This document shows, in pieces, positions 1 to 64,000 of a stretch of 64,000 bases of DNA. Every line of letters starts with the position of its first letter. The first letter of the stretch is position 1. This stretch comes from an uncultured Bacteroidales bacterium (GTDB lineage Bacteria > Bacteroidota > Bacteroidia > Bacteroidales > Muribaculaceae), in NCBI GenBank assembly GCA_949285735.1, contig CASEAQ010000015.1, positions 1-64,000 on the forward strand, given 5' to 3'. The notes under the pieces were generated by a model. It saw only the letters and a program-made list of their open reading frames with translations. It ran no database searches and was not told the DNA's origin. The position numbers were made by a program, and so were the translations under genes.

Positions 1-1
1 G

Positions 2-637
2 ATAGATGGCAATGCCGTCGATTGCCGTCTTGCCGAGTGCCACTTCACGGCAGCCTGCGATGTGACCAATCCGCTTGTGGGCGAGATGGGTGCGGCACGG
101 GTGTTTGCTCCGCAAAAGGGAGCCGACGGGCAGATGGTTGAATGCCTCGACAAGGGGCTTGCAGCGTATGCCGACGTGGTGAAACGCTATTGCGGAAAAG
201 AGATTGCAGCGTTGCCGGGAGCAGGGGCTGCCGGCGGCGTGGGCGGCGGAATTGCAGCACTGCTCGGAGCGGAGTTGAAGCCCGGGAGCGAGATTGTGCT
301 CGACATGGCACGGTTTGACGAGGCTTTGGCTGGTGCCGACTGGGTGGTGACTGGCGAGGGGCGCATCGATGCGCAGACGGGAATGGGCAAGGCTGTCGGG
401 ACTGTGTTGGGCAGGGCTGCCCGTGCCGGAGTGCCTGTGATAGGGATTGCCGGGGCTATTGACATCGACACGGTTGACGATGGGCAGTTTGCAGCATTGT
501 TTTCGATACAACAAGCCCCTGTTTCGCTTGACGAAGCCATGCGGCGTGAAACTGCGTTGCGCAACGCATACTTCACGGCACGGCAAGCGGCAAAGTTGAT
601 TGCTGCAAGTGTGGCACTTAGCGGCGCGAAACAGTGA
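2..637 (+). CDS. Glycerate kinase, C-terminal part (5' end outside window)
   Basis: The reading frame is open from base 2, so the gene enters from the left edge and only about 211 C-terminal residues are visible. The stretch ACDVTNPLVGEMGAARVFAP followed by QKGA is the hallmark of the glycerate kinase GlxK/GarK family (PF02595), which phosphorylates D-glycerate with ATP in glyoxylate/glycerate metabolism. Other family segments are PGAGAAGGVGGG and DWVVTGEGRIDAQT, followed by the GK-V motif. A GTG at 62 lies inside the conserved motif and is not the real start. The 3' end overlaps the convergent metallophosphoesterase gene by 20 bp. Family assignment is firm; substrate (2- or 3-phosphoglycerate product) cannot be told from this fragment. 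Confidence 0.92.
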   Translation: MDGNAVDCRLAECHFTAACDVTNPLVGEMGAARVFAPQKGADGQMVECLDKGLAAYADVVKRYCGKEIAALPGAGAAGGVGGGIAALLGAELKPGSEIVLDMARFDEALAGADWVVTGEGRIDAQTGMGKAVGTVLGRAARAGVPVIGIAGAIDIDTVDDGQFAALFSIQQAPVSLDEAMRRETALRNAYFTARQAAKLIAASVALSGAKQ

Positions 638-1826
638 TATAGTCAACAAGCGAGTCGTTGGCTATGGCAAACGAGCGGAATTGCATCACCGAGTCGTTGT
701 AATCGACAGTGTGGTACATCGGCGTGTCTCCTATCACTTTGAAGCCCGGAGTTTCGGGGCGGGCAGTGTAGGACTTCGGCGACATGAACGAGACGATATA
801 GGCAGGGTGGTCGCCACGAGTGCCGATGTTGCGCATGTATCCATGTTCATGCCCCTGAAGCACGAGGTGCACGCCATATTTTTCCATCAGCGGTACAAAC
901 GTGTTGCGTATCTGCAAGTTGTTGCGGCTCTTGCGCACCGAGTAGGCAGGGTGGTGGTACATCACCACCTTCCATTTGTCGCCAGCCCCCCTCAGGCAGT
1001 CGCGCAGCCAGCGGTAACGTGCCGTGAGTGTCACACAGTCGTTGATGCCTTGCGTGTCGAGCACCATGATGCGCAGTTGTGGCAGGTCGATATAGTAGCT
1101 TATTCCCATTGCCGTTTTTGCCCCGTTTTCGGGATAGACAAAAGTGTGCCTCCATCGAGGGTCGATGCTTGGATATATTGATTTCAGGTAGTCGTGGTTG
1201 CCTGTCGCCGTGAGCAGCGGAATGGTGGCAAGTATAGAGTCGGCAGATTCATACAGGTAGTTCCAATATGGGTCGATGGGGCGTTCGATGAGGTCGCCGG
1301 CACAAGCCCAGAAGTCGGCATCGGGAAACTTGTTGTAGAGCCGTGCAAACCATTCCCCCGAGGGTCCGCCGAAGTTGTCTTGCACATCGCCGAAGAATAT
1401 GAAACTGCGGCTGTCGGTATCGCTTGTCGGCATAGTGAACGAGTATTCGCGTGATTGCCTCCCGGCAGTGGCTACGCGGTAGCGGTAGGTCGAGTCGGGT
1501 TGCAGGCTGTCGAGGCGCACGTGGTAGAATGCGTCGCGTCCTCCGCGGCTTTCGATCACGGTGCCGGTGGCAGGCAACACAATCGAGTCGCCTGCACCCA
1601 CGAGCGTGAGCGACGACTGCTGCAAGGTGTCGCCACAACGCCATGAAACGGTGCGTTGCGATATGAATTGCTCGCCCGGGGTGAGCGTGATGCGGTCGGG
1701 GGCAGCGGCTGCCGCGTAAGGCTCTTCGGGAACGTTGCTGAACCAAGCGTTCCAACGGCTTCTTATGAATAGGGTGATGGCAGCTAACACAGCCAAAATG
1801 CATATTATTTTAATATATTTTTTCAT
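618..1826 (-). CDS. Secreted or membrane-anchored calcineurin-like metallophosphoesterase with purple-acid-phosphatase-like N domain
   Basis: The start is taken at the ATG of MKKYIKIICILAVL; an in-frame upstream start at 1874 would put an unlikely 16 residues before a clear signal or anchor helix. About 402 aa. After the hydrophobic N-terminus comes a fibronectin-like domain as in purple acid phosphatases (DSLQPDSTYRYRV). The metallophosphoesterase core follows, with all dimetal motifs in order: FFGDVQDN, AGDLIE, TGNHDY, MYHHPAYS and LQGHEHGYM. The likely role is hydrolysis of phosphate esters in the periplasm or at the cell surface; the substrate is unknown. It is divergent from the fucosidase gene (105-bp gap) and its 3' end overlaps the glycerate kinase gene tail to tail. 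Confidence 0.88.
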   Translation of the reverse strand: MKKYIKIICILAVLAAITLFIRSRWNAWFSNVPEEPYAAAAAPDRITLTPGEQFISQRTVSWRCGDTLQQSSLTLVGAGDSIVLPATGTVIESRGGRDAFYHVRLDSLQPDSTYRYRVATAGRQSREYSFTMPTSDTDSRSFIFFGDVQDNFGGPSGEWFARLYNKFPDADFWACAGDLIERPIDPYWNYLYESADSILATIPLLTATGNHDYLKSIYPSIDPRWRHTFVYPENGAKTAMGISYYIDLPQLRIMVLDTQGINDCVTLTARYRWLRDCLRGAGDKWKVVMYHHPAYSVRKSRNNLQIRNTFVPLMEKYGVHLVLQGHEHGYMRNIGTRGDHPAYIVSFMSPKSYTARPETPGFKVIGDTPMYHTVDYNDSVMQFRSFAIANDSLVDYITVSRR

Positions 1827-1895
1827 ATCCGAGAGTTTGAATGCAAAATTGGCGAAAAAATAGCTGCAAAGCAAAATTTATTGGTGCAATATGAG

Positions 1896-1903
1896 TATTT
1901 TTG
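1896..1903 (+). promoter_or_regulatory. -7 box (TATTTTTG) of the fucosidase gene
   Basis: Exact match to the Bacteroidetes -7 consensus TAnnTTTG, about 28 bp before the GH29 start codon. No clear -33 TTTG is visible at the usual spacing. Confidence 0.5.
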
Positions 1904-1931
1904 TCTATCATAAAACCATTAACATAAACTT

Positions 1932-3269
1932 ATGAAGAATAACAGTCTTTTTAGAATTGCTGTGGCGACGGCGTTGCTGTGTGGCACAGGTGGAACAACA
2001 GTTGCTTTGGCTCAGGAGGCGGCAGGAACAGCGGCTTATGTGCCGACCGAAGAGAATTTGAAGGCGAGAGAGGAGTTCCAAGACAACAAATTCGGCATCT
2101 TCTTGCACTGGGGACTTTACAGCATGCTTGCCCAGGGCGAGTGGTACATGACCAACCGCGACATCGATTGGCGTGAGTATGAAAAGTTGGCATCGGGTTT
2201 CTATCCATCGCGGTTCAATGCTGCCGAGTGGGTTTCGGCAATCAAGGCGTCGGGGGCGAAATATATATGCTTTACCTCTCGCCACCACGAGGGCTTCTCG
2301 ATGTTTGACACCAAATATTCCGATTTCGACATAGTCGATGCCACACCATTCGGGCGCGATGTTATAAAGGAACTTGCCGACGAGTGCCACAAACAGGGCA
2401 TAAAGTTGCATTTCTATTATTCGCATCTCGACTGGCGGCGCGACGATTACCCGCAGGGGCGCACTGGCACTGGCACAGGGAGACCGGAAGGACATGGCGA
2501 CTGGAAGAGCTACTTCGAGTTTATGAACAACCAGCTCACCGAGTTGCTCACCAACTATGGCGAGGTGGGTGCGATATGGTTTGATGGCTTTTGGGATCAG
2601 CCAGCCGACTTCAACTGGCAGACCGATGAGCAGTATGCCCTTATCCACCGTCTGCAACCGGCATGCCTCATAGGTAACAACCACCACGTGACACCCAATC
2701 CGGGCGAGGACATACAAATCTTCGAGCGTGACCAGCCGGGCGAAAACACAGCCGGGCTGTCGGGCCAGGCAATAAGCGCATTGCCGCTCGAAACTTGTCA
2801 GACGATGAATGGAATGTGGGGTTACAAGATACAAGACCAAAATTATAAGTCAACCAAGGAATTGATACACTACCTTGTGGAGACTGCCGGAAAGAACGCC
2901 AACCTGTTGCTCAACATTGGCCCGCAACCTAATGGAGAATTGCCAGCCGTAGCCGTGCAACGCCTCAAGGAGATGGGCGAGTGGATGAAAGTGTATGGAG
3001 AAACTATCTATGGAACTCGCGGCGGCGACATTGCTCCGCACCCGTGGGGCGTGTCAACTCGCAAGGGCAACCGCTTGTTTGTGCACATTCTCGACCTTGC
3101 CGACGATGGGTTATACTTGCCACTGAAGACGAAAGTGACTGCAGCCAAGGTGTTTGTTGATAGCACTCCAGTCGAGTATAAGCAAGAGAAAAATGGCGGC
3201 GTATTGTTGAAGTTGCCGAAAGTGCCCGATGAAGTTGACTATGTAATCGAACTCACGTTGAAACAATAA
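1932..3269 (+). CDS. GH29 alpha-L-fucosidase, secreted
   Basis: 445 aa. The N-terminal 28 residues form a signal peptide ending around ALA-QEA. The GH29 (beta/alpha)8 barrel follows: FGIFLHWGLYS near residue 54, SRHHEGF near 116 and SHLDW near 164. The segment AIWFDGFWDQ carries the expected nucleophile Asp at about residue 218. LLLNIGPQPNG and a C-terminal beta-sandwich close the protein. The family releases terminal alpha-linked L-fucose from host glycans with retention. The enzyme would act in the periplasm or at the surface. It is followed at once by cutC and then by the fucose catabolic genes, so fucose it releases can be used directly by the neighbouring pathway. The acid/base residue was not identified by eye. 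Confidence 0.95.
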   Translation: MKNNSLFRIAVATALLCGTGGTTVALAQEAAGTAAYVPTEENLKAREEFQDNKFGIFLHWGLYSMLAQGEWYMTNRDIDWREYEKLASGFYPSRFNAAEWVSAIKASGAKYICFTSRHHEGFSMFDTKYSDFDIVDATPFGRDVIKELADECHKQGIKLHFYYSHLDWRRDDYPQGRTGTGTGRPEGHGDWKSYFEFMNNQLTELLTNYGEVGAIWFDGFWDQPADFNWQTDEQYALIHRLQPACLIGNNHHVTPNPGEDIQIFERDQPGENTAGLSGQAISALPLETCQTMNGMWGYKIQDQNYKSTKELIHYLVETAGKNANLLLNIGPQPNGELPAVAVQRLKEMGEWMKVYGETIYGTRGGDIAPHPWGVSTRKGNRLFVHILDLADDGLYLPLKTKVTAAKVFVDSTPVEYKQEKNGGVLLKLPKVPDEVDYVIELTLKQ

Positions 3270-3279
3270 TTGCGTGGAT

Positions 3280-4011
3280 ATGGGCAGATTGATAGAAATC
3301 TGTGCCAATTCGGTGGAGAGTGCCGTCAAGGCTCAGGAAGGAGGCGCATACCGTGTGGAACTGTGCGCCGGCATTCCCGAGGGCGGCACCACTCCGTCGT
3401 ATGGCGAAATAGTGACAGCCCGCAAGTTGCTGACGACGACTCGGCTGCACGTCATAATCCGCCCCCGCGGAGGCGATTTCCTGTATTCGCCAATGGAGGA
3501 GGAGATAATGACGCACGATATTGACGTTGCCCGGCAGGCAGGTGCCGACGGCGTGGTGATAGGTTGCCTGAAAGCCGACGGAAGCGTTGACGTGGAAATG
3601 ACGGCACGGCTGATGTCGCACGCCGCGGGCATGAGCGTGACGTTCCACCGTGCATTCGACGTGTGCCGCGACCCGTTTGAGGCACTGGAGCAGATTGCCG
3701 CTCTTGGTGTAAACCGCATTCTCACGTCGGGGCAAGAGGCTACAGCCGAGCTGGGCATTCCGCTGCTGCGTCAACTCGTAGAGAGGGCTGCCGGACGCGT
3801 AATCATCATGCCAGGCTGTGGCGTCAATGCGTCTAACATTGCCAAGATTGAAGCCGAAACCGGGGCGCGCGAGTTCCATCTCTCGGCACGCAGCCGTGTG
3901 GCAAGCGACATGGCATACCGCAACGGGCGTGTGTCGATGGGTGGCACGGTGTGTATCGACGAGTATAGCAGGGAAGTGACCGACCCAGAGAAAGTGAGGG
4001 GAGTGTTGTGA
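3280..4011 (+). CDS. cutC: CutC family protein (copper homeostasis family, function unsettled)
   Basis: About 243 aa from the ATG at 3280; a GTG two codons upstream (3274) is an alternative start. The start MGRLIEICANSVESAVKAQE and the following GAYRVELC are diagnostic for the CutC TIM-barrel family (PF03932). Further family blocks are IRPRGGDFLYS, GADGVVIG, TFHRAFDV and RILTSGQ. The gap to the fucosidase gene is only about 10 bp, so the two are probably co-transcribed. CutC was named for copper tolerance in E. coli, but that role is disputed, and Bacteroidetes copies often sit beside glycoside hydrolases. A link to sugar metabolism is an inference from context only. Confidence 0.9.
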   Translation: MGRLIEICANSVESAVKAQEGGAYRVELCAGIPEGGTTPSYGEIVTARKLLTTTRLHVIIRPRGGDFLYSPMEEEIMTHDIDVARQAGADGVVIGCLKADGSVDVEMTARLMSHAAGMSVTFHRAFDVCRDPFEALEQIAALGVNRILTSGQEATAELGIPLLRQLVERAAGRVIIMPGCGVNASNIAKIEAETGAREFHLSARSRVASDMAYRNGRVSMGGTVCIDEYSREVTDPEKVRGVL

Positions 4012-4074
4012 CGATAGGGTGCGCGCCTGCCATGAGTTAAGGAAGGGAAAGATGTTGTAAAACATGTTTTTTTT

Positions 4075-4135
4075 CTTGTGCGGCAGTGGCAAAAACTGTT
4101 ACTTTGTATGAGTTTATTAGGCACACTATGTGTGC
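4075..4135 (+). promoter_or_regulatory. Candidate fuc operon promoter with overlapping GCACAC/GTGTGC operator
   Basis: A -33-like CTTG (4075-4078), 20 bp, and a near-consensus -7 box TTACTTTG (4099-4106) predict transcription from about 4113. A perfect inverted repeat GCACAC-TAT-GTGTGC (4121-4135) lies just downstream of that start, where a repressor would block transcription. Three more GCACAC copies occur at 4235, 4258 and 4290. The rest of the 338-bp gap (4012-4349) is a roughly 237-nt untranslated leader with an additional TTAGG/CCTAA hairpin near 4206-4222. In Bacteroides thetaiotaomicron the fuc operon is controlled by the GntR-type repressor FucR; no fucR gene is in this window. Confidence 0.45.
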
Positions 4136-4349
4136 TGGCTACAGTTTGAAATATCATGTCTCGCCCGTCTATGCCATGTTAAGAACGACTATACTTGGAG
4201 GCATGTTAGGGAACAATCCTAAACGACACGAGGCGCACACATATATGTTGTCGAAATGCACACATGCAGAGCACATGCGTGGACTTGATGCACACAGAAT
4301 TAGATTAAACCGCTAACATAACAAACATTATCTTTAAAACAGAGAGAAT

Positions 4350-6122
4350 ATGAACAAGTATCCTAAAATTGGCATTCGCCCCGTCATTGATGGCCGTCAG
4401 GGCGGTGTTCGAGAAAGTCTTGAAGACAAGACTATGAACTTGGCAAAAGCCGTGGCTGAGTTGATTTCAAGCAACGTTAGAAATAGCGACGGCAGCCCGG
4501 TGGAATGCGTTATTGCCGATGGCACCATAGGCCGTGTGGCAGAAACAGCCGCTTGTGCCGAGAAGTTTGAGCGCGAGGGTGTAGGTGCCACTATCACCGT
4601 TACATCGTGCTGGTGCTACGGCTCTGAAACTATGGATATGAACCCATATTGGCCAAAGGCTGTGTGGGGTTTCAATGGTACCGAACGCCCGGGAGCCGTT
4701 TACCTGGCAGCAGTGTTGGCAGGCCATGCACAAAAGGGGCTTCCAGCATTTGGCATCTACGGACGCGACGTGCAAGACTTGGACGACAATACCATCCCTG
4801 CCGATGTGGCTGAAAAGATATTGCGCTGGGCTCGCGCAGCAATGGCTGTTGCCCAGATGCGCGGACAGAGCTACTTGTCGATAGGTAGCCAGTGCATGGG
4901 TATCGCAGGCAGTATCGTCAACCACGATTTCTTCCAAGAATACTTGGGAATGCGCAACGAAAGTGTTGACGAGACCGAAATTCTGCGCCGCATGGACGAG
5001 GGTATCTATGACCCCGAAGAGTTCAAGAAAGCAATGGCATGGGTTGAAAAATACTGCAAGCCAAACGAGGGTTGGGACAAGAATCGCCCCGAACGCCAAA
5101 AGACTCGCGAGCAGAAAGATGCCGACTGGGAATTTGTGGTTAAGATGACCCTTATCGTTCGTGACTTGATGCGCGGCAACCCGAGGTTGCGCGAAATGGG
5201 CTTCAAGGAAGAGGCTTTGGGCCACAATGCCATCGTCGGTGGTTTCCAAGGACAACGCCAGTGGACCGACTGGAAGCCAAACGGCGACTTCACCGAGGCA
5301 TTGATGTGCAGCACATTCGACTGGAATGGCATACGCAAGGCATTTGTGCTTGCAACTGAAAACGACTCTTGCAACGCTGTGGCAATGTTGTTTGGCAACT
5401 TGCTGACAGGCTGCGGACAAATGTTCAGCGACGTGCGTACATACTGGAGCCCCGAGGCAGTGAAGCGTGTTACTGGCAAGGAATTGACAGGGCTTGCTGC
5501 CAACGGTATGATTCACCTCATCAACTCGGGTGCTACCACGCTCGATGCTACCGGTGAGAGCATCAACGCCAACGGCGAACATTGCATGAAGCCGTGCTGG
5601 GAAATGACCGAAAAGGATGCCGAGGCTTGCCTGAAGGCTACCAACTGGTTGCCTGCCGACCGCGACTACTTCCGCGGTGGTGGTTTCTCGAGCAACTTCT
5701 TGTCTCGTGGCGGTATGCCTGTAACCATGTCGCGTATCAACCTCATAAAGGGCCTTGGACCAGTGTTGCAAATCGCCGAGGGCTGGACTGCCGACATTGA
5801 CCCGGAAATCCACGAAATACTCAACAAGCGTACCGACCCGACTTGGCCAACCACATGGTTTGTTCCTCGCTTGTGTGACAAGCCTGCATTCAAGGATGTT
5901 TACTCGGTGATGAACAACTGGGGAGCCAACCACGGTGCCATCAGCTATGGTCATATCGGTCAAGACCTCATAACGCTTGCATCGATGTTGCGCATACCGG
6001 TGTGCATGCACAATGTTGACGAGGAGAAGATTTTCCGTCCGGCAGCATGGAACGCATTCGGCATGGACAAGGAAGGTGCCGACTACAGGGCTTGCATGAA
6101 CTACGGTCCTATCTATAAGTAA
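4350..6122 (+). CDS. fucI: L-fucose isomerase
   Basis: 590 aa, the usual length for FucI, which interconverts L-fucose and L-fuculose with Mn2+ in the cytoplasm. Recognisable family segments are [20 protein letters not shown] at the N-terminus, [54 protein letters not shown] and the C-terminal [12 protein letters not shown]. It is the first gene of the fucI-fucA-kinase-fucP set and is preceded by a long leader. Bacteroides fuc operons usually begin with fucR, which is absent here. A 99-bp gap with a strong hairpin separates it from fucA. Confidence 0.97.
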
Positions 6123-6152
6123 ACAATAACTTTTTTACATAAACCAGACAAA

Positions 6153-6200
6153 GGGAAGAGGGTGAGGCTCTCGCAACAGGGACGCGCACCCTCCTTTCCC
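6153..6200 (+). other. Intercistronic hairpin between fucI and fucA
   Basis: GGGAAGAGGGTG pairs with CACCCTCCTTTCCC (two-base bulge) around a loop of about 22 nt. It is followed by GTTTCTT rather than a U-run, so it is more likely an RNA-stabilising or processing element, or a weak attenuator, than a full terminator. Confidence 0.5.
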
Positions 6201-6221
6201 GTTTCTTAAACTCAGAAAACT

Positions 6222-6860
6222 ATGATTACCAATCTTGAAATAGATGAATTTGTAAGGCAAGCCCATCGTGTGGGTGATGCAGGTCTCACCATTTGCAGCA
6301 GTGGCAACCTTTCGTGGCGTATTGGCGACGAAGTGCTTATCTCGGGTACCGGCTCGTGGGTGCCAAACATTCAAAAGGAAAAAGTGGCTATTTGCAACCT
6401 CGCAACGGGCGAGAGCGTGAATGGCGTGAAGCCGTCGATGGAACACGTGTTCCACTTGGGCGTGTTGCGCGAGCGCCCCGACATGAATGTCGTGCTACAC
6501 TTCCAGTCGCCCTATGCTACAGCCATTGCTTGCATGAAAAAGCAGCCCGAGAATTTCAACGTTACTGCCGAAATCCCGTGCCACGTAGGTCGTGAGATAC
6601 CTATCATTCCTTATTATCGTCCGGGTTCGCCAGAGTTGGCAAAAGGCGTAATCGAGGCATTGAAGGAACATAATTCGGCACTCATGCTCAAGCACGGGCA
6701 AGTGGTGTGCGGAAAAGACTTCGACGAGGCATTCGAGCGCGCCATGTTCTTTGAGATGGCTTGCCGCATCATCTTGCAATCGGGCTTCGAATACAACGTG
6801 TTGTCGCAAGAGGAAATCGAAGACTTGGATACTTACATTCTGGGTAAAGTTACAAAATAG
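6222..6860 (+). CDS. fucA: L-fuculose-1-phosphate aldolase, class II (Bacteroidetes type)
   Basis: 212 aa. Class II aldolase/adducin fold: AGLTICSSGNLSWR near residue 20, SGTGSWVP, KPSMEHVFHLGVLRERPD, VVLHFQSPYATA, LKHGQVVCG. The family cleaves L-fuculose-1-phosphate to dihydroxyacetone phosphate and L-lactaldehyde with Zn2+. In E. coli FucA the metal is held by a Glu and three His, two of them in an HxH pair. Here that pair reads HFQ, so the second His is Gln, while the Glu (PSME), the first His and the later His (KHG) are present. It is followed after 3 bp by the kinase gene, indicating tight co-transcription. Function is well supported by position between the isomerase and kinase genes. 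Confidence 0.93.
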   Translation: MITNLEIDEFVRQAHRVGDAGLTICSSGNLSWRIGDEVLISGTGSWVPNIQKEKVAICNLATGESVNGVKPSMEHVFHLGVLRERPDMNVVLHFQSPYATAIACMKKQPENFNVTAEIPCHVGREIPIIPYYRPGSPELAKGVIEALKEHNSALMLKHGQVVCGKDFDEAFERAMFFEMACRIILQSGFEYNVLSQEEIEDLDTYILGKVTK

Positions 6861-6863
6861 CCC

Positions 6864-8213
6864 ATGAAAGAAGTTTATATAGCTGTTGACTATGGCGGGG
6901 GGAGCGGACGTGTGATTGCCGGCTCGTTCCGCCAAGGTCAATTAGAATTGGAGACCATAAGCCGTTTTGGCAACAGGCAGGTGAGAATGGGCGGACACAC
7001 CTATTGGGACTTCCTGTCGTTGTTCCAAGACATGAAAGAAGGATTGCGCATGGCAGTCCGCAAGGGGTATCGCATCAAGAGCATCGGTATCGACACTTGG
7101 GGCGTTGACTTCGGGCTGATTGACAAGCAAGGCAACCTTCTTGGTAACCCTATATGCTACCGCGACCAGTTTACCGTAGGGCTTCCCGAGGAACTGCATG
7201 GCGACAATGTGGCAGCACACTATGCCGTTGCCGGCATACAAGTGATGCCCATTAATACCATTTACCAGTTGTATGGGTTGAAGAAAGAGGGCGATGTGAG
7301 GCTCGATGTTGCCGACAAGTTGCTGTTCACCCCCGACTTGTTCAGTTTCTTCCTCACGGGCGTCGCCAACAATGAGTATAGCATCGCTTCGACATCGGAG
7401 TTGCTTGATGCCCGCAGCCGCGATTGGAATCGCGAGTTGATAGCACGGCTCGGATTGCCGCAGCACCTCTTTGGCGAAATTGTGATGCCAGGCACTCGCC
7501 GCGGTACATTGCGCCCCGAGGTGGCAGCTGAGATAGGCGTTGACTATCCAGTGGAAGTGATAGCCGTGGGGTCGCACGACACCGCAAGCGCGATACGGGC
7601 ATTGCCGCCTGTCGAGCGTGCCGGCACTCGCCGGGCATTCTTGAGTTCGGGCACATGGTCGTTGCTCGGTATAGAGCTCGACGAGCCTGTGTTGACCGAG
7701 GAGGCGCGGCTGGCAGGCTTCACCAACGAAGGCGGCGTGGGCGGAAAAATTTGTTTCATGCAGAATATCACCGGGCTGTGGATATTGCAGCGGTTGCGTG
7801 CCCAATGGGAGGAAGAAGGGAAGGAAATTGACTACGGCGTGTTGATTGCCGATGCCGAAAAAGCCAGCATAGCGTCGATAATCGATGTCGATGCTCCCGA
7901 GTTCCAAAATCCCGACGGCATGGAAGGCACCATAGCCGAGCATTGCCGTGCCACAGGGCAACAAGTGCCTGCGACCCAGGGTGAATATATGTTGTGTATA
8001 ATGCAGTCGCTCGCCATGCGCTACAAGCGCGGTATCGACGAGCTTAACCGTCTCACCGGGCAGTCGATTGAGGAATTGTGCATCATCGGCGGTGGTAACC
8101 AGAACCGTTTGCTCAACCGCCTCACTCAAGAAGCTCTGGGCATACCTGTCGTGAGCGGTCCAGTCGAGGCTACTGCCATTGGCAACATATTGGTACAAGC
8201 CGAGGTGTTGTAA
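6864..8213 (+). CDS. fucK: L-fuculokinase (rhamnulokinase-like FGGY kinase)
   Basis: 449 aa. FGGY carbohydrate kinase: phosphate-1 motif VDYGGGSGRV at the N-terminus, SIGIDTWGVDFGL near residue 74, SSGTWSLLGIE in the C-terminal domain and the adenosine motif GGGNQNRLLNRL. Sequence features (YWDF, CYRDQ, INTIYQLY) match rhamnulokinases as much as fuculokinases, a common situation in Bacteroidetes. Its place directly after fucA and before fucP makes L-fuculose the probable substrate, giving L-fuculose-1-phosphate for FucA. Rhamnulose as an additional substrate cannot be excluded. Confidence 0.9.
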   Translation: MKEVYIAVDYGGGSGRVIAGSFRQGQLELETISRFGNRQVRMGGHTYWDFLSLFQDMKEGLRMAVRKGYRIKSIGIDTWGVDFGLIDKQGNLLGNPICYRDQFTVGLPEELHGDNVAAHYAVAGIQVMPINTIYQLYGLKKEGDVRLDVADKLLFTPDLFSFFLTGVANNEYSIASTSELLDARSRDWNRELIARLGLPQHLFGEIVMPGTRRGTLRPEVAAEIGVDYPVEVIAVGSHDTASAIRALPPVERAGTRRAFLSSGTWSLLGIELDEPVLTEEARLAGFTNEGGVGGKICFMQNITGLWILQRLRAQWEEEGKEIDYGVLIADAEKASIASIIDVDAPEFQNPDGMEGTIAEHCRATGQQVPATQGEYMLCIMQSLAMRYKRGIDELNRLTGQSIEELCIIGGGNQNRLLNRLTQEALGIPVVSGPVEATAIGNILVQAEVL

Positions 8214-8396
8214 CACTCTTATAAACCATTAAGAGCCTGTTTGGATTGATATTGTCTATGCGCCTTTCGAGGCTATATTCATTGTTTTCTGTTTGTCTCG
8301 CAAGGCAATCGGTGTGCCATGGAGATGTGCATTAAAAGCAATAATGATTCGGACAGGTTATAAAATAAACCGAAAAACCTGAATAACTTTACTTAA

Positions 8397-9725
8397 ATGG
8401 ACAATACTAAAAAATCAGCCCCCCTGCTTAGCTACAACGGGGTGAGCTATATCGTTCCGTTTATCCTCATCACGAGCTGCTTTGCCTTGTGGGGATTTGC
8501 CAACGATATAACCAACCCGATGGTGAAAGCATTCTCGAAGATATTCCGCATGAGCGTCACCGAGGGTGCCTTGGTGCAAGTGGCTTTCTATGGAGGGTAC
8601 TTTGCAATGGCATTCCCTGCCGCCATGTTCATACGCAAGTTTTCCTACAAGGCTGGTGTCTTGCTGGGGCTTGGATTGTATGCGGTAGGGGCTTTGCTCT
8701 TTTTCCCGGCGAAGATGACGGGCGAATATTTCCCGTTTCTCATAGCTTATTTCATACTCACGTGCGGCTTGTCGTTCCTTGAAACGAGTAGCAACCCCTA
8801 CATTCTTTCGATGGGTAGCGAGGAGACAGCCACTCGCCGTTTGAACCTTGCCCAGGCATTCAACCCCATAGGGTCGCTGCTTGGAATGTATGTGGCGATG
8901 AACTTTATCCAGAACAAGCTGCACCCGATGGACACGGATGCCCGCGAGGCGATGAACGAGGTCGAGTATGCCGCCATTCGCGATGCCGACCTTGCCACTC
9001 TCATTGCTCCTTATCTTGCAATAGGGCTTGTTATTCTCGCTATGTTTTTCATAGTGCTGTTTGCAAAGATGCCTAAGAACAGCGACAAGTCGCACAAGAT
9101 AAATTTCATACCCACGATGAAGCGTATTTTCTCGCTTCCGCATTACCGCGAAGGGGTGATTACACAATTCTTCTATGTGGGGGCGCAAATCATGTGCTGG
9201 ACATTTATCATCCAGTATGGCACACGTGTGTTCATGGCAGAGGGCATGACAGAACAGGCTGCCGAGGTTGAGTCGCAGTTGTACAACATAATTGCAATGG
9301 CTCTTTTCTGCGTGAGCCGTTTCATTTGTACGTTCCTGTTGAAGTATTTCAACCCTGGGCAGTTGTTGAAGATTCTGGCAATTGCAGCTTGCGTATTCAC
9401 GCTTGGAGTGATATTCTTCCAGGACCGCCTCGGGATGTATTGCCTTGTTGCCGTGTCGGGTTGCATGTCGCTTATGTTCCCGACCATATATGGTATTGCG
9501 CTTAACAGACTTGGCGACGATGCCAAGTTTGGCGCAGCAGGTTTGATTATGGCTATCCTTGGCGGCTCGGTACTGCCTCCAGTGCAGGCTGCGATAATCG
9601 ACATGGGTTCATTGTTTGGAATGCCAGCTGTGAATGTGTCGTTTGTATTGCCATTGATATGCTTTATTGTGGTGATATGGTATGGGCAACGGTCGTCTCG
9701 CCGTGCCAAGCTCGGAATGAAGTAA
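8397..9725 (+). CDS. fucP: L-fucose:H+ symporter (MFS)
   Basis: 442 aa with about 12 predicted membrane helices. The N-terminal block SCFALWGFANDITNPMVKAF is the FucP/NagP signature of the FHS family; ETSSNPYILSMGSEETATRR and LNLAQAFNPIGSLLG are also conserved. It imports L-fucose across the inner membrane by proton symport. A 183-bp gap separates it from the kinase gene and no clear promoter is seen in that gap. It is followed by a terminator-like hairpin, so it probably ends the fuc transcript. Confidence 0.93.
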   Translation: MDNTKKSAPLLSYNGVSYIVPFILITSCFALWGFANDITNPMVKAFSKIFRMSVTEGALVQVAFYGGYFAMAFPAAMFIRKFSYKAGVLLGLGLYAVGALLFFPAKMTGEYFPFLIAYFILTCGLSFLETSSNPYILSMGSEETATRRLNLAQAFNPIGSLLGMYVAMNFIQNKLHPMDTDAREAMNEVEYAAIRDADLATLIAPYLAIGLVILAMFFIVLFAKMPKNSDKSHKINFIPTMKRIFSLPHYREGVITQFFYVGAQIMCWTFIIQYGTRVFMAEGMTEQAAEVESQLYNIIAMALFCVSRFICTFLLKYFNPGQLLKILAIAACVFTLGVIFFQDRLGMYCLVAVSGCMSLMFPTIYGIALNRLGDDAKFGAAGLIMAILGGSVLPPVQAAIIDMGSLFGMPAVNVSFVLPLICFIVVIWYGQRSSRRAKLGMK

Positions 9726-9751
9726 CAGAGTATTCCTTTTATATCGCCGTG

Positions 9752-9799
9752 GAGCCGAGGTGCGCTAACAAAATCTGCATCTCGGCTCCGCTGCTTTTT
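9752..9799 (+). terminator. Hairpin and U-run after fucP
   Basis: GAGCCGAGGTGC and GCATCTCGGCTC form a 12-bp stem with one mismatch around a 13-nt loop. Six bases later comes TTTTT (9795-9799). The GAGCC/GGCTC core resembles the palindromes that follow, so it may belong to the same repeat family. Confidence 0.55.
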
Positions 9800-9866
9800 A
9801 TGCAAGGCTGGTTGGGTGGGGCAGCGTCATAATTGCAAATATGTTTATTTTGTTGTGGATCCGTGG

Positions 9867-9995
9867 CGAGCCGCGGCTCGTATGCCAGATTGTGTTTTGA
9901 CTGGGAGGTAGTAGGTGTTTTTCCTTGTGGCAGTAAATGAGCCGCGGCGCGCCACGGCTCTACATTGAGACCTTTAGACGCGATGAATCGCGTCT
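9867..9995. repeat. Cluster of REP-like palindromes between convergent genes
   Basis: Three palindromes lie in 130 bp. They are CGAGCC-GCGGCTCG (9867-9880, perfect), a 22-bp GAGCCG...CGGCTC palindrome with one mismatch pair (9939-9960), and AGACGCGAT-GA-ATCGCGTCT (9976-9995, perfect 9-bp arms). Read on the minus strand, the last two both begin with GTAGAG, as if they were tandem units. This resembles REP-type intergenic palindromes mobilised by RAYT transposases in other bacteria; no such transposase is in the window. Confidence 0.6.
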
Positions 9996-10044
9996 CTACG
10001 GTATTGGTGGACACGAGTGTGTGGGTTTGTTTTTTGGGGGAATG

Positions 10045-10071
10045 AAAAAGGCACGCCTTGTTGGGCGCGCC
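10045..10071 (-). terminator. Rho-independent terminator of the inositol-phosphate synthase gene
   Basis: On the minus strand GGCGCGCC, a 6-nt loop and GGCGTGCC (one G-U pair) are followed by TTTTT, 27 bp past the stop codon. Confidence 0.8.
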
Positions 10072-10097
10072 TGTGTTGTTTTTGGGGTTAGAATATA

Positions 10098-11402
10098 TTA
10101 ATATTCGGCTTCTTGATAGTCGTTAACGTGACCTTCGTCGCCGATGATTTCACGCATCTTGTTGCGGAGCATGATGTTTTGAGCGAAGAGGTCGTGAACC
10201 GGTTGCTTGTCGAGCGGGTGCATCGGGCTCTTGAAGTAGAACGACAACCACGATTGGATGCCCTTGAAGCCGCAACGCTTAGACAAGTCGGCAAGCAGAA
10301 CGAGGTCGAGCAACAGCGGAGCAGCGAGGATAGAATCGCGGCAGAGGAAATCCACCTTGATTTGCATCGGGTAGCCCATCCAGCCGATGATGTCGATGTT
10401 GTCCCAGCCTTCCTTGTTGTCGCCACGCGGTGGATAGTAGTTGATGCGCACCTTGTGGTAGATGTTGCTGTAGAGTTCGGGATATTCGTCTTTCTTCAAG
10501 ATAGTATCGATAACCGACAACTTGGAAACTTCCTTGGTCTTGAACGAAGCAGGATCGTCGAGTACTTCACCGTCTCGGTTGCCGAGGATATTTGTAGAGA
10601 ACCAGCCTTGCAAGCCGAGCATACGGGTGTGCAACATCGGCGAGAGGACGGTCTTCATCAACGTTTGTCCAGTCTTGTAGTCCTTGCCGCAGATAGGTGC
10701 ATTGTGAGCGTCGGCGAGTTCCCACATAGCCGGGAAGTCAACAGTCAATGCCGGGGCACCGTTGATGAAAGCGCAACCGCTTTCGATGGCAGCATAGGCA
10801 TAGAGCATCGATGGAGAAACTTCGGCTGCATTGCTCTTCATTGCTTCTTGGAAAGCAGGGAGAGACTTGTGAACTTCAGCCATAGGTACATATACCTCGG
10901 TCGATGCCGACCATATAACTACCACGCGCGAGCAGCCGTTGGCTTCCTTGAAGTTCTTGATATCGGCAACTAATTGGTCTTTCAAATCCCACTTAGTGTC
11001 GGCTTTCTTTACCCAAGTGCCGTGGAGACGAGTCACATATTTGTTGTCGAAAGCGGCTTTCATCGGCTTGATTGCTTCAAGCTCGTCTTTGACGCTGTCG
11101 ATGTCTTTCTGAGTGAGAACGGCGGCGTGTGTTGCAGCCTTATAGATATTGTCTTCAAAAATATCCCAACCGCCGAAAACTATGTCTTCGAGTTTAGCAA
11201 TTGGAAGAACGTCCTTAATCTTCGGGGTGGAACCGTCCGACAATTTGATTGTAGATAATTGTGTGATTGAGCCGACGGGAATGCCAAGACCCTTGCGAGC
11301 CATCAATGTACCAGCAATGAAAGTAGAAGCAACTGCTCCACCTATGCCGACAACCAAGATTCCTAATTTGCCTTCGGCCTTTTCAACATTAATTTTTGCC
11401 AT
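10098..11402 (-). CDS. myo-Inositol-1-phosphate synthase
   Basis: 434 aa, the length of prokaryotic INO1-type enzymes (PF07994/PF01658). The NAD-binding motif ILVVGIGGAVASTFIAG is near residue 14. The catalytic domain carries CGKDYKTGQTLMKTVLSPML and TNILGNRDGEVLDDP, and the C-terminal part carries YYPPRGDNKEGWDNIDI. The enzyme converts glucose-6-phosphate to inositol-3-phosphate using NAD+. It is the last gene of the minus-strand inositol-lipid cluster and supplies inositol phosphate to the phosphatidyltransferase encoded upstream. A 229-bp gap before it suggests that it also has its own promoter (TACTTTTA on the minus strand at 11490-11497 is a 7/8 match). It ends in a clean terminator. Confidence 0.95.
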   Translation of the reverse strand: MAKINVEKAEGKLGILVVGIGGAVASTFIAGTLMARKGLGIPVGSITQLSTIKLSDGSTPKIKDVLPIAKLEDIVFGGWDIFEDNIYKAATHAAVLTQKDIDSVKDELEAIKPMKAAFDNKYVTRLHGTWVKKADTKWDLKDQLVADIKNFKEANGCSRVVVIWSASTEVYVPMAEVHKSLPAFQEAMKSNAAEVSPSMLYAYAAIESGCAFINGAPALTVDFPAMWELADAHNAPICGKDYKTGQTLMKTVLSPMLHTRMLGLQGWFSTNILGNRDGEVLDDPASFKTKEVSKLSVIDTILKKDEYPELYSNIYHKVRINYYPPRGDNKEGWDNIDIIGWMGYPMQIKVDFLCRDSILAAPLLLDLVLLADLSKRCGFKGIQSWLSFYFKSPMHPLDKQPVHDLFAQNIMLRNKMREIIGDEGHVNDYQEAEY

Positions 11403-11450
11403 AAGAGTTATGAATTAATATCGTTAAACATATTTCGTTGTTCAAGGCAA

Positions 11451-11503
11451 TGCCACGTATGATGGCACTGTTGCTTGCAAAAAGCGCGGTAAAAGTAGTG
11501 CCA
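11451..11503. promoter_or_regulatory. TGGCA/TGCCA repeats upstream of the inositol-phosphate synthase gene
   Basis: TGCCA (11451), TGGCACT (11463) and AGTGCCA (11497-11503) form overlapping inverted pairs, followed on the plus strand by TTTTTTT. They surround the candidate -7 box and could be operator half-sites or alternative RNA hairpins in the leader. The rest of the 229-bp gap is AT-rich and holds no gene. Confidence 0.3.
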
Positions 11504-11631
11504 TTTTTTTAATTAGAAAAATTATTTTAAATAATAAACGTGTTGTATGTTATTAAAATATGCAAATAGGGCTTGGGTTATGTTAAAACTGGTGAATTTC
11601 ACCTTTTTTGTGGTTGTTTTGTGCAAATAAA

Positions 11632-12348
11632 TTATAATGCTGCGTCGAGTACTTCGGCAAGTCTTTTTATGATGCAGGGGTGTTGTACGGCATCTTCGTC
11701 GGCAGTCCAACCCTTTCCTTTGAGCCACAAGACATGGCATCCAATCGATTCGGCAGGAACGATGTCTTTTTTGTAGCTGTCGCCGATGACCAGCACTTCG
11801 GATGGTTGCAAACCGAGGGCTTCAACGCCGAGCATGAAGATGCGAGGATCGGGCTTGCGGACACCTACTACTGCGCTTTCGATGATTTGTCCGAAGTAAC
11901 GGCGCAGGTCAAAGTCGGCAAGTACCGTTTCGACGTTGCCATAGAAGTTGCTCACAAGCACCATCGGGAAACGGGCGTGCAGGGCTTCGAGCACAGGTCT
12001 TGCCTCTTCGACCGATGCGCGAGCCTGCTCATAGCAGTATCGAGCCACGGGTTGGGCATACTGCTTGGCTTGCTCAGGCGTTATCTTGCCGTTGTCGGCA
12101 AGGTTGCCAAGCTCGATTTGCATTTTAATCAGCAGCAGGTCGTAGAAGTTGTGCTGTGGCAAGATGTGCCGTGTGCGTGCCAATTCGCGTTCGGCATAGA
12201 CATAGCTGTCGCGGAAGTCGGTTTTGCCCACTGGCACGCCGGTATGGCAGTATCCGTCCCAGATGACTTCGCTCCAGTGTACGCCGCGGCTGTCGATGGT
12301 GCCGCCGTAGTCGAATATTATACCTTTCAGGTTGTCAATATGTTCCAT
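11632..12348 (-). CDS. HAD-family hydrolase, probable phosphatidylinositol-phosphate phosphatase
   Basis: 238 aa from the ATG at 12348; a TTG two codons upstream is less likely. The N-terminal motif I is FDYGGTID, motif II VLVSNF, then the lysine and VGVRKPDPRIF, and motif IV VIGDSYKKDI, all typical of HAD subfamily IA. The normal second Asp of motif I (DxD) is Gly, so the usual acid/base residue is missing, although the nucleophile Asp is there. The start overlaps the phosphatidyltransferase stop by 14 bp, so translation is coupled. In the Bacteroides thetaiotaomicron inositol-lipid cluster a HAD enzyme removes phosphate from phosphatidylinositol phosphate, and this gene has the equivalent position. 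Confidence 0.8.
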   Translation of the reverse strand: MEHIDNLKGIIFDYGGTIDSRGVHWSEVIWDGYCHTGVPVGKTDFRDSYVYAERELARTRHILPQHNFYDLLLIKMQIELGNLADNGKITPEQAKQYAQPVARYCYEQARASVEEARPVLEALHARFPMVLVSNFYGNVETVLADFDLRRYFGQIIESAVVGVRKPDPRIFMLGVEALGLQPSEVLVIGDSYKKDIVPAESIGCHVLWLKGKGWTADEDAVQHPCIIKRLAEVLDAAL

Positions 12349-13282
12349 TTTCAAGTTCTTTTATGAAGTTGCGGCAGATGCGTTCGTGCCTCCATATCAT
12401 ATATACGAGCATGATGTTGAGCACCGTCAGCTCGAATGCGAAGTATATCCACGGCATCTGCACGATTAGCGAGATGAAAAGCACGATTACGCGAGTGTTG
12501 AACGACAGCATATTGGTGTATTTCATCAATGGCTTGCTCTTGGCGCGGAAGGCATCGCGGAAGTCTTGCGGAATATCGTCGCCGTAGCGTTCCTTGAGAA
12601 TCTTGCGCAGCTGTTGCATTCGCGGCGTGAGTTTCTCTTGGTTGGCGGTGTATTGGCGGTAGAAGAAGAGGGTGAACTTCTGCCAGAAGTTGTGTCGCCA
12701 CGAGAGTTGTTTCAGTTTAGCGTCGAGCTGCGGACAGCTGTCGAGTTCGCTGCCCTCCTTCCCTTTCAGGAAGTAGAGGTGGAACTGGCGGTAATAGTCG
12801 GCACTGGCTGCCTGCTTGCCGTGGCACATTCCTGCCAGCACAGCCATTGTCCATATCATCCACGGGTGGGGCATGAAGAATGCGCTGGTCTCGTTGATGC
12901 GGAAGCATATTGCAAAGTAAATAGCCACAAACCAGAAGTCGCCGCTCAAGCCGTCGAGAATGCGGCCGAGGCGCGAGTATTGGTGTGTGAGGCGTGCAAG
13001 TTGCCCGTCGGCACTGTCGAAACTGTTTGCCCAGATGAGCAAGACGATTCCGATATAGTTGAGCCACAACAAGTTGTCATGGAAATAGAACAACACGCCG
13101 GCTGTCACTCCAAGGAAAATCGAGGCGATGGTGATCACGTTGGGTGTGATGCCGAGCTTGGCTGCGAGCAATGCCCACATGTAGCCTATCGGGCGGTAGA
13201 ACATCAAGTCGAGTGTTTCCTCGGTGTCGAGTGATTTGAGCGAGGATTTGTATTGTTGTTTTATTTGAGCAAATTTTCCCAT
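12335..13282 (-). CDS. CDP-alcohol phosphatidyltransferase, probable phosphatidylinositol-phosphate synthase
   Basis: 315 aa with several membrane helices. The catalytic signature starts canonically: DSADGQLAR, then eight residues, G, three residues and D. The final aspartate follows after four residues (DGLSGD) instead of the usual three. The family joins CDP-diacylglycerol to an alcohol. Beside an inositol-phosphate synthase and a phosphatase, the expected acceptor is inositol phosphate, giving phosphatidylinositol phosphate in the inner membrane. There is a 48-bp gap to the upstream ATP-grasp gene and a 14-bp overlap with the downstream HAD gene. The acceptor is inferred from context. Confidence 0.85.
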   Translation of the reverse strand: MGKFAQIKQQYKSSLKSLDTEETLDLMFYRPIGYMWALLAAKLGITPNVITIASIFLGVTAGVLFYFHDNLLWLNYIGIVLLIWANSFDSADGQLARLTHQYSRLGRILDGLSGDFWFVAIYFAICFRINETSAFFMPHPWMIWTMAVLAGMCHGKQAASADYYRQFHLYFLKGKEGSELDSCPQLDAKLKQLSWRHNFWQKFTLFFYRQYTANQEKLTPRMQQLRKILKERYGDDIPQDFRDAFRAKSKPLMKYTNMLSFNTRVIVLFISLIVQMPWIYFAFELTVLNIMLVYMIWRHERICRNFIKELENGTY

Positions 13283-13330
13283 TAAATCAAAAAAACAGTT
13301 GCTTATGGAGGTTTGTTTAAAGTTGTGTTT

Positions 13331-14194
13331 TTAGAATTTCTTCTTAATCTCGCTTATCACGCACTTGGCAATGTATGGGGCAGCTTCGTTGCGGCACGGT
13401 GCGAAGCTGGGCCAATCGTTGAAGTCGATGATTCGGATTTCGCCCGTGGGAGACACGATGCAGTCACCTCCGTAGATGAGAACGTTGAGTTCCTCGGCAG
13501 CCATTTGGCAAATGTGCTTGAGGCGTTCCTTGTCGAACTCGATGCCTTGTGCCTTGCCGTTGATGACCTCGTAGCCATATTTGCTGTGCCCCAAGTCGAG
13601 AGGATAGAACCAATAGAAAAATGGCGAGCCATGTACGCCGTAGAACTTCACCAAGTCGCCCACCAAGTGCTTGTTGATGACAGCGCGCTTGATGCCGCGG
13701 TAGAAGTATTCTTGCAGCACTTCCTGAGCCTCCTCGGGATGCCTCACGTAGCTCACGTCTTCCTTGTGCATGGCGTGGAAGTCGCCGCGCTTTATCCAGC
13801 AGCTTTGGAATCCAGCTTTTTGCAGGGCTGGGATTACAGCCTCGTCGGTGTTGACAATGAGGCTGTCGGGATATGGTATGCCGCTGCCGAGCAATATGCG
13901 CGTCATGCGTTCGCGGGTGCAGTTTTCGATACCGAAGCCCGAGTTAATTACCAGTTTTCCGGCATTTTCAAGTTCTTGCAACTTGTTGATTGATGCTCGT
14001 TCGCGGCACATGTTCAATATCACCGGTTCGGTTATGTCGGAGGAGTTGAAGCGGTCTTCGTTATAGATGTTGACGATGTAGCCACGCTTGCGCAAGTGTT
14101 CGGCTGTGGCGTTGAATATTGCGGCATCGTTGCCGATGTGGTTGGGCGAATATGCGCCGGCTCGCATGATACCGGCAATTTCTATTTCTGCCAT
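13331..14194 (-). CDS. ATP-grasp protein in the inositol-lipid cluster (function unknown)
   Basis: 287 aa. The fold resembles RimK-type ATP-grasp ligases: an N-terminal region (NATAEHLRKRGYIVNIY), a central domain with SCWIKRGDFHAMHKEDV, and the metal-binding end GEIRIIDFNDWPSF, in which Asp and Asn probably bind Mg-ATP. Such enzymes join a carboxylate to an amine or thiol through an acylphosphate. The substrate is unknown. Its place between a nucleotidyltransferase and the phosphatidyltransferase suggests that it modifies a lipid headgroup or makes an amino-acid-containing precursor, but this is inference only. Confidence 0.7.
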   Translation of the reverse strand: MAEIEIAGIMRAGAYSPNHIGNDAAIFNATAEHLRKRGYIVNIYNEDRFNSSDITEPVILNMCRERASINKLQELENAGKLVINSGFGIENCTRERMTRILLGSGIPYPDSLIVNTDEAVIPALQKAGFQSCWIKRGDFHAMHKEDVSYVRHPEEAQEVLQEYFYRGIKRAVINKHLVGDLVKFYGVHGSPFFYWFYPLDLGHSKYGYEVINGKAQGIEFDKERLKHICQMAAEELNVLIYGGDCIVSPTGEIRIIDFNDWPSFAPCRNEAAPYIAKCVISEIKKKF

Positions 14195-14295
14195 TTTTGT
14201 AATTGTGTCGATTGAGTTGTTTTATTGTGTGTCGGCAACTGCCGCGTTTCCTTGCACAGAGGCAATGTGTGGCAGTTGCTATTGTAAAACGGGTC

Positions 14296-14997
14296 TTAGC
14301 TGCGAATGAACTCTTCGGCGGTGGCTATGTCGCCTGCGTGGTCAACGTCGATAATCTTGTCGATGGGAAACGCCTTTATCTTCAAGCCGTCGGCAATGAG
14401 GGCGCGCTGGAAGTTGCGCATTCGGGCGATGCCTTGCTGCATGCACGATTCGAGTACCCCGATTGCCTTGTCTCCGAGGGCATAGATTCCACCAGAGATG
14501 TAACGGACACCCTCGAATGGGGCATCGTGGAATCCGCGCACTTGCATCGTTGCATCATCGACATCGACGTAGAGTGGTTTTTCGTCGTCGATGAATGGGG
14601 TGACAGCCATCATTCCGTCACAGCCGTCGGTAGCCTCGTAGGCTGCTATGTAGCGGGCGAAGTCGTCTTCCTTGAAGATGGTATCGACCGTGGTCAGGCA
14701 AAATTTGCCTTTGGGCATCACGCGGCTCAGCTCATAAAAGCTGTGCATCGAGCTTGGCGTTGACTTCACCACGATGTTGAGTGGAATGTCGAGTTTCACC
14801 GAGTCGAGGTATTCCTTTACTTCGGTCATTTCGCGGTTGACGATTATGCTTATGCTCTCGGCGTTGCACCGTGTGAAAATGTTTATCAGGCGGCCTATCA
14901 TTGGCGTGCCATTGAGTTCAACGAGTGGTTTGGGCTTCTGCACGCCCTCTTGCGCCAGCCGCGAGCCTTCGCCGGCTGCTATAATTGCGTAGTTCAT
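14296..14997 (-). CDS. Nucleotidyltransferase (NTP_transferase/MobA-like) in the inositol-lipid cluster
   Basis: 233 aa. The N-terminal nucleotide-binding loop is IIAAGEGSRL, with the following lysines in GVQKPKPLVELNG. The metal-binding aspartate is probably in FCLTTVDTIF, and the C-terminal part has IIDVDHAGDIATAEEF. This is the fold of sugar-1-phosphate and inositol-1-phosphate nucleotidyltransferases, which make NDP-activated sugars or alcohols. Because the neighbours make inositol phosphate and use CDP-activated lipid, inositol phosphate is a reasonable candidate substrate, not a demonstrated one. It lies 30 bp after pdxA and 101 bp before the ATP-grasp gene on the same strand. Confidence 0.75.
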   Translation of the reverse strand: MNYAIIAAGEGSRLAQEGVQKPKPLVELNGTPMIGRLINIFTRCNAESISIIVNREMTEVKEYLDSVKLDIPLNIVVKSTPSSMHSFYELSRVMPKGKFCLTTVDTIFKEDDFARYIAAYEATDGCDGMMAVTPFIDDEKPLYVDVDDATMQVRGFHDAPFEGVRYISGGIYALGDKAIGVLESCMQQGIARMRNFQRALIADGLKIKAFPIDKIIDVDHAGDIATAEEFIRS

Positions 14998-15027
14998 TGT
15001 TGTCGTTATTTTTTGTGGTTATGTGGA

Positions 15028-16155
15028 TTATACATTCACAGGGGTGGTGCCGTTGTCATCATCGTCCTTGCTCAGGTCGAGCACCACGTTGTCGTTGCTC
15101 TTGTCGAAGTATTGCTTGCGCAACGGGTTGGCGTGGATTTCGTCGTAGATGCGGCGGTTGCGGTAAATGTCGATTGACGCATATATGGCGGCGAGCATCG
15201 ACTCGGGGCTTGCCAACCCCTTGCCGGCTATGTCGTAGCCCGTGCCATGGTCGGGCGAGGTGCGCACCACCGGCAGCCCGGCGGTGAAGTTTACGCCGTT
15301 GTCCATAGCTATTGTCTTGAACGGGGCGAGCCCTTGGTCGTGGTACATGGCAAGCACGCCGTCAAACTTTGTGTAGCTGCCATTGCCGAAGAACCCGTCG
15401 GCAGAGTAGGGCCCGAAGCAGCAAATTTTCTTGGCATACGCCTCCTCGATGGCTGGAGTGATGATTTCTTTCTCCTCGTTGCCAAGCAGCCCGTGGTCGC
15501 CCGAGTGAGGGTTGAGGGCAAGCACTGCGATGCGGGGATATTCGATGGCGAAATCCTTGCGGAGCGATTGGTTGAATATTTCGAGTTTCTCGATGATGGC
15601 TTCCTTGGTGATTGCACCGGCGATTTGCGACACCGGCAGGTGGGTGGTGACGAGTGCCACCCTGATGCGGTCGTTGAACAGCACCATGAGTGAGCGGTTG
15701 CCATCGCCGGCGGCAGTTTCGAGATATTCGGTGTGGCCCGGGAAGTGAAAAGTTTCGCTTTGGATGTTGTTCTTGTCGATGGGCGCGGTTACGAGCACGT
15801 CGATGATGCCGTTGCGCAAGTCGGCGACGGCAACTTCGAGCGATGCAAAGGCGGCGCGTCCGGCAGCTTCGCTGGGCGTGCCTAATTCCACCTTCAGGTC
15901 GTCGAGCCCTGGTATTTCCACCATGTTATATGCGCCATCTCGAGCTTGAATGGCATTGTCGATGCTGTAGAATTGAATGGGCTGCGCCCCACATGCCTTG
16001 CGGTGGAAAGCCGCAATCTTGGTCGAGCCGTAAATCACAGGAGTGAACAATTCGAGCACCATAGGCTCGGCGAGTGCCTTCAATATCACTTCGTAACCTA
16101 TTCCGTTGGTATCACCTTGAGTGATGCCAACTCTTATTTTTTTGTCGTTTGCCAT
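15028..16155 (-). CDS. pdxA: 4-hydroxythreonine-4-phosphate dehydrogenase
   Basis: 375 aa. It begins KIRVGITQGDTNGIGYEVI, the PdxA signature, and has VTAPIDKNNIQ, FPGHTEYLE, LNPHSGDHGLLGNEE and PDHGTGYDIAGKG (metal-binding histidines). The enzyme oxidises 4-phosphohydroxy-L-threonine with NAD+ in the deoxyxylulose-5-phosphate-dependent pathway to pyridoxal phosphate. It is the first gene of the minus-strand run that continues into the inositol-lipid genes. The 30-bp spacing suggests a shared transcript, though no biochemical link is obvious. The upstream 208-bp region is shared with the divergent acetyltransferase gene. Confidence 0.95.
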   Translation of the reverse strand: MANDKKIRVGITQGDTNGIGYEVILKALAEPMVLELFTPVIYGSTKIAAFHRKACGAQPIQFYSIDNAIQARDGAYNMVEIPGLDDLKVELGTPSEAAGRAAFASLEVAVADLRNGIIDVLVTAPIDKNNIQSETFHFPGHTEYLETAAGDGNRSLMVLFNDRIRVALVTTHLPVSQIAGAITKEAIIEKLEIFNQSLRKDFAIEYPRIAVLALNPHSGDHGLLGNEEKEIITPAIEEAYAKKICCFGPYSADGFFGNGSYTKFDGVLAMYHDQGLAPFKTIAMDNGVNFTAGLPVVRTSPDHGTGYDIAGKGLASPESMLAAIYASIDIYRNRRIYDEIHANPLRKQYFDKSNDNVVLDLSKDDDDNGTTPVNV

Positions 16156-16326
16156 TAATAATCAGTTTGTTGGGTGTATAGTGCGTTAGTGCCAATGCGC
16201 AATAACTGCAAAATAGTGCGCTAAATTACACATTTTTTCTGATATATGGCAGTAGTATGTGGCAAGAGACAGTGAAACTGGCTCTAAAACAGTAATTCGG
16301 GTTATGTGTGTTACCGCGATGTTGAG

Positions 16327-16334
16327 TATTTTTG
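16327..16334 (+). promoter_or_regulatory. -7 box (TATTTTTG) of the acetyltransferase gene
   Basis: Exact TAnnTTTG match 29 bp before the start codon; no convincing -33 element. Confidence 0.5.
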
Positions 16335-16363
16335 CACACGGAAAATGAATTAGTAAAAAGGTT

Positions 16364-16930
16364 ATGACGTTAGACGAATTTAAGGAATATGTGAAGACGA
16401 GGCAACCCCTCGACACCGATGAGATTCATCGTTTTATGGACGAAATGAGCTGCGAGGCTCGGCGTGTGACGTCTGCACTGAATGCTGCCTACCACACGCC
16501 TGACGAGGTGCGTGGCTACCTGTCGGAACTTTTCGGCTATACGGTGCCGTCAACGTTGCGGGTTTTCCCGCCGTTCTACTCCGACTTCGGCAAAAACATC
16601 ACGGTTGGCGAGGGTGTTTTTATCAATGCTTGCTGCCATTTCCAAGACCATGGCGGAGTGGTGCTTGGCGACGGTTGCCAGATAGGGCACAATGTGGTGT
16701 TTGCGACACTCAACCACGGTCTTGCCCCTGAAAAGCGCAAGTCAACCATTCCTGCGCCTATCGTGCTTGGCAAGAATGTGTGGGTAGGCTCGAATTCCAC
16801 AATCCTGCCGGGGGTGACCATCGGCGACAATGCCGTGGTGGCAGCCGGGGCGGTCGTCACCCGCGATGTCGAGGCAGGTAGCATAGTGGGCGGTGTGCCA
16901 GCCCGCTTCATTAAGACGATTGACGAATAA
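16364..16930 (+). CDS. Hexapeptide-repeat O-acetyltransferase (maltose/galactoside acetyltransferase type)
   Basis: 188 aa. The N-terminal half carries a helical region (EVRGYLSELFGYTVPSTL) as in Maa/LacA/NodL. The left-handed beta-helix follows, with hexapeptide turns IGHNVVFATLNHGL (catalytic His in LNHG), PIVLGKNVWVGSNSTILPGV, TIGDNAVVAAGAVVTRDV and the closing IVGGVPARFIK. These enzymes transfer acetyl from acetyl-CoA to a hydroxyl of a sugar. It is a single gene convergent with the MATE gene (14-bp gap). The acceptor is unknown. Confidence 0.9.
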   Translation: MTLDEFKEYVKTRQPLDTDEIHRFMDEMSCEARRVTSALNAAYHTPDEVRGYLSELFGYTVPSTLRVFPPFYSDFGKNITVGEGVFINACCHFQDHGGVVLGDGCQIGHNVVFATLNHGLAPEKRKSTIPAPIVLGKNVWVGSNSTILPGVTIGDNAVVAAGAVVTRDVEAGSIVGGVPARFIKTIDE

Positions 16931-16944
16931 AGTAGTGTTGGCGG

Positions 16945-18369
16945 CTACTTGATGCGCATCCAACGGCCGCGGACGAGGCGAATGAGGAATATCGTGCCTC
17001 GGAAGCATAACTCGACGCACATGGCTATCCACACGCCTTTCAGCCCCATTACCGGGGCGAGCGATGCGGCAAGCGAGAGCCGCACTGCCCAGATGCTGAA
17101 GAAGTTCATGATGCTCGGCACGATGGTGCTGCCAGCGCCGACAAACACGCCGTATGCCACTATGGCTGCGGCAAACATCGGTTCGGCAAATGCCTCGATG
17201 CGCAACGCCATCACCCCGAGTTGGCGGATTTCCTCGACAGGTGTCATGATGCCGATTATCTGTGGGGCGAACAGGTACATTGCCACGCCCATGATGCCCA
17301 TTATCGCCATGCCCATGCCCACTGTTATGTAGGCAAAGCGGCGGGTGAGTGCCATGCGCCGCGCGCCGATGCTTTGCCCTACGAGGGTGGTGGCAGCGTC
17401 GGCGATGCCATAGCCCGGCATGTAGCAGAGGCTTTCGGCTGTGATTGCAAACGAGTTGGCGGCAATCGAGAAGATGCCGAGCGGGGCAACGATGACGGTG
17501 CTCATAATCTGCGCTCCACAAATCACTGAGTGCTCCAGCCCCATCGGTAAGCCTATGTGCAGAGCCTTCTTGAGTGTGCTGCGCTGGGGCATGAAGCTGC
17601 CGCTGTCGATGTGCAGGTTGAGCATTGGCGAACGGTGGCATAGATACCACATCATGAGCGATGCCGTGACTGTTTCGGCAAGGACAGTGCCGAGTATGGC
17701 TCCCTCCACGCCAAGCCCAGCACCGGGCATATTGACCGTTGCGCCAAATATCGACACTTGCCGTGTGTCGAAGATGAGGAAGTAGTTGAAAATCACGTCG
17801 AGAATGCACATCAGCACGTTGAGCATGCTGGGAATGCGCATATTGCCGCTGCACCGCAACATTCCGCTTGCGAGGAAGTTCATTTGCAGCACGGGCAGGA
17901 AGAGCGAGTATATTAGGAAGTAGATCGAGGCATCGCTGCGTATGGCGGGGTCGCCGCCAAGCCAGCCTGGCAGGTAGCCGCTGATTGATGCTCCGATAGC
18001 AGCTATCATGCAACCAAACAGCATGACCGACATTATCGACTGCCGCAGCACGTTGCGCGCGTGCCTTATGTCGCCTGCGCCTATGGCATGGGCGACTTGC
18101 ACCGAAAAGCCAGTGGCTGCGGCACTGCATAGCCCGCCGAAGAGCCATGTGGTGGTTGACATCAGTCCGATTGATGCCGCAGGGTTGGCACCAAGGCTTC
18201 CCACCATCGAGGCATCGATGTATTGCATGGCAATCGATGAGAATTGAGCCAGGATGGAGGGTACGCTAAGCTGTACCGTTAGCCACATTTGCTGGCCCAG
18301 TGTCATCGACTTCCCTTCGCGTATCATTGCGAGAAGCCCGTCGGTGGAGCTTTGTGTAATCTGTTTCAA
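16945..18369 (-). CDS. MATE family efflux transporter
   Basis: 474 aa with about 12 membrane helices and the two-fold MatE repeat. Recognisable parts are LSVPSILAQFSSIAMQYIDA in the first repeat, GLPMGLEHSVICGAQIMSTV in the second and LVGQSIGARRM. It should export organic cations or drugs, or act as a lipid/oligosaccharide flippase, using Na+ or H+. It lies 24 bp downstream of the DUF418 gene on the same strand, so the two are likely one transcript. The substrate is unknown. Confidence 0.92.
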   Translation of the reverse strand: MKQITQSSTDGLLAMIREGKSMTLGQQMWLTVQLSVPSILAQFSSIAMQYIDASMVGSLGANPAASIGLMSTTTWLFGGLCSAAATGFSVQVAHAIGAGDIRHARNVLRQSIMSVMLFGCMIAAIGASISGYLPGWLGGDPAIRSDASIYFLIYSLFLPVLQMNFLASGMLRCSGNMRIPSMLNVLMCILDVIFNYFLIFDTRQVSIFGATVNMPGAGLGVEGAILGTVLAETVTASLMMWYLCHRSPMLNLHIDSGSFMPQRSTLKKALHIGLPMGLEHSVICGAQIMSTVIVAPLGIFSIAANSFAITAESLCYMPGYGIADAATTLVGQSIGARRMALTRRFAYITVGMGMAIMGIMGVAMYLFAPQIIGIMTPVEEIRQLGVMALRIEAFAEPMFAAAIVAYGVFVGAGSTIVPSIMNFFSIWAVRLSLAASLAPVMGLKGVWIAMCVELCFRGTIFLIRLVRGRWMRIK

Positions 18370-18393
18370 TTTTTGGAAAAATTGTTTTGTTTC

Positions 18394-19629
18394 TTACGGG
18401 TTTTTTAAAAGGGGAAACGCCTTGCCATAGGTGAGCATTCGCCACACCCATTCGAGTGGTCCGAAGTTGCACCAGTGCAGCCACAGGCGGCATACGACCG
18501 CTTCGGCGGCATAGGCGGCAGCGGCTATTGCAAGCACATACACGAGACCCATGTCGGCACCAAGCCCCAGCCCGATGCCATAGAAGAGCAGCATTCCTAT
18601 TGCCGACTGCCCGATGTAGCAGGTGAGTGCCATGCGGCCCGGGGCGGCAAGGAGGCGGAACAGCTGGCAGTCGCGTGTGTGGAGGTATATAAGGCACATA
18701 AGTGCAACGTAGGCAATGCTTGTCGGATAGACGCTTATGAGGTATAATACCGAGTGGAGGGCGTTGCCCAGCGGGTGGCTACTGGTTGCGCTCCAAGCAT
18801 AGAGGGCAGATAGCGGAAGCCCTGCCAGCAAGCCCCATAGGGCGATTTTGCGCAGCCGGGGTTGAAATTCTTCGAGGCGGGCATAGAGGCGGTTGCGCCC
18901 GATGTAGAAGCCCAAAAGGAAGAGTCCGAAGACCTTGAAGTAGCGGTTGCCGTCGATAAATTCCTGTACTCTGACGAGTGCGCCTTGTACTAAAAATTCA
19001 TATACGCCGCGGTAGTCGGTAACGTCGCGCAGCCAGTAGGCGAAGTTGGCATCAGTGATTCCATATTTTGCGCAATAGTGTTGTTGCAATTCCACTACCG
19101 GGGCAGAAAGGTATATCCCGGCAAGTTGTGTGGCTGTGTCGATGGCTACGGGCAGCAACAGCATCACGACAGCCCATGTGAGCAGAGTGCGGTTGGTGGT
19201 GTTGCGGAACAGCGGCAAGAGCATTCCCAGCAGGGCATATAGCATGAGTATGTCGCCGCCCCACAGCAGCATCAGGTGCAGAAAGCCGATGATGGCGAGC
19301 AACACCATGCGGCGGAAGAATATGCCTAAGCCGTTTGCGCCCTTGCGCACGGCATTGGAGATGATTATCGAAAAGCCTATGCCGAAAAGCAGGGAAAAGA
19401 TGGTGTAGAACTTCCCGTCGATGAGCATGTATTGCACGAATCGCGCCACGCGGTCGGCAGCGGCGGTGGGCATTGCAGCTGCGGCATCGTCGTGCAGGAA
19501 TGTGTAGAGCGAAAATTCGGGGAAGTTGGCGATGGCAATGCCCAGCAGGGCAAAACCGCGCAATATGTCGAGAATCATGAAGCGTTCGGATGCCTTGACG
19601 GGTGTGGCAGTGGTCTGGTGTTTGCTCAT
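18394..19629 (-). CDS. DUF418 domain membrane protein (YeiB-like)
   Basis: 411 aa. It has the start motif RFMILDILRGFALLGIAIAN, several membrane helices, IDGKFYTIFSLLFGIGF and the C-terminal DUF418 region GRMALTCYIGQSAIGMLLFY and GPLEWVWRMLTYGK. The RG-A-LGI motif is shared with membrane acyltransferase-like families (DUF1624), so acyl transfer to an envelope component is possible but unproven. It lies upstream of and probably co-transcribed with the MATE transporter gene. Confidence 0.9.
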   Translation of the reverse strand: MSKHQTTATPVKASERFMILDILRGFALLGIAIANFPEFSLYTFLHDDAAAAMPTAAADRVARFVQYMLIDGKFYTIFSLLFGIGFSIIISNAVRKGANGLGIFFRRMVLLAIIGFLHLMLLWGGDILMLYALLGMLLPLFRNTTNRTLLTWAVVMLLLPVAIDTATQLAGIYLSAPVVELQQHYCAKYGITDANFAYWLRDVTDYRGVYEFLVQGALVRVQEFIDGNRYFKVFGLFLLGFYIGRNRLYARLEEFQPRLRKIALWGLLAGLPLSALYAWSATSSHPLGNALHSVLYLISVYPTSIAYVALMCLIYLHTRDCQLFRLLAAPGRMALTCYIGQSAIGMLLFYGIGLGLGADMGLVYVLAIAAAAYAAEAVVCRLWLHWCNFGPLEWVWRMLTYGKAFPLLKNP

Positions 19630-19766
19630 ATTGCCAATTCAGTCATTAATCGTGCCGCAAAGTTACAATTATTTATCTCAACCGCAAGTGATAAAATTGA
19701 GGCAATGATGAACCCATTTACAGAGAAAACTACTTTGGTCACCTATGTGGCAAAGTAGAGGGAGCA

Positions 19767-21383
19767 TTACTCGTCTTTTACGTTTTTTGAACGCGATTCT
19801 TTTTTGGTCGATGTGCTTGTGTCCTTGTCTTCCTTGAGGTCGATTTCGTTTTTGCGACTGTCATACACGCGGTATTCGAGGTAGGCAAGCGACTGGTCGG
19901 GGAGAATGCGGAATTTCAGTCCATATTCGATGCGCCACTTGCGGTATTCCGAGATTAGCCCTTTTTTGAGGTAGGCATCGACAAACGGGTGTACATACAT
20001 GGTGAAATTGACCACTTTGAGCGAATTTATCAAGTAGTCGATTTTGTCTTTGAGCATGTCGGTAAATAGCAGCGACGGTTGCACTTCGCCTTTTCCACCA
20101 CACGACGGGCAAGCCTCGGCAGTGGCTATGTCGAGGGCAGGGCGAACGCGCTGGCGAGTGATTTGCATCAATCCGAATTTGCTCAGCGGCAATATGTTGT
20201 GGCGGGCACGGTCGTTTGCCATCACCTCCTTCATGTGTTCGTACAATGCTTGTCGGTGGTCGGCTTGCGACATGTCGATGAAGTCGATGACGATAATGCC
20301 GCCCATGTCGCGCAATCGCAACTGGCGGGCAATTTCGTCGGCAGCGCGCAGGTTCACGTCGAGGGCGTTGCTCTCCTGGTTGGTCGAGTTTTTCGAGCGG
20401 TTGCCCGAGTTCACGTCGATTACGTGCAGGGCTTCGGTGCTTTCGATGATGATATATGCACCCGACTTGAACGAAACCGTCTTTCCGAACGAGGTCTTGA
20501 TTTGCCTCGTGATGTTGAAGTGGTCGAATATGGGAGTGTCTTCGGCATACAGCTTCACGATTTCCTTTTTGTCGGCGGCAATCAGCGTGACGTAGTGCTG
20601 TATTTGGTCGAAAATCTCGGCGTTGTTGACATAAATGTTTTCAAACGACGGGTTGAAGATGTCGCGAATGAGGCTCACGGCGCGGCTCTCTTCTTCGTAG
20701 ATGAGCGATGGCGCGTCGGAACGTTGTGCCTTTGCGATGCTTTCTTCCCAGCATTTCATGAGGGCTTTAAGCTCGTTGTTTAGCTCGGCAACTCGTTTGC
20801 CCTCGGCAGATGTGCGTATGATGATGCCAAAGTTTTTTGGCCTGATGCTTTCGATGAGCTGCCGCAGCCTGAATTTTTCCTCGGTTGACTTTATTTTCTG
20901 AGAAACAGATATTTTGTCGCTGAAAGGTATAAGCACGAGGAAACGCCCAGTGAACGATATTTCGGTGGTTAGGCGAGGACCTTTCGATGAAATAGGCTCT
21001 TTGGCTATTTGCACGATAAGCTCCTTGCCCACTTCGAGCACGTCGGTGATGGTGCCGTGCTTGTCGATGTCGGGCTCGGGCTTTATTTTCGACACTTGCG
21101 GCACGTGCCGCTTGTCTTCGAGCGCGGTAGCGATAAATTGCTGGTAGGTCTTGAATTGCGACCCCAAGTCGAGATAATGCAAGAATGCGTCTTTTTCGAA
21201 ACCCACGTTGACGAATGCTGCATTGAGTCCGGGCATTAACTTCTTGATTTTGGCAATATAAAGGTTACCGACGGCATACGATGCATCTCTCGACTCTTTT
21301 TGTAGAGATACAAGTCGTCCGTCCTCGGTCAATGCAGTTGATATGTTGTCGGGTCTGACGTCAACAATGAGTTCGCTTCTCAT
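19767..21383 (-). CDS. rng: Ribonuclease E/G family endoribonuclease (ribonuclease G)
   Basis: 538 aa, close to RNase G rather than the longer RNase E. An S1-like RNA-binding region is near residues 35-130 (GNLYIAKIKKLMPGLNAAFV). The catalytic core has ALHVIDVNSGNRS and GGIIVIDFIDM with the metal-binding aspartates. The Cys pair in ACPSCGGKGEV matches the Zn-link. The enzyme cleaves single-stranded AU-rich RNA and matures 16S rRNA 5' ends. The C-terminal 20 residues are highly charged. It lies about 424 bp downstream of a tiny COX24-like gene and HU on the same strand. Confidence 0.95.
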   Translation of the reverse strand: MRSELIVDVRPDNISTALTEDGRLVSLQKESRDASYAVGNLYIAKIKKLMPGLNAAFVNVGFEKDAFLHYLDLGSQFKTYQQFIATALEDKRHVPQVSKIKPEPDIDKHGTITDVLEVGKELIVQIAKEPISSKGPRLTTEISFTGRFLVLIPFSDKISVSQKIKSTEEKFRLRQLIESIRPKNFGIIIRTSAEGKRVAELNNELKALMKCWEESIAKAQRSDAPSLIYEEESRAVSLIRDIFNPSFENIYVNNAEIFDQIQHYVTLIAADKKEIVKLYAEDTPIFDHFNITRQIKTSFGKTVSFKSGAYIIIESTEALHVIDVNSGNRSKNSTNQESNALDVNLRAADEIARQLRLRDMGGIIVIDFIDMSQADHRQALYEHMKEVMANDRARHNILPLSKFGLMQITRQRVRPALDIATAEACPSCGGKGEVQPSLLFTDMLKDKIDYLINSLKVVNFTMYVHPFVDAYLKKGLISEYRKWRIEYGLKFRILPDQSLAYLEYRVYDSRKNEIDLKEDKDTSTSTKKESRSKNVKDE

Positions 21384-21699
21384 TACTTGCGTTGATGGTT
21401 AAACATACAATTTTTTATATTAATACGAGCCCCAAAATTTGCTTGCACTAACCCCCTGTATAGGAGTGTGGTTGGCGAAGTTCCTGTCGCACTATAATTA
21501 GCCGTGTACACGTAAGTAATTATAAACCTCTTTTTGTGCCATTCATACAGAGTGAGAGAGAAAAACTGCGTTGTGTGTGTGACAAAGATGTTTTTTCTAA
21601 AGGTTGTGCCTTAACCACGTGTGTTGGTGCAAGCTGCCGTTGTTGTCCGTTTGTGGCGCGTTTTTGATAGGTTTGGAGGAGGAGGTTGTCTTTATTTAC

Positions 21700-21759
21700 A
21701 AAGAACAAACGCAATGAAGCACAATCCGCACCTTGCGGGTGTCATTTTGTTTGTTCTTT
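21700..21759. other. Long hairpin in the gap upstream of rng
   Basis: AAAGAACAAA (21700-21709) and TTTGTTCTTT (21750-21759) form a perfect 10-bp stem that encloses an inner CCGCA/TGCGG hairpin. It lies 48 bp past the end of the COX24-like gene and could terminate or attenuate the HU/COX24-like transcript before rng. The rest of 21384-21807 is AT-rich with no gene seen. Confidence 0.4.
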
Positions 21760-21807
21760 TGTAAGACTTGTTTGTGAAAGCCGTGATTTACAATGAAATA
21801 ATTGTTG

Positions 21808-21897
21808 TTATTTCTTCTTGTGACGGTTCTTTCTCAGTCTTTTCTTGCGTTTGTGAGTTGCCATCTTGTGGCCTTTTCTTTTCTTTCCGCTTGGCAT
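21808..21897 (-). CDS. AURKAIP1/COX24-like (DUF1713) tiny basic protein
   Basis: 29 aa: MPSGKKRKGHKMATHKRKKR followed by LRKNRHKKK. This Lys/Arg-rich peptide with the THKRKKRLRKNRHK core matches the AURKAIP1/COX24 (PF08213) family, whose mitochondrial member mS38 is a small-ribosomal-subunit protein. Bacteroidetes copies have nearly this exact sequence. A ribosome-associated role is likely by homology. It lies 125 bp downstream of HU on the same strand. It is easily missed because of its length. Confidence 0.88.
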   Translation of the reverse strand: MPSGKKRKGHKMATHKRKKRLRKNRHKKK

Positions 21898-22022
21898 ATC
21901 TATAATTTTTTAAGAGTTATGTTTTTTGTGTATTCCAAACATTTTTGCTTCGGGCGGTGTGGAGGCGCGTGTGCCTCAAAGCCACAAGAAGCGTTTTCGT
22001 TATATTGTGTGTAATGGAGAGA

Positions 22023-22295
22023 TTACTTCACTTGTTCCATGAAAACCTTTGCAGGCTTGAATGCTGGAATCTTGTGTTCGGGTATGATGAGCGTAGTACC
22101 CTTAGAGATGTTGCGAGCTGTCTTTTGCGAGCGAGTCTTAACTATGAAGCTGCCAAAGCCGCGCAAGTAAACATTCTCGTTGTTGGCCAAAGAGTCCTTA
22201 ACGGTTTCCATAAACTTCTCTACGGTCTCAAGTACCGATGCTTTGTCAATACCAGTAGATTTTGCAATCTCGTTTACGATGTCTGCTTTAGTCAT
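22023..22295 (-). CDS. HU-family nucleoid DNA-binding protein
   Basis: 90 aa, the standard HU length. It begins MTKADIVNEIAKSTGIDKAS, has the conserved YLRGFGSFIVKTR turn and the DNA-binding arm KTARNISKGTTLIIPEHKIP, and ends FKPAKVFMEQV. It bends and compacts DNA as a dimer. It is upstream of the COX24-like gene and rng on the same strand. Confidence 0.96.
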   Translation of the reverse strand: MTKADIVNEIAKSTGIDKASVLETVEKFMETVKDSLANNENVYLRGFGSFIVKTRSQKTARNISKGTTLIIPEHKIPAFKPAKVFMEQVK

Positions 22296-22600
22296 TGTAT
22301 TCGTATTTTTTTTTAATTATATTAAAATTTCCCGTATTTGCATTATGGTGCATAAACAGAAGCCTGCCCGAATGAGGGCGCGGCAATCCGTTTTATGGGG
22401 CGTTTGCGGGTGTTTAAACACACCCTATCAGATTTGTAGGTGCAAATATCGCACTTTTTTTTGAAATAAAAGTATGGCGGAAAGAAAAAATCGTAGAAAT
22501 TTTTGTTTTTCACTTGTTTAGGTGTGCTTGCCGGGGTGGTTGGCGCGGCGGCTTTGTGTGTATGTGCCTTTGGGTGTGACGAAGGTAGTTGGTAAATTGC
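22296..22600. other. Intergenic region between divergent HU and transporter genes
   Basis: No gene is seen. GATATTTG on the minus strand (about 22442-22449) is a 7/8 match to the -7 consensus and would give HU a leader of about 140 nt. Confidence 0.3.
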
Positions 22601-22608
22601 TAACTTTG
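22601..22608 (+). promoter_or_regulatory. -7 box (TAACTTTG) of the queuosine-precursor transporter gene
   Basis: Exact TAnnTTTG match 25 bp before the start codon; the -33 element is not obvious. Confidence 0.5.
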
Positions 22609-22633
22609 CACTCGATTTTATGGAATATTATAG

Positions 22634-23332
22634 ATGAATAAGAAGTTTACTGTACCGTTTTTATTGTTGGCGGTGTTGTTTTGCATTTTTCTTGTGGTTG
22701 CCAATATGCTTGAGGTGAAGGTGGTGAAATTAGGTCCATTGTCGGCTACGGCTGGGCTTGTGGTGTTTCCCATCTCATATATAATTAACGATTGCATTGT
22801 CGAGGTGTATGGCTTCGGGCGCGCAAGGTTTGTGATTTGGCTCGGGTTCTTGATGAACTTGGTGGTGGTGTTGCTTGTGCAACTTGCCCTGGCATTGCCG
22901 CCCGACCCTGTGTGGCAGGGGCAGCAGGCGATGGAGCTGGTATATGGCAGCACGCCGCGCATTTTGCTTGCCAGTTTCACTGCTTTCTTGTGTGGCTCGA
23001 TGGTGAATGCATACGTGATGAGCCGCATGAAGGTGATGAGCCGCGGGCGGCACTTTTCGGCGCGTGCCATATTGTCAACGTTGTTTGGCGAGAGTGTCGA
23101 TTCGCTGATATTCTTCCCGATAGCTTTCGGCGGTGTGTTGCCTTGGACGACGGTATTGACCTTGATTTGGAGCCAGGCTGTCATAAAGACGGTCTATGAG
23201 GTGGTGGTGTTGCCAGTGACCATGCGTGTGGTGGCATACATAAAACGCCGCGAATGCCTTGATACATACGACAATGCCGGCAAGGATGGTAGCGTGGACT
23301 ACCGCTGGTGGCGAATCGACAAGATTGATTAA
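22634..23332 (+). CDS. Queuosine precursor transporter (YhhQ/VUT family)
   Basis: 232 aa with about six membrane helices (PF02592). Family landmarks are LSATAGLVVFPISYIINDCI with VEVYG, FTAFLCGSMVNAYVMSRMK, GRHFSARAILSTLFGESVDS and the C-terminal YEVVVLPVTMRVV. YhhQ of E. coli imports preQ0/preQ1 for tRNA queuosine modification. It is followed after 20 bp by a HAD phosphatase gene on the same strand, probably one transcript. Confidence 0.92.
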   Translation: MNKKFTVPFLLLAVLFCIFLVVANMLEVKVVKLGPLSATAGLVVFPISYIINDCIVEVYGFGRARFVIWLGFLMNLVVVLLVQLALALPPDPVWQGQQAMELVYGSTPRILLASFTAFLCGSMVNAYVMSRMKVMSRGRHFSARAILSTLFGESVDSLIFFPIAFGGVLPWTTVLTLIWSQAVIKTVYEVVVLPVTMRVVAYIKRRECLDTYDNAGKDGSVDYRWWRIDKID

Positions 23333-23352
23333 GGAAGGGTTGGATATAACAG

Positions 23353-24057
23353 ATGTGGAATGATATGATTGGAGATATAAAAACGGTTTTTGTCGATCTC
23401 GACGACACGATATGGTGGTTCAGCCGCAATTCGCTGGTTTCGCTGCGGCATATATATGATGTGTATGGGCTTGATGGGTATGCAAGCTATGAAACTTTCG
23501 ACCGCCACTATCACGACATAAACAGCCGGTTGTGGGAACTTTACCACTATGGCAAGATTTCGCGTAGCTACTTGATGGAAGAGCGGTTCAGGTATGCGCT
23601 TGAAAAGATTGGTTGCCCTACCGGCAAGTGCGCCGAGATGAATGAGGAATACTTGGACTTCCTGTCGTGGCAGCCATTGGCTGTGCCCGGGGCAGGGGAG
23701 ATGCTGCGATACCTTAGCGGCAAATATGATGTTAATGTGTTGAGCAACGGATTCAAGGGTGTGCAGCAGCGCAAATTGGTTTCGGCTGGGCTCGACAAGT
23801 ATGTCAATCGCATTGTGCTTTCCGACGATTGCGGCGTAACCAAGCCATTGCGCGGCATATTTGATTATGCCCTCGGCGTGTGCGGAGCAGAGGCTGGGTC
23901 GAGTGTCATGATAGGCGACAACTACGAAACCGACATTTGTGGGGCAAAAAATGCCGGTTGGCACGCCATATTTTTCAACCCGGCTGGCAATTGCGGTGAT
24001 TATAGCTCGGCCGATGCCGTGGTGGCGACACTTTCCGACGTTGCTGCAGTGCTGTGA
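23353..24057 (+). CDS. HAD hydrolase, YjjG-like nucleotidase
   Basis: 234 aa (an internal ATG at 23365 could also serve as the start). All HAD motifs are canonical: VFVDLDDTIW (motif I with both Asp), VNVLSNGF (II), the Lys region DCGVTKPLRGIFDYAL (III) and VMIGDNYETDICGAKNAGWH (IV), with a helical cap between I and II. YjjG-type enzymes hydrolyse nucleoside monophosphates, including non-canonical pyrimidines. It follows the queuosine-precursor transporter gene and ends in a strong terminator. Confidence 0.88.
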   Translation: MWNDMIGDIKTVFVDLDDTIWWFSRNSLVSLRHIYDVYGLDGYASYETFDRHYHDINSRLWELYHYGKISRSYLMEERFRYALEKIGCPTGKCAEMNEEYLDFLSWQPLAVPGAGEMLRYLSGKYDVNVLSNGFKGVQQRKLVSAGLDKYVNRIVLSDDCGVTKPLRGIFDYALGVCGAEAGSSVMIGDNYETDICGAKNAGWHAIFFNPAGNCGDYSSADAVVATLSDVAAVL

Positions 24058-24076
24058 CCAAAGGCTTTACTCGTGG

Positions 24077-24104
24077 GAACGCGCAAGCTGCGCGTTCTTT
24101 TTTT
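24077..24104 (+). terminator. Rho-independent terminator after the HAD gene
   Basis: GAACGCGCA-AGC-TGCGCGTTC (9-bp perfect stem) followed directly by seven T residues. Confidence 0.92.
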
Positions 24105-24131
24105 GTGCCATCAGGGGTGGATACGAGTGCG

Positions 24132-27008
24132 TTAGTACCACGTTATGCCGTTCGACGAACTGCTTCGCTTGTCGTATTTGAGGTCGCTGAGCAGCGACGA
24201 CTTCACGGCGATGTGGAAGTTGTAGGACTTGTAGGGTCCGACGGGCACGAAGCTGGCACTCATGGTGAAGCAGTGCAGGTCGCGCGATATTGAGCAGTTC
24301 ATGTATGCTATTTTCCCAGTGTCGAAGTTATAGCTTGCCGAGAAGTTGAAAGCCCAGTTCTTAGTGGGTTTCACGTTGCCCGAGAAACTTAGGTTTTGCG
24401 TGATTCGGCCGTTGTAATCCATCTTCTCGTAGTTGAAGTCTCCGTAACTATAGTTTATTGAATAGTTTACGGTCAAGCTCCACGGAAAATCCCACTTGGC
24501 ATATCCATCGGGATTCAACTCGATGCCCGAATCGGTTTTGCCGCCACTTTCTTCCTCTTCCTCCTTGCGGTTGGCGTATTGGCTTACGGCTTCGGGGGTC
24601 TCTTCTTTCTTTTGCTCTTTCTTGTCTTTTTTCTTGAATGTTTCGTTGTTGAAAGTGTAGGAGAATGAAGTACCCGTACTCGACAACTTCGCCAGACCCT
24701 TGCCTGCTTGGAGGCGGGTGCGGTTGACGCGCACAGGTGTACCATACTCGTTAAGCTGGTAGGTGTAAACATCCCATGTTGCCGACAGGTTGAGGTTGAA
24801 ATTCTTTACGAGTCGTAATGACAGCGACGTGTTGATGTTGCTCCATCGCAACGAGTCGGCGGCAAAGTTATATGACTGGCTGACGGTGAAATTCTCGATG
24901 AGAGAGATTTTCTTTACGCCAGTACTGTCGGCATCGCTCTTGACTTTCATCTCCACGTTGTTGGCAAGTGAGAGGCTCACCGATCCTGTCTTGCCCTGCC
25001 CAACACTGCCGAAAATGCCATGGGAGAAGTAGGAGTATTTGGTGTTGACGAGTTTGCCAGTATTGGGGTTGGTGTAGGCGTATGTGCCATAGTATCCCCA
25101 GAACGGGCTGCTGAAGTCGGGAGCACCGGTGAATGAGACCGTTGGCGTAAGCACATGGCGAATCATTTGCACCTTGTCGCCGAAAATCTTCCACGGTTTG
25201 AAGAATCCGTAAATCTTGGTGTCGAGCGAAATAGATGCCGAGAAGTCGAAGATGTTGTAGAAACTATATGTGGTGTCGCGCACAACTGCCGATGATGCAG
25301 GATCCCATTGCTGGCGTATCTTGCTGGTGTACATGCGGTCGTTGAGTGTGATATTGGGCGTGACGTTGATATAGTCGAAAATGTTGAATGTGGCAGAAAT
25401 GGGTATGTTGTGCCGCATACCGTTGCGCCAGTCCTTGATGAGGCTTTTCTTGAAAAACTCGTTCTGCCCGGCGGTGAGTGAGTTTTGGAATACGCCGGTG
25501 TAGGAGAGCTTGATTTTTTCATACCACTTTTCGCTGCCCACGGCGTTTTTGCGTTTGAACGGGGCGGTTTGCGACATGGTGAGCGTGATGTTAGGGAACG
25601 ACACGGTGAGTGTCGAGTCGGACGAGCGTTGCGAAATGTTTGCCGATGTCGATAGGCTCCATTTCGAGTTGGGGAATTTGTAGGTCATGTTGATACTACT
25701 ACTCGTGGTGTTCTCGGTGAACGAGTTGTTGTAGTAATCGTCGAGGTTGTTGCGGCTGTAACCGCTGGTGGCGAAGTTGACACTTGCCGAGAAAGTCATG
25801 TTGGGGTTGGCTTTCGAGTCTTGCGAGTGGGTCCAAGCTATCTTGAAGTTTTGTTGCTTGGAGTAGTCGGGTTCGCCTTTTTCTCCGCTTATAGTGGTTA
25901 GGAAGCTTATGTTGAAGCTGCCCGAGAACTTATAACGCTTGCGGTAGGAGGATTGGGCTGCGAGCCCCCACGACCCCTTGGTGTATATTTCTCCCGTCAG
26001 GGCAAGGTCGATTTTGTCGTTGATTGCGAAGTAATAACCGCCGTCTTTCAGGTAATATCCACGGTTGTAGTCGTCGCCGAATGTCGGCATTATGATACCC
26101 GATGAGTATTTGTCGCTGAAGGGGAAGAACCCGAACGGGATGGCAAGTGGCAACGGTACGTCGGCAAGCACCATGTATGCAGGTCCCATCACGATGTCTT
26201 TCTTGGGCCTCACCTTTGCCTTGGTGAGTTGCAGGTAGAAGTGTGGGTGTTCGTGGTTGTCGCAGGTGGTGTATTTGCCCTCCTTGATGAAGTATTCGTC
26301 GTTTTCCATCTTTTTGGTCTGTCCTCCAGTGAGGAAGCCTTCGCCTTGCTGCGTAACTACTTCGGTGATATAGCCTTTCTTGCTCTTGAAGTTGTAGCGC
26401 ATGGTTTTCGACTCGTATTCGCCGCTGCGGTCTTTGAACACGGGCAAGCCTTGCATCTCGCCGGTGCTGTCGGGGCGGCCAATTGCATACACTTCGCTGT
26501 TGTCCATGTTCATGTCGATTTGCATCGACTTTAGGTTGATATCGCCATAGGTCACGTCGCCGTCGCCATACATCGAGGCGTTGTTGCGGCCGTAGAACAC
26601 GAGCGAGTCTTTGGCTGTGAATTGCACAGTGTTGTCGAGATCGACCATTGTCATCACGAATCGTGATTTCAAGCCCGATGTGTCGAGTCGTGTGCTGTCG
26701 GCAGTTGCGATTGTCGAATCGCCGATGGCTGCTGTGGCGTTTGACTGCTTGTCGGTTATTGAGTCGAGAGGTGCGGTACCTTTAAGTTGCTTTATAATGC
26801 TATCAGCGGCTGCGCTTTTCACCGAGTCGGCTATGAGCATAGCTGCGGAATCGAGTTTGGCGGCATCAATGGTGTCGCCGAGCAACTCTTCGATAGTGGG
26901 GGGCAAATCGGTAGTGGTTCCTTCGGTCGATTGCTTGGCAACGTTGCAGCTATGGCACACCCAAAGGGTAACTACAAGAAATGCTATATATATGAGAATA
27001 TTTTTCAA
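24132..27008 (-). CDS. LptD-like outer-membrane LPS assembly protein (LptD_2 family)
   Basis: The start is placed at a TTG (27008) giving MKNILIYIAFLVVTLWVCHS, a proper signal sequence; the frame extends 30 bp upstream but that would put the start inside a perfect -7 box. About 958 aa. A low-complexity Ala/Asp/Ser-rich linker (about residues 30-90) leads into an OstA-like jelly-roll (SLVFYGRNNASMYGDGDVTY, MRYNFKSKKGYITEVVTQQG, CDNHEHPHFYLQ). A large beta-barrel follows (GIIMPTFGDDYNRGYYLKDG, many alternating aromatic strands) and ends in ITWY. This matches the Bacteroidetes LptD variant that inserts LPS in the outer leaflet. It is a single gene convergent with the HAD gene. Confidence 0.9.
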   Translation of the reverse strand: MKNILIYIAFLVVTLWVCHSCNVAKQSTEGTTTDLPPTIEELLGDTIDAAKLDSAAMLIADSVKSAAADSIIKQLKGTAPLDSITDKQSNATAAIGDSTIATADSTRLDTSGLKSRFVMTMVDLDNTVQFTAKDSLVFYGRNNASMYGDGDVTYGDINLKSMQIDMNMDNSEVYAIGRPDSTGEMQGLPVFKDRSGEYESKTMRYNFKSKKGYITEVVTQQGEGFLTGGQTKKMENDEYFIKEGKYTTCDNHEHPHFYLQLTKAKVRPKKDIVMGPAYMVLADVPLPLAIPFGFFPFSDKYSSGIIMPTFGDDYNRGYYLKDGGYYFAINDKIDLALTGEIYTKGSWGLAAQSSYRKRYKFSGSFNISFLTTISGEKGEPDYSKQQNFKIAWTHSQDSKANPNMTFSASVNFATSGYSRNNLDDYYNNSFTENTTSSSINMTYKFPNSKWSLSTSANISQRSSDSTLTVSFPNITLTMSQTAPFKRKNAVGSEKWYEKIKLSYTGVFQNSLTAGQNEFFKKSLIKDWRNGMRHNIPISATFNIFDYINVTPNITLNDRMYTSKIRQQWDPASSAVVRDTTYSFYNIFDFSASISLDTKIYGFFKPWKIFGDKVQMIRHVLTPTVSFTGAPDFSSPFWGYYGTYAYTNPNTGKLVNTKYSYFSHGIFGSVGQGKTGSVSLSLANNVEMKVKSDADSTGVKKISLIENFTVSQSYNFAADSLRWSNINTSLSLRLVKNFNLNLSATWDVYTYQLNEYGTPVRVNRTRLQAGKGLAKLSSTGTSFSYTFNNETFKKKDKKEQKKEETPEAVSQYANRKEEEEESGGKTDSGIELNPDGYAKWDFPWSLTVNYSINYSYGDFNYEKMDYNGRITQNLSFSGNVKPTKNWAFNFSASYNFDTGKIAYMNCSISRDLHCFTMSASFVPVGPYKSYNFHIAVKSSLLSDLKYDKRSSSSNGITWY

Positions 27009-27035
27009 ATTTTCAAGCGAGGGAAAATACGTGTG

Positions 27036-27043
27036 CAAAGGTA
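27036..27043 (-). promoter_or_regulatory. -7 box (TACCTTTG) of the LptD-like gene
   Basis: Exact consensus on the minus strand. It predicts transcription from about 27029, so translation must start downstream of that point, which supports the TTG at 27008. Confidence 0.6.
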
Positions 27044-27199
27044 AGCAATAACATTCATACCTGCATAATTAATTAGGAGTTTTTATCAATTAGGAACCGT
27101 TTGTATAGTTAAGTGAGTTGGCATTGGCTGGTGTTTTTCCAATTGGTAGATTTCCCCGTGCCGTGTGTTATGACCTGTGTCTTTACGGCATGGTTGATG

Positions 27200-27245
27200 A
27201 AAAATTTCGCCGCCGGTGCAGGTATGAACTGCAACGACGGCGAAA
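27200..27245 (-). terminator. Terminator of the T9SS-protein operon
   Basis: On the minus strand TTTCGCCG...CGGCGAAA form a long stem (27205-27245) continued by imperfect pairing through TGCAG/CTGCA, followed by TTTTT. Its core closely resembles the bidirectional hairpin at 57347-57385. Confidence 0.75.
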
Positions 27246-27279
27246 GACGTTTCCATCTGCTCTCAAGCCGAAATGATTC

Positions 27280-30200
27280 CTAATTGATTACGGCAATTTT
27301 GTGGGTGGTTGTGCCAGTGGCAGATGTCACTTTGGCGATGTAGATGCCGTTGCCGAGATGCTCGGTCGATGCTTCCTGCACGTTGTGGTAGGTGGCTACG
27401 AGGCTGCCCTGCAAGTCGAATATCTTGATGTGGCTCGGCGTGCCTGTGCGAATGAGTCGTGCCTGTGCATCGTATGTGAACCTGTCGTTTTGCGTTGCCA
27501 TTTCCACTCCCGATGTGCCATCGACGGTGAATATGAGTTCGGTTTCCTCGGAATATTGGCGTGTGCCGTCCATGTGCGTGTAGGCGGCTACCACCTTTGC
27601 CAAGTGGTCGCCTTCCTCCAATCCCGATATGCTGTAGCTGCGAGAAGCCGTGCTGCCCAACAATTCCTCGTCGATGTATATTTCGTAGGTTGCAAGTTCT
27701 TGTGCCAACGTGGTTTCATAGCCAATGAAAATGTCGTCGATGGCAAACATGAAACGTTGGTCTGACACGCATCGCAGCACCACGCGTCGAGCCTCCTTGG
27801 GAATATTGTATGAGAATTGTGTCCATTGTCCGCCCACTTCTTGTGGCTCGTCGGTGAGCCACTCAATGCCGTCGGTGCTGACGATGTCGGCTGTGCTGTA
27901 TCCCACCATGAATTGTTCGTTATCGGCTACCAACCCCGAGTAGCAAGTAAGGGCATAGAAGCTGAATATGAAATCGTCGGCGAAGTTGAGCGTCGGCGAG
28001 AACAAGTAGTCGTCGTTATGCTTGCCCTGCGCATAAAATTGGTCGATGGCTATGTCGATAAGCACCTTGTTGCCGCTGTGCGGGCGCACGTATTTGAACA
28101 AGTCGGGTTGCGTTTTCGACGGGTTGAACACCATGAACGCCATTGGTTCGCCCATGTTCTCGAATGGCTGTGTCACCTCAGCCAATTCATAGGTCTTTGC
28201 GCCGTCGGCATCGATATATTCCCAGCCGAGAGTGCCAGCACAGTTGACGGCAAAGTCGGGCATCGTCTCGAAGTCGTCGGCGATATGTTGAGGTTGGTTC
28301 CATTGCAGCGTCACCATGTCGCCCTCTTGCGTGGCATTGAGGTTGACGACGCGTTCGGGAATGAAGGTCATGGCATACGACGAGGTGTAATTGTTATCAG
28401 AGCTGAGATCTATTGCCTGTGAGATGCTTTCAAACCCTTTTTTCTCGATGCTCAAGTTGTATGAGCCTTTGCGGATATTGTTGAATGTGGCAACACCATC
28501 GGTCACGGTAGCCGTGAGGGTTGGGTTGTCCTGCCCGTTGCTTTCGAGTGTGACACGCGCCCCGTCGGTCAAGCCCAAGCCCATGTCGGTGTAAACCTGC
28601 ATAGTGACGTTGGTGCGCATATTGTTTTCGACCATTGGCGAGAATTTGATGCCCGATGTCTGCCCGTCGGCAAAATTGGCACGTATTGCATAGTAATAGT
28701 CGTCCTGTGCCAATTGCTTGAATGTGCGGTCGAAGTAGTTGGTTTCTGCCAGTTGCTCGTCCAAGATAGTCCATGAGTCGGCTGCGACAATTTCGCCCGA
28801 GGCTATTGCTGCGTCGTGGTCCTCGCTCGAAACACGCCACAGGGTATATGTCAGCTCTGCGTCGTTATCGGCGTTGTTGTCGGCAAGTGGCAACATGCGC
28901 ATCTTCGACTTGAATGGACTGCCTTCGTCTTCATCGGGAATCCCCATCATGTAGCCGAATCCACGCAACAGCAAGTTGCCGTTGAAGGTGATATTGGCAA
29001 ATTCGTCTTGGAGGTAGTCGTTGGCAGTGTAGTATTGGTAGCTATACGGGTATGGCTCGGTGCCAGAATCGTAAGGCACATACAAATTGGGACCTATGAT
29101 TACAGCCAAGCAGCCGTTTCCAGCCTCGATGGGAGTGTCGAACACGTGTTCGGTCCATTGCATATTGCCGTCGAAGTCGTAGTTCTTGGTGGCGATGCCA
29201 TCGGCTTCATACAGGATTTCATCGGTGGGGTTGCCATAGGTGTCGAGCGCATACACTTTTACATCGACTGTTTCGCGTTTGTAGCTTGTGGTTGTCACCC
29301 ATTTCATGCCATTCAATATCACCGGTTGGGCAAATCGCACCCCTATCGCGGCATTTTCACCTTGCACGCTTGCCTGCCCGTAGTATGCCCCGTTGTCGTA
29401 GAACATCTCTGTCTCCCACATCGGCATCATCCACGACACGAAAGTGCCGTATTGCAACAGGCTGGCTTGAATGTTGCCTGGGGCTATCACATTGGTTTCG
29501 AGCGTGATTGTACCCAAGTCTAATGGTGAGTCGGTCAACGTGAACTCGGCGCGGTGGGTCTTCTTCAAGGCATATTTTATTTCAATGCTGTAAGGATTGT
29601 CGCTGATTTTCACATCGTTGATGATGAATGATCCGTCGTTGCCGGTTGTGGCTGAGTGGGTTTCATCGCCCGAAATTTCTACCGTCGCTTCGCTGATGGG
29701 ATTCCCGAACGAATCGACAACGGTGCCGCTCACGTCGGTGCGAGGCTCTTGCACCAGTGCCAGCGTAACGTTCTTCTCGGTGTCGATTCCGCGTTCAACC
29801 GTCACGGTTTCTTCCACCGTAACGTAGTCGGCTTTTTCAACCTTAAATGAATATTCGCCAGCCGACATTTCGGGGAATGTGTAGCTGCCGTTGCTGTCGG
29901 TTGTCTTTGAGATGGCTTTGTAGGTAGCTCCCGAGATGGTCACTGTGGCATCAGCCACGGGCGAGCCCTCCTCGTCGGTTATGATGCCAGTGATTGACGA
30001 CAATGTTGCATCGGTAAGCTCGAAGCTGTATATGTCGATGCGGCTGCCCATCATCCACGGGTTGTATGCCTGTATGCCGAAGTAGTATTCACCCGGCTCT
30101 ATCCCCGAGGGGAGCTTGAACACATAGTATTGTTCATTCCGATTGTTGAAGCCGTCGGGATAGTCCATGATTTCGATGCTTTGACCCTGTGCCGACGCTT

Positions 30201-30534
30201 CGGCACCCATTGTGAATTTGAACCACTCGGTCGATGCCGTTCTCATCATCACCCTGATGCACAAGTTGTCGGGGTTCTCGATGTTGATTTTGGGGCTGAA
30301 CATCCATGCGTCGGTGTCGCCGCCGAAGTTGAAGCCAGTGTTGAGTGAGCAGTAGCTGTAGTTCCATTCCCATGAGATGTCGCAATTGGTGGCTTTCGTC
30401 CATGTGTCGAATTCCTCTTGGGTGTTGAATCCGCAGTAGTAGTTGTCGGTTGGCGTTGCGTCTTGGGCAATGGCTTGTTGCAAGCCGAGGCACAAGAATG
30501 CCGTTAATGGTAAAAAAACTCGTTTAAAGTTCAT
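27280..30534 (-). CDS. Large secreted protein with carboxypeptidase-regulatory-like domains and T9SS C-terminal sorting domain
   Basis: 1084 aa. A signal peptide (FLPLTAFLCLGLQQAIAQ) precedes a choice-of-anchor-J-like beta-sandwich (about 30-180). Two CarboxypepD_reg-like repeats follow (SSITGIITDEEGSPVADATV and DVSGTVVDSFGNPISEATVE), and a third, weaker one occurs further on (VTMQVYTDMGLGLTDGARVT). A second anchor-J-like region is near 790-960 (VGYSTADIVSTDGIEWLTDE, then FAIDDIFIGYE). The last 75 residues are a type A T9SS sorting domain (IKIFDLQGSLVATYHNV, then GNGIYIAKVTS). Such proteins cross the outer membrane by T9SS and are anchored at the surface. It lies 41 bp downstream of the Omp28-like gene, in one operon with it. 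Confidence 0.85.
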   Translation of the reverse strand: MNFKRVFLPLTAFLCLGLQQAIAQDATPTDNYYCGFNTQEEFDTWTKATNCDISWEWNYSYCSLNTGFNFGGDTDAWMFSPKINIENPDNLCIRVMMRTASTEWFKFTMGAEASAQGQSIEIMDYPDGFNNRNEQYYVFKLPSGIEPGEYYFGIQAYNPWMMGSRIDIYSFELTDATLSSITGIITDEEGSPVADATVTISGATYKAISKTTDSNGSYTFPEMSAGEYSFKVEKADYVTVEETVTVERGIDTEKNVTLALVQEPRTDVSGTVVDSFGNPISEATVEISGDETHSATTGNDGSFIINDVKISDNPYSIEIKYALKKTHRAEFTLTDSPLDLGTITLETNVIAPGNIQASLLQYGTFVSWMMPMWETEMFYDNGAYYGQASVQGENAAIGVRFAQPVILNGMKWVTTTSYKRETVDVKVYALDTYGNPTDEILYEADGIATKNYDFDGNMQWTEHVFDTPIEAGNGCLAVIIGPNLYVPYDSGTEPYPYSYQYYTANDYLQDEFANITFNGNLLLRGFGYMMGIPDEDEGSPFKSKMRMLPLADNNADNDAELTYTLWRVSSEDHDAAIASGEIVAADSWTILDEQLAETNYFDRTFKQLAQDDYYYAIRANFADGQTSGIKFSPMVENNMRTNVTMQVYTDMGLGLTDGARVTLESNGQDNPTLTATVTDGVATFNNIRKGSYNLSIEKKGFESISQAIDLSSDNNYTSSYAMTFIPERVVNLNATQEGDMVTLQWNQPQHIADDFETMPDFAVNCAGTLGWEYIDADGAKTYELAEVTQPFENMGEPMAFMVFNPSKTQPDLFKYVRPHSGNKVLIDIAIDQFYAQGKHNDDYLFSPTLNFADDFIFSFYALTCYSGLVADNEQFMVGYSTADIVSTDGIEWLTDEPQEVGGQWTQFSYNIPKEARRVVLRCVSDQRFMFAIDDIFIGYETTLAQELATYEIYIDEELLGSTASRSYSISGLEEGDHLAKVVAAYTHMDGTRQYSEETELIFTVDGTSGVEMATQNDRFTYDAQARLIRTGTPSHIKIFDLQGSLVATYHNVQEASTEHLGNGIYIAKVTSATGTTTHKIAVIN

Positions 30535-30575
30535 AATGAATAGGTTTTAGTTAAGATATTATGGAGCTGTGGCTC

Positions 30576-32474
30576 TTAGCGGATGAATTTCGTGGTTTGT
30601 GTGCCGCCACCGTCGATTGTTGCGCGCACGATATAAACTCCGTGGTCGAGGTGGTTGATGTCGATGTCGCTGCAACGGTCGGCATGGGCAACGCGTGAGC
30701 CGTTGGCCGAAAATATGTCGATGGTGCATTCTGCGGCAGTGGTGATGCGGTTCGAAGTGATTGAGAAGTATTGTTGTGAATTGTAGTCCGTCGAGATGCC
30801 GTCGATTGCCGAGGTGCCGCCGACTGGCGTTTGAGCAGCGTTGTAAACGATGTTGTTGTTGGGCGTTGCAGGGTCGGAATTTGCCAAAAATGCCACGATG
30901 CGCAAGTTGTTGCGGTTCCATTCGGTTGGCAGGGTGTAGGAATAGGTTGCTGATGAAAAGTTACCATCGGAATCGAATTCTACGGCATCGCCCCAAGTGG
31001 CAGTGAGTATGTGTCGCAACACGTTGTCGTGACGGTAGCTTTCAAGTATTTCCTCGCGGTTGTTGAGTTGCACAGCCATCAGCCCGTCTTCGACAAGGAA
31101 GATGAACAGTCGCACGTTGTCGCCGTCAATCTTCGATGCGTTGCCTTGGGTTATGGCAGCGTTTACAGTCACTTCGAGCAATCGGTTGGCAGTATTATAG
31201 GCAGGATCGATGTCGAGAGCGACATATGCAGGTGCATCGTTCTCGCCGGCAAATATGCTCGGAGTGGTTTCGCGGTCGGGTTCAGTTACAGGGCTGCTCG
31301 ATGAGCCGCCATACTTCTGCATATTAGTACGGTTGACCATCATTGCAGGATTGTATGTACCGATGTTGCTGTCAAACAGTTTCAGGTATTCGCTACTTTG
31401 TGGTATCGTGAATTTGTCGTTGGCAAATCCGCAGTGGTGCGTCACCCATATCACGTTGCTGTATTTCTGCACACTGCGGGCAATTGTGGCGTGGCCCGTC
31501 GGGCAATTTGCGCAATACTGGCTCGAAAACTGTTCGAGTAATATATTGCGTGGAACGTAGTTGCTGTTGAGTATCAGGTTGCCCGTTTCGGCAACGTGGT
31601 CGCTGTGGGTGTTGGGATTGCCGTTTACCATGTCGATGCTCACCGAGAGTGGAGCTATGCTTTTGGCTGAGACGGCAAAGTCGTCGATAGTAACGAGTTG
31701 GTAACCGTTCGACGGAATGTCGATGCCATCGATTGTGGCTGTATGTTTTTCGTCCTTGAACATGCATGTAATCGTGATGTTGTTGATGGAATTTGCACCC
31801 ATGTTGCGTACTTCCACGTCGATGGGAAAACTGCTGTCGATTGGCTGGCATTTGCCTACGTTCAGAGATTTGACTGAAGCTGCATCTTGAGGTAAATTGT
31901 TGCCGGTAACCACGGCTTGTAGGTTCAGGTTGCCCCCTGTTTCATGATACCAGTTCCATACGGTGTTGCCATTGTCGGTCTGTGAAAATGCAAGCCAATT
32001 CGCCAGATTGTTTTGAGTTGCTTCGCCGTCAAACGATATTATCATACCCTTGCTCTTGATGCTCACGCCAATGAAAAGCGGCTTGTCGCCAGCAATTTCA
32101 TAACTGTTGTCGAGGACAATTTCGTTCCATCCCTGCGACAAGTTGGTAACCTCTTGTAAGTAGAACGGCTCGGCAGTCAAGTCGTGGGATAGGAAAATGA
32201 GATTTTCCTGCTCTGAGGGTTCCATAGCCAATGGAACTCTAATGTGGGTAATCTTGTTGCCAGATAGCTTTTGCATTAGAGTTGAAGGAAATTCTACGGC
32301 TTGTCGTATATAAATCGGATAGCTTGGTTCGCCCATCTCGACATCGGTTTCCAAATCACCGTTGCCATATCCGATAATCAACGGTTGTGTCGTCGAGTCG
32401 CTATTGGCGGCAGAGGCATGCAAAGATAGAAATAGTACGCTGCAAAGTATGCAGCTTTTGTAATAGTTCGCCAT
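30576..32474 (-). CDS. Omp28-like secreted protein with T9SS C-terminal domain
   Basis: 632 aa. The signal peptide ends near HASA-ANS. The N-terminal half is beta-rich, resembling surface adhesin/anchor domains. The middle has the Omp28 region with a thioredoxin-like Cys pair: NILLEQFSSQYCANCPTGHA, then HHCGFANDKF. The C-terminus (about 555-632) is a T9SS sorting domain (IDIFSANGSRVAHAD, then GVYIVRATIDGGGTQTTKFI). Omp28 of Porphyromonas is an outer-membrane surface adhesin-like protein; the ligand here is unknown. It is the first gene of a two-gene operon with its start 32 bp from the left arm of the inverted-repeat element. Confidence 0.85.
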   Translation of the reverse strand: MANYYKSCILCSVLFLSLHASAANSDSTTQPLIIGYGNGDLETDVEMGEPSYPIYIRQAVEFPSTLMQKLSGNKITHIRVPLAMEPSEQENLIFLSHDLTAEPFYLQEVTNLSQGWNEIVLDNSYEIAGDKPLFIGVSIKSKGMIISFDGEATQNNLANWLAFSQTDNGNTVWNWYHETGGNLNLQAVVTGNNLPQDAASVKSLNVGKCQPIDSSFPIDVEVRNMGANSINNITITCMFKDEKHTATIDGIDIPSNGYQLVTIDDFAVSAKSIAPLSVSIDMVNGNPNTHSDHVAETGNLILNSNYVPRNILLEQFSSQYCANCPTGHATIARSVQKYSNVIWVTHHCGFANDKFTIPQSSEYLKLFDSNIGTYNPAMMVNRTNMQKYGGSSSSPVTEPDRETTPSIFAGENDAPAYVALDIDPAYNTANRLLEVTVNAAITQGNASKIDGDNVRLFIFLVEDGLMAVQLNNREEILESYRHDNVLRHILTATWGDAVEFDSDGNFSSATYSYTLPTEWNRNNLRIVAFLANSDPATPNNNIVYNAAQTPVGGTSAIDGISTDYNSQQYFSITSNRITTAAECTIDIFSANGSRVAHADRCSDIDINHLDHGVYIVRATIDGGGTQTTKFIR

Positions 32475-32505
32475 ACGGTAGTTTTTTTATGGTTAGGTCT
32501 ATGTA

Positions 32506-32715
32506 ATCCGTCTCTTCGCAGGAGACGGATATGAGAGTTAATAATCAATTGTTCAATTTGTTATAAATCTGTTTAGACTAAAAATTACATAACAACAACT
32601 GCAATCGAATATGTATATACTTGTGGTTCTATTTTTTTGAGGTTGGTAATCAATAAATAAAAATAAATTCTGTATATTTGTGATGATATCATCCGTCTCC
32701 TGCGAAGAGACGGAT
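32506..32715. promoter_or_regulatory. Putative invertible promoter segment flanked by 25-bp inverted repeats
   Basis: Two 25-bp sites, 32506-32530 and 32691-32715, are exact reverse complements. Each site has 9-bp palindromic arms ATCCGTCTC and GAGACGGAT; the 7-bp spacer is TTCGCAG on the left and CTGCGAA on the right, so the sites are inverted relative to each other. They enclose 160 AT-rich bp. The only exact -7 box inside is TATATTTG (32673-32680), on the plus strand and so pointing away from the T9SS operon. If the segment were inverted, the box would lie at 32541-32548 on the minus strand and give a leader of about 60 nt before the start at 32474. The 9-7-9 layout is like a tyrosine-recombinase crossover site. 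Neither arm is followed by a U-run, so they do not look like terminators. Confidence 0.65.
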
Positions 32716-32789
32716 GGATTTTATTGCTGAAGCTGAATCGGTTTGCACGGCGTTGGTGTGGGGGGTAAGATGAGAAAATGCCATGGCTC

Positions 32790-33162
32790 TTTCATTTAAA
32801 ACGAAATGACGGAATATGGGAACACTGGGGGCGGCGGAGCCGTCCAACTATGTTGTAACCGACAGTGACGCAGTCCAACGCAGTGGGCAAGGAACTGTCG
32901 GACGCAACAATCTCCACCCAATTTAGGGCCTCGAAGAGGTCCAACGGAACTCCATTGCCATTCTTGCTTGAAAGAACAATGTACATATCCTCCATGCTTG
33001 GTTAAACACTACCTTAGTGGCACGTTGGACCTCTTCGAGGCCCTGCTGCATGGGAGGAATTCGTTCCGACGGTTCCTTGCCCTAAAGGGCTGCGTCGCCG
33101 TCGGTTAGCGCAAAGTTGGACGGCTTCGCCGCCCCAAGTATTCCTTCTCCGCTTTAAATGAA
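32790..33162. repeat. Foldback element, copy A
   Basis: The core (32827-33135) begins GGGGCGGC and ends GCCGCCCC, and its two halves are inverted repeats of each other. Each half has three hairpins: H1 (GGGCGGCGGAGCCGTCC), H2 (CCGACAG...CTGTCGG on the left, CCGACGG...CCGTCGG on the right, read inward) and H3 (GGGCCTCGAAGAGGTCC). A unique centre of about 75 bp separates the halves. Outer ends TTCATTTAAA (32791) and TTTAAATGAA (33153) extend the inverted repeat. It shares sequence with copies B and C but not with the flanking genes. It fills most of the 901-bp gap between the Omp28-like and sulfatase genes. Confidence 0.85.
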
Positions 33163-33276
33163 GGTGCCGTGTGTTGCGCACCCCGAGTAAGCTGTGCGTT
33201 CCTACAACGTTACATCAAATCCGATTTTGATACAGGCGGCGTCTCGGCAATACGCAAAAATGAACAAGTTCTTTTT

Positions 33277-33307
33277 TTTGTATTGCGCTCAACTTGCACT
33301 ATCTTTG
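33277..33307 (+). promoter_or_regulatory. Sulfatase promoter
   Basis: TTTG (33277-33280), 19 bp, TATCTTTG (33300-33307): both Bacteroidetes elements match exactly. The start is predicted near 33314, 62 nt before the ATG. Confidence 0.8.
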
Positions 33308-33375
33308 TATAGGAAACTGTCAAAGAGTTTGCAGAAACAGTTTCCCGAATACATAAACATATAACCCTAAAAACA

Positions 33376-34812
33376 ATGAATAACAAATTTGCTGCTGGCA
33401 TTTTGTGCCTTGGCATGGGTGGACTTGTCACCGTCCAAGCCCAACAGCAAAAGCCTAATGTAGTGTTTATCCTTGCCGACGATTTGGGATATGGTGACCT
33501 TGGTTGTTATGGGCAAGAGAAGTTTGAAACCCCCAATATCGACCGTTTGGCGCAAGATGGAATGCGCTTCACGCAGTGCTATTCGGGTACTACCGTGAGT
33601 GCACCGTCGCGTTCGTGCCTGTTGACTGGAATGCATAGTGGACACACACCCGTGCGAGGCAATATCGAACTCGACCCCGAAGGGCAATTCCCATTGCCAG
33701 CCAGTACCCATACCATATTCCATACATTCAAGGAGGCTGGCTACAAGACTTCGGCTTTCGGAAAGTGGGGATTGGGCTTTGTGGGAACCTCCGGCGACCC
33801 TCGGTCGCAAGGGTGTGACAGGTTTTATGGCTTCAATTGCCAGTTGCTTGCCCACAGTTACTATCCCGACCACTTGTGGGATAACGATCAACGAGTGACG
33901 CTCGACGACAATGTGCTCGAAGTGGAGTATGGCAAAGGCACTTATGCACCCGACTTGATACACTCGAAGGCACTCGAATATCTCGACAGTATGACTGCCG
34001 ACGAGCCGTTTTTCATGTGGTATCCCACGATATTGCCACATGCCGAGCTGATAGTGCCAGAGGATAGCATAATCAAGCATTACCGTGGCAAGTTCCCCGA
34101 AGTGGCTTATAAGGGTACCGAGCCTGGCAATCCGGCATTCCGCCAGGGGGGATATTGCACCCAGCTACAGCCCCATGCTACGTTTGCGGCGATGGTGGCA
34201 CGGCTTGATATGTATGTGGGGCAAATAGTGGCAAAGTTGAAAGAAAAAGGCTTGTATGACAACACTATTATCATATTTTCGAGCGACAATGGTCCGCACA
34301 TGGAAGGGGGCGCCGACCCCGACTTTTTCAACAGCAACGGCATATACCGTGGCTACAAGCGCGATTTGTATGAGGGTGGCATAAGGGTACCTATGATAGT
34401 GTCTTGGCACATACAGGCAGGAACGGAAACCGACTTCATGTGTGCGTTTTGGGATATGTTGCCCACGTTCCGCCAAATCACTAATCCCAAGGCAAAACCT
34501 GTGGAGGGGGAAGACGGCGTGAGCCTGTTGCCGCTGCTCACGGGCAAGAAAGGACAGCAGGAACATGAATACCTGTATTTCGAGTTCCAAGAGCTCAACG
34601 GGCGGCAAGCCGTGCGCAAAGGCAACTGGAAGCTGCTGCACATGAACGTGCGTGGCGAAAGGCCTTATTATGAGCTGTATAATATCGCTGCCGACCCGTC
34701 GGAACGGCATAACTTGTTGGACGAGTACCCTGAGATTACCGAAGAGCTGAAGGCGATTATGCAGTCGGGGCATGTTGACAATCCCGATTTCCCTTTATTT
34801 GAAAAAAGATAA
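33376..34812 (+). CDS. Secreted serine-type sulfatase (arylsulfatase family)
   Basis: 478 aa with a signal peptide (cleavage near VQAQ). The sulfatase fold starts NVVFILADDLGYGDLGCYG (metal Asp pair). The active-site motif is SAPSRSCLLTG with Ser75 in the formylglycine position, so this is a serine-type enzyme needing an anaerobic radical-SAM maturase, which is not in the window. FGKWGLGFVG near residue 128, MWYPTILPHAE, and FSSDNGPHMEGGADPDFF (metal ligands) complete the site. It removes sulfate esters, probably from mucin or glycosaminoglycan sugars. It has its own promoter and is followed after 21 bp by the beta-galactosidase gene, so desulfation and degalactosylation are encoded together. 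Confidence 0.93.
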   Translation: MNNKFAAGILCLGMGGLVTVQAQQQKPNVVFILADDLGYGDLGCYGQEKFETPNIDRLAQDGMRFTQCYSGTTVSAPSRSCLLTGMHSGHTPVRGNIELDPEGQFPLPASTHTIFHTFKEAGYKTSAFGKWGLGFVGTSGDPRSQGCDRFYGFNCQLLAHSYYPDHLWDNDQRVTLDDNVLEVEYGKGTYAPDLIHSKALEYLDSMTADEPFFMWYPTILPHAELIVPEDSIIKHYRGKFPEVAYKGTEPGNPAFRQGGYCTQLQPHATFAAMVARLDMYVGQIVAKLKEKGLYDNTIIIFSSDNGPHMEGGADPDFFNSNGIYRGYKRDLYEGGIRVPMIVSWHIQAGTETDFMCAFWDMLPTFRQITNPKAKPVEGEDGVSLLPLLTGKKGQQEHEYLYFEFQELNGRQAVRKGNWKLLHMNVRGERPYYELYNIAADPSERHNLLDEYPEITEELKAIMQSGHVDNPDFPLFEKR

Positions 34813-38160
<3,348 letters not shown>

Positions 38161-38175
38161 TAGATACAAGGCTTG

Positions 38176-38210
38176 TGGGTGCGGCTCGTTGCTGGGTTGC
38201 ACCCATTTTT
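38176..38210 (+). terminator. Terminator or attenuator between the beta-galactosidase and kinase genes
   Basis: TGGGTGC and GCACCCA (7 bp) with a 16-nt loop, followed by TTTTT. It may only partly stop transcription into the downstream kinase gene, which lacks a clear promoter. Confidence 0.65.
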
Positions 38211-38232
38211 ATAACACAATATACATGGCATT

Positions 38233-39318
38233 ATGGAAAAATTGATTGATATTGTAGCCCACTTCTGCCACGAGGGGCGTGTTGCAGAGATTGCTCCGCT
38301 TGGGGCTGGGCTTATAAACGACTCATATAAAGTGACAACCGAGGGGCAGGCTGCCCCCGACTATGTGTTGCAGCGCATCAATCATGCGATTTTCACCGAC
38401 GTGGATATGCTGCAAGGCAACATCGAGGCTGTGACGCGTCACATACGCCGCAAGCTCGTGGAGCGAGGCGAGAGCGACATTGAGCGCAAGGTGCTGCACT
38501 TCATTGCCTCCACGACGGGCAAGACCTATTATGAAGCCGGGGGCAACTATTGGCGCATGATGGTGTTCATTCCTCGCGCCAAGACCTATGCCACAGTCAA
38601 CCCGCAATATTCGCAGTGTGCCGGCGAGGCGTTTGGCGATTTCCAGGCGATGCTTGCCGACATTCCCGACACGCTGGGCGAGACTATACCCAACTTCCAC
38701 AACATGGAGTTCAGGTTGCAGCAGTTGCGCGAGGCTGTAGCTGCCGACGCTTGCGGACGCGTGGCTGAGGTGGGCTACTACTTGGACGAGATTGAGCGTA
38801 GGGCAGACGCCATGTGCCTTGCCGAGCGGCTGCACCGCGAGGGAGTGTTGCCCAAGCGCGTGTGCCACTGCGACACGAAGGTTGACAACATGATGTTTGA
38901 CGAGCAGGGGCGTGTGTTGTGTGTCATCGACCTCGACACGGTGATGCCGTCGTTTGTGTTTTCCGACTATGGCGACTTCTTGCGCACTGCCGGCAACACC
39001 GGGCTTGAGGATGACCCCGATCTCGACCGCGTGAACTTCGACATGGAGATATTCCGCGCGTTCACGCGTGGCTATCTGTCGTCGGCACGTTCGTTCCTGT
39101 TGCCCGTCGAGATTGAAGGTTTGCCTTATGCGGCGGCACTGTTCCCCTATATGCAGTGTGTGCGTTTCCTTGCCGACTACATCAACGGCGACACCTACTA
39201 CAAGATAAAGTATGCCTCTCACAACTTGGTGCGCACCCGTGCGCAATTCAAGCTGCTACAAAGCGTTGAAGGGCATAGCGATGAAATGAAACAGTTTATC
39301 GAAGAATGTTTGAAATGA
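38233..39318 (+). CDS. NahK-like sugar 1-kinase (aminoglycoside phosphotransferase fold)
   Basis: 361 aa. APH-type kinase fold: the N-lobe has the loop PLGAGLINDSYKV and VLQRINHAIF (Gln-Arg-Ile-Asn typical of N-acetylhexosamine 1-kinases). The C-lobe has the catalytic loop VCHCDTKVDNMMFDEQG and the metal motif CVIDLDTVMPSF. NahK-type enzymes phosphorylate the anomeric C1 of GlcNAc/GalNAc in mucin and milk-glycan use. The neighbouring sulfatase, beta-galactosidase and GH109 genes fit N-acetylhexosamine salvage. The exact sugar is an inference. The stop overlaps the next ATG (ATGA). Confidence 0.8.
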   Translation: MEKLIDIVAHFCHEGRVAEIAPLGAGLINDSYKVTTEGQAAPDYVLQRINHAIFTDVDMLQGNIEAVTRHIRRKLVERGESDIERKVLHFIASTTGKTYYEAGGNYWRMMVFIPRAKTYATVNPQYSQCAGEAFGDFQAMLADIPDTLGETIPNFHNMEFRLQQLREAVAADACGRVAEVGYYLDEIERRADAMCLAERLHREGVLPKRVCHCDTKVDNMMFDEQGRVLCVIDLDTVMPSFVFSDYGDFLRTAGNTGLEDDPDLDRVNFDMEIFRAFTRGYLSSARSFLLPVEIEGLPYAAALFPYMQCVRFLADYINGDTYYKIKYASHNLVRTRAQFKLLQSVEGHSDEMKQFIEECLK

Positions 39319-39971
39319 AACAGTTGGTGGTGCCTCGCTTGCATTGCGAGGCTGCAAGTGCCGATGCCATTCCTGCCTTGCTCGACCGCGGGCAAGTGGC
39401 TTGGAATGCTATCGACGAGGTGGATTGGGCTGTTGAATATCCCTATTGCCCGAGGGTGGGGTTCCGCATCGCCCATGCTGGGCGGTGTATCATGTTGCAT
39501 TACAGGGTGACGGAGCAGAGCGTGGCTGCCGTTGCCGCTGCCGACAATGGCAACGTGTGGGAGGACTCGTGTGTGGAATTTTTCTTTATGCCAGACGGTG
39601 GCGACGGCATTTATTACAACATAGAATGCAACTGCGCCGGGAGGATATTGGTGGGCGCAGGGCGCGACCGCCACGACAGGGAGCTTGCACCCCCCGAGTT
39701 GCTTGCCGGGGTGACGCGCTGGGCGAGCCTCGGCAGCGAGCCGTTTGTCGAGCGAGTGGGCGAGACGGCATGGGAAGTGGCATTGTCGATACCGCTCGAC
39801 ACGTTTTTCAAGCATTCGCTTGTGTCGCTCAGTGGTAGTCGGGTCGGTGCCAACTTCTTCAAGTGTGGCGACCGCCTGCGGCAGCCGCATTTCGTTTCGT
39901 GGAACCGTGTCGAAGCCCCGTCGCCCGATTTCCACCGCCCCGAGTGCTTCGGCTCGTTGCTGTTTGAGTGA
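39315..39971 (+). CDS. CBM9-like carbohydrate-binding protein
   Basis: 218 aa. The start is chosen at the ATG overlapping the kinase stop codon (ATGA); an ATG 9 bp upstream is possible. No signal peptide is seen. The body is a beta-sandwich as in CBM family 9/DOMON-like proteins (VEYPYCPRVGFRIAH, LHYRVTE, VWEDSCVEFFFMPDG, YYNIECNCAGRILVG, FFKCGDRLRQPHFVSWN). The VWEDS-VEFF pattern is the family hallmark. The role may be binding of a sugar or sugar phosphate; catalytic residues are not apparent. Translational coupling to the kinase suggests a common pathway. Confidence 0.78.
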   Translation: MKQLVVPRLHCEAASADAIPALLDRGQVAWNAIDEVDWAVEYPYCPRVGFRIAHAGRCIMLHYRVTEQSVAAVAAADNGNVWEDSCVEFFFMPDGGDGIYYNIECNCAGRILVGAGRDRHDRELAPPELLAGVTRWASLGSEPFVERVGETAWEVALSIPLDTFFKHSLVSLSGSRVGANFFKCGDRLRQPHFVSWNRVEAPSPDFHRPECFGSLLFE

Positions 39972-40002
39972 GTGAGAAATGAGAGTGGGCAGTGAGAAGA
40001 TG

Positions 40003-41751
40003 TCACTTATCGGTGGCATCTTCCTGCCGCTTGCGCAGCGGCACGCTTTGCAGTGCATCGTCGAGGGTCTCGAATTGCTTCACGGGGTCGAACTTTGTGC
40101 TTTTCAGCCGATATTTGCGTTTGCGCAGCGCGCTGTCGCTAATACCGAGAACTGCACACAAACTGGGATTGTCAAGCCCTATCTTTATCAAGCAGCACAA
40201 GCATATCTCGCTGCCAGTCAGCGATGGATATTGTGCCGTGAGAGCGTTGGCAAATCCATTGTAGCAGTCGTTTACGACGGCAACCAATTCCGATATTTCG
40301 GCATCGGAAAAAGGCTCGGGCTGTCTGTTTGTCTTAGGTCTCTTTGCTGCGTCGATGGTCTCTTGCACTTTTTTCACCACACGGTTATTCAGCAATATCC
40401 GCTTTTTCAAGTCGGCAATCAAAGCCCTCGAAGTGTTCAATTCCTTGTCTTTATCATTGGCCTGGGCTGCAAGAGCCATTTCACGTTCGCTTGCCTTTAT
40501 TTTTTCGTCCATCAAGAGGGCTGCATTCTGTTGCAAGCGGTTGATGTCCTCGCTTTGGTGGCGCAAGGTGTCGAGCAATTGCTTGCGCCGCCGTGAATAT
40601 ACTGTGTATGCAACAAAGGCTGCTATGCCCAATATAATTATGATTGCCAATATATAAAGCCAACTTTGTTGCTGCTTTATTTTCAGCTCGCTGTTCTCCC
40701 GTTCTATACGGGTTGTGTTGTATTGCTTGTCAAGTCGTGCAACCTTGTCTCGTTCAATTCCTGCTGCAATCTTCAATAAATTAGCCGAATGTCGTTTGTT
40801 ATATTCCAATGCACCCTTATAATCACCCTGTGCCTCACGTAGCATACCCATGCAACTATAATATAAATTAGCTTTTACCAATGTAGTAGTGTCGCGTCCT
40901 CGTTCTATATAGTATTCTGCCGAATCGAGTCGGTTGGTAAGTATCAATAATCGTCCCTTAAAATTTAGATTTGAGATGGTATCGCTCCCATTAAGCAGGT
41001 GGTTGTAAACCAAGGCTTTGTCGATAAACCGTAATGCCTCGTTGTAACTACCGAGCATATAGTATGTTTGAGCTTTAAGCCCGTATAATGATGCAAGGTC
41101 TTGACAAGAATTTGCTTTGATTGCCAAGTCTAAGGCACGGTCTAATTTTTGAATACCTGTAATGGTGTCGTTATTTGCAAGATAGCTGTAACTCAGTTCT
41201 TTCAGGCTGGTAATTATTGAGGATGTGTCATTAAGTTTATTTGCACATAGCAAGGATAATTCAAATGGCTCGATGGAGGATTTAACATCATACCCGTCTT
41301 GTAGTAACCTGCCCCATAAATAATATATATAATATGAAACCCATGCGTCGCTGACGTTGCTAATATATTCTGATGCTTTATGAATGTAACCAAGTGATAC
41401 ATCATGCATACTTAATTCTTCATAAATTTGTGCAGCAACGAGGAATGTTTTTGCTTTCATATCGGCATTGTCACAAGTTGAGTAATGCGCAAGTGCCACC
41501 TTTATTAATGAGTCGTTTTCAGCGGGAATATAACAGCGGTATTTTGCTTGTGCATAAAGCAATGCAAAATAAGGGTCTTTGCCAAGTCCTCTACTATTTA
41601 TGCTATCAAGTATTTGTAATGATTTTTGAGGTTGTGTCTTAATATAGCTGTCTGCAATTTGCAACTGGTTCGCAATTGTTCCTTCTTTCTGAGAGCATGC
41701 GTTAATTATTAGTGCCAATATTATTATGGTAATCAGTTTTGTCTGTATCAT
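40003..41751 (-). CDS. TPR-containing membrane lipoprotein regulator with C-terminal HTH
   Basis: 582 aa. A lipoprotein signal (TIIILALIINAC, Cys19) is followed by an array of tetratricopeptide repeats (about 25-340), a membrane helix (SWLYILAIIIILGIAAFVAY, roughly 363-385), a coiled coil (to about 490) and a C-terminal LuxR-like helix-turn-helix (LTGSEICLCCLIKIGLDNPS, then ISDSALRKRKYRLK). This is a common Bacteroidetes regulator: a periplasmic TPR sensor joined through the membrane to a cytoplasmic DNA-binding end. Its targets are unknown; neighbours are a small membrane protein gene and the glycan genes. It is convergent with the CBM9-like gene with a 31-bp gap and an overlapping hairpin (AAGATG...CATCTT, 39997-40022). 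Confidence 0.85.
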   Translation of the reverse strand: MIQTKLITIIILALIINACSQKEGTIANQLQIADSYIKTQPQKSLQILDSINSRGLGKDPYFALLYAQAKYRCYIPAENDSLIKVALAHYSTCDNADMKAKTFLVAAQIYEELSMHDVSLGYIHKASEYISNVSDAWVSYYIYYLWGRLLQDGYDVKSSIEPFELSLLCANKLNDTSSIITSLKELSYSYLANNDTITGIQKLDRALDLAIKANSCQDLASLYGLKAQTYYMLGSYNEALRFIDKALVYNHLLNGSDTISNLNFKGRLLILTNRLDSAEYYIERGRDTTTLVKANLYYSCMGMLREAQGDYKGALEYNKRHSANLLKIAAGIERDKVARLDKQYNTTRIERENSELKIKQQQSWLYILAIIIILGIAAFVAYTVYSRRRKQLLDTLRHQSEDINRLQQNAALLMDEKIKASEREMALAAQANDKDKELNTSRALIADLKKRILLNNRVVKKVQETIDAAKRPKTNRQPEPFSDAEISELVAVVNDCYNGFANALTAQYPSLTGSEICLCCLIKIGLDNPSLCAVLGISDSALRKRKYRLKSTKFDPVKQFETLDDALQSVPLRKRQEDATDK

Positions 41752-41774
41752 TATAGTGAAATTAATAGGCTGAA

Positions 41775-41782
41775 CAAAGTTA
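41775..41782 (-). promoter_or_regulatory. -7 box (TAACTTTG) of the TPR regulator gene
   Basis: Exact TAnnTTTG match on the minus strand 24 bp before the start codon. Confidence 0.5.
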
Positions 41783-41877
41783 TTAAATTAATGTTTGTCG
41801 AAAAATTTTTCAGCCGTAAATGTAGTACGAAGGCAGATCTGAGGCATTTTCCTAGTGATTTACACCCCCTTTTATAT

Positions 41878-41966
41878 ATATGTCCACAACTTTTTTTGTG
41901 GACATATTTGTAACTCATTAGGTCATAATTATTTAACGTATGTATGGTTGAGTTATATGTCCACAA
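41878..41966. promoter_or_regulatory. Three ATATGTCCACAA sites upstream of the TPR regulator gene
   Basis: ATATGTCCACAA occurs at 41878-41889 and 41955-41966, and its exact complement TTGTGGACATAT at 41896-41907. The first two sites form a perfect 12-bp hairpin with a 6-nt loop. They lie about 100-180 bp upstream of the regulator's promoter in an AT-rich gap (41752-42249) that holds no gene. They may bind a dimeric regulator. Confidence 0.45.
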
Positions 41967-42215
41967 GAAAAAAGGCTTAAAATTTGGGGCGTTAATATGG
42001 CTGCCATAATTTTGAAGGTGAAAAAATTAATCGGAAAAAATTATGGTTAAACATTTAGCATTATCTATTTTTTGCTTTTTCGGTTTTAAATTCTTATGCC
42101 GAAAAGGGGTTGACTACTTGTTATGTTGTGGAATGTAAATTTTATATTATTACCTATTAAGGTTTGTATCTAAATTTATATTTTACAATATGGCAAATAT
42201 TTGTTTTATATTTAA

Positions 42216-42223
42216 TATATTTG
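42216..42223 (+). promoter_or_regulatory. -7 box (TATATTTG) of the small membrane protein gene
   Basis: Exact match to TAnnTTTG, 26 bp upstream of the ATG at 42250. It argues against an earlier in-frame start at 42190. Confidence 0.5.
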
Positions 42224-42249
42224 TATATAAATTTTTTAATGGTAATTTT

Positions 42250-42648
42250 ATGGAACGGAATAATAAGAATGTGTCATGGGGTGTGCCATTGACGATGGCA
42301 ATGCTTTTGCAGGGTGTCGCGCTGGTATATGCCGGGTACGACATGGGGCTTGCTGCCGAGGTTGCGTCGGTACTTACTTTCGCTGTGGCTGTTGTGTGCA
42401 TGGTGGGTTACTTGATAAAGACCCGGTTGGCATGGCGGCGGTTTGTGAAGTGCTTTTTCGGTTCGAGCATGGCAGATGCCGCAATTGTGATGCTGCTGTT
42501 CTTGATAGCGGTAAAAGGGAATGTACCGGCGACAGAGCGCGAGGCGATTTGCGTGGGGGCATTTGTTTGCAGCCAAGTGGTTTTGATTTTTGCGGTCTTA
42601 AAAACGGTCATGCGCCATGGCAACAGTGGTTTACATGTCGAAGGTTGA
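42250..42648 (+). CDS. Small integral membrane protein, unknown function
   Basis: 132 aa. I do not recognise the family. Four hydrophobic helices are visible: VPLTMAMLLQGVALVYAGYD, VLTFAVAVVCMVGYL, AIVMLLFLIAVKGN and CVGAFVCSQVVLIFAVLKTV. The short loops are basic on the expected inner side (KTRLAWRRFVK). It is divergent from the TPR regulator gene and next to foldback element B. The start is set by the -7 box at 42216-42223. A role in the regulator's circuit is possible but without evidence. Confidence 0.6.
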   Translation: MERNNKNVSWGVPLTMAMLLQGVALVYAGYDMGLAAEVASVLTFAVAVVCMVGYLIKTRLAWRRFVKCFFGSSMADAAIVMLLFLIAVKGNVPATEREAICVGAFVCSQVVLIFAVLKTVMRHGNSGLHVEG

Positions 42649-42724
42649 TGCCATGCATGGATAATATATGAAATTACGGGAGACGTTTTGACAGTAAAGA
42701 GCGGTTTTAGATCTAAAACCGTGT

Positions 42725-43063
42725 ATTAATAAAAAATAGAGCAGGGGGCGGCGAAGCCGTCCAACTATGCGCTAACCGAGGGCGACGCTGCCCTTTAGGG
42801 CAAGGAACCCTCGGGATGAAACCCACGCAGCAGGGCCTCGAAGAGGTCCAACGTGCCGCCTTGGTAACACATTCATTACAAAACATGAGCGTCGTTCCCT
42901 CACACAAGAATGACAATGGGCTTCCGTTGGACCTCTTCGAGGCCCTGTGCTTAAAGTGAGGTATTGCCCGACGGTTCCTTGCCCACTTACGTGAGGCTGC
43001 GTCACACGTCGGTTACGCCATAGTTGGACGGCTTCGCCGCCCCCTGTTCTATTTTTTATTAAT
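42725..43063. repeat. Foldback element, copy B (inverted relative to A and C)
   Basis: The core is 42744-43044. Left H2 is CCGAGGG...CCCTCGG, right H2 (read inward) CCGACGTG...CCGTCGG; H1 and H3 are as in copy A. The unique centre matches the centre of copy A only after reverse complementing, so this copy is flipped. The inverted repeat continues into ATTAATAAAAAAT on the left (42725) and ATTTTTTATTAAT on the right (43051), which marks very clean ends. Confidence 0.85.
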
Positions 43064-43319
43064 GACCGCCAAACATATACATTTAATTATCAAGGTTGTA
43101 GCCATTGATAAACCTCTTCAGCCGAATTCGCTCATAATTTACTATATATCAACATATTGCAGTTTGACCAAGATTTTTTATCGGACACTAATTTTTATAG
43201 TTATAATACTCTGTTAAAATTACAACTAATCCGTTGAGGACAAACAGGTTAATTAGCCATTTCTTAAAAAGCTCATTTTTGCGAGATATTGTTCTGATAC
43301 AGCATCTTGCATCTTTTAT
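43064..43319. other. AT-rich spacer with no intact gene
   Basis: No gene or clear signal is seen between foldback element B and the decayed bPH-like fragment. Confidence 0.4.
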
Positions 43320-43529
43320 GTAGTAACAGAGCCATTCAGTCGGGTGTCGGTCAAGCCCATATCCAATTCGGATATTTCCAAGAGCGTAAGGAAATTTGGA
43401 AGTGGCGGGTTTGGTGGTTGCACAGGCTACTTCAAGAACGAGGTTCTTGGCGATTTTGAAATGTCTGTAACGGATAAGAGCGGTGGACTGCTGATTGAGA
43501 CTAACAGCAAGAAGTATGTAATCAGTTAG
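43320..43529 (+). pseudogene. Remnant of a bacterial PH-domain (bPH) protein
   Basis: A frame with no good start encodes VVTEPFSRVSVKPISNSDIS followed by KSVRKFGSGGFGGCTGYF, KNEVLGDFEMSVTDKSGG and a closing LLIETNSKKYVIS. The FGSGG..G.TGYF-NEVLG pattern resembles the C-terminal half of short bacterial PH-like proteins (bPH_5 type). The upstream half is missing, and the frame is closed by a stop 21 codons before. It is most likely a decayed 3' fragment beside the foldback element. Confidence 0.45.
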
Positions 43530-43640
43530 CAGTGAGGAGTTAGTAGTTAGCAGTTAGGGGAACCAGCGATAAAAGCACTAATGAACTAACTGATAATTGC
43601 TAACTGCTAACTACTCACTGCTAACCACTCACTGCTAACT
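43530..43640. repeat. Low-complexity TTAGCAGTTAG/CTAACTGCTAAC repeats
   Basis: Short units such as AGTTAGCAGTTAG (left) and CTAACTGCTAACTACTCACT (right) repeat in both orientations, forming an imperfect inverted array just beyond the stop codon of the GH109-like gene. No coding potential is seen. Confidence 0.6.
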
Positions 43641-43654
43641 AAAAGGAATGCTTT

Positions 43655-45175
43655 CTAATTGCCTTTCAGTTTGGCTGTGGCTTCGGCGGCTTTTTGGGCG
43701 GCTATAGCCTCGTCTTCGGGCGAAGCGAATGCATGGCGGTAGCCGTCGATTACGTTCCACTCGCCACGGGTGAAGTCGGGAACGGCAACCGGGGCGCAAC
43801 CGTTGTCCATCGATATTTCGCCAAGTTCGGCAAGGCAGCACCATTCGGCAAGGTCATACACGTCCATGTCGAGCGGCAGCCCGTTTTGCAGGCAATACAC
43901 AAGACGAGAGTCCATTATGAAGTCCATGCCGCCGTGTCCGCCCACTTCGCGGGCAAGTTCGCCATATTTCTTCAAGATTGGGTGCTGGTATTTCTCGACG
44001 AGGGCTTTCATGTCGTCCTCGTCCAAGAAGCTGTGTGCCGACAAGTCATCGACATCGGGCACGCCGGCGGCAGACAGTTGCTCGGCTTCGACGGCATAAC
44101 CCTCAACGGGGTATTTGTTTGCCATGCCGTGGGTGCCGGTGAGCTGGTACAGGCGGCTATATGGCTGGTAGGTCATCACGTTGTGCTGTATTTCAATCAC
44201 CTTGCCCAGCTCGGTGCGAATGAGGGTGGTGGTGTGGTCGCCGTTGCGGAAGTCGGTGCAAGCCGAGTCGAGGCGTTCGCTGGCAAGCTGCGAGCCCATT
44301 GCCGACTTGGTGTCCATTGCCACGAGAGTTTTCATGCGGTCGCCGCGGTGCAAGTCGAGGGCTTGTGCCACAGGACCGAGCCCGTGGGTGGCATACACGT
44401 CGCCGCGGTGGCGCATATTGTAGTCGAGCCTCCAGCCGAGCTTGTCTTGCTCGCCGTTTTTCCAATAGTGGTCCCAAAATTCCGACAAGTTGTGTATGTA
44501 TGCCCCCTGAGCGCGTATGATTTCGCCAAACACGCCTTGTTGCGCCATGTTGAGCGTGTTCATTTCAAACCAGTCGTAGCAGCAGTTTTCGAGTATGAAG
44601 CAGTGTTTGCGAGTGGTTTCGCTAAGGTTGATGAGTGCCCAGCACTCTTCCAAGTTCATTGCCGAAGGCACTTCGATGGCTACGTGCTTGCCGTTTTCGA
44701 GCGCGCACTTTGCAACGGGGAAGTGGTGGAGCCAGTCGGTGGCGACATACACGAGGTCGATGTCGTTGCGGCGGCACAGCTCCTCATATCCCTTTTCGCC
44801 CGAGTATATCGCCGCTTGTGGCATTGATGCCTTGGTGAGCAACTCTTGGCAAGCCTCGGCGCGTTCGCGCTCAAAGTCGCAGAGAGCCACGACCTGCGTG
44901 CCCGGAATGTGGGTGAAACGCTCCACAGCCCCAGGACCGCGCATTCCAAGCCCCACGAACCCTACGCGCACGACTTCGAGCTTGGGGGCAGTAAGCCCGA
45001 TGACGCTCTTCTGCCCGGCAGGGCGTTCGGGCGAGTGAATCACTATGGTTCCGTTCTCCCAGTGCCATTGTGTGCCGCGCTCGGTGGTGTGCACCTCGGG
45101 CGCGTTGCTGCAGGCCGCCAGCAAGATGCTGGCGCACACGGCAACGGCGGCAACTATCCTGTTTGTTATGTTCAT
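43655..45175 (-). CDS. Gfo/Idh/MocA oxidoreductase lipoprotein, probable GH109 alpha-N-acetylgalactosaminidase
   Basis: 506 aa. A lipoprotein signal (AAVAVCASILLAAC) is followed by a Rossmann fold with VRVGFVGLGMRGPGAVERF near residue 70, VVALCDFERERA, YVATDWLHHFPVA and GKHVAIEVPSAMN. The C-terminal domain has WRLDYNMRHRGDVYATHGLG and GGHGGMDFIMDSRL. These blocks match GH109 enzymes, which use a bound NAD+ in a redox/elimination mechanism to cleave alpha-GalNAc, for example from mucin cores. It is anchored in the envelope. It has its own promoter (TAAATTTG, minus strand, 45210-45217). Some relatives are plain oxidoreductases, so activity is not certain. Confidence 0.85.
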   Translation of the reverse strand: MNITNRIVAAVAVCASILLAACSNAPEVHTTERGTQWHWENGTIVIHSPERPAGQKSVIGLTAPKLEVVRVGFVGLGMRGPGAVERFTHIPGTQVVALCDFERERAEACQELLTKASMPQAAIYSGEKGYEELCRRNDIDLVYVATDWLHHFPVAKCALENGKHVAIEVPSAMNLEECWALINLSETTRKHCFILENCCYDWFEMNTLNMAQQGVFGEIIRAQGAYIHNLSEFWDHYWKNGEQDKLGWRLDYNMRHRGDVYATHGLGPVAQALDLHRGDRMKTLVAMDTKSAMGSQLASERLDSACTDFRNGDHTTTLIRTELGKVIEIQHNVMTYQPYSRLYQLTGTHGMANKYPVEGYAVEAEQLSAAGVPDVDDLSAHSFLDEDDMKALVEKYQHPILKKYGELAREVGGHGGMDFIMDSRLVYCLQNGLPLDMDVYDLAEWCCLAELGEISMDNGCAPVAVPDFTRGEWNVIDGYRHAFASPEDEAIAAQKAAEATAKLKGN

Positions 45176-45209
45176 AGATGAAAAATGTATGTTAAGATGT
45201 TTACTAATG

Positions 45210-45217
45210 CAAATTTA
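45210..45217 (-). promoter_or_regulatory. -7 box (TAAATTTG) of the GH109-like gene
   Basis: Exact consensus on the minus strand, 35 bp upstream of the start codon. Confidence 0.5.
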
Positions 45218-45234
45218 GCAAAAATGTTTTTGAT

Positions 45235-45270
45235 AAAAAGGACGCACGAATGAATCTCATTCGTGCGTCC
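45235..45270 (-). terminator. Rho-independent terminator of the tricorn-like gene
   Basis: On the minus strand a perfect 14-bp stem (GGACGCACGAATGA and its complement, 3-nt loop) is followed by TTTTT, 36 bp past the stop codon. Confidence 0.93.
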
Positions 45271-45305
45271 AGATATTTGATGTACTTGCTTGCGTGTTGC
45301 GAGGT

Positions 45306-48300
45306 TTATTTCACGCCAAGGTCTTTGAGTGTGCGGGGAGCCGGGGTCTTGGGGAGCGGCTTGCGGTCTTTCAGTTGCTCAAGGGCTACTTCGATTGCCT
45401 TGTTGAGCTGCTCGTCGATGCCGGCATACTCCTTGATGGGGTCGTTGTCGATGTAGATGTCGGGGTCAACGCCGTGGTTTTCAACTATCCATTTGCCTGT
45501 GCGCGCGTCATAGTTGGTGAAGAAAGGAACGCGCACGTCGGTGCCGTCGATGTAGGGGAGCGGACTGGTGATGCCCACGATGCCGCCCCATGTGCGTGTG
45601 CCGACTACTGTGCCAAGCCCTACAGCCTTGAAGCTCCAGGGGAACAGGTCGCCGTCGCTTGCCGAGTATTTGTTGATGAGCAGCACCTTGGGCCCGTAGT
45701 GCGTGCCTTCGGGGATTGTGCCGTTCATTGCCGAACCGCGGTACATGGTCATGCGGTAGGGGGTGCGCAGCAGTCGCTCGATGACCATCGGCGAGATGTT
45801 GCCGCCGCCGTTGGCGCGGTCGTCGATGATGAGTGCCTCCTTGTTGAGTTGCGGATAGAAGTAGCGCACAAACTCGTTAAGCCCCTCGGGACCCATGTCG
45901 GGGATATAGATGTAGCCCACACGCCCGTCGGTGGCTTCTTCCACCTTCTTGATGTTGCCTTGCACCCACTCGTAGTGGTAGAGCGCGTATTCGTCTTCGA
46001 TGGGTTTCACGACGATGCGGCGCGCACCTGTTGCGCTTGCCGACGTGTTGACAGTCAGCTCGGTCATTACGCCAGCCTTGCCCACGAGCAGGTTATATAT
46101 GTTGTCAACCGTGTTGGTGGGTATGCCGTCGATGGCAACGATGTAGTCGCCCTCTTTCACGCCAAGCCCCTGCTGGGCAAGCGGCGAGGCGAGCGAGTTG
46201 CTGTATGGCGCGCCTTGCAGAATCTTGTCGATGCGGTAGAATCCGCTCTTGTCGCGGCTCAACTTTGCGCCAAGCAAGCCCGTCTTGACGATGTCGATGC
46301 CCTTGTCGTCGTCACCGCCGGGACCCACGTAGGCATGGCCCGTGGCGAGTTCGCCGATGAGCCCGCCAATCACGTAGCTCAGGTCTTGGCGGCATTTCAC
46401 GTAGGGGAGGAGTGCGGCATACTTCTCCTTCATGGCTTTCCAGTCAACGCCGTGCATGTTTTCGAGGTAGAAGCCGTCGCGGTAGGCACGCCACACTTCG
46501 TCGTAGATTTGTGCCCACTCCTTGTCATACTCTACAAGTGCAGTCATGTCGTCGAGGTTGATGGCATCGGCACCGTTGAAGTCGCTTGCAGGGAAGTCGC
46601 ACACGGCAAGCGACTGGTCGGCAAATTTGTAAACCAATGCTTTCTTGCCATCGGCAGACACCTCAAACAAGCCGCCGCTTATCACTACCTTTTCTTCCTG
46701 CTGTGCAAGGTCGAACGACTTCACGGTTGAGCCGTCGTTATACCACACCTTGCTGCCGTCGCAGTAGAAGTTGCCGTAGTTGCCAGTGCCGACGGGGAGC
46801 TTGACTGTGCGAGAGATAATGCCGTCGAGGTCGATTTTCACGGCATTTTCCTCTTCGGCATTGCTGTCGTTTTTCTCATCTTTTTTGCCTTTATCGTTGT
46901 TGTCGCTGCCGCTTGCTATTGCCACGGTGTCGTTGCCCGGGAGCAGCGGCGAGGGGGTGTCTTTTGAAAGCATCACCATATAGATGCCGTCCATCGCGGT
47001 GTAGGCGTAGTTCCATTCGATGTAGCTGTATATGGGGTTTAAGTCGCGAGCCCCGGCATATATCAGATATTTGCCGTCGGAGCTGAATGCCGGTTCGGTC
47101 GAGTTGTACCAGTCTTCGGTGACGGGATATTCCTTGCCTGCGGCGATGTCATAGATGTATGCCACCGACATTTGGTTGGGGGCGGTGCGGGTGTAGGTGA
47201 GCCAACGGCTGTCGGGCGAGAACTTTACCGAATAAAATTCGCCGATGGAGTCTTGCATAAGCACCTTTTCTGCCAGCGTATGTATGTGTCGTTGTCGCTG
47301 GTGAGTTGCACCGGGTTGCCGCCAGCCACTTCTTGCAGCCATATTTCGGTTTCGCCTGTCGCATCGGAGATGTATGAAATATACTTGCCGTCGGGGCTCC
47401 ACATTCCGTCGCGGTCGTTTGCGCCCGACGAACGGGTGAGGTTATATGTGACGCCCTCCTTGGCAGGAACGTTGAACACCTCGCCACGGGCTGTGACGAC
47501 GGCACGGTTGCCATCGGGGGCGATGCTGAACGACGTGAGGTTGCCTTTTACTGCCTTCAGCTCGGGGCGCGCCTTGTTTCCCTCGGCATTCAGCGTGATG
47601 CTGATTTTGCTGTATTGGCGTGTTTTCGGGTCGAGCTTATAGATGTAGCCGCCGTTTTCAAACACAATCATTCCGCCGCCCACGCTCGGGAACTTCACAT
47701 CATAGTCGGTGAAGTTGGTCACCTTTTCGGTGGTCTTGGTGAGTGTGTTGTAAACGAATATGTTCATGCGGTTGTCGCGGTCGCTGGCAAAGAAAATCTC
47801 GTCGCCCACCCACATGGGGAATATGTCTTGGGCGATGTTGTTGGTGATGTTTTCCACCTTCTCGGCTTTCGGGTCGTAAATCCACACGTCGTCAGCCATT
47901 CCGCCCTTGTAGTATTTCCACGTGCGGAACTCGCGGAATACGCGGTTGTAAGCCAGCTTGCTGCCATCGGGCGAGTAGCTGCAGAAGCCCCCTTCGGGCA
48001 GAGGTATCTGCTCGGGCATTCCGCCGGTGGGGGCGATAGTCATGAGCACTCCGTCAAATCCCGAACTGATGCGGTTGCGGTAAACGATGCTTTTGCCGTC
48101 GGGCGACCATGCCATCACCACGTTGTTGGGACCCATGCGGTCGGCAAGGTCGTCGCGTGCATTGGTGGGCGAGTAGGTGAGCCTCGTTGGCGAACCGCCC
48201 TCGGCAGGCATTAGATAGACTTCGGTGCTGCCGTCATATTGCCCGGTGAATGCAATTTGCTTGCCGTCGGGCGAGAAGCGTGCAAACATTTCGTAGCCCT

Positions 48301-48481
48301 CGCTCGATGTGAGCCTTTGTGCTTCACCACCGGAGATTGGGGCTTTGTAGAGGTCGCCGGCGTAGGAAAAAACCACGTCGGTGCCGTTGGTTGCCGGGAA
48401 TCGCAGCAGCCTGCCCTCGTCGGCGTTGGCTGCCAATGTTGCTCCGGCAATCATCACAGTAAATATAAAAGTTGATTTCAT
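45306..48481 (-). pseudogene. Tricorn-like S41 protease, interrupted by one frameshift
   Basis: The start at 48481 gives a signal peptide (STFIFTVMIAGATLAANA). The first frame runs through a WD40/PD40-like propeller (FSPDGKQIAFTGQYDGSTEV and similar blades) and fails at about 47275. A second frame continues without loss from TLAEKVLMQDSIGEFYSV through the tricorn C1 domain, a PDZ domain (GVKEGDYIVAIDGIPT) and the S41 protease domain (YIPDMGPEGLNEFVRYFYPQ, active Ser in SASDGDLFPWSF). Joined, the protein is about 1058 aa, normal for the family, which degrades peptides in the periplasm. The shift lies in ACATACATACG; one more CATA unit would restore the frame. Both halves show no other decay, so this is either a recent mutation or a sequence error. 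Confidence 0.85.
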
Positions 48482-48518
48482 GTAACAATTGTGTGTAAAT
48501 AATGTTTCATTTTGATTA

Positions 48519-48526
48519 CAAAAATA
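48519..48526 (-). promoter_or_regulatory. -7 box (TATTTTTG) of the tricorn-like gene
   Basis: Exact consensus on the minus strand, 38 bp before the start codon. Confidence 0.5.
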
Positions 48527-48680
48527 ATCATTATTCGGTGATGGTGACGCATAATGTTGCAAAATAATGGAAAAATGCTTGCAAATCACAGTCGATATGT
48601 ATATATCTGTTAATTTGATTGCGATTGTGAGGCGAGGATTGGAAAATATGTTAAACAACATACTTTTTTTCTTGGAAATG

Positions 48681-48711
48681 TTTGGAGGAACAAAAATAGG
48701 TTGTACCTTTG
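48681..48711 (+). promoter_or_regulatory. Strong promoter of an isolated small transcript
   Basis: TTTG (48681-48684), 19 bp, TACCTTTG (48704-48711): perfect Bacteroidetes elements at ideal spacing, in a gap with no annotated plus-strand gene. Confidence 0.8.
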
Positions 48712-48717
48712 TATCAG

Positions 48718-48848
48718 TTTTCATGGTAAAAGATTTTAAGGTTGTGAAAACAAGTTGTCGTGAAGACAAATGTTTTTATGTTTTTAGGTTTATGTTAAGG
48801 TATTAGAAAGGAAGCATCTCAGGTAGTGATACCGGAGTTGTTTTTTTT
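48718..48848 (+). ncRNA. Candidate small RNA or 27-aa mini-gene
   Basis: The promoter at 48681-48711 predicts a start near 48718. A terminator follows: CTCAGGTA-GTGA-TACCGGAG (GNRA loop, one mismatch, further closed by flanking pairs) and then eight T residues (48841-48848). The transcript would be about 130 nt. Inside lies a short frame (48723-48806) for MVKDFKVVKTSCREDKCFYV followed by FRFMLRY, with a leader of only about 5 nt. Either a regulatory RNA or a leaderless small-protein mRNA fits. I do not recognise it as 6S RNA, SRP RNA or tmRNA. The rest of the 569-bp gap (48482-49050) holds only the hairpin below. Confidence 0.6.
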
Positions 48849-48979
48849 ATGTACACATTTGTTTAGTTAGAAGTGAGGAGTGAGTGGCTTTTCAATTAGG
48901 AATTATTTTCTGCTATTCAAATTGTTGAATAATCGACTGTGGTAACAATTTGTGATTCAGACAGATTAAAAGAGATAAT

Positions 48980-49023
48980 AACGGGTCGTATCATTGCTCT
49001 CGCGGAGCTTGATGCGACCCGTT
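48980..49023. terminator. Long hairpin after xseB
   Basis: AACGGGTCGTATCA and TGATGCGACCCGTT form a 14-bp stem (one T:G pair in the plus-strand transcript) with an inner GCTC/GAGC stem, 28 bp beyond the xseB stop codon. It lacks a U-run on either strand, so termination may be weak. Confidence 0.5.
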
Positions 49024-49050
49024 TAATAGTTGCTTGTAAATGGCTGGGTG

Positions 49051-49257
49051 TTATTGGTTTTCCAGCTCGGCGAGGATTTTTTTCAGTTCTTCGTCGGTGG
49101 TTTGCAATTTTGCCTTGCAGAATTTAAGCAGTTGCAGCGAACGGGAGGTGAGTGCCGACAGGTTGTCGATGCTGCAAGAGTCGCTTTGCATTTCTCGCAC
49201 GATTTTTTCGAGTTCGGCGATTGCGCTTGAGTATGTCATTTGTTCGTTTTGTTCCAT
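49051..49257 (-). CDS. xseB: Exodeoxyribonuclease VII small subunit
   Basis: 68 aa, all-helical XseB family. TYSSAIAELEKIVREMQSD and NLSALTSRSLQLLKFCKAKL are the conserved blocks. It binds XseA to form the nuclease that degrades single-stranded DNA in both directions. The start codon overlaps the xseA stop by one base (TAATG), giving coupled translation. Confidence 0.95.
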   Translation of the reverse strand: MEQNEQMTYSSAIAELEKIVREMQSDSCSIDNLSALTSRSLQLLKFCKAKLQTTDEELKKILAELENQ

Positions 49258-50597
49258 TATTTTTGAGTTTTATTGTTGGTTTCTAAGACTTTTGATGTGA
49301 ATGAACCGTTGGCAAGCATCGTAGTAACGGTGTCGTTGGGCTTTATCTCGGTCGCATTGCTCACGGCATGTCCGTTGACGCGGGTAATCGAGTAGCCGCG
49401 GCGTAAGGTGTTTTGCGGCGACAGAATTTCGATTTTTTCTCCTATCGCCTTCAGTCTCAACTGTTCGCGCAACATGGCTTGTGCCTTGGCTTGCGCGATG
49501 GCGGCGTGAGTGGCTTTGAGCCTCTCGTTGGCGGTGGATATGCGTCCGCTTGTCGTGGTGGGAATCATTTCCACGAGGTGCGACAGCCGCATGCGGTTGC
49601 GTTCGAGCCGCCCCGACACGATGATGGGGATATTGCCCGAGTAGTATCCGAGTTGCTGCGAGGCAGCGTTGAGGTATTGGCGAATGGTGTCGGTGATGCC
49701 CGTAGTGAGCTGGTCGAGGCGGTTCAATGCCTCCACTCCGCGAGTGATGAGCCACTCGGCGGCTGCGGTAGGGGTCTTGACACGTATGGCGGCAACGTAG
49801 TCGAGCACTGTCACGTCGCGCTCGTGCCCGATGCCCACGATTACGGGCAGAGGGAATTGAGCCACGTTGGCGGCGAGGTTGTAGTCGTCAAACGAGTTGA
49901 GGTCGCTTGTCGAACCACCGCCGCGAATGATCACCACGCAGTCGAACAGGTGCAAGTTGTCGGCAATGCGTTCGAGTGCGGCAATGATGCTCGGCGATGT
50001 GTTGGCACCCTGCATTATGGCAGGGAACAGGCAAGTGTAGAATTGCAGCCCATAGGTGTTGTTGTGCAGTTGGTTGGTGAAGTCGCCATATCCGGCGGCA
50101 CCAGCAGCCGACACCACAGCAATGCGTTGCGGCACCGTTGGCATGGGCAGTTGCTTGTTCATGTCGATTACGCCCTCCTTTTGCAGCTTGCCGAGTATCT
50201 CGCGGCGCAGCCGTTCCATGTCGCCTATGGTATATGATGGGTCGATGTCGGTGATTATTACCGACAGCCCATATTGTTCGTGGTAGTTGACGCTTGCCTC
50301 CACCATCACCTTCAGTCCGCTTTTGAGGTCTTGTCCGGTGACGGCGAGAAACTTGCTGCGCACGTATTGCACGCGTCCAGCCCAGATGATACCGCGCACC
50401 TTTGCCACCGTGGCTCCCGACTGGTTTTTCTCGACAAGTTCGAGATAGCAGTGCCCACCGCGTATTGCCACGTCGCTTAGATCTGCCACAATCCAGCAAT
50501 TCTGCACCGAGCGGTCGTTTAGCAACCGTTTTATGCGGTTGTTGAATTCGTGTAGAGATATGGCTTTTGAGCCAGTCGGCTCTGTTGGTAATTGCAT
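49257..50597 (-). CDS. xseA: Exodeoxyribonuclease VII large subunit
   Basis: 446 aa. An N-terminal OB fold (about 10-115; NCWIVADLSDVAIRGGHCYL, RGIIWAGRVQYV) is followed by the catalytic domain (VVSAAGAAGYGDFTNQL, VIIRGGGSTSDLNSFDDYNL, LPVIVGIGHERDVTVLDYVA, RVKTPTAAAEWL), a coiled coil, and the C-terminal LRRGYSITRVNG segment. It is the standard catalytic subunit, coupled to xseB. It lies 14 bp downstream of a small proline-rich lipoprotein gene on the same strand, possibly the same transcript. Confidence 0.96.
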   Translation of the reverse strand: MQLPTEPTGSKAISLHEFNNRIKRLLNDRSVQNCWIVADLSDVAIRGGHCYLELVEKNQSGATVAKVRGIIWAGRVQYVRSKFLAVTGQDLKSGLKVMVEASVNYHEQYGLSVIITDIDPSYTIGDMERLRREILGKLQKEGVIDMNKQLPMPTVPQRIAVVSAAGAAGYGDFTNQLHNNTYGLQFYTCLFPAIMQGANTSPSIIAALERIADNLHLFDCVVIIRGGGSTSDLNSFDDYNLAANVAQFPLPVIVGIGHERDVTVLDYVAAIRVKTPTAAAEWLITRGVEALNRLDQLTTGITDTIRQYLNAASQQLGYYSGNIPIIVSGRLERNRMRLSHLVEMIPTTTSGRISTANERLKATHAAIAQAKAQAMLREQLRLKAIGEKIEILSPQNTLRRGYSITRVNGHAVSNATEIKPNDTVTTMLANGSFTSKVLETNNKTQK

Positions 50598-50611
50598 AGC
50601 GAGTGAGTGTG

Positions 50612-50887
50612 TTAAAAGTCGTTTGGTCGGGTTGTCTTGCGCCTATGTGTGCCGCTGTTGTTGCCTTGTGGCGGAGTCGGGCGGTTGTCATCGGGGCGGT
50701 CATAACGGTTGCCGTCGGGTGGACGGTTGTCGTGCCGTGGTGGCGGATTGTCGTGCCTGCCGTGTGGCGGCGGTGCTTCGTGCCGTGGTGGTGGAGGCGA
50801 CTTGTGCGTGTCGCTCAGCAACATGCACGAGTTGCACATCGTCAATGCCATGACGGTCGTGAACAATATTGTAGTTATGCGTTTCAT
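50612..50887 (-). CDS. Small proline-rich lipoprotein, unknown function
   Basis: 91 aa from the ATG at 50887. A lipoprotein signal MKRITTILFTTVMALTMCNS with Cys after it is followed by a disordered tail rich in Pro, His, Arg and Asp with repeats of the type PPPRH and RPPDGN. Codon use in the tail is strongly GC-rich and repetitive (CCACCACGGCAC-like). No domain is recognised. It is probably lipid-anchored with a flexible, histidine-rich tail. It is the first gene before xseA with a 14-bp gap; the functional link is unknown. Confidence 0.65.
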   Translation of the reverse strand: MKRITTILFTTVMALTMCNSCMLLSDTHKSPPPPRHEAPPPHGRHDNPPPRHDNRPPDGNRYDRPDDNRPTPPQGNNSGTHRRKTTRPNDF

Positions 50888-50994
50888 GTCGTTACACAAA
50901 TTGTTGATTTTTATTTATGATGTAAAAATAGCGAAAAAGTTTAGAACCTGCTTAATTTTTTTGATTGGGAGCAAGGTCGGGGGGGGTGGATAAA

Positions 50995-51028
50995 TGGCAA
51001 AGGACGTGCAAATGCGCGTCCTTTGCCA
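50995..51028 (-). terminator. Hairpin terminating the MFS gene
   Basis: TGGCAAAGGACG and CGTCCTTTGCCA (12-bp perfect, inner GC/GC pairs) 46 bp past the stop codon; only a short U-run (TTTA) on the minus strand. Confidence 0.7.
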
Positions 51029-51074
51029 GATTGATTAATATTGCTATTTAGTTCGTTTATGCGATAGAGGTTTG

Positions 51075-52235
51075 CTATTTAGGCAGATTGGCAAACTTCT
51101 CGTATTTCAAGGCGAAAATGAGTGTCAGTATCGCACCGATTAGAACCACGGGCATCGCTATAAGGGCTGTGTATTCATATCCCAAGTCGTGGCGCAACGG
51201 TATGCCGCCGACGGCTGCGCCTATTGCATTGCCAAGGTTGAATGCCATCTGTATGCAGGCTGCGCCCAACAGTTCACCACCTTTTGAAAAATGGATAATC
51301 GACACCTGCAGTGGGCTCGAAACGGCAAAAAGTCCGAATGTGCAGATGCACATGAGCAACACCGAGGTCCAAGGTAACGGGTAGGAGAAAAACAATCCCA
51401 GCAAGGCGAGGCATATAATCACTTGCATCGTAAAAGCCACTCGTCCGGGAGTGAAACGGTCGGAGAGCCTGCCGCTGACAAGGTTGCCTACTACCATACC
51501 AAATCCGGCAAACACCATGAGGAACGGAACAACATCGCCGCTGAAGCCGCAACTGGCTGTCAGGTAGGGGTTGACATAGGAGTACCAGCAGAACACTGCT
51601 CCGTTTCCGAGCATGGTTGACAAAATTATGAGCCACGGCGCAGGGCTGCGCATGAAGTGAAACTGGCTGCGGTAGTTGCTTTTGGGCAGCCCCTCGACTT
51701 GCGGCACCCATTTATAGATGTAGTAGAATACCCCGACGCTCAAGACGGCGACAAGGATAAACGTCACTCGCCACGACATGAGGGTGCTGATGGAAGTGCC
51801 GAGCGGAACGCCGAATAGGTTGGCGACAGTCATGCCGGCAACCATTATCGACACGGCTTGCGACCCCTTGCCCTCGTCGGCGAGCTTTTCTGCCACAATC
51901 GATGCCACGCCAAAGTAGGCACCATGTGGCAACCCCGATATGAACCGCCAGATGAGCAGCGTGACGTAGTTGGGCGACAGCGAGGCAAACAGGTTGCCGA
52001 CCAGCATGATGACAACAAGCCCGAGCAGAATGTTCTTTAGCGGATAACGGCGGACAAATGTCAGCCCCGGTGCGCCGCAGAACACTCCCAAGGCATAAGC
52101 CGAGATGAAGTGCCCGGCTGTGGGAATATCCACGCCCAAGTCTTGGGCGACGTATGGCAAAATTGCCATCATGACAAACTCGGCTATTCCCAGGCAGAGT
52201 GTGCCAAAACCTAAAGCAATCAAACTTTTTTTCAT
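51075..52235 (-). CDS. MFS transporter, AraJ/DHA1-type exporter
   Basis: 386 aa from MKKSLIALGFGTLCLGIAEF; the frame upstream of this ATG is leader, since the promoter lies at 52287-52319. Twelve membrane helices. Family marks are GIAEFVMMAILPYVAQDLGV at the start, RRYPLKNILLG (motif A region), SGLPHGAYFGVASIVAE and SGRLSDRFTPGRVAF (second motif A). These resemble arabinose/sugar and drug efflux carriers. The exported compound is unknown. Confidence 0.9.
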   Translation of the reverse strand: MKKSLIALGFGTLCLGIAEFVMMAILPYVAQDLGVDIPTAGHFISAYALGVFCGAPGLTFVRRYPLKNILLGLVVIMLVGNLFASLSPNYVTLLIWRFISGLPHGAYFGVASIVAEKLADEGKGSQAVSIMVAGMTVANLFGVPLGTSISTLMSWRVTFILVAVLSVGVFYYIYKWVPQVEGLPKSNYRSQFHFMRSPAPWLIILSTMLGNGAVFCWYSYVNPYLTASCGFSGDVVPFLMVFAGFGMVVGNLVSGRLSDRFTPGRVAFTMQVIICLALLGLFFSYPLPWTSVLLMCICTFGLFAVSSPLQVSIIHFSKGGELLGAACIQMAFNLGNAIGAAVGGIPLRHDLGYEYTALIAMPVVLIGAILTLIFALKYEKFANLPK

Positions 52236-52286
52236 AGAATGCGTGTATAATGTACTCGTTGTTAAAAAATCCCGAAAAAAGCGGTG

Positions 52287-52319
52287 CAAAATTAGCAAAC
52301 AGTTCCCATTGCTACCAAA
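52287..52319 (-). promoter_or_regulatory. Promoter of the MFS exporter gene
   Basis: On the minus strand TTTG (52319-52316), 21 bp, TAATTTTG (52294-52287). The predicted start near 52280 leaves a leader of about 45 nt. Confidence 0.7.
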
Positions 52320-52372
52320 ATTTTCACGCCCATTGTTGACTTGTGAGGCAGATGCCGCGCTTTATCACAGCT

Positions 52373-52779
52373 CTTTTAAAGTGCGATGACAGTATAGGGG
52401 AACACTGGGGCGGCGAAGCCGTCCAACTATGCGCTAACCGACGGCGACGCAGCCCAACGTAGTGGGCAAGGAACCGTCGGACATCACTACCGCCACCCAA
52501 TTCAGGTCCTCGAAGAGGTCTAACGGAGCTTCTTTGTCATCTTGTATAAAGAACAACGTACATATCCACTACATGCCTGGCGGTTGTAATGCTGTTTAAG
52601 TACAGTCAAAGTGGCACGTTGGACCTCTTCGAGGCCCTGCTGCATGGGTGGTTTCATTCCGCGGGTTCCTTGCCCTAAAGGGCTGCGTCACCACGCGGTT
52701 AGCGCATAGTTGGACGGCTTCGCCGCCCTCTGTGCCAATGTATTCCGAGCTATGCCGTTATTACACTATTTAAATGAAA
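52373..52779. repeat. Foldback element, copy C
   Basis: The core is 52407-52728. Left H2 is CCGACGG...CCGTCGG and right H2 (read inward) CCGCGTGG...CCCGCGG; H1 and H3 are conserved. The unique centre is collinear with copy A (shared AAGAACAA, GTACATATCC, GTGGCACGTTGG). Flanks resemble copy A as well (GGGAACACTGGGG on the left, GTATTCC and TTTAAATGAA on the right). It occupies most of the 751-bp gap between divergent genes. Confidence 0.85.
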
Positions 52780-52845
52780 TAGCCGTTTATGACAATTTGT
52801 AGATTAGAGAGGGGTTTTTAGCTTTTATTTAACTTGTCTTATTAG

Positions 52846-52853
52846 TATCTTTG
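52846..52853 (+). promoter_or_regulatory. -7 box (TATCTTTG) of the DUF5715 gene
   Basis: Exact consensus; TTTT stands 19 bp upstream in the -33 position. The leader would be about 127 nt. Confidence 0.55.
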
Positions 52854-52986
52854 TCCAACGATTGGCAGGGAGGACGTGCACGGAAGATTGTTTGTTTTAA
52901 CTTATTTGACACCAGTATGGCAAAAAAACGTCTGGAGTTGTCAGGTTGGCGTTCTTCCACCATGAGTTATTGGATAATCACACATA

Positions 52987-53697
52987 ATGAAACGATTTGT
53001 AGTAGTAATTTTGACGGTAGCGATGCTCATTGTGATGATGTGTTGCGGAGGTGGCGACGAAGCCCAAGATGCGTCGGAGGTTTCGGCGGGCAATGGCATG
53101 GCAGCCGGCACGTCGGCGGCAGACACAAGTGTCATGCACCGGCTGCGGGTGCGCCCCATCGGCAGCTATTCGCGCGTGTTCAACGATGTTAACGCCGAGC
53201 ATCTTGCCGTGGCGCGAGAGATAGGCATCAAGCCCATAGGGTCGTTGTATGATGCCTACAATCTGCAAGTGCCAATCATGAGGATTAACACTTGCAACGA
53301 TTTCTTTGTTGAGGAGCTTACCCACTCGTTGCCATATCTTGTGCCGCAAGCCACGAGGCTGTTGCACGACATTGGCCGCTCGTTCAGCGACTCGGTGATA
53401 GCCCGAGGCGGCAAGAAGTATAAAATCAGGGTGACAAGCGTCACACGCACCGACCACACTGTGGCTCAATTGCGCCGCGGTGGCAATGTAAACGCCACAA
53501 GCGAGTCGGCGCATCGTTATGGTACGACTTTCGACGTTAGCTACATACGCTTTGTGTGTTGCGACTCATCTTACATGGTGGGGCCGCAATACCTGCGCGG
53601 CATACTTGCCGAGGTGCTCGATTATTACCGCAATGAGGGGCGTTGCCTTGTAAAATATGAGGTAAAGCAAGGGTGTTTCCATATAACTGCACGATAA
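52987..53697 (+). CDS. DUF5715 family lipoprotein, peptidase M15-like
   Basis: 236 aa. The signal (FVVVILTVAMLIVMMCC) suggests a lipoprotein, followed by a short disordered stretch. The folded part has HSLPYLVPQATRLLHDIG, YKIRVTSVTRT and ESAHRYGTTFDVSYIRF. The SxHxxGxxxD pattern is the zinc-site signature of M15-like D-Ala-D-Ala peptidases and related peptidoglycan enzymes. DUF5715 proteins of Bacteroidetes have this pattern, so a cell-wall role is plausible, not proven. It lies 22 bp upstream of the AsmA-like gene and is probably co-transcribed with it. Confidence 0.82.
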   Translation: MKRFVVVILTVAMLIVMMCCGGGDEAQDASEVSAGNGMAAGTSAADTSVMHRLRVRPIGSYSRVFNDVNAEHLAVAREIGIKPIGSLYDAYNLQVPIMRINTCNDFFVEELTHSLPYLVPQATRLLHDIGRSFSDSVIARGGKKYKIRVTSVTRTDHTVAQLRRGGNVNATSESAHRYGTTFDVSYIRFVCCDSSYMVGPQYLRGILAEVLDYYRNEGRCLVKYEVKQGCFHITAR

Positions 53698-53719
53698 GGA
53701 GGTGCATGCTCGAGATTTT

Positions 53720-56700
53720 ATGAAAGCAAAGAAGATAATAATAAGGTCGTTGAAAGTGCTTGCATGGACGGTTGCTTCGCTCGTCGTCGTGCTGGCTCTT
53801 GCATTGTGGGCGGTGGTGTGGCTGATTTCGCCGGAAAACCTTACCCGATATGCCGAGGAGGCTGCCAACAAGTATCTCGATGCACAAGTCGAGATAGGCA
53901 AACTGGAGCTTACGGCTTATTCCACTTTCCCCATTCTGCATGTTGACATCGACAGCTTGAGGGTGCTGTCGGGCAGCCTCGACAGTATTCCGGGAATGGA
54001 CAGCATCGCATTGCCCGACAATGCCGAGCACCTGCTGTCGTTCTCTAAATTGCATTTGGGTGTGAATCTTGCCGAAGCAATGATTGGCCGCGTCGATGTG
54101 AAAGACTTGTCGGTGACCGATCTCGATGTCAACATTGTGGAGGTGTCGCCGGTGGCAAGCAACTATGCCATTGTGCCAATGTCGCCCGATGCCGAAGCCG
54201 ACACGGTGGCTGCCGACACGTCGATGATGGAATTGCCGTGGATGCGTTGTAAGCAGATTATGCTGAAGGGCACCACGCGGCTGGCTTATTATTCGGCTGC
54301 CAATGATGTGTCGGCAAAGATGACGCTCGATACGGCGTCGATTATCGCCACAGGGCGCGATACATACAGGCTCGACTTGGCTGGCGTAGCAAGTTGCTCG
54401 ATGGCTGGCGAGATGGTGGTGACCGATTTCCCGTTCAGCATGGGAACGGATATTGGCTGGAACTATCGCAGAATGATGGATATAAGCGTTTCCGACTTGC
54501 AAGCCTGCTTGCTCGACATTCCCATAACAGGCAATGTGACGCTGCTTGCCGAGGAGGGCGACCCGGTGTTGCACGACTTCGACTTGCGAATCGACTCGGT
54601 GAGGTTTGCCTCGGTGGTTCCGCAATTGCCTGGCAAGTACCGGCGAATGTTCGACCGCGTGCGCAGCAACCTCATGGCGTCGGTCGATGTGCATCTTAAC
54701 GAGCCATACGTGCTGACGGGCGAGCAAATGCCGTCGATGTCGGCACGGTTGGTTGTCCCCGATTCCTATTGGCAAATGATAGGCGGACGCGGACGTATCG
54801 ATCGCCTCGCGCTCGATGCCCAAATGGAGCTCGACGGTGAACGACCGTATGCAAGTGCCGTGACGCTCAATAATTTGATATTGAATGGCGTGGCTGTGAA
54901 ATTGCAGTTGTCGGGCAAGGCGACAAATATATTTGCTGACCCCCACGTGACGGCTACTGTGAATGGTCACACCGACTTGGGCATTATTGCCGGAATGGCA
55001 AACGTGCCGCTCAACTTCACCATTGCCGGAGATGCCGAAGCCAATGCTTCGGTTGAAATGAAGATGAGCGACCTCAACAAGGAGAATCTGCACAAGGTGA
55101 AACTGAGTGGCAGCCTCGGGTTGCACAATTTGGCTTACGACAATATTCTCGACACTATGAGCGTAAGGGCTGGTTTTGCCATGCTGTCGTTTGGCAACCA
55201 AGAGACCTATACGAAGCGCGATTCGACCACGGGCGAAGACCTGTTGCGTGTTACCGCCAGCGTCGATACGCTCGCTGCGTTGCTGCCAGGCTTGGACTTG
55301 TCGCTCAATAACTTGCGCATAGGCGCAGGGGCTGTGGGCGCATGGCGAGCTGCCAAGGACTCGACGCAGGTGATACCAATGGGATTTAACGTGTCGGCGC
55401 GGAAGATACGCATGAAGCAGGAAAACGGCACATTCATCGCCACTAAAGGAGTGACATGTAGCGGCAGTGTGTCGCGTTTCCGCGATATAAACAAGTTGCC
55501 GGTATTTTATTTGGGATTCGGGCTCGACACGCTCTTATATCGCGACAATGCGCAATTTGTGTATCTCAAGGATAGCAAAATCGACCTCGTTGCCAACCGT
55601 CGGGTCAATTGGCGGCGCATGAACCGCACTCGCCAGTTTGTTGACACCTTGCGGGCGCAGCATCCCGACTGGAGCAACGACACGCTGCTTGCCGTAGTGA
55701 AGGAGCAGCAACGCCTGCAGCGCGAAGCCCGCAAGAAGCGTAGGGCGCAGCGGCAACAACAGCGCACCAAGCTCGACGATGCCGAGGTGATGGATATGAC
55801 GGTCGATAGCGGATTTGCACGTTTGCTTGCCCAGTGGCAGCTGCATGGCAGAATAAAGAGCAACACGGGCGCTATGTACACACCATATTTTCCGTTGCGT
55901 AACCGCATTACCGATGTCGATGTGAAGTTCAATGCCGATAGTGTTACCGTCGAGAGCTTCAACTACACCGTGGGCAAGAGCAACTTCAGCATGAAGGGGA
56001 AATTGAAGAATATACGTTCGACGTTGATGGGGCGTACACGACGTCCGCTTGATATAGCATTGATAGTGAAAGCCGACTCGATTGATGTCAACCAGCTTGT
56101 GGGGGCTGCCGCCGACGGATTGGCTTATTCGGGCGATGCCGTGGGGCTTAACAATATGGATAGCACCATTACCGACATTGACCAGATGCAGCAACAGGTT
56201 GAGGCAGAGCAGACCGACACGACGCTTGCTGCATTTGTGGTGCCACGCAACATCGAGGCAAAGATTGCCGTGCGCAGCAACAATATTACATTTGCCGACA
56301 TGAATTTCAACGAGTTCGACGGTAACCTGTTTATCCACGACGGCGTCATCAACCTCAATGAACTGAAGGCTACTTCCGACATAGGTTCGGCACGGTTCAA
56401 CGCAATGTATGCCTCGACCGACCGCCACAATATAAAGTTTGGTATGGATCTCGGACTTGAGAAGATAAGGGTAGGGGCGTTCCTGCACATGATTCCTGCC
56501 ATCGATTCGGTAATGCCTTTGTTGGAGTCGGTTGACGGTATCATAGATGCCGATATTGCCACTACTGCCAATATCGACTCGGTGATGAATATCGACATTC
56601 CGTCGTTGCGTGCAGCTGTGAAGTTGCATGGCGACAGCCTCGTGTTTATGGATGCCGAAACATTCCGCAAGATTGGCAAGATGTTGCGTTTCAAGAACCG

Positions 56701-57280
56701 CGACCACAACATGATAGACCAGATGACCGTCGAACTGCTTGTCGAAAACTCGCAGATGATGCTCTTCCCGTTCATGTTCAACGTTGACCGCTACAAGCTC
56801 GGTGTGCTTGGCTACAACGACTTGGATTTGAACTTCCGCTACCATATCTCGGTGCTGAAGTCGCCTATACCGTTCAAGTTTGGCATAAACATCTACGGCA
56901 ACCCCGACGACATGCACTTCCGTTTCGGCGGTGCCAAATATAAGGAAGACGACTTGAGGGCAGAGATGGTGGAAATTGTTGACACGGCTCGTATCAACTT
57001 GCGCGAACAAATCAATGCGGCGTTGCGCCGAGGGGCAAATGCGGCATTGCGTTCAAACTTGGAAGTCGGCAACCGTCGTCCTAATATGCGCCGCATGGTG
57101 GAAGATGCCGAGAAGGACGGACTTTCGGCAACCGACAGCCTGCAAATGATGCAACAGGGCATGATAGAGCACCCCGATACAACTTCCGTTCCCGCACCCA
57201 AATCTGAAGCCGTCGGGAATGAAGGTTTGGAAAAGAGGAATCGCGAAGCAATAAAAAACGAAGAAGAACAGGGGAATTAG
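53720..57280 (+). CDS. AsmA-like inner-membrane protein
   Basis: 1186 aa from MKAKKIIIRSLKVLAWTVAS (a GTG six codons upstream is an unlikely start). One N-terminal membrane helix (VASLVVVLALALWAVVWLI) is followed by the AsmA start motif NLTRYAEEAANKYLDAQVEI and a very long periplasmic beta-rich body of repeating strands. A charged helix with poly-basic/Gln stretch (KEQQRLQREARKKRRAQRQQ) interrupts it near residues 660-690. The C-terminal region (about 830-1090) is the AsmA_2-like domain (VPRNIEAKIAVRSNNITFAD). AsmA-family proteins are thought to bridge the periplasm for phospholipid transport or to affect outer-membrane assembly. It ends at a bidirectional terminator. Confidence 0.85.
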   Translation: MKAKKIIIRSLKVLAWTVASLVVVLALALWAVVWLISPENLTRYAEEAANKYLDAQVEIGKLELTAYSTFPILHVDIDSLRVLSGSLDSIPGMDSIALPDNAEHLLSFSKLHLGVNLAEAMIGRVDVKDLSVTDLDVNIVEVSPVASNYAIVPMSPDAEADTVAADTSMMELPWMRCKQIMLKGTTRLAYYSAANDVSAKMTLDTASIIATGRDTYRLDLAGVASCSMAGEMVVTDFPFSMGTDIGWNYRRMMDISVSDLQACLLDIPITGNVTLLAEEGDPVLHDFDLRIDSVRFASVVPQLPGKYRRMFDRVRSNLMASVDVHLNEPYVLTGEQMPSMSARLVVPDSYWQMIGGRGRIDRLALDAQMELDGERPYASAVTLNNLILNGVAVKLQLSGKATNIFADPHVTATVNGHTDLGIIAGMANVPLNFTIAGDAEANASVEMKMSDLNKENLHKVKLSGSLGLHNLAYDNILDTMSVRAGFAMLSFGNQETYTKRDSTTGEDLLRVTASVDTLAALLPGLDLSLNNLRIGAGAVGAWRAAKDSTQVIPMGFNVSARKIRMKQENGTFIATKGVTCSGSVSRFRDINKLPVFYLGFGLDTLLYRDNAQFVYLKDSKIDLVANRRVNWRRMNRTRQFVDTLRAQHPDWSNDTLLAVVKEQQRLQREARKKRRAQRQQQRTKLDDAEVMDMTVDSGFARLLAQWQLHGRIKSNTGAMYTPYFPLRNRITDVDVKFNADSVTVESFNYTVGKSNFSMKGKLKNIRSTLMGRTRRPLDIALIVKADSIDVNQLVGAAADGLAYSGDAVGLNNMDSTITDIDQMQQQVEAEQTDTTLAAFVVPRNIEAKIAVRSNNITFADMNFNEFDGNLFIHDGVINLNELKATSDIGSARFNAMYASTDRHNIKFGMDLGLEKIRVGAFLHMIPAIDSVMPLLESVDGIIDADIATTANIDSVMNIDIPSLRAAVKLHGDSLVFMDAETFRKIGKMLRFKNRDHNMIDQMTVELLVENSQMMLFPFMFNVDRYKLGVLGYNDLDLNFRYHISVLKSPIPFKFGINIYGNPDDMHFRFGGAKYKEDDLRAEMVEIVDTARINLREQINAALRRGANAALRSNLEVGNRRPNMRRMVEDAEKDGLSATDSLQMMQQGMIEHPDTTSVPAPKSEAVGNEGLEKRNREAIKNEEEQGN

Positions 57281-57346
57281 GAAAGAGGAATTAGGAATGG
57301 GGAATTAGGAATCAGTTCTGTTAATTGGCAGTGTGCTGATAAATAA

Positions 57347-57385
57347 TTGCCGCCGTTGCAGGCATCGAAACTGCAACGGCGGCAA
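57347..57385. terminator. Bidirectional terminator hairpin
   Basis: TTGCCGCCGTTGCAG and CTGCAACGGCGGCAA form a perfect 15-bp stem with a 9-nt loop between convergent genes. The same core recurs at 27205-27245. The stretch just before (57270-57313) carries three copies of GGAATTAGGAA-like units. Confidence 0.75.
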
Positions 57386-57424
57386 AATATTCCTAATTCC
57401 TCATTGTCAATTGATAGTTGTCAA

Positions 57425-58111
57425 TTATTCTCGCCACGTATTAGGGGTGATGATGATTTCGTCGATGCGATACAGGGCGTAGTTGTCGGTGAGCGAGGTC
57501 ATGATGCCCTCGTCGGTGTAGCTGGCTATTTTAGGGGAGGCGGTTTCATCGAGCCATTTCAGAAAGAGCATTCCGTCGGTTGCCTTGCACAGTTCGCTGC
57601 TGCCGTTGATGCCGTCTTCGGCTTCGCCAAGGCGCATTTCGGCATCGGGATATGCCGAAAAAACCGAGGCAAACGTCGAACCGACACCTATGCCACGCTC
57701 GGTGAAGTAGTCGCCGGCAAGAATGAATATCGCGCTGATGCGGCGGTGGGAGCTGTTTTGCAAAATTATTTGTATCTCGCCGTCTTTGCTAAGGGTGTAG
57801 TTGCGCCCCGTCGGCGTGTCGTCGGTGATTATGCTGTCGATGTCGAAGTGTGTCGATAGTCGTTTCACTGCCGTTGCCGTTTCTTCGCCTATCAGCACCA
57901 TTCCGCTGATGCCGTCGCTGTCGATTATCGCGCCGGGCATTATGGTGTCGGTTTCGATATGTTGCTGCTCGGGTTGACGGCTCTTTTCCCATGCCATGTC
58001 GTCGATGGCGTCGTGGGTGAAGCCATTTATTATGATTACGGCTGCGGCAATTGCCATGATTGCCGCTATCGCCCACAATGCTTTGTGGCTGTGTTTCCTG
58101 CGTCGGTTCAT
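57425..58111 (-). CDS. Membrane-anchored protein, unknown function
   Basis: 228 aa. A basic start (MNRRRKHSHK) and one membrane helix (ALWAIAAIMAIAAAVIIING) anchor it with the bulk in the periplasm. The rest is an alpha/beta domain with IDSDGISGMVLIGEETATAV and GIGVGSTFASVFSAYPDAEM near residues 60-170; the latter resembles repeat motifs in uncharacterised envelope proteins, but I cannot assign a family. It is 4 bp downstream of the GHL10 hydrolase gene on the same strand, so the two are one transcript. Confidence 0.7.
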   Translation of the reverse strand: MNRRRKHSHKALWAIAAIMAIAAAVIIINGFTHDAIDDMAWEKSRQPEQQHIETDTIMPGAIIDSDGISGMVLIGEETATAVKRLSTHFDIDSIITDDTPTGRNYTLSKDGEIQIILQNSSHRRISAIFILAGDYFTERGIGVGSTFASVFSAYPDAEMRLGEAEDGINGSSELCKATDGMLFLKWLDETASPKIASYTDEGIMTSLTDNYALYRIDEIIITPNTWRE

Positions 58112-58115
58112 CTTG

Positions 58116-59627
58116 TCAATATTTTATGGTTATCTTTTCCCCCTTTGGACTTTCGTTGTTGGCACGGTCGAGCACGGTTACCACGTAGGTGTATTTCCCT
58201 TTTTCCGACAGCGTTTCGCTATATTGCTGGTCGGGAGTGACGGCACGAATGGCTGCTGCATTGCCGAGGTCGATGTTGCTGCCGCTGTCGAAGCGGTAAA
58301 CCACATAGAACCGTGGTTGCTGCATCGGGTCGTGCACCTTGGGCGCGTTCCAGTGCAGCTCTACGATGCCTTGCTTGTCGCAGCCTCCCCCCAACTTGCC
58401 CACTTCGTCCGGCAGCTCGCTGTCGAGCCACGTATAGGCTGGAACGAGGGCGATGGTTGACTGGTATTTCTTGCCAAGTTGCGTTGCCACACCCTTGTAG
58501 TTGTCAACGACCAAGTAGCCGGGCCACCAGCAATTGCCTTGCACGTTGGGCAACGTGCGCGACAGGCGTATTTTGTGCCCAAGCTGGTTTTTCTCTTGCG
58601 ACCGTCCGATGTCGGGCTTGTCCATAGTGGTTTTCACCGATTGCCCAATGTAGAGATGCCTGCCATTGGCATGGTCGTTCCACCAGTAGGCAAGTTTTTG
58701 CGATGATGCCACCTTGTGTTCAAGCTCCCAGTAGAGTTGTGGGATTAGGTAGTCGATCCAGCCACGTTCAGCCCACAGTGTCACGTCGGCATACAGGTCG
58801 TCGTAGTTTTGCAGTCCGCCGGTGTCGCTGCCGTCGGGGTCCGACTTCTTGTTGCGCCAGATGCCGAATGGGCTTATTCCGAGCCTCACCCATGGCTTCA
58901 CGCCGCTGATTGCGTTGTGCAGCTGCTCGATGAGCAGGTTCACGTTTTGCCGCCGCCAGTCGCCACGGTTTTTCCCTTTGCCAAATTTGCGGTACGACGC
59001 ATTGTCGGGAAACGGTTTTCCGTTCACCGGGTAGGGATAGAAATAGTCGTCGAGGTGTATCGCATCGATGTCGTAGCGTTTCACTATGTCGGTCACGATT
59101 TTGGTGATATAGTCACGATTTTCCTTGTAGGCTGGGTCGAAGTATATCTTGCCGGCATATTTCACGAAGCGTTCGGGGTGCTTGTGGAAGACGTGGCTAC
59201 GTGGCGGCACTTCGCGCGACGACAGCGTGACGCGGTAGGGGTTGAGCCACGCATGTAGTTCCATGCCACGGGCATGGGCTTGTTCCACCATGAATTGCAG
59301 CGGGTCCCACTCGGGCGACGGGGCTTTGCCTGCCGTGCCTGTGAGGTGCTTGCTCCATGGCTCGATGTCGGAGCGGTAGAATGCGTCCGACTGTGGCCGC
59401 ACTTGGAAGATGACGGCGTTGCAACCAGCCTCGTGCAGCTTGTCGAGCAGTTGGCACAAGTATATTTGGTTGTCGAGAGTGGACTGTTGCGCATATTGTT
59501 CTTGATAGATGGTGTTGAGCCATGCGCCGCGAAACTCGCGCTTGGGATTTTGTGCGGCGATGGTGCTGCAAGCCGCGAGAGCAATGGCGGCTAAGGCGAT
59601 TATTTGTCGCAGGTGGTGAATCTTCAT
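58116..59627 (-). CDS. Family-10-like glycoside hydrolase (GHL10), secreted
   Basis: 503 aa. Signal or lipoprotein leader (IIALAAIALAACSTIAAQ). The GHL10 TIM barrel (PF02638) begins REFRGAWLNTIYQ and has CNAVIFQVRPQSDAFYRSDI, GMELHAWLNPYRV, YDIDAIHLDDYFYPYPV, RLGISPFGIWRN and DYLIPQLYWELEH. A C-terminal fibronectin-like domain (from about residue 410) ends the protein. Members such as DigH of E. coli cleave denuded peptidoglycan glycan strands, so cell-wall turnover is more likely than polysaccharide use. It is co-transcribed with the downstream membrane-anchored protein gene. Confidence 0.88.
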   Translation of the reverse strand: MKIHHLRQIIALAAIALAACSTIAAQNPKREFRGAWLNTIYQEQYAQQSTLDNQIYLCQLLDKLHEAGCNAVIFQVRPQSDAFYRSDIEPWSKHLTGTAGKAPSPEWDPLQFMVEQAHARGMELHAWLNPYRVTLSSREVPPRSHVFHKHPERFVKYAGKIYFDPAYKENRDYITKIVTDIVKRYDIDAIHLDDYFYPYPVNGKPFPDNASYRKFGKGKNRGDWRRQNVNLLIEQLHNAISGVKPWVRLGISPFGIWRNKKSDPDGSDTGGLQNYDDLYADVTLWAERGWIDYLIPQLYWELEHKVASSQKLAYWWNDHANGRHLYIGQSVKTTMDKPDIGRSQEKNQLGHKIRLSRTLPNVQGNCWWPGYLVVDNYKGVATQLGKKYQSTIALVPAYTWLDSELPDEVGKLGGGCDKQGIVELHWNAPKVHDPMQQPRFYVVYRFDSGSNIDLGNAAAIRAVTPDQQYSETLSEKGKYTYVVTVLDRANNESPKGEKITIKY

Positions 59628-59955
59628 TGGTGGTTTCCTGAAATATATTTCTGAATTGCAACTGTAAAAGTAGCAATAAAAAGTGGCATAATGCTGCCAT
59701 AGGATGAAAAAAGGTAAAAGTGGTGCCGTTTGGCAGAATTTATGTCCGCAATCGGCTATATGGAGGTGTAAATAATTATTTTTTGCTGTAAAAGTTATAT
59801 AAATGAGAATATATGTTTAACTTTGTGAACTAATTGGCATATTGTTGTTGTGCCGCAATAGATAATGCCTGTCTGACGTTATCCTCTTGATGGGCTTGGA
59901 TATATAGTTGTAATAGGCTCGTTGGATTAGGTTTATTAACCATAAAACAAGGAAA
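59628..59955 (+). promoter_or_regulatory. Intergenic region with -7 box (TAACTTTG, 59818-59825)
   Basis: The box predicts a start near 59832 and a leader of about 125 nt for the DUF4493 gene. No other gene or repeat is seen in this gap. Confidence 0.45.
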
Positions 59956-60645
59956 ATGAAGAAAAAAATAATAAAAGCATTGTTGCCGGTTGCTTTTGCC
60001 GCAATGGTTGCCGCGGGGTGTGACAACCCTTCGTATCCCGACCCTGCCGGCGAGCGTGGCACATTGTCGTTGTCGGGGTTCACGGTCACGGCGGTTGACA
60101 CCACGATAACTTCGGGAGAGACGACGGGCATCGATGTCGCCGACTTTGTTGTGAATGTGCGAAACAGCGTCACTGGCGACGTTGCTGCTTCGTGGCGGTA
60201 TGCCGAGGTGCCAGCCGAGGTGCAATTGCTCGACGGAACGTATGTGGTGGAGGCTTACAACGCCGAGGTGCAGCCTGCGGCGTGGGAAGCACCCTACTAC
60301 TACGCGAGCGCGCAAGTGAGGGTGTATGGCGGCGAGACCGCCACACTGTCGGCACTGCAATGCCAGCTTGCCAATGTGAAGGTGAGCGTGGCTTATACCG
60401 ATGCCTTCAAGGCTGCGATGGGCAGTGACGTGAAGGTTGACGTGTCGATGTCGCAGGGTGGCTCGCTTGAGTTTACGCCCGATGAGACACGCTGCGGCTA
60501 CTTCGAGCTGGTCGAAGGCTCGACTACGCTCGTTGCCACGCTCAGTGGCACGGTGTCGGGCGTGGATACTATGAACTACCAGGTTTTGACCAACGTGTCG
60601 GCAGGGCAGCACTACCGTATAACCTTCTCGCTCGATGGCGAGTAG
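59956..60645 (+). CDS. DUF4493 lipoprotein
   Basis: 229 aa. A lipoprotein signal (LPVAFAAMVAAGC) is followed by RGTLSLSGFTVTAVDTTITS, VADFVVNVRNSVTGDVAASW, YAEVPAEVQLLDGTYVVEAY and PAAWEAPYYYASAQVRVYGG, the DUF4493 pattern of Bacteroidetes. The domain resembles fimbrillin/Mfa-type surface proteins in layout. It is the first gene of a four-gene surface cluster with two beta-barrels and a PCMD protein. Function unknown. Confidence 0.85.
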   Translation: MKKKIIKALLPVAFAAMVAAGCDNPSYPDPAGERGTLSLSGFTVTAVDTTITSGETTGIDVADFVVNVRNSVTGDVAASWRYAEVPAEVQLLDGTYVVEAYNAEVQPAAWEAPYYYASAQVRVYGGETATLSALQCQLANVKVSVAYTDAFKAAMGSDVKVDVSMSQGGSLEFTPDETRCGYFELVEGSTTLVATLSGTVSGVDTMNYQVLTNVSAGQHYRITFSLDGE

Positions 60646-60703
60646 TGGGTGGCATTGCTCGATATCAATATTTTAGAAATAACACAAAACTGATAAATGG
60701 AAA

Positions 60704-61438
60704 ATGGCTAAAAGAACCATTTGGGCGATAGTGCTTGTGTTGTGCTCGGTGATAAGTGCCGTGGCGCAAGAACACTTCAGCCGAAACATAGACAGCAAGA
60801 CGTTTGTGCCGAAAGGCCAGTGGATTACTGGCGTGAGTGTCAGCTACTCGCAGTCGAACAACGATAATTACCAATTTTTCATCGTTGAGGGCATCAAGGG
60901 CAACACCTACTCGTTTACGGTTACACCGATGGCGTGCTATATGTTCAACAACGACCTTGGAGCTGGCGGACGGTTGGGCTATGAGCGCAGCCGTGTGAAG
61001 TTTGATAACGCAAATGTCATAATCGATTCAGATACCGATTACACCAACGAAAACCTCTATTGCATCAACCAGGAGTATTCGGCAATGGGCATATTCCGCA
61101 ATTATATAGGAATAGGCGACTCAAAGCGGTTTGGATTCTTCAACGAAGTGAGGCTGGAGTTTGGTGTAGGAGAGTCGAAGCTGACCAACGGCAACGGAAG
61201 CGACTTTACCGGCACATTTGAGCGTTCCTATAATATAGGCGTTGGCGTTATGCCGGGGTTGGTGATGTTCCTCACCAACTATTCGGCGATAGAGTTGAGC
61301 GTCGGGGTACTTGGTTTCAACTATTCACACACCAAGCAGACCAACGACCAAATCTATTATGCCAGCCGGGATAGCAAAAGTGCCAATTTCAGAATTAACT
61401 TGTTCTCCATTTCATTTGGAGTGGCGTTTTATCTATAA
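60704..61438 (+). CDS. Outer-membrane beta-barrel protein (first paralogue)
   Basis: 244 aa with a signal peptide (AIVLVLCSVISAVA-QE). FVPKGQWITGVSVSYSQSNN starts the barrel. Alternating strands (GRLGYERSRVKF, YNIGVGVMPGLVMFLTN, AIELSVGVLGFNYSHTKQ) lead to the C-terminal FGVAFYL with a terminal hydrophobic residue typical of outer-membrane insertion. It is a paralogue of the next gene (shared PKGQW, VSY, EVRLEF/EVDLEF). Gap to DUF4493 58 bp, to the next gene 5 bp. Confidence 0.82.
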   Translation: MAKRTIWAIVLVLCSVISAVAQEHFSRNIDSKTFVPKGQWITGVSVSYSQSNNDNYQFFIVEGIKGNTYSFTVTPMACYMFNNDLGAGGRLGYERSRVKFDNANVIIDSDTDYTNENLYCINQEYSAMGIFRNYIGIGDSKRFGFFNEVRLEFGVGESKLTNGNGSDFTGTFERSYNIGVGVMPGLVMFLTNYSAIELSVGVLGFNYSHTKQTNDQIYYASRDSKSANFRINLFSISFGVAFYL

Positions 61439-61443
61439 TCACA

Positions 61444-62373
61444 ATGAAGAATACTTGGAGAAAGATAACGGTATTGGTGGCAGTTGCAGCGGTTACTGCC
61501 GTGCCTGCGTTTGCTGCCGACCTTGCCAAGACTGGCGACAAATATGTTACTACCAATGCGGTGGTGAAGAAAAGTGTTGAAGTGATAAGCATCGACAGCA
61601 TCGATGGTGGCGTGCAGGCAGTGATACCCGATGTTGACATATACAAGGAGAAGATTATCATCGACAACGACACTGTCAATCTCATAATCCCCGAACGTAA
61701 TTTCGGACGGTTCGACCGTGGCTTGTTCAATTTCTTGTTTATCCCCAAGGGACAATGGTCGTTCGGCCTTGATGTGTCGTATGGGGAGTTTAATAGCCGG
61801 GATATTGACGTGCTGTCGTTCGTAGGTGACTTTGACTTCGGTGGCAGTGTGTTTTCTATCGACCCCTACATAAGCTACTTCTTTGCCCACAACCAGTCGA
61901 TAGGTATGCGTTTGGGCTATTCGCGCAATAAAGCCGACCTTGGCAACCTGTCAATCGACATCGATGATATTGATGTGTCGTTGAAGGATATCGACTACAA
62001 CACCGAGGAGTATTCGGCTTCGGTGTTCTACCGCCATTACATAGGACTTGACCGTTCGCGCCGCTGGGCGGTGTTCAATGAGGTTGACTTGGAGTTTGCC
62101 AGCGGCAACGGCTCGTTCGAGCGTCCCTATAACGGGGTTCCGCGCATCACCGAGACGGTGACAACCGAGGTGCGCATGAATTTTTCGCCGGGCATCTGTT
62201 GCTTTGTCCACGACTACGTGAGCTTCAACTTGTCGTTTGGCGTGTTTGGCGTGCACTGGAAGAAGTGGCAGCAGACTACCGACAAGGTGGAAGAAGGCTC
62301 GCGCACATCGAGCGGTGCCAATTTTAAGTTTAACTTGTTTAATCTCCGCATGGGTATCGCCGTGCATATTTGA
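61444..62373 (+). CDS. Outer-membrane beta-barrel protein (second paralogue)
   Basis: 309 aa. Signal peptide (VLVAVAAVTAVPAFAADL), then a 60-residue extension (KSVEVISIDSIDGGVQAVIP) absent from the first paralogue, then the barrel FIPKGQWSFGLDVSYGEFNS, YISYFFAHNQSIGMRLGYSR, FNEVDLEFASGNGSFERPYN and the terminal FNLFNLRMGIAVHI. The matching blocks in the same order show a tandem duplication with later divergence. It probably forms part of a surface structure with the DUF4493 and PCMD proteins. The stop codon lies 17 bp before the PCMD start. Confidence 0.82.
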   Translation: MKNTWRKITVLVAVAAVTAVPAFAADLAKTGDKYVTTNAVVKKSVEVISIDSIDGGVQAVIPDVDIYKEKIIIDNDTVNLIIPERNFGRFDRGLFNFLFIPKGQWSFGLDVSYGEFNSRDIDVLSFVGDFDFGGSVFSIDPYISYFFAHNQSIGMRLGYSRNKADLGNLSIDIDDIDVSLKDIDYNTEEYSASVFYRHYIGLDRSRRWAVFNEVDLEFASGNGSFERPYNGVPRITETVTTEVRMNFSPGICCFVHDYVSFNLSFGVFGVHWKKWQQTTDKVEEGSRTSSGANFKFNLFNLRMGIAVHI

Positions 62374-62390
62374 GAAAAGCAGAACGCCGT

Positions 62391-63992
62391 ATGAAAATGA
62401 CATCAAACAGGATATTCAACAGTGCCGTTGCTGTGGCAGTGACGGCATTGTCAATGACGGGGCTTGTGTCGTGCCTTGAGGACGACATTCCCTATGCCCG
62501 CATACCCGTAGGCTTTACCGCTATTTCAGCCGAGGGTGAGACTGCTGCAGCTACCATCAACACCGAGAACCGGCTGGTGACGCTCACTCTTGGAGAGAAG
62601 GTCGATAAGTCGGCTGTGAACATCACATCATATACTATCACCGACGGGGCATCGATTTCTGCCGATATTACTGGTGGAATAGACCTCACCAACGACTACC
62701 GCGTGACGATTTCGCTCTATCAGGATTATGAGTGGGTGATTCGAGCAAACCAGACCATCGAGCGGTATTTCAACATACCAGGCCAGGTGGGTACATCGGT
62801 TATCGACCCTGCCGGGAAGAGGGTGGTTGCTTTCTTGCCCACCGATACCGACTTGAAAACGGTGTCGGTGGCGAGCGTGAAATTGGGTCCCGACGGCATC
62901 ACTACCATGACGCCCGACCTGAACAACAGCACAGTTGACTTGTCGAAGCCCGTTGAGGTTACTGTGGCTTACCGCAATGTTACCGAGACGTGGACTATAT
63001 ATGCCGAGCTGTCGGAGACTGTCGTGTCGCTCGACCGTGTTGACGCGTGGACCAATGTGATGTGGCTCTATGGCACGGCACAAGAGGGTCTCGAAAGCGG
63101 CTTTGAATATCGCTTGCAGGGCAGCGAAGAGTGGACGAGGGTTGACCAAGGTTCGATCGACCGCAATGGAGGTGAATATTCAGCCCGCGTGGCTCACCTT
63201 TCTGCCAACACTTCTTATGAGGTGCGCGCCTACAGCGGTGAAAATTATACCGAGATAACTACCGTCATGACCGAGGGCACGGTTGAATTGCCCAATATGG
63301 GATTTGAAGACTGGTGGCATGAGGATGACAAGATTTGGAATCCTTGGGCTGCCGATGGCACTTCGTTCTGGGATACTGGAAACGACGGTGCGGCTTCGTT
63401 TGCATCGTGGGGTATCGGCGGCAACGTGACTACTCCCGACACAGACACTTGGGATGGCGGCTCGGGCTACTCGGCAAAACTCGAAACTACCTATGTGGTG
63501 GTGAAACTTGCCGGCGGCAACATTTTTGCCGGCAGCTATGTGGCTACCGACGGCACCAACGGCATATTGAGCTTCGGACGTGAGTTCACTGCCCGCCCCA
63601 CTCGCCTGCGTGGATATTGGAAATATAATTGTACTACGATTAGTGACTCGGACAATGAGCATGAGTATCTTGAGGGTCGCCCCGACACTGCAATTGTGTA
63701 TGCAGCTCTTATCGACAAGCCCGAACCGATTGAGATTCGTACCAACCCGTCAACACGCCAGCTATTCGACCGCAATGCCGATTACATCATTGCCTATGGC
63801 GAGGTGCAGAGTGGCGAGTCGATTCCGAATTGGACTGAATTTGACATCGAACTCGAATATCGCCGCACTAATGCAGTGCCTACCTATATCGTGATAGTGG
63901 CAACAGCCAGCAAGTATGCCGACTATTTCACTGGCGGCAGGGGCAGCACGGTGTGGCTCGACAACTTCTCGCTCGGCTGGGACTACGATTAA
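62391..63992 (+). CDS. PCMD-domain lipoprotein
   Basis: 533 aa from the ATG at 62391 (alternative ATG at 62397; an in-frame TTG at 62370 overlaps the previous gene and is unlikely). A lipoprotein signal (VAVTALSMTGLVSC) is followed by immunoglobulin-like repeats (GEKVDKSAVNITSYTITDGA and similar) and a fibronectin-like part. The C-terminal PCMD domain (about residues 290-533) runs from LPNMGFEDWWHEDDKIWNPW through FGREFTARPTRLRGYWKYNC to GSTVWLDNFSLGWDYD. PCMD is linked to carbohydrate binding or metabolism in Bacteroidetes. It is the last gene of the surface cluster and ends 8 bp before the window edge. Confidence 0.85.
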   Translation: MKMTSNRIFNSAVAVAVTALSMTGLVSCLEDDIPYARIPVGFTAISAEGETAAATINTENRLVTLTLGEKVDKSAVNITSYTITDGASISADITGGIDLTNDYRVTISLYQDYEWVIRANQTIERYFNIPGQVGTSVIDPAGKRVVAFLPTDTDLKTVSVASVKLGPDGITTMTPDLNNSTVDLSKPVEVTVAYRNVTETWTIYAELSETVVSLDRVDAWTNVMWLYGTAQEGLESGFEYRLQGSEEWTRVDQGSIDRNGGEYSARVAHLSANTSYEVRAYSGENYTEITTVMTEGTVELPNMGFEDWWHEDDKIWNPWAADGTSFWDTGNDGAASFASWGIGGNVTTPDTDTWDGGSGYSAKLETTYVVVKLAGGNIFAGSYVATDGTNGILSFGREFTARPTRLRGYWKYNCTTISDSDNEHEYLEGRPDTAIVYAALIDKPEPIEIRTNPSTRQLFDRNADYIIAYGEVQSGESIPNWTEFDIELEYRRTNAVPTYIVIVATASKYADYFTGGRGSTVWLDNFSLGWDYD

Positions 63993-64000
63993 TTCAATTA

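Follow-up and report, generated by a model that had tools for sequence, protein, structure and literature searches.

The window analyzed here is a 64,000-nt stretch of DNA from an uncultured Bacteroidales bacterium of the Muribaculaceae. It carries a 160-nt segment between inverted repeats next to two genes for T9SS surface proteins, and the question raised by this locus is whether the segment is a promoter that can be turned around and, if so, by which enzyme. We conclude that it is very probably a phase-variable (invertible) promoter of the two genes. This reading, which was also that of the initial annotation, is supported by a family of related sites, the spacing of a promoter box, the adjacency of recombinase genes to sites of this class, and a segment that lies inverted between two sister species at an orthologous locus.

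Inverted repeats and a promoter box upstream of a T9SS operon

The locus comprises the following elements.

32506..32530, no strand assigned: predicted left recombination site, ATCCGTCTC-TTCGCAG-GAGACGGAT, operon-proximal; sites of the same class occur elsewhere in the genome
32531..32690, no strand assigned: putative invertible segment, 160 nt, drawn OFF; inversion predicted from relatives
32673..32680, + strand: -7 promoter box TATATTTG, 10 nt from the right site and aimed away from the operon
32691..32715, no strand assigned: predicted right recombination site, ATCCGTCTC-CTGCGAA-GAGACGGAT, from the sequence
30576..32474, - strand: target gene 1, Omp28-like protein with T9SS sorting domain, 632 aa, from profile matches; an orthologue with its own switch is present in genome G006
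27280..30534, - strand: target gene 2, CarboxypepD_reg / choice-of-anchor J protein with T9SS sorting domain, 1084 aa, from profile matches

The repeats are 25 nt long, 100% complementary, and enclose 160 nt, exactly as initially annotated. Each site is a near-palindrome with 9-nt arms around a 7-nt asymmetric spacer (TTCGCAG / CTGCGAA), and the chance expectation for a perfect 25-nt inverted pair at most 600 nt apart in 64 kb of the window's base composition is 3.5e-8. Within the segment, TAnnTTTG is matched exactly just once, by TATATTTG at 32673 on the + strand, which confirms the single outward box and fits the OFF orientation assigned to the sequenced copy, with the box aimed away from the operon at 27280-32474. 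On the operon strand of the segment as drawn, there are two TAnnTTTG boxes with one mismatch. Flipping the segment places the exact box 10 nt from the inner edge of the site at 32506-32530, and the recomputed position reproduces the expected leader, about 60 nt long, ahead of the ATG at 32474. Because the left site lies only 31 nt from this ATG, there is little room for a second promoter. The -33 element of this promoter type is TTTG. By eye, no good match to it is visible in the window segment, as had been noted before; since the related switches (the 41-pair set described below) have no -33 consensus either, its absence from the window is no argument against a promoter.

Target gene 2 starts 41 nt after target gene 1. 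The T9SS sorting domain is recognized in both proteins (28.8 and 24.1 bits, NCBIfam cut-off 23), while the related Pfam sorting-domain model places both slightly below its cut-off (26.8 and 23.3 versus 27). The 632-aa protein is Omp28-like by PF11551 (88 bits versus 34.9) and falls below the NCBIfam lipoprotein cut-off, the 1084-aa protein contains CarboxypepD_reg repeats, and the T9SS sortase is present in the source genome (1011 bits). The sortase, the promoter box, and the recombinase relatives in named genomes point to a member of the Bacteroidales.

In the proposed mechanism, a tyrosine recombinase acting in trans would pair the two 9-7-9 sites and exchange strands inside the 7-nt spacer, which must match, and the 160 nt would thereby be inverted. 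In the sequenced orientation, the box would fire away from the operon (OFF). After inversion, transcription would begin near the inner edge of the left site (ON), and the mRNA for the two T9SS-exported proteins would carry a leader of about 60 nt with the 9-bp site hairpin near its 5' end. RNA folding of the predicted leader yields this hairpin at -15.9 kcal/mol (z -3.0). For the window's own copy we infer inversion and transcription, as well as the place of crossover, from sequence.

Shared design and inversion in relatives

The stricter form of the site, RTCTCTTNNNARGAGAY, was found in 107 of the 247 family genomes, compared with 20 of 247 for the reversed control pattern. A TAnnTTTG box lies 7-10 nt from a site in 37 of 41 pairs, a set in which L110 occurs twice over one right site. 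When overlaps are merged into 40 family pairs, an outward box stands beside the site in 36 and an inward box at the same place in one; the set of loci from named genomes gives 42 of 49 outward and none inward. These box counts leave out L051, L058, and L078, which are the same places as L025, L083, and L097, and the low-complexity locus L055, and the 40-pair and orientation counts also leave out the single-site loci L014, L015, L028, and L029. Judged by the box spacing, transcription would start at or near the edge of the site.

Comparing relatives, we found one switch, upstream of a gene for a DUF6377 protein, in opposite orientations in two sister species.

L085 (G003:C12), 4180-4380: DUF6377 switch, one orientation
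L099 (G008:C49), 3972-4172: DUF6377 switch, the opposite orientation

The two loci are orthologous, with flanks that are 92% and 98% identical over about 4 kb each and run in one sense, whereas the segment between them is opposite. From site to site (201 nt), 189 of 201 positions are identical when one segment is inverted and 81 of 201 when the two are aligned collinearly; the 60-nt flanks beside the sites are identical at 54 and 58 of 60 positions. By this comparison of orthologous loci other than the window's own, sites of this class do recombine. Two further contigs, G082:C4 and C15 (L101 and L102), are identical over their first 119 nt, up to the final base of the 17-nt core of the site, and diverge from there. 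This is the pattern expected from both junctions of a single segment in a population of mixed orientation, although two separate loci sharing a segment end may also produce it.

A second core type, ATCCGTTTC-N7-GAAACGGAT, was observed at G008:C35:14937-14961 and G005:C4:61550-61574. In G008, the copy starts 40 nt beyond a recombinase match.

Related sites within the source genome

The window switch belongs to a genome-wide set of similar switches. At up to three mismatches, the window site occurs at eight places in the 2.6-Mb assembly of the source genome (G000), and the pattern RTCTC-N7-GAGAY has 17 sites compared with two for the reversed pattern, although some of the 17 are no switches. Stretches taken from the genome contain six site pairs, namely that of the window and the following five.

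C17: between a tyrosine recombinase gene and a capsule-type locus (NusG-domain gene, Poly_export, Wzz/kinase-like)
C8: before a 124-aa ORF and a type III methyltransferase gene; L030 (G000:C8), 3854-6404
C9: before an HKD+Snf2 helicase gene and a type IIG restriction gene; L016 (G000:C9), 838-7728
C23: before a type IIG-like restriction gene, cut by the contig end; L018 (G000:C23), 1-1087
C62: beside another tyrosine recombinase gene, with no box adjoining a site

At the restriction/defence loci on C8, C9, and C23, the box points away from these genes; by the mechanical orientation rule given below, the C9 switch counts as ambiguous, with a small ORF on its opposite side.

The two spacers are exactly complementary in all six pairs, in a scan that tolerated one spacer mismatch, while the 21 nt around the spacers differ at 0 to 5 positions, depending on the pair (four in C9, five in C23). 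Matching spacers between differing arms are what is expected if strand exchange occurs in the spacer. Only this six-pair scan tests spacer agreement, as the other pair scans demanded an exact spacer match. Lone or imperfect sites precede T9SS-cargo genes on C7 and C68, a gene with no family match on C28, and an UpxY gene on C1. The two C68 sites have mismatched spacers, which argues against a working switch there, and C68 is left out of the pair count; on C28, one site is good and its partner, if there is one, has decayed. At the contig ends of C7 and C23 (loci L017, 8071-8271, and L029, 6635-6873, taken together), a site with the same spacer is followed by sequence that is similar by eye, and the two ends are perhaps one switch interrupted by an insertion element.

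All six spacers of the source genome differ from one another. The spacers could conceivably serve as private addresses of the switches, but a handful of spacers picked from so many possible sequences would be expected to differ in most cases, and spacers are reused within G006 and within G208.

Association of the site class with tyrosine recombinases

A tyrosine-type enzyme, as initially proposed, fits the gene content of the source genome, which has nine PF00589 and no PF00239 matches in an assembly that is 79.8% complete. None of the nine lies on the window's contig over its whole length, in keeping with the earlier view that the recombinase is missing from the window and acts from elsewhere. 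The recombinase genes on C17 and C62 stand beside site pairs of their own. Beside the recombinases on C3, C2, C58, and C10, there is no site pair of this class.

Relatives of the C17 recombinase (P0001) at E 1e-60 are present in 145 of the 247 family genomes. The RTCTCTTNNNARGAGAY site and such a relative occur together in 89 genomes, the site alone in 18, the recombinase alone in 56, and neither in 84 (Fisher p 4.7e-12, with kinship ignored). As the family loci were mostly picked for the motif, only sets chosen by protein estimate how often the two are linked, and both such sets are the best-scoring parts of longer lists. Among the best 30 recombinase loci in family genomes, 15 have a site pair (14 without L055). 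Among the best 80 recombinase loci of named genomes, chosen by protein alone from at least 588 relatives, a pair is present beside 47, compared with 0 of 80 in reversed sequence. The pairs at all 47 loci sit 3' of the recombinase gene, and examples include Bacteroides xylanisolvens XB1A, Dysgonomonas mossii DSM 22836, Alistipes sp. An66, and Xylanibacter muris. The residues R, K, R, H, and Y, which we take to be the catalytic residues of these recombinases, are invariant in ten aligned sequences, a set outside which the rbfA-linked enzyme discussed below falls. In a comparison with viral contigs, the recombinase had one relative, at 29%.

Candidate enzymes for the window switch

Two arm classes can be compared among the nine genomes of the genus. 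Sites with RTACATCTC arms, the class of the C17 pair, are found at seven loci, not counting an isolated weak match in G004 or a cross-match on G000 C23.

RTACATCTC sites beside a recombinase match: G000 C17, G005 C18, G006 C8, G007 C139
RTACATCTC sites with no recombinase recognized beside them: G001 C3, G005 C54, G006 C2

Several of their flanks resemble the C17 capsule locus. The sites of the window's operon carry ATCCGTCTC arms, and both arms and spacer differ from those of the C17 pair in the same genome. For sites of the window's class, ATCCRTCTC at up to one mismatch, the contig shows no recombinase match closer than 50 kb.

The presence of this second class among the genomes points to a recombinase gene that stands alone beside rbfA.

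G000:C2:28645-29598: solitary rbfA-linked tyrosine recombinase, copy of the source genome; relatives L208-L213

This enzyme (315-327 aa, with PF13102 and PF00589 domains and, by eye, the same presumed catalytic residues) forms one clade (100/99) in G000, G001, G002, G003, G006, and G008, and thus is present in six of the nine genus genomes; the G003 and G008 enzymes are nearly identical. In the stretches examined from the six genomes, no site pair lies beside it. ATCCRTCTC-class sites at up to one mismatch occur in the same six genomes, with a single such site in G001, and the association of enzyme and arm class is 6/6 versus 0/3 (Fisher p 0.012 for nine related genomes). The one-mismatch cut was chosen after seeing the data, and the survey of the enzyme was made after the arm-class counts. 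At two mismatches, there is no site of this class in G004 or G007 and one in G005, which has a TTTC/GAAA core. Counting G005, sites are present in seven of nine genomes and the association becomes 6/6 versus 1/3 (p 0.083), and this match weakens the case for the rbfA-linked enzyme as a master invertase. In addition, ATCCG arms are found in a Parabacteroides record next to a recombinase that belongs to another clade.

We give roughly an even chance to the rbfA-linked recombinase, on these sequence comparisons the likeliest enzyme to flip the window segment. A strong competing candidate, with a probability a little short of one half, is the capsule-locus recombinase of C17, that of C3 or C62, or several of these together. 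The C17 and C62 enzymes adjoin site pairs of their own, and a locus in G006 speaks for an enzyme of this kind as well. The G006 operon orthologous to that of the window (58% aa identity) has a switch built in the same way but with different arms and a different spacer; its two spacers match exactly, its sites are of the RTACATCTC class, and their spacer is that of the pair beside the G006 C8 capsule-type recombinase. In the window, however, the arms are ATCCGTCTC and not the RTACATCTC of the C17 class, and the ATCCR class agrees with the presence or absence of the rbfA-linked enzyme in nine of nine genomes at up to one mismatch and in eight of nine at two.

More tentatively, and at clearly less than an even chance, the vertically inherited rbfA-linked recombinase may be a genome-wide master invertase that jointly phase-varies T9SS cargo, restriction/defence, and capsule genes. 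Private 7-nt spacers would let one enzyme serve many sites without rearranging the chromosome, and OFF switches beside recombinase genes would fire antisense and could feed back on flipping.

Orientation of the switches and alternative readings

Orientation was assigned by an ATG-started ORF of at least 100 aa beginning within 300 nt outward. By this rule, 21 of the 40 family switches are OFF and five ON, while in the named set 27 of 49 are OFF and four ON, the rest being ambiguous in both. The lean of the unambiguous switches toward OFF suggests that ON may be rare or that some switches are dead. The window locus itself is OFF in both copies seen, those of the window and of the G006 orthologue, and the Omp28-like protein, compared with the contigs of named genomes to find the operon in the opposite orientation, had no match there. 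The large-capsule promoter of Tsr19 is likewise OFF in three B. fragilis genome sequences (PMC3090145).

In most named pairs with a box, the box aims at the 3' end of the adjacent recombinase gene, so that transcription from it would be antisense to that gene.

The present orientation could also mean that the switch chooses between two outputs, with the operon on one side and a sulfatase gene on the other. The box currently aims at the sulfatase side, and the gene at 33376-34812 is a real one by its PF00884 match. The intervening 660 nt, however, include a dispersed inverted-repeat element.

32815..33150, no strand assigned: copy of a dispersed intergenic repeat, beyond the right site, found at about 40 or more places in the genome

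This element is about 310 nt long with internal inverted repeats, occurs at no fewer than 40 genome places (from the part of the candidates that was scored), and may not be part of the switch. Among four switches checked, copies lie within 1 kb of those on C15 and C8. In G006, where the operon still has its switch, both ORFs listed on the far side of the switch lie on the opposite strand and the flank has no match to that of the window, and we regard a second output as unlikely.

A former switch that is now fixed OFF in the lineage, its recombinase lost or silent, would agree with the OFF state of both the window and G006 copies and with the decayed appearance of C28 and C68 in the same genome. 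Arguing against this, the window arms and spacers are perfect, the G006 orthologue keeps exactly matching spacers of another sequence, and the candidate enzymes have open frames. In the frame of the C2 enzyme, a longer match to it has one TAA, and another comparison has none. We consider a fixed state very improbable. Reading the repeats as a terminator, small mobile element, or attachment sites in place of a promoter switch, as their near-palindromic sites that fold as RNA might suggest, is hardly credible in view of the exact spacer pairing, the box at a fixed place, the recombinase linkage, and the inversion between relatives.

Relation to known systems

Bacteroides is well known for promoter inversion, master invertases of the tyrosine type, and the TAnnTTTG box (PMC4747536), and restriction systems subject to phase variation have been described there too (PMC12632263). 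The mechanism is known from Bacteroides fragilis, and the window switch adds to a known kind. In common with Tsr-type switches of Bacteroidales, the window has a short intergenic segment that precedes a gene and is bounded by inverted repeats, with an outward -7 box near one repeat. Its site class is linked to a tyrosine recombinase, and none stands beside the window copy.

A close parallel in layout is Tsr19 (BF2766) of B. fragilis, which inverts the local promoter IVp-I of an exopolysaccharide operon and the distant IVp-II (PMC4747536). As that source describes it, Tsr19 shares with the present switches a tyrosine recombinase, a local capsule-type and a distant surface-protein promoter, and the TAnnTTTG box, and the C17 locus has this layout. 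A similarity of local and distant sites of the Tsr19 kind is seen for the orthologous operon of G006, whereas the arms and spacer of the window differ from those of C17. The present case also differs in that the likeliest enzyme for the window is solitary beside rbfA, the targets include T9SS cargo, and the site class is found at restriction genes too. Similarly, Tsr0667 of B. fragilis is one tyrosine enzyme for 12 distant regions; three of these are SusC/SusD shufflons (PMC4747536), unlike the present switches.

Mpi of B. fragilis and the Mpi-like system of B. intestinalis resemble the present set in having genome-wide promoter switches on small segments (PMC4747536, PMC8375218), which in B. 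intestinalis are 183-186 bp long with transcription starting inside the proximal repeat (PMC8375218). They differ in using a serine recombinase and other repeats. An Mpi-type serine invertase was set aside because the source genome, at 79.8% completeness, has no PF00239 match, and an Mpi-like repeat because the motif is quoted as ARACGTTCGTN (PMC8375218) and the window sites instead read ATCCGTCTC-N7-GAGACGGAT. The inverton motif groups of gut Bacteroidota are likewise repeat families with an embedded Bacteroidota promoter (PMC11892184); RTCTC-N7-GAGAY may or may not be one of the published motifs.

Among the open-literature matches listed, there was no report of T9SS cargo as phase-variable. 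For an invertible promoter in Muribaculaceae, the open literature gave nothing, the phase-variation matches being off-topic by title, and for Omp28 with phase variation it gave Helicobacter papers only.

Discussion

Our analysis suggests that T9SS-exported surface proteins join the genes that are apparently phase-varied by promoter inversion in these bacteria. T9SS cargo would thereby fall under a site class common to capsule and restriction genes, and the pairing of this site class with a recombinase can now be tested. If the site class is indeed shared in this way, single cells could vary the surface to which phages bind and their phage resistance alike.
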